Positions 1 to 6,629 of a stretch of DNA of 6,629 nt are shown here, piece after piece; the stretch's first letter is position 1, and each line of letters begins with the position of its first letter. The DNA comes from JAFGIT01 sp016929465 [NCBI: Candidatus Coatesbacteria bacterium] (GTDB lineage Bacteria > B130-G9). The stretch is taken from contig JAFGIT010000232.1 of the NCBI GenBank assembly GCA_016929465.1, positions 1 to 6,629 of the forward strand, in the 5' to 3' direction. A program made the position numbers and the translations under genes. Under the pieces are notes generated by a model that was not told the DNA's origin, did not search any database, and saw only the letters and a program-made list of their open reading frames with translations.

Positions 1-1071
1 ACTTCAGGTACTGCGCCTCAGATACGCATCGACGGCCTTCTTCAGCCGATGGATTACCCAGTCTTAACGACAAAGGACACAAAGCGACTTGCGTATTCGG
101 TCCTTACCGACGCACAGAAGCACCGCTTCGAAGAGGACAAAGAGCTCGACCTTTCGTTCGGCGTCAAGGGGCTCTCCAGGTTCAGAGGCAACCTGTTCCT
201 TCAGAAGGGTGGCGTTGCGGCCGCTTTCCGAACGATTCCATGGGAAATACTCGACTTCGGCACTTTGGGCCTGCCAAAGGTAGTCGAGAAGTTCCCGAAC
301 ATCCCGAAGGGCTTGATACTGGTGACCGGGCCGACCGGTAGCGGCAAGAGCACGACGCTTGCATCGATCATCAACAAGATCAATGAGGAGAAGCACCTCC
401 ACATCATCACGGTCGAGGACCCAATCGAGTATCTTCACAAGCACAAGAACTGCATCGTGAACCAGCGCGAAATCGGCGCTGACACGATGAGCTTCCCAAA
501 TGCTCTCAAATACGTTCTACGACAAGACCCCGACGTCATTCTGATCGGTGAGATGAGGGACATCGAGACGATTTCAGCGGCTCTTGTTATCTCAGAAACA
601 GGGCACCTTACATTCGCCACGCTACACACCAACTCTGCGGCTCAGACGATCAACCGTGTTATCGACGTATTCCCGCCGCATCAGCAGCCACAGGTGCGAA
701 CGCAGCTTTCCTTCGTTCTGCAAGGGGTTATGGTTCAGGCTCTCCTACCGAAGATGAGTGGTAGAGGCCGTTGTCTCGCAACAGAGGTTATGATCCCGAC
801 ACCCGCGATCAGAAACCTCATCCGAGAAGACAAGATCCACCAGATCTACTCGGTTATGCAGACTGGTCAGGAATTGCATGGTATGCAGACCCTCAATCAG
901 TCTTTGTTCAGGCTGTATCAGAGCAGGACGATATCGCTTCAAACGGCGATGTTCTCCTCGCTGAAGCCGCAGGAGCTGCAGCAGATGATCGCGGCAGGAA
1001 CCGAGACCGCAGCCACAACCTCGAAGCCTATGCCAGGCAGTGGTGGAAGCGCCATGCCAGGAGGCCAATAA
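1..1071 (+). CDS. pilT: Type IV pilus retraction ATPase PilT, 5' end cut off by the window
   Basis: This is the hexameric cytoplasmic ATPase that powers type IV pilus disassembly and twitching motility. The frame is open from base 1, and the first visible residues (APQIRIDGLL) match the start of the PilT N-terminal domain. The ATG at 49 is therefore internal, and by comparison with the family about 20 residues lie outside the window. Numbered from base 1, the visible 356 residues contain the Walker A motif GPTGSGKST (110-118), the Asp box VEDPIEYLH (about 138-146), the Walker B motif DPDVILIGEMRD (176-187) and the His box from HLTFATLHTNSAAQ onward (from 202). The PilT signature AIRNLIRE (269-276) separates it from PilB-type assembly ATPases and from PilU. 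The C-terminus ends in a short Met/Pro/Gly/Ser-rich tail beyond the usual fold. Translation stops at a tandem TAA TAG. It converges on the - strand operon and shows no functional tie to it. The call is very secure. Confidence 0.96.
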   Translation, partial: TSGTAPQIRIDGLLQPMDYPVLTTKDTKRLAYSVLTDAQKHRFEEDKELDLSFGVKGLSRFRGNLFLQKGGVAAAFRTIPWEILDFGTLGLPKVVEKFPNIPKGLILVTGPTGSGKSTTLASIINKINEEKHLHIITVEDPIEYLHKHKNCIVNQREIGADTMSFPNALKYVLRQDPDVILIGEMRDIETISAALVISETGHLTFATLHTNSAAQTINRVIDVFPPHQQPQVRTQLSFVLQGVMVQALLPKMSGRGRCLATEVMIPTPAIRNLIREDKIHQIYSVMQTGQELHGMQTLNQSLFRLYQSRTISLQTAMFSSLKPQELQQMIAAGTETAATTSKPMPGSGGSAMPGGQ

Positions 1072-1096
1072 TAGTCTAGCAAGGACTGGTCGATTA

Positions 1097-1138
1097 GGCT
1101 GGCCGCCGTTCGGTCCATGACTGCACAACGGATCAGCC
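1097..1138. other. Weak nested inverted repeat between convergent genes
   Basis: In the 96-base gap between the pilT stop and the end of the lipoprotein gene, GGCTG (1097-1101) pairs with CAGCC (1134-1138). Inside it, CCGTT (1106-1110) pairs with AACGG (1127-1131), leaving a loop of 16 bases. The position suits a bidirectional terminator, but the stems are only 5 bp and neither side is followed by a T tract. It may be chance. No better terminator was seen in the gap. Confidence 0.2.
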
Positions 1139-1167
1139 AGGAAAATGCTCGGAGTGGGGTGGTTCAG

Positions 1168-2271
1168 CTATTCCGCTGGGGCGTTGTAGATCGACTTGTC
1201 GGTGTAAAAGGTAGGCTGCAGCAGGTCCTCTACGGACAATTTCGATTGCGCTGCTGCGAGTCTGTCATATAGCCTGACCATGCTATATGAGTGCTCGATC
1301 TCTTCCACTATCGGGAAAGTCTCGATGTTGTAGCGGTCGGCGGACCCGTTCTCGTCGAAGTAGAGCGCAACTGCTTTGATTGCCTTGCTCTTTGTGCCGA
1401 CCGGGGAGATTATTGTCGTCCCATGGATCAGGTCCTCATGTTGCTCCCTATCGGAGAGCAGTATTAGATCGATACTCGGGATACTCTCCGCAAGTTTGAG
1501 TGCCTCATCGAGGCTCATCTGCGCAAGCAAGATGACCACATTTGCGATAGTTGCATGAGACGCGAGTATCGGCTCCAGGGCTTCGACGGGTTCCTGCATC
1601 TCGATTGTCCTATTGCCGTCCGCATCCCTCGTCCACTCCGCAAGCAGTTCCTCCTCATCTGTCGAGATGACGCTGGTAACGAAAACCGTCGCCTCCGTTG
1701 ATCCCTCTATCAGAAAAGCATCGAAGACTGGGTCCCGCGTCTCGACGTCCAGCATGTTCGCGCAGAGGAACGGGAAGCGAGCATTCTTCTCAAGAGCCTT
1801 TAAGTGTTCGAGACCGAATACGAAGTCCTTTGGCCCAAGCCCCACTGCATCGTATGTCATCATATTAAAGGCTGCGATCATGTACCAGGATTCGAGTTTA
1901 TCTTGCGCGCAGTTGCAATTGAACAGGTTGCCCGAATCGAGGACGAGTGAATTCTCCCAAGCAGATAGGCACTGCAGGATATAGGTCCTTCTGCGCTCAA
2001 AGCCGCCGAGCTGAGGATCGGAGCAGCTGGAGCGCCTCATCGTTCCGTAGGTGTTTCCCGTGAAGAAAGCGACAACGCTCGGGGTTGCGGCAACTTCGAA
2101 GTCGACCTTCACGCTTACCGGGGGCCCCTCCGCAAGGCAGCTCGATACCGATATGAGAAGCAGAAGGGCTGTAAGGAGCGGCATCGCGCGAGACGCGACA
2201 GTCCTTACGTGCAGCAATGAGTCTGCCCTTGGGCTTACGGCGTCGCGTGCAACTCCGACGCCCATCGTCAT
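1168..2271 (-). CDS. Probable lipoprotein with a degenerate metallophosphoesterase/5'-nucleotidase-like domain
   Basis: Last gene of the operon, 367 residues from the ATG at 2271. That ATG overlaps the TGA of the carbamoyltransferase as ATGA; the open frame runs further upstream, but only inside the neighbouring gene. A hydrophobic stretch (about 31-44) ends in VSSC, which fits a lipobox, so Cys45 is probably the lipidated first residue of the mature protein. The N-region before it is unusually long. A later ATG at 2184 would give a very short signal, but it has no ribosome site at normal spacing. Residues from about 66 align with the first domain of the operon's first gene: CSDPQLGGFERR against CNCPIEPLGGVARR, LVLDSGNLF against LLLDGGGCF, YDAVGLGPKDFVFG against YDAVCIGDDEFGFG. 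In active family members these blocks carry DxH, DxGD and GNHE metal ligands; here they read NTY, DSGN and GPKD, and the later His motifs are also absent. It is thus probably not a phosphoesterase but a binding or structural protein. The C-terminal 5'-nucleotidase domain is missing. Function unknown. Confidence 0.85.
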   Translation of the reverse strand: MTMGVGVARDAVSPRADSLLHVRTVASRAMPLLTALLLLISVSSCLAEGPPVSVKVDFEVAATPSVVAFFTGNTYGTMRRSSCSDPQLGGFERRRTYILQCLSAWENSLVLDSGNLFNCNCAQDKLESWYMIAAFNMMTYDAVGLGPKDFVFGLEHLKALEKNARFPFLCANMLDVETRDPVFDAFLIEGSTEATVFVTSVISTDEEELLAEWTRDADGNRTIEMQEPVEALEPILASHATIANVVILLAQMSLDEALKLAESIPSIDLILLSDREQHEDLIHGTTIISPVGTKSKAIKAVALYFDENGSADRYNIETFPIVEEIEHSYSMVRLYDRLAAAQSKLSVEDLLQPTFYTDKSIYNAPAE

Positions 2272-3989
2272 TCGCCCCGACCGCGCGAGGGTTTTGTCAG
2301 GAGGAAGTCGGAGATGATGAGGTCGTCGAGTCCGGTTGTATAGAAGCATCGAAGCGCGTCTTTCGGCGTGCAGACTATCGGCTCTTCCTTGATGTTGAAG
2401 GAGGTGTTCATGACAACTGGGACTCCCGTCAGCTTCTCGAATTCAGAGATCAGCCGGTAGTAGAGCGGATCCATGTCCTTCTCAACGCTATGAACGCGAC
2501 CGGTGCCATCGACGTGTGTAACAGACGGGATAATATCGCGCTTCTCTGGCAAGACGTTATAGACTAGCAGCATGAAGGGTGATGGATACGAGAAATCGAA
2601 GTATTCGGAGACTTTCTCGGCCAATACGGAAGGTGCGAAAGGCCTGAAAGACTCGCGGTGCTTCACGAGCTCATTCACGATGTCCTTCATGTCGGGATCA
2701 CGAGGATCGGCGAGGATGCTCCGCTTGCCCAGGGCTCTCGGACCGAACTCCATTCGCCCCTGGAACCAGCCGACGATACGGCCCTTGGCGAGTCGAGCTG
2801 CCGCTTCCTTCGCGGGGTCCTTTACTTCCTTATAGGGAACCTTCGCGAGCTTGAGGAAAGCCTCGACCTCGGACTTGCTGTATTCCGGCCCCCAGAAAGC
2901 ATGGTCCATCACGAAGTCTCGCTTTGCGCCGAGTAGTCCGTTGTGGATATAGAAAGCCGCACCGACTGCGGCGCCCGCATCGTAGGCTGCCGGCTGGATG
3001 TAGGCCTCTTTGTAATTCGATTGCATCATGAGCTTGCCATTCGCCACACAATTCAGCGCAACTCCGCCATTCATGCAGATGTTCTTGCTGCCAGTCACCT
3101 TCTGCAAGTAGTTCGCCATGTGGATTATGGCATCCTCGAGCCTTCTCTGGCCGCCGAGGGCAACCTCCGCGTGGCGCTCGGTGACCTCCTGGTCGTGCTT
3201 CCTGTCGTCTCCAAAGGTCAGCAGGAACTTGTCGGAATAGTATGGGATCTCACCATACTGGTAATTGAAGAACGACATGTCCATCTCGTACTCGCCTTCG
3301 GGAAGCAGCCTGACGACCCGCTTGAATTCCTTGTAATACTCGTCGGTCTTCCCGTATGACGAAAGGCCCATAACCTTATACTCGTCGGAATTGCGCTTGA
3401 AGCCGAGGTAGGTTGTCAAAGTCGTGTAGAATGCGCCCAGTGAATAGGGGAAGAAAGTCTCCTTGAGCCTCTTGATCTCATTGCCGCGCCCAGAGGCGAG
3501 AAAGGTGGTGGTCCACTCCCCGATGCCATCGGCGCTGAGTATCGCCGCGTCATCAAAGGGGGAGATCGTGTAGCATCCATAGGCGTGGGCGAGGTGGTGT
3601 TCGACGAACTGGAATTTGAATCTCGCCTGCTGCGGATCGTAGCCCGGCACCCTCTTGAGGTAGGACTTGGCAACCATCATCGATGGTATGCCGCCCGAGT
3701 AATCGGCCTGGTCCTTACAGAACGCGAGCGTCCGAGGGAAGTACTTAACGAGGTGGAATATCTTCCTGTGCAGATTGAGCCACGGATTGATGCAAAAAGC
3801 GACCCAAGCAACGTCGTTGATTGTGGCTCCGACTTCCTTCAGACAGTAGTTGATCGCCCCATAGGGGAAACCACCGTCGTGCTTTTTGCGTGAGAATCTC
3901 TCCTCCTCTGCGGCGGCCTTCAGTTTGCCATCCACCAGCACGCACGCGGCGGAGTCATGTTGAAATGCTGTTATTCCTAATATGATCAT
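2268..3989 (-). CDS. NodU/CmcH/TobZ-family O-carbamoyltransferase
   Basis: Complete 573-residue cytoplasmic enzyme. Family members activate carbamoyl phosphate with ATP to a carbamoyl-adenylate in a Kae1-like domain, then pass the carbamoyl group to a hydroxyl, often of a sugar, in the same protein. The N-terminus GITAFQHDSAACVLVDGKL with EEERFSRKKHD is typical. The predicted metal site is intact: H131 and H135 in EHHLAHA, D154 in ADGIGE and D337 in AYDAGAA, with the same first spacings (4 and 19) as I recall for TobZ; H11 of QHDSA is the expected catalytic His. Other family blocks are NGGVALNCVANGKL (308-321), the carbamoyltransferase C-domain motif MEFGPRALGKRSILADPRDP (413-432), FRPFAPSVL (448-456) and MNTSFNIKEEPIV (527-539). 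HypF is excluded because acylphosphatase and zinc-finger regions are absent. The ATG overlaps the upstream TGA as ATGA, and the downstream gene begins in the same way at its stop. The acceptor is unknown; the exported neighbours suggest a surface or exported product. Confidence 0.95.
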   Translation of the reverse strand: MIILGITAFQHDSAACVLVDGKLKAAAEEERFSRKKHDGGFPYGAINYCLKEVGATINDVAWVAFCINPWLNLHRKIFHLVKYFPRTLAFCKDQADYSGGIPSMMVAKSYLKRVPGYDPQQARFKFQFVEHHLAHAYGCYTISPFDDAAILSADGIGEWTTTFLASGRGNEIKRLKETFFPYSLGAFYTTLTTYLGFKRNSDEYKVMGLSSYGKTDEYYKEFKRVVRLLPEGEYEMDMSFFNYQYGEIPYYSDKFLLTFGDDRKHDQEVTERHAEVALGGQRRLEDAIIHMANYLQKVTGSKNICMNGGVALNCVANGKLMMQSNYKEAYIQPAAYDAGAAVGAAFYIHNGLLGAKRDFVMDHAFWGPEYSKSEVEAFLKLAKVPYKEVKDPAKEAAARLAKGRIVGWFQGRMEFGPRALGKRSILADPRDPDMKDIVNELVKHRESFRPFAPSVLAEKVSEYFDFSYPSPFMLLVYNVLPEKRDIIPSVTHVDGTGRVHSVEKDMDPLYYRLISEFEKLTGVPVVMNTSFNIKEEPIVCTPKDALRCFYTTGLDDLIISDFLLTKPSRGRGE

Positions 3990-6433
3990 TCCTTGGTCTT
4001 CCTCTCATTGGAGCGCTCTGCCATCTGCTTTAGAACATCCTCGAGCATCTTGTTGTTCGCAATGGGAACCACCTCACGGTTGTCTATCAATAGCACCAGA
4101 GCGCCTCCTACTCGCAGCTCTTCACAGAGCTTCGCATCCGACATCAGCTTCGACTGCACCGTCTCGGATACCGATAATTCCTTGACCTTCGCGGGCTCGA
4201 ATCCCGCCTTCTCAATCGGCTCCTCCCAATACGAGTTGTCAGGCTCCTTGCCTCGGATGAGAATATACTCATCGAACTTCGCCCCATCCAGCATCAGCAT
4301 CGCTGCCTGGCGCCTTGCTTCCTGAAGCTCGGGGCGACCAGAACGTGCCAGGAGTTCGCCTTTGTCATCTCGATAGAGAATATATCGAACCTCGAAGGGA
4401 TAGGATAGCTCACCTTTTTTGCGCATCTCGATCATAGAGCCAAGGCCCTGGAGACCAGCCTCCATAGTCGCCGATATGAACACATCGAGTTTATTCCTAA
4501 TCGCCGGCCTGTTCGCGACAATCGTCGCCCCTGACAGTTCAGATCGAAAGACCAGGCGGTCCCCGACTTTCTTGAACGCCGACTTTAGATGTGAGAAATT
4601 CTTGGCCCGTTGTGCCTCCATGCCGAATATGTACCCCGGCAGGTAATCGATCTCGTATTGCTTGATGAGGCTCTTGCCCTCTTCGGATGACGCCTCGATC
4701 CGCCTGATATCGAGTCCCGGCATGAGGACCTTCGTTGAGTCTATTACCCGCTCCTGGTTGGTCGCCACTGAGTTCTCGTCATAGATCAACCAGACCGGGA
4801 CCTTCACTGCCTCGTCATACAGGCACTTCGCATCCTTGGTCCCGGGATTCTCACAACGGGCGATCATGCCCTCTTTCGAGGGGCAATCGTAATCGTGCAG
4901 ACACTCGGGCAGGTCCTTGCACGCCGGAACGCCCTCTGAGTGAGGCCCCAGTATCGTGCAGACCTTGCGCATCAGAAGCGTCTTGTCGATGCGTTCATTG
5001 AATCTCTGGTTATTGATATAGAGCGTTGGTGACGCATTGACGCGGAGCCTCTCCGCTCTCGCTGCCATGCTCTTCAGCATTTTGTCCGTGTAGTCGCTCC
5101 CCAGACATTCTGAAAGTGCCGCGGTATCAATCCCGACGCTCGCCGCGCATTCCTCCCAGCTCGTTCCGGAAACAGATGAATCACGACATGCCACGTAGGA
5201 GAGGAACTTGTCCTGCTGTGTCCTCATTATGCAGAGTCGGCGCCTGTCCTCCTCGATCTCGTCTTCGCCGTAAAGAGCATCTAGGCCGCCCTCTTCGTTG
5301 AACCGGACTAGATAGAAGACATGAGGATCGACTACATCTCCGAGAGCCTTCTCAACCTGGAATAAGGTCCTGAACGCTGGCTTCGAATGCGGGCAGAAGC
5401 TCATCATATAGAGGTCGAGTCTTACCTTGGGCTTTACCGCTCCCGAGGTGCGTAGGGCCTTGAATTCATTGGCCAGTTTTGCAGCATCGGGATCATCCTC
5501 GATCTCTCTGCTGAGAGGTATATCCTCGACCGAGAGGCGCTGGCTCAATTCCTCTACCTCGGGCTTGAGCCGAGCCAAGAGCAGGTCCTGGCCCTGGTAG
5601 TCGAAGTTGACGATGTGGGTCTTCTCCACCTCGAACGAGCGCCTCATCGAGGTCCGCCGTCCGGAATTGAAGACCAGGTCTATCCCGGGGACTTCCTTCG
5701 CAAGTTTCTCGGAGTCCTCCTCGCTCTGGTGCGACAGGACCACGGCTACGTCGAATTTGCCTTGCTGCTCCTTCAGCAGCTTCAGGACCGACTTTATCGG
5801 ATCGAACACAACCAAGCCTGCAAATGCCTCCCAGTTGTCGCTCAGAGCGACCTCTGGTGTGGTGACCCCAATAATTAGGACTCGTTTCTCTCCCGCCGTC
5901 TTTATGATTAAGGGCTTGACGAATGGCTCGCCGGACTCCTTCTGGATGTTGCAGGACACGAAGGTCAGGCCGAGCTCTTTCTCCGCCCACTTAATCGCCT
6001 CTTGTCCGAATCCGAATTCGTCGTCGCCGATACAGACGGCGTCGTATCCCATCTGTGCCATAGCCTTGAGGGCCACGAAGGTGCGCTGCTTGTCGAGCTC
6101 GTCGCCCTGCGTGTATTCGTCATAGATGCCCTTTGCGAAGCACCCTCCGCCATCGAGGAGGAGCAGGTCGCGGAACTCGTCGCGAAGGGCCTTGATCTCC
6201 GTCGCGCGTCTTGCTACTCCGCCCAGCGGCTCAATCGGGCAGTTGCACGGCTCGATCATCGCGTGCGTCTCTCCCGTGTAGGCGATGGCTATCTCGGGGG
6301 AGGTAGTTGATGAACTCGCTTGTGGGGCTTCCGCCTGGGCATCCGCCTGCGCGAATCCTATCGACGCCGAAAGCACCAGGCAAAGCGCCAGAATGACAGT
6401 GAGTAAATATCTTACGTGAATAAGTTCTCTCAA
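3986..6433 (-). CDS. Exported multidomain protein: degenerate metallophosphoesterase-like domain fused to DsbA/thioredoxin-like folds
   Basis: First gene of the operon, 815 residues from a TTG at 6433. The open frame begins 24 codons earlier, at a TTG inside the promoter -10 box, so that start is unlikely. The chosen TTG has GGGAG 8 bases upstream and gives a clean Sec signal (LLTVILALCLVLSASIGFAQA, cleavage near residue 30). Residues about 46-300 resemble the UshA-type phosphoesterase domain, but ligands are altered: DxH is ETH (55-57), DxGD is DGGG (94-97), GNHE is GDDE (136-139) and GGHxH is replaced near 256-260; His57, Asp94 and His235 remain. Residues about 336-495 form a DsbA-like fold with CPHS (347-350) and the cis-Pro motif ASPTL (P469). 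Then come a six-cysteine segment (492-537), a thioredoxin-like fold without cysteines (about 545-625, LPGYIF at 598-603), and a second DsbA-like module (about 647-790) with TMEAG at the CPHS site. It probably acts in the periplasm. Whether the first thioredoxin fold is a reductase, isomerase or only a scaffold is not known; no named family is claimed. Confidence 0.85.
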   Translation of the reverse strand: MRELIHVRYLLTVILALCLVLSASIGFAQADAQAEAPQASSSTTSPEIAIAYTGETHAMIEPCNCPIEPLGGVARRATEIKALRDEFRDLLLLDGGGCFAKGIYDEYTQGDELDKQRTFVALKAMAQMGYDAVCIGDDEFGFGQEAIKWAEKELGLTFVSCNIQKESGEPFVKPLIIKTAGEKRVLIIGVTTPEVALSDNWEAFAGLVVFDPIKSVLKLLKEQQGKFDVAVVLSHQSEEDSEKLAKEVPGIDLVFNSGRRTSMRRSFEVEKTHIVNFDYQGQDLLLARLKPEVEELSQRLSVEDIPLSREIEDDPDAAKLANEFKALRTSGAVKPKVRLDLYMMSFCPHSKPAFRTLFQVEKALGDVVDPHVFYLVRFNEEGGLDALYGEDEIEEDRRRLCIMRTQQDKFLSYVACRDSSVSGTSWEECAASVGIDTAALSECLGSDYTDKMLKSMAARAERLRVNASPTLYINNQRFNERIDKTLLMRKVCTILGPHSEGVPACKDLPECLHDYDCPSKEGMIARCENPGTKDAKCLYDEAVKVPVWLIYDENSVATNQERVIDSTKVLMPGLDIRRIEASSEEGKSLIKQYEIDYLPGYIFGMEAQRAKNFSHLKSAFKKVGDRLVFRSELSGATIVANRPAIRNKLDVFISATMEAGLQGLGSMIEMRKKGELSYPFEVRYILYRDDKGELLARSGRPELQEARRQAAMLMLDGAKFDEYILIRGKEPDNSYWEEPIEKAGFEPAKVKELSVSETVQSKLMSDAKLCEELRVGGALVLLIDNREVVPIANNKMLEDVLKQMAERSNERKTKE
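3998..4006 (-). promoter_or_regulatory. Ribosome binding site of the carbamoyltransferase, inside the upstream gene
   Basis: On the - strand GAGAGGAAG lies in the last codons of the upstream gene, with AGGA about 10 bases before the ATG at 3989. A second AAGGA abuts the ATG directly and is too close to serve. The site supports this start and reinitiation at the ATGA overlap. Confidence 0.55.
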
Positions 6434-6441
6434 TAATTTAT

Positions 6442-6446
6442 CTCCC
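6442..6446 (-). promoter_or_regulatory. Ribosome binding site that decides the TTG start at 6433
   Basis: GGGAG on the - strand sits 8 bases before TTG at 6433-6431. It is followed by an A/T-rich spacer, and the codons after the TTG begin a normal signal peptide. No ATG in frame lies between the promoter and the hydrophobic core, which makes this the best start. Confidence 0.5.
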
Positions 6447-6503
6447 GCTGATTCGCCGGCATGTGCCCTTTTTGCCGCTGTGAAAATTCCACATTGGAAA
6501 GCC

Positions 6504-6533
6504 AATATAGGCGAATTAATCGCCGACTGTCAA
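6504..6533 (-). promoter_or_regulatory. Sigma70-type promoter for the three-gene operon
   Basis: Reading on the - strand, a perfect TTGACA (-35, 6528-6533) is followed after 18 bases by TATATT (-10, 6504-6509, five of six to consensus). Transcription would begin near 6497, leaving an untranslated leader of about 65 bases before the TTG start at 6433. This is the only strong promoter-like match seen for the block. Confidence 0.65.
6510..6524. repeat. Inverted repeat inside the promoter spacer, possible operator
   Basis: GGCGATTAATTCGCC (- strand) has 5-bp arms GGCGA and TCGCC around five A/T bases. It lies wholly between the -35 and -10 boxes and directly abuts the -10, where a bound dimeric regulator would block polymerase. 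The arms are short, so a chance origin is possible. No regulator gene is visible. Confidence 0.35.
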
Positions 6534-6577
6534 CAACGCCCGACATGGAACAGCAGTTCCGCAAGAGGATGTGAAAT

Positions 6578-6597
6578 GGTTGATTTGTAGGTCAACC
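6578..6597. repeat. Short inverted repeat upstream of the operon promoter
   Basis: GGTTGA (6578-6583) and TCAACC (6592-6597) are perfect 6-bp arms around an 8-base loop. They lie about 45 bases upstream of the -35 box. It could be a regulator site or part of the end of a neighbouring unit. Apart from this the stretch 6534-6629 shows no supported gene; an ATG at 6620 is too near the edge to judge. Confidence 0.25.
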
Positions 6598-6629
6598 GGT
6601 GGTGGATTTCTGGATTTTGATGACAGGAT

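Follow-up and report, generated by a model that had tools for sequence, protein, structure and literature searches.

A carbamoyltransferase operon with two predicted envelope proteins of degenerate UshA type in a little-known bacterial lineage

In a stretch of 6,629 nucleotides (the window, taken at its full length), we found three overlapping genes in which a class III O-carbamoyltransferase (CT) lies between two related, predicted exported proteins, U1 and U2. In our preferred reading, to which we give a probability of about 35%, the three genes form an operon specific to the lineage, in which a cytosolic carbamoyltransferase is coupled to a pair of envelope thiol proteins whose common UshA-type domain is catalytically worn out. 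We infer that the chemistry involves thiols, that the acceptor is polar and that the three proteins belong to one pathway. Literature searches of open-licence papers found no described system of such composition, in agreement with an earlier note on this DNA.

Layout and conservation of the operon

U1 (positions 3986..6433, 815 aa), CT (2268..3989, 573 aa) and U2 (1168..2271, 367 aa) all lie on the minus strand. The earlier note had described three coupled genes with an ATGA overlap at both junctions, and we confirmed this at 3986..3989 (U1/CT) and 2268..2271 (CT/U2). Among overlapping genes of bacteria, four-base overlaps are common. Here they were observed at all 8 cassette junctions in four genomes of the window's phylum (the window, or G000, and G001, G002 and G003); the CT/U2 overlap reads GTGA in the three relatives. 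The U1 start is a TTG codon, with GGGAG eight bases before it. Mechanically the U1 reading frame extends to 6505, but the best-scoring promoter-like site has a -10 box that ends at 6504. This sigma-70-like site upstream of U1 (TTGACA-18-TATATT, 6504..6533, minus strand) has 11 of 12 matches, and TTGAC[A/C]-17/18-TATATT precedes U1 in all four genomes. From the overlaps, the earlier note had considered fixed stoichiometry and a shared process likely. Overlaps alone do not show fixed stoichiometry, but since the operon is conserved, promoter-led and overlapping, its genes probably serve a common process or are at least regulated together.

The order U1-CT-U2 was kept in 4/4 genomes of the phylum, which span three genera, as the earlier note had proposed to check. 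The flanks differed among the window, G001 and G002 when compared by eye as far as the contigs reach. In the window, a 5'-truncated PilT/PilU-type pilus ATPase gene (1..1071, plus strand) lies outside the cassette and converges with the operon; it had no BLAST hit in the loci of the relatives (L045-L047), the contig end of G003 being too near to judge. The earlier note had also pointed to neighbouring glycan or secretion genes, and by eye, on these short contigs, no conserved glycan, secretion or export gene was seen beside the cassette. No Rfam model matched the window at gathering scores, and none of the three proteins matched a PADLOC anti-phage defence model.

Outside the cassette, U1/U2-like neighbours were found at 0 of the 80 nearest carbamoyltransferase loci of GTDB r220, and a U1/U2-like gene at 0 of 114 carbamoyltransferase-bearing loci of differing length. 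The count of 101 loci with a U-like gene is a weaker test, since these loci are short (median 3.7 kb versus 10.7 kb); both counts are of loci, some being the same place fetched twice. The earlier note had held that the unit would be refuted by homologous carbamoyltransferases without such neighbours in close relatives and by exported proteins that lie mostly elsewhere; distant carbamoyltransferases indeed lack these neighbours, but all four phylum genomes examined have them. No U2 orthologue was found outside these four among 386 genomes searched, in which co-localisation was compared by eye and the search for U1 relatives scored two candidates per genome. Among the matches listed, a full-length U1 relative occurred once outside the phylum (G357), with no carbamoyltransferase neighbour. 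Plasmids held no U1 relative at E 1e-10, and the 28 stretches of viral contigs that matched a sequence pattern encode none.

These data bear on the possibility that CT and the exported pair differ in function and share only a promoter and the conditions of expression, which we regard as a serious though not a probable alternative. U1-type fusions lie without a carbamoyltransferase neighbour in all three outside loci mapped (G357, G120 and G257). Moreover, identity among G000, G001 and G003 is 82-93% for CT versus 56-83% for U1/U2, as if the constraints differ; CT would also work in another compartment, and in G002 it has decayed while U1 and U2 kept their motifs. However, order and four-base overlaps persist over three genera while the flanks change, and an unrelated gene is unlikely to persist between two related ones.

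The carbamoyltransferase and its degenerate orthologue

By its sequence, CT is a class III O-carbamoyltransferase of the NodU/TobZ/GdmN type, and it has no signal-like segment. Carbam_trans_N (2.3e-60, 205.3 bits, cut-off 24) and Carbam_trans_C (3.2e-72, 242 bits, cut-off 27) both score over their cut-offs, as they do in the CTs of the three relatives. Residues 8-564 align to GdmN (3.5e-108), and TobZ matches in three stretches (1.3e-90). A phage family, phrog_1601 ("Nol-like carbamoyltransferase"), is matched as well (1e-123); with the NodU nodulation protein model NF041651, CT scores 156 bits against an equivalog cut-off of 1000. H131 and H135 (3585..3599), D154 (3528..3530) and D337 (2979..2981), all on the minus strand, align with the GdmN iron ligands H133, H137, D156 and D333. 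The four ligands (HxxxH, D, D) and the general-base histidine (GdmN H27) are complete in the window, G001 and G003. At 573 residues CT is too short to include a C-terminal dimerisation domain, the absence of which is tied to polar acceptors in the carbamoyltransferase account of PMC9633730.

In a quick tree with 23 paralogues from the four genomes (fragments left out) and 80 outside enzymes, the four cassette CTs formed one clade (SH-aLRT 99) with a long G002 branch. This suggests that the U1-CT-U2 unit was inherited together, and we rejected a swap of another paralogue into the G002 cassette on the same grounds. CT thus resembles known class III enzymes in its two Pfam domains and, in three of four cassettes, in its histidine base and four iron ligands. 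It differs from the 80 nearest r220 enzymes in its own clade and in an identity of at most 47% by best segment, and from known class III enzymes in being embedded between exported proteins and in having one degenerate orthologue. TGA/TAG "stops inside" carbamoyltransferases were not taken as recoding: C349, C245 and C313 are full-length open frames, consistent with the counting of a stop where the match ends, and the TGA in the G002 cassette CT is the gene's own stop.

The CT of G002 has lost two of its four iron ligands (H131Y and D337Q), PRA is replaced by DGG in the FGPRALG motif, and NTSFN has become IAPLK. It departs in 23 of 70 near-invariant columns and is the only one of 107 rows with either iron-ligand change. 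Thus, carbamoylation cannot be essential to the role of U1/U2 in G002, and the earlier note's proposal that an exported or surface molecule is carbamoylated may hold for three cassettes, though not for all four. The G002 protein retains H11, H132, H135, D154, W408, R412, G421 and R423. In the TobZ description of PMC8670742, residues numbered W408, G421 and R423 lie near the carbamoyl phosphate/ADP pocket, a match to CT by number alone. Some ligand binding or an altered activity may therefore remain.

The G002 gene has nevertheless kept its frame. The protein is full length with both Pfam domains (4.6e-48 and 3.4e-44), and position, neighbours, overlaps and promoter-like site are preserved. In a neutral simulation that assumed simple random changes and started from the G001 gene, in which 69 of the 70 columns are intact, 0/1000 frames stayed open (mean of 8.1 stops). 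Differences between the G002 and window CTs at codon positions 1, 2 and 3 were 0.37, 0.26 and 0.60. These features would fit a main role of CT in cytosolic binding, scaffolding or sensing, with catalysis as an ancestral or secondary activity already dropped by one genus. We consider this rather unlikely, since the other three genomes have an intact active site and, of the three proteins, CT varies least among them, which fits selected catalysis. Moreover, the residues retained in G002 leave room for ligand binding or altered activity, the frame could stay open only because translation of U2 depends on it, and the decay could be recent. Our literature searches, which were weak, found no report of a carbamoyltransferase pseudoenzyme of this kind.

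Two predicted exported proteins on a degenerate UshA-type domain

The domain common to both flanking proteins, claimed in the earlier note, is real (26% identity over U1 residues 27-358 in an 839-aa frame, E 9e-20) and is a degenerate UshA-type domain. Both proteins match the NCBIfam family UshA_like_PCGU (NF041198) below its cut-off of 275 bits (U1, 7.9e-41 and 140.2 bits; U2, 5.5e-37 and 127.5 bits). They are related by sequence to UshA 5'-nucleotidase and the SoxB thiosulfohydrolase, but the phosphoesterase metal motifs are mostly lost in U1 and wholly in U2, in which no canonical metal-ligand motif is left. GD, GNHE and GHxH, the binuclear metal-site motifs of UshA 5'-nucleotidase, are lost in 4/4 U1 and 4/4 U2 and present in canonical rows of the alignment (e.g., L153 and L037).

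Where UshA-like selenoproteins have CxU, we observed CNC in all four U1 proteins (C63-N64-C65, 6239..6247, minus strand) and SxC in U2. The second position of U2 holds the only cysteine of the motif (SSC in 4/4; C83 in the window, 2023..2025, minus strand). Among 52 aligned outside UshA-like sequences, 19 have TGA at the motif (17 CGU, 1 SGU and 1 CPTU), 16 CxC, 3 CPTC and 14 are without; these were chosen by similarity to U1/U2 (E up to 1e-15), one per distinct sequence. Passages of PMC2398784, PMC9312934 and PMC13188914 describe a family of UshA-like CxU selenoproteins. U1 and U2 share with this family the domain and the position of the Cys/Sec motif; they differ in falling under the family cut-off and in lacking a C-terminal cytochrome segment, U1 also in its thioredoxin-like domains and U2 in its single cysteine at the motif. 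In the window's own genome and in G384, related proteins carry fused CXXCH cytochrome segments; in G357, G120 and G257, the fusion is to the same thioredoxin region as in U1.

Export was predicted from N-terminal hydrophobic segments, which all 8 U1/U2 proteins carry (best 15-residue mean 2.17-2.75) and the four CTs lack (1.06-1.54). The earlier note had described a signal-peptide protein and a probable lipoprotein. Export is thus predicted for both, whereas "lipoprotein" is not a conserved property of U2, since the lipobox cysteine after the signal is present in the window and G002 and absent in G001 and G003. That note had also left the thioredoxin-fold domains of U1 unnamed. The UshA-type domain with its CNC motif is followed by a DsbA/GILT-like thioredoxin domain (PF01323, 26.6 bits, cut-off 25.6), a Cys-rich segment and further thioredoxin-like parts. 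The thioredoxin-type motif (C347-P-H-S350, 5384..5395, minus strand) reads CPHS, CPYS, CPYA and CPHS in the four cassettes, with an SPT loop in each. U1 thus lacks the dithiol CxxC that accompanies a cis-Pro loop in DsbA-type oxidoreductases and that relatives in G120 and G257 have as CPHC, and as the motif is monothiol in 4/4 cassettes, classical dithiol exchange is not expected. Among the matches listed, proteins of other phyla (G316, G037 and G182) match nearly all of the C half of U1. With these and with DsbA/GILT-type proteins U1 shares the MSxCP motif and the SP[TA] loop; unlike them, its thioredoxin part is monothiol and fused to a UshA-type domain. Structures predicted for the C half of U1 and for U2 by itself were set aside (mean pLDDT 35.8 and 32.5).

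Given the lost metal motifs, CxC or SxC at the CxU site and the thioredoxin domains of U1, both proteins are better read as thiol proteins than as phosphatases. In the passage concerned, PMC2398784 separates the UshA-like family from those selenoprotein families whose redox motifs are Cys-based, an argument against a simple redox reading. The conserved thiol site could also suit a HypF-like reaction in which CT carbamoylates a cysteine of a metabolite or protein and the exported proteins handle the product, as class II HypF is described in PMC9633730 as transferring carbamoyl to a thiol. We find this very improbable, since CT is without the extra domains of HypF, matches hypF weakly (3.3e-4) while its GdmN match spans 8-564, and looks cytosolic where U1/U2 look exported. 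In nucleotide salvage, U1 and U2 would be functional 5'-nucleotidases of the periplasm and would recycle AMP or related products. This agrees with their UshA/SoxB-family sequences but is the least credible reading: GD, GNHE and GHxH are gone from all of them, grounds on which we rejected a working nucleotidase, and any AMP produced by CT would be on the cytosolic side.

A possible pathway and its meaning

In our preferred reading of a coupled operon, CT would use carbamoyl phosphate and ATP to carbamoylate a hydroxyl of a polar compound, such as a sugar, glycan precursor or lipid head group, which would end up in the envelope. There the exported U1 and U2 may act on or bind this compound or its carrier through the CxC/SxC site, with the thioredoxin-like domains of U1 as donor or acceptor of thiol equivalents. 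Carbamoylation would have been lost or replaced in the lineage of G002, with CT kept for a non-catalytic part in binding or regulation.

A bolder version, which we hold to be improbable, is a previously undescribed envelope thiol module. Its cytosolic partner of CT fold, once a tagger of envelope compounds, would be a selected pseudoenzyme in at least one genus, and its exported partners would be nucleotidases turned into thiol proteins, elsewhere selenoproteins. As a pseudoenzyme, a carbamoyltransferase retained despite the loss of iron ligands and of its FGPRALG motif would be unusual.

Lists of selenoproteins have included the UshA-like CxU proteins since 2008 (PMC2398784), and the passages on them in that paper, PMC9312934 and PMC13188914 give no reaction. 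In a little-known, uncultured bacterial lineage, this operon connects relatives of the family with carbamoyl transfer, a named chemistry, and with domains of thioredoxin type, and thus offers a genetic handle on the UshA-like family.

Layout and distribution of the U1-CT-U2 cassette

The window is one entire contig (G000:C370) of an assembly that comprises 423 contigs and is 86% complete. It carries a truncated PilT/PilU ATPase gene on the + strand and, on the - strand, U1 (3986-6433), CT (2268-3989) and U2 (1168-2271) in that order. The earlier note had placed a carbamoyltransferase between two homologous proteins, and we indeed found a common domain in U1 and U2 (26% identity, E 9e-20) and ATGA overlaps at both junctions. 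The fixed stoichiometry proposed from these overlaps is more than the evidence supports, and the term lipoprotein for U2 also goes beyond it, a lipobox cysteine being present in two of four genomes.

The database, which covers about half of known species, includes four genomes of this phylum, from three genera. U1-CT-U2 was present in all four, with a four-base overlap (ATGA or GTGA) at 8/8 junctions and a promoter-like site, TTGAC[A/C]-17/18-TATATT, ahead of each U1. By itself, the promoter scan of the window is weak evidence (5 sites found versus 3.3 expected); the recurrence of the site in 4/4 genomes is not. The flanking genes, compared by eye, differed between the window, G001 and G002. 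In a quick tree of 107 enzymes (4 from cassettes, 23 paralogues and 80 from outside), the cassette CTs formed a single clade (SH-aLRT 99).

Outside the phylum, no U1/U2-like gene was found near the 80 nearest GTDB r220 carbamoyltransferases within the available flanks, which extended 6 kb at most and less where a contig ended, in a collection that may omit records very close to the window; these enzymes showed at most 47% identity to CT by reported best segment. Likewise, 0/114 carbamoyltransferase loci outside the cassette had such a gene. U2 orthologues (E <1e-199) were limited to the four cassette genomes, the next match among 386 genomes being at 7e-32. Among the matches listed, full-length U1 occurred in the same four and in G357 (E 1.7e-165), from another phylum in which one of four genomes has it. 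This gene (L170, 9540-11960; 33% identity), the sole full-length relative outside the phylum among those matches, stands alone by eye between apparent translation and ATP-synthase genes, and neither CT nor U2 was found beside it at the mapped locus. Another G357 locus (L179, 2934-6080) encodes a carbamoyltransferase in a 1048-aa frame, therefore with a long C-terminal extension. At the mapped loci of two U1-like fusions that are more distant, from G120 and G257, no carbamoyltransferase was found either.

UshA-type and thioredoxin-like regions of U1 and U2

Both proteins match NCBIfam UshA_like_PCGU, with scores under its cut-off; they also match phrog_19584, of unknown function (3.4e-19 for U1, 4.4e-9 for U2). 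We aligned 60 UshA-type sequences (4 U1, 4 U2 and 52 others). Canonical members have NDxH, GD, GNHE, H and GHxH; in this alignment U1 retains just ETH and one H of this set, and U2 has lost all of it. A Cys/Sec site lies after the first motif and before GGxxR; here the 52 outside sequences show TGA at the second Cys-like position (19), CxC (16), CPTC (3) or none of these (14). U1 has CNC and U2 has SSC there, each in 4/4 genomes. UshA-like CxU proteins are listed as selenoproteins in excerpts of PMC2398784, PMC9312934 and PMC13188914; the first, in the excerpt, places them outside the families whose redox motifs are Cys-based, which counts against a simple redox role.

The C half of U1 is DsbA/GILT-like, with MSxCP, a monothiol CPHS or CPY[S/A], an SPT loop, a Cys-rich segment and, by eye, an apparent second copy without cysteines. 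The first cysteine of the thioredoxin-type motif is conserved in 12/12 aligned proteins. The own UshA-like selenoprotein of G000 (L050) has CXXCH motifs downstream in frame, and G384 encodes one protein with UshA-type, cytochrome and thioredoxin parts. From fusions and motifs, we infer thiol chemistry at the U1 and U2 sites.

Related loci were also observed. L050 (G000:C150, 1282-2620), L051 and L052 each encode a UshA-like selenoprotein, the TGA of its PCGU motif being in frame and CXXCH motifs following; by eye, an apparent tyrosine recombinase gene adjoins the selenoprotein gene in all three, with apparent Mla-type ABC/MCE transporter genes on the opposite side in L050 and L051. A 992-aa protein (L175, 553-3531) combines a UshA-type PCGC domain with cytochrome c554-type and thioredoxin domains. 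Divergent UshA-thioredoxin fusions with dithiol CPHC, from two genomes of another phylum (L174, 7608-9788; L176, 9250-11439), are flanked by the same neighbours, by eye possibly a UbiB-like and a PfkB-type kinase.

Active site of CT and residues lost from it in one genome

CT is a NodU/TobZ/GdmN-type carbamoyltransferase, aligning to GdmN across residues 8-564 and to TobZ in three stretches. The GdmN iron ligands H133, H137, D156 and D333 and base H27, as described in an excerpt of PMC9633730, correspond to H131, H135, D154, D337 and H11; the window, G001 and G003 have all five. According to the same excerpt, polar acceptors are the usual substrates of class III enzymes that have no dimerisation domain; CT lacks this domain, its C-terminal Pfam domain ending at residue 566 of 573. 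CT also matches the phage carbamoyltransferase family phrog_1601 (1e-123). Counting fragments, carbamoyltransferase matches number 10, 9, 7 and 8 in G000-G003; a clade formed by C313, C120, C234 and C239 has a very long branch (2.09). A divergent carbamoyltransferase gene on G000:C313 (L008, 1500-4210) lies, by eye, immediately downstream of an apparent radical SAM protein gene.

In the G002 cassette CT, residue 131 is Y and residue 337 is Q, either change being unique to it among the 107 rows. Among 70 near-invariant columns, defined by at least 95% conservation across the remaining 106 rows, it deviates in 23, FGPRALG and NTSFN being among the altered motifs; the median is 1. The next-highest value was 9, of which 6 are gaps, in a sequence truncated by the end of its contig; without gaps the next-highest was 8 (G002_C239). 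Since H11, H135, D154, W408, R412, G421 and R423 are retained, this protein may have residual binding or altered activity. It is full length and keeps both Pfam domains, both overlaps and both partners, with their CNC, CPHS and SSC motifs intact. Neutral drift simulated to the same loss left 0/1000 frames open (mean 8.1 stops, minimum 1), and differences from the window CT by codon position were 0.37, 0.26 and 0.60; so the frame has been under selection, of which keeping translation running into U2 is a possible cause, and protein-level constraint may predate the loss. A rival reading gives CT a non-catalytic role in the cassette; another has the genes merely co-transcribed. No report of an inactive carbamoyltransferase was found in a partly poorly aimed search of mostly open-access papers.

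Each cassette part belongs to a known superfamily, and a literature search, mostly of open-access papers, found no published account of the combination. The carbamoylation suggested earlier holds as the leading guess for three genomes, in which CT would act on a polar compound bound for the envelope; it does not extend to G002, given the residue losses of its CT. We favour a reading of the cassette as an envelope thiol module that has a carbamoyltransferase embedded in it.
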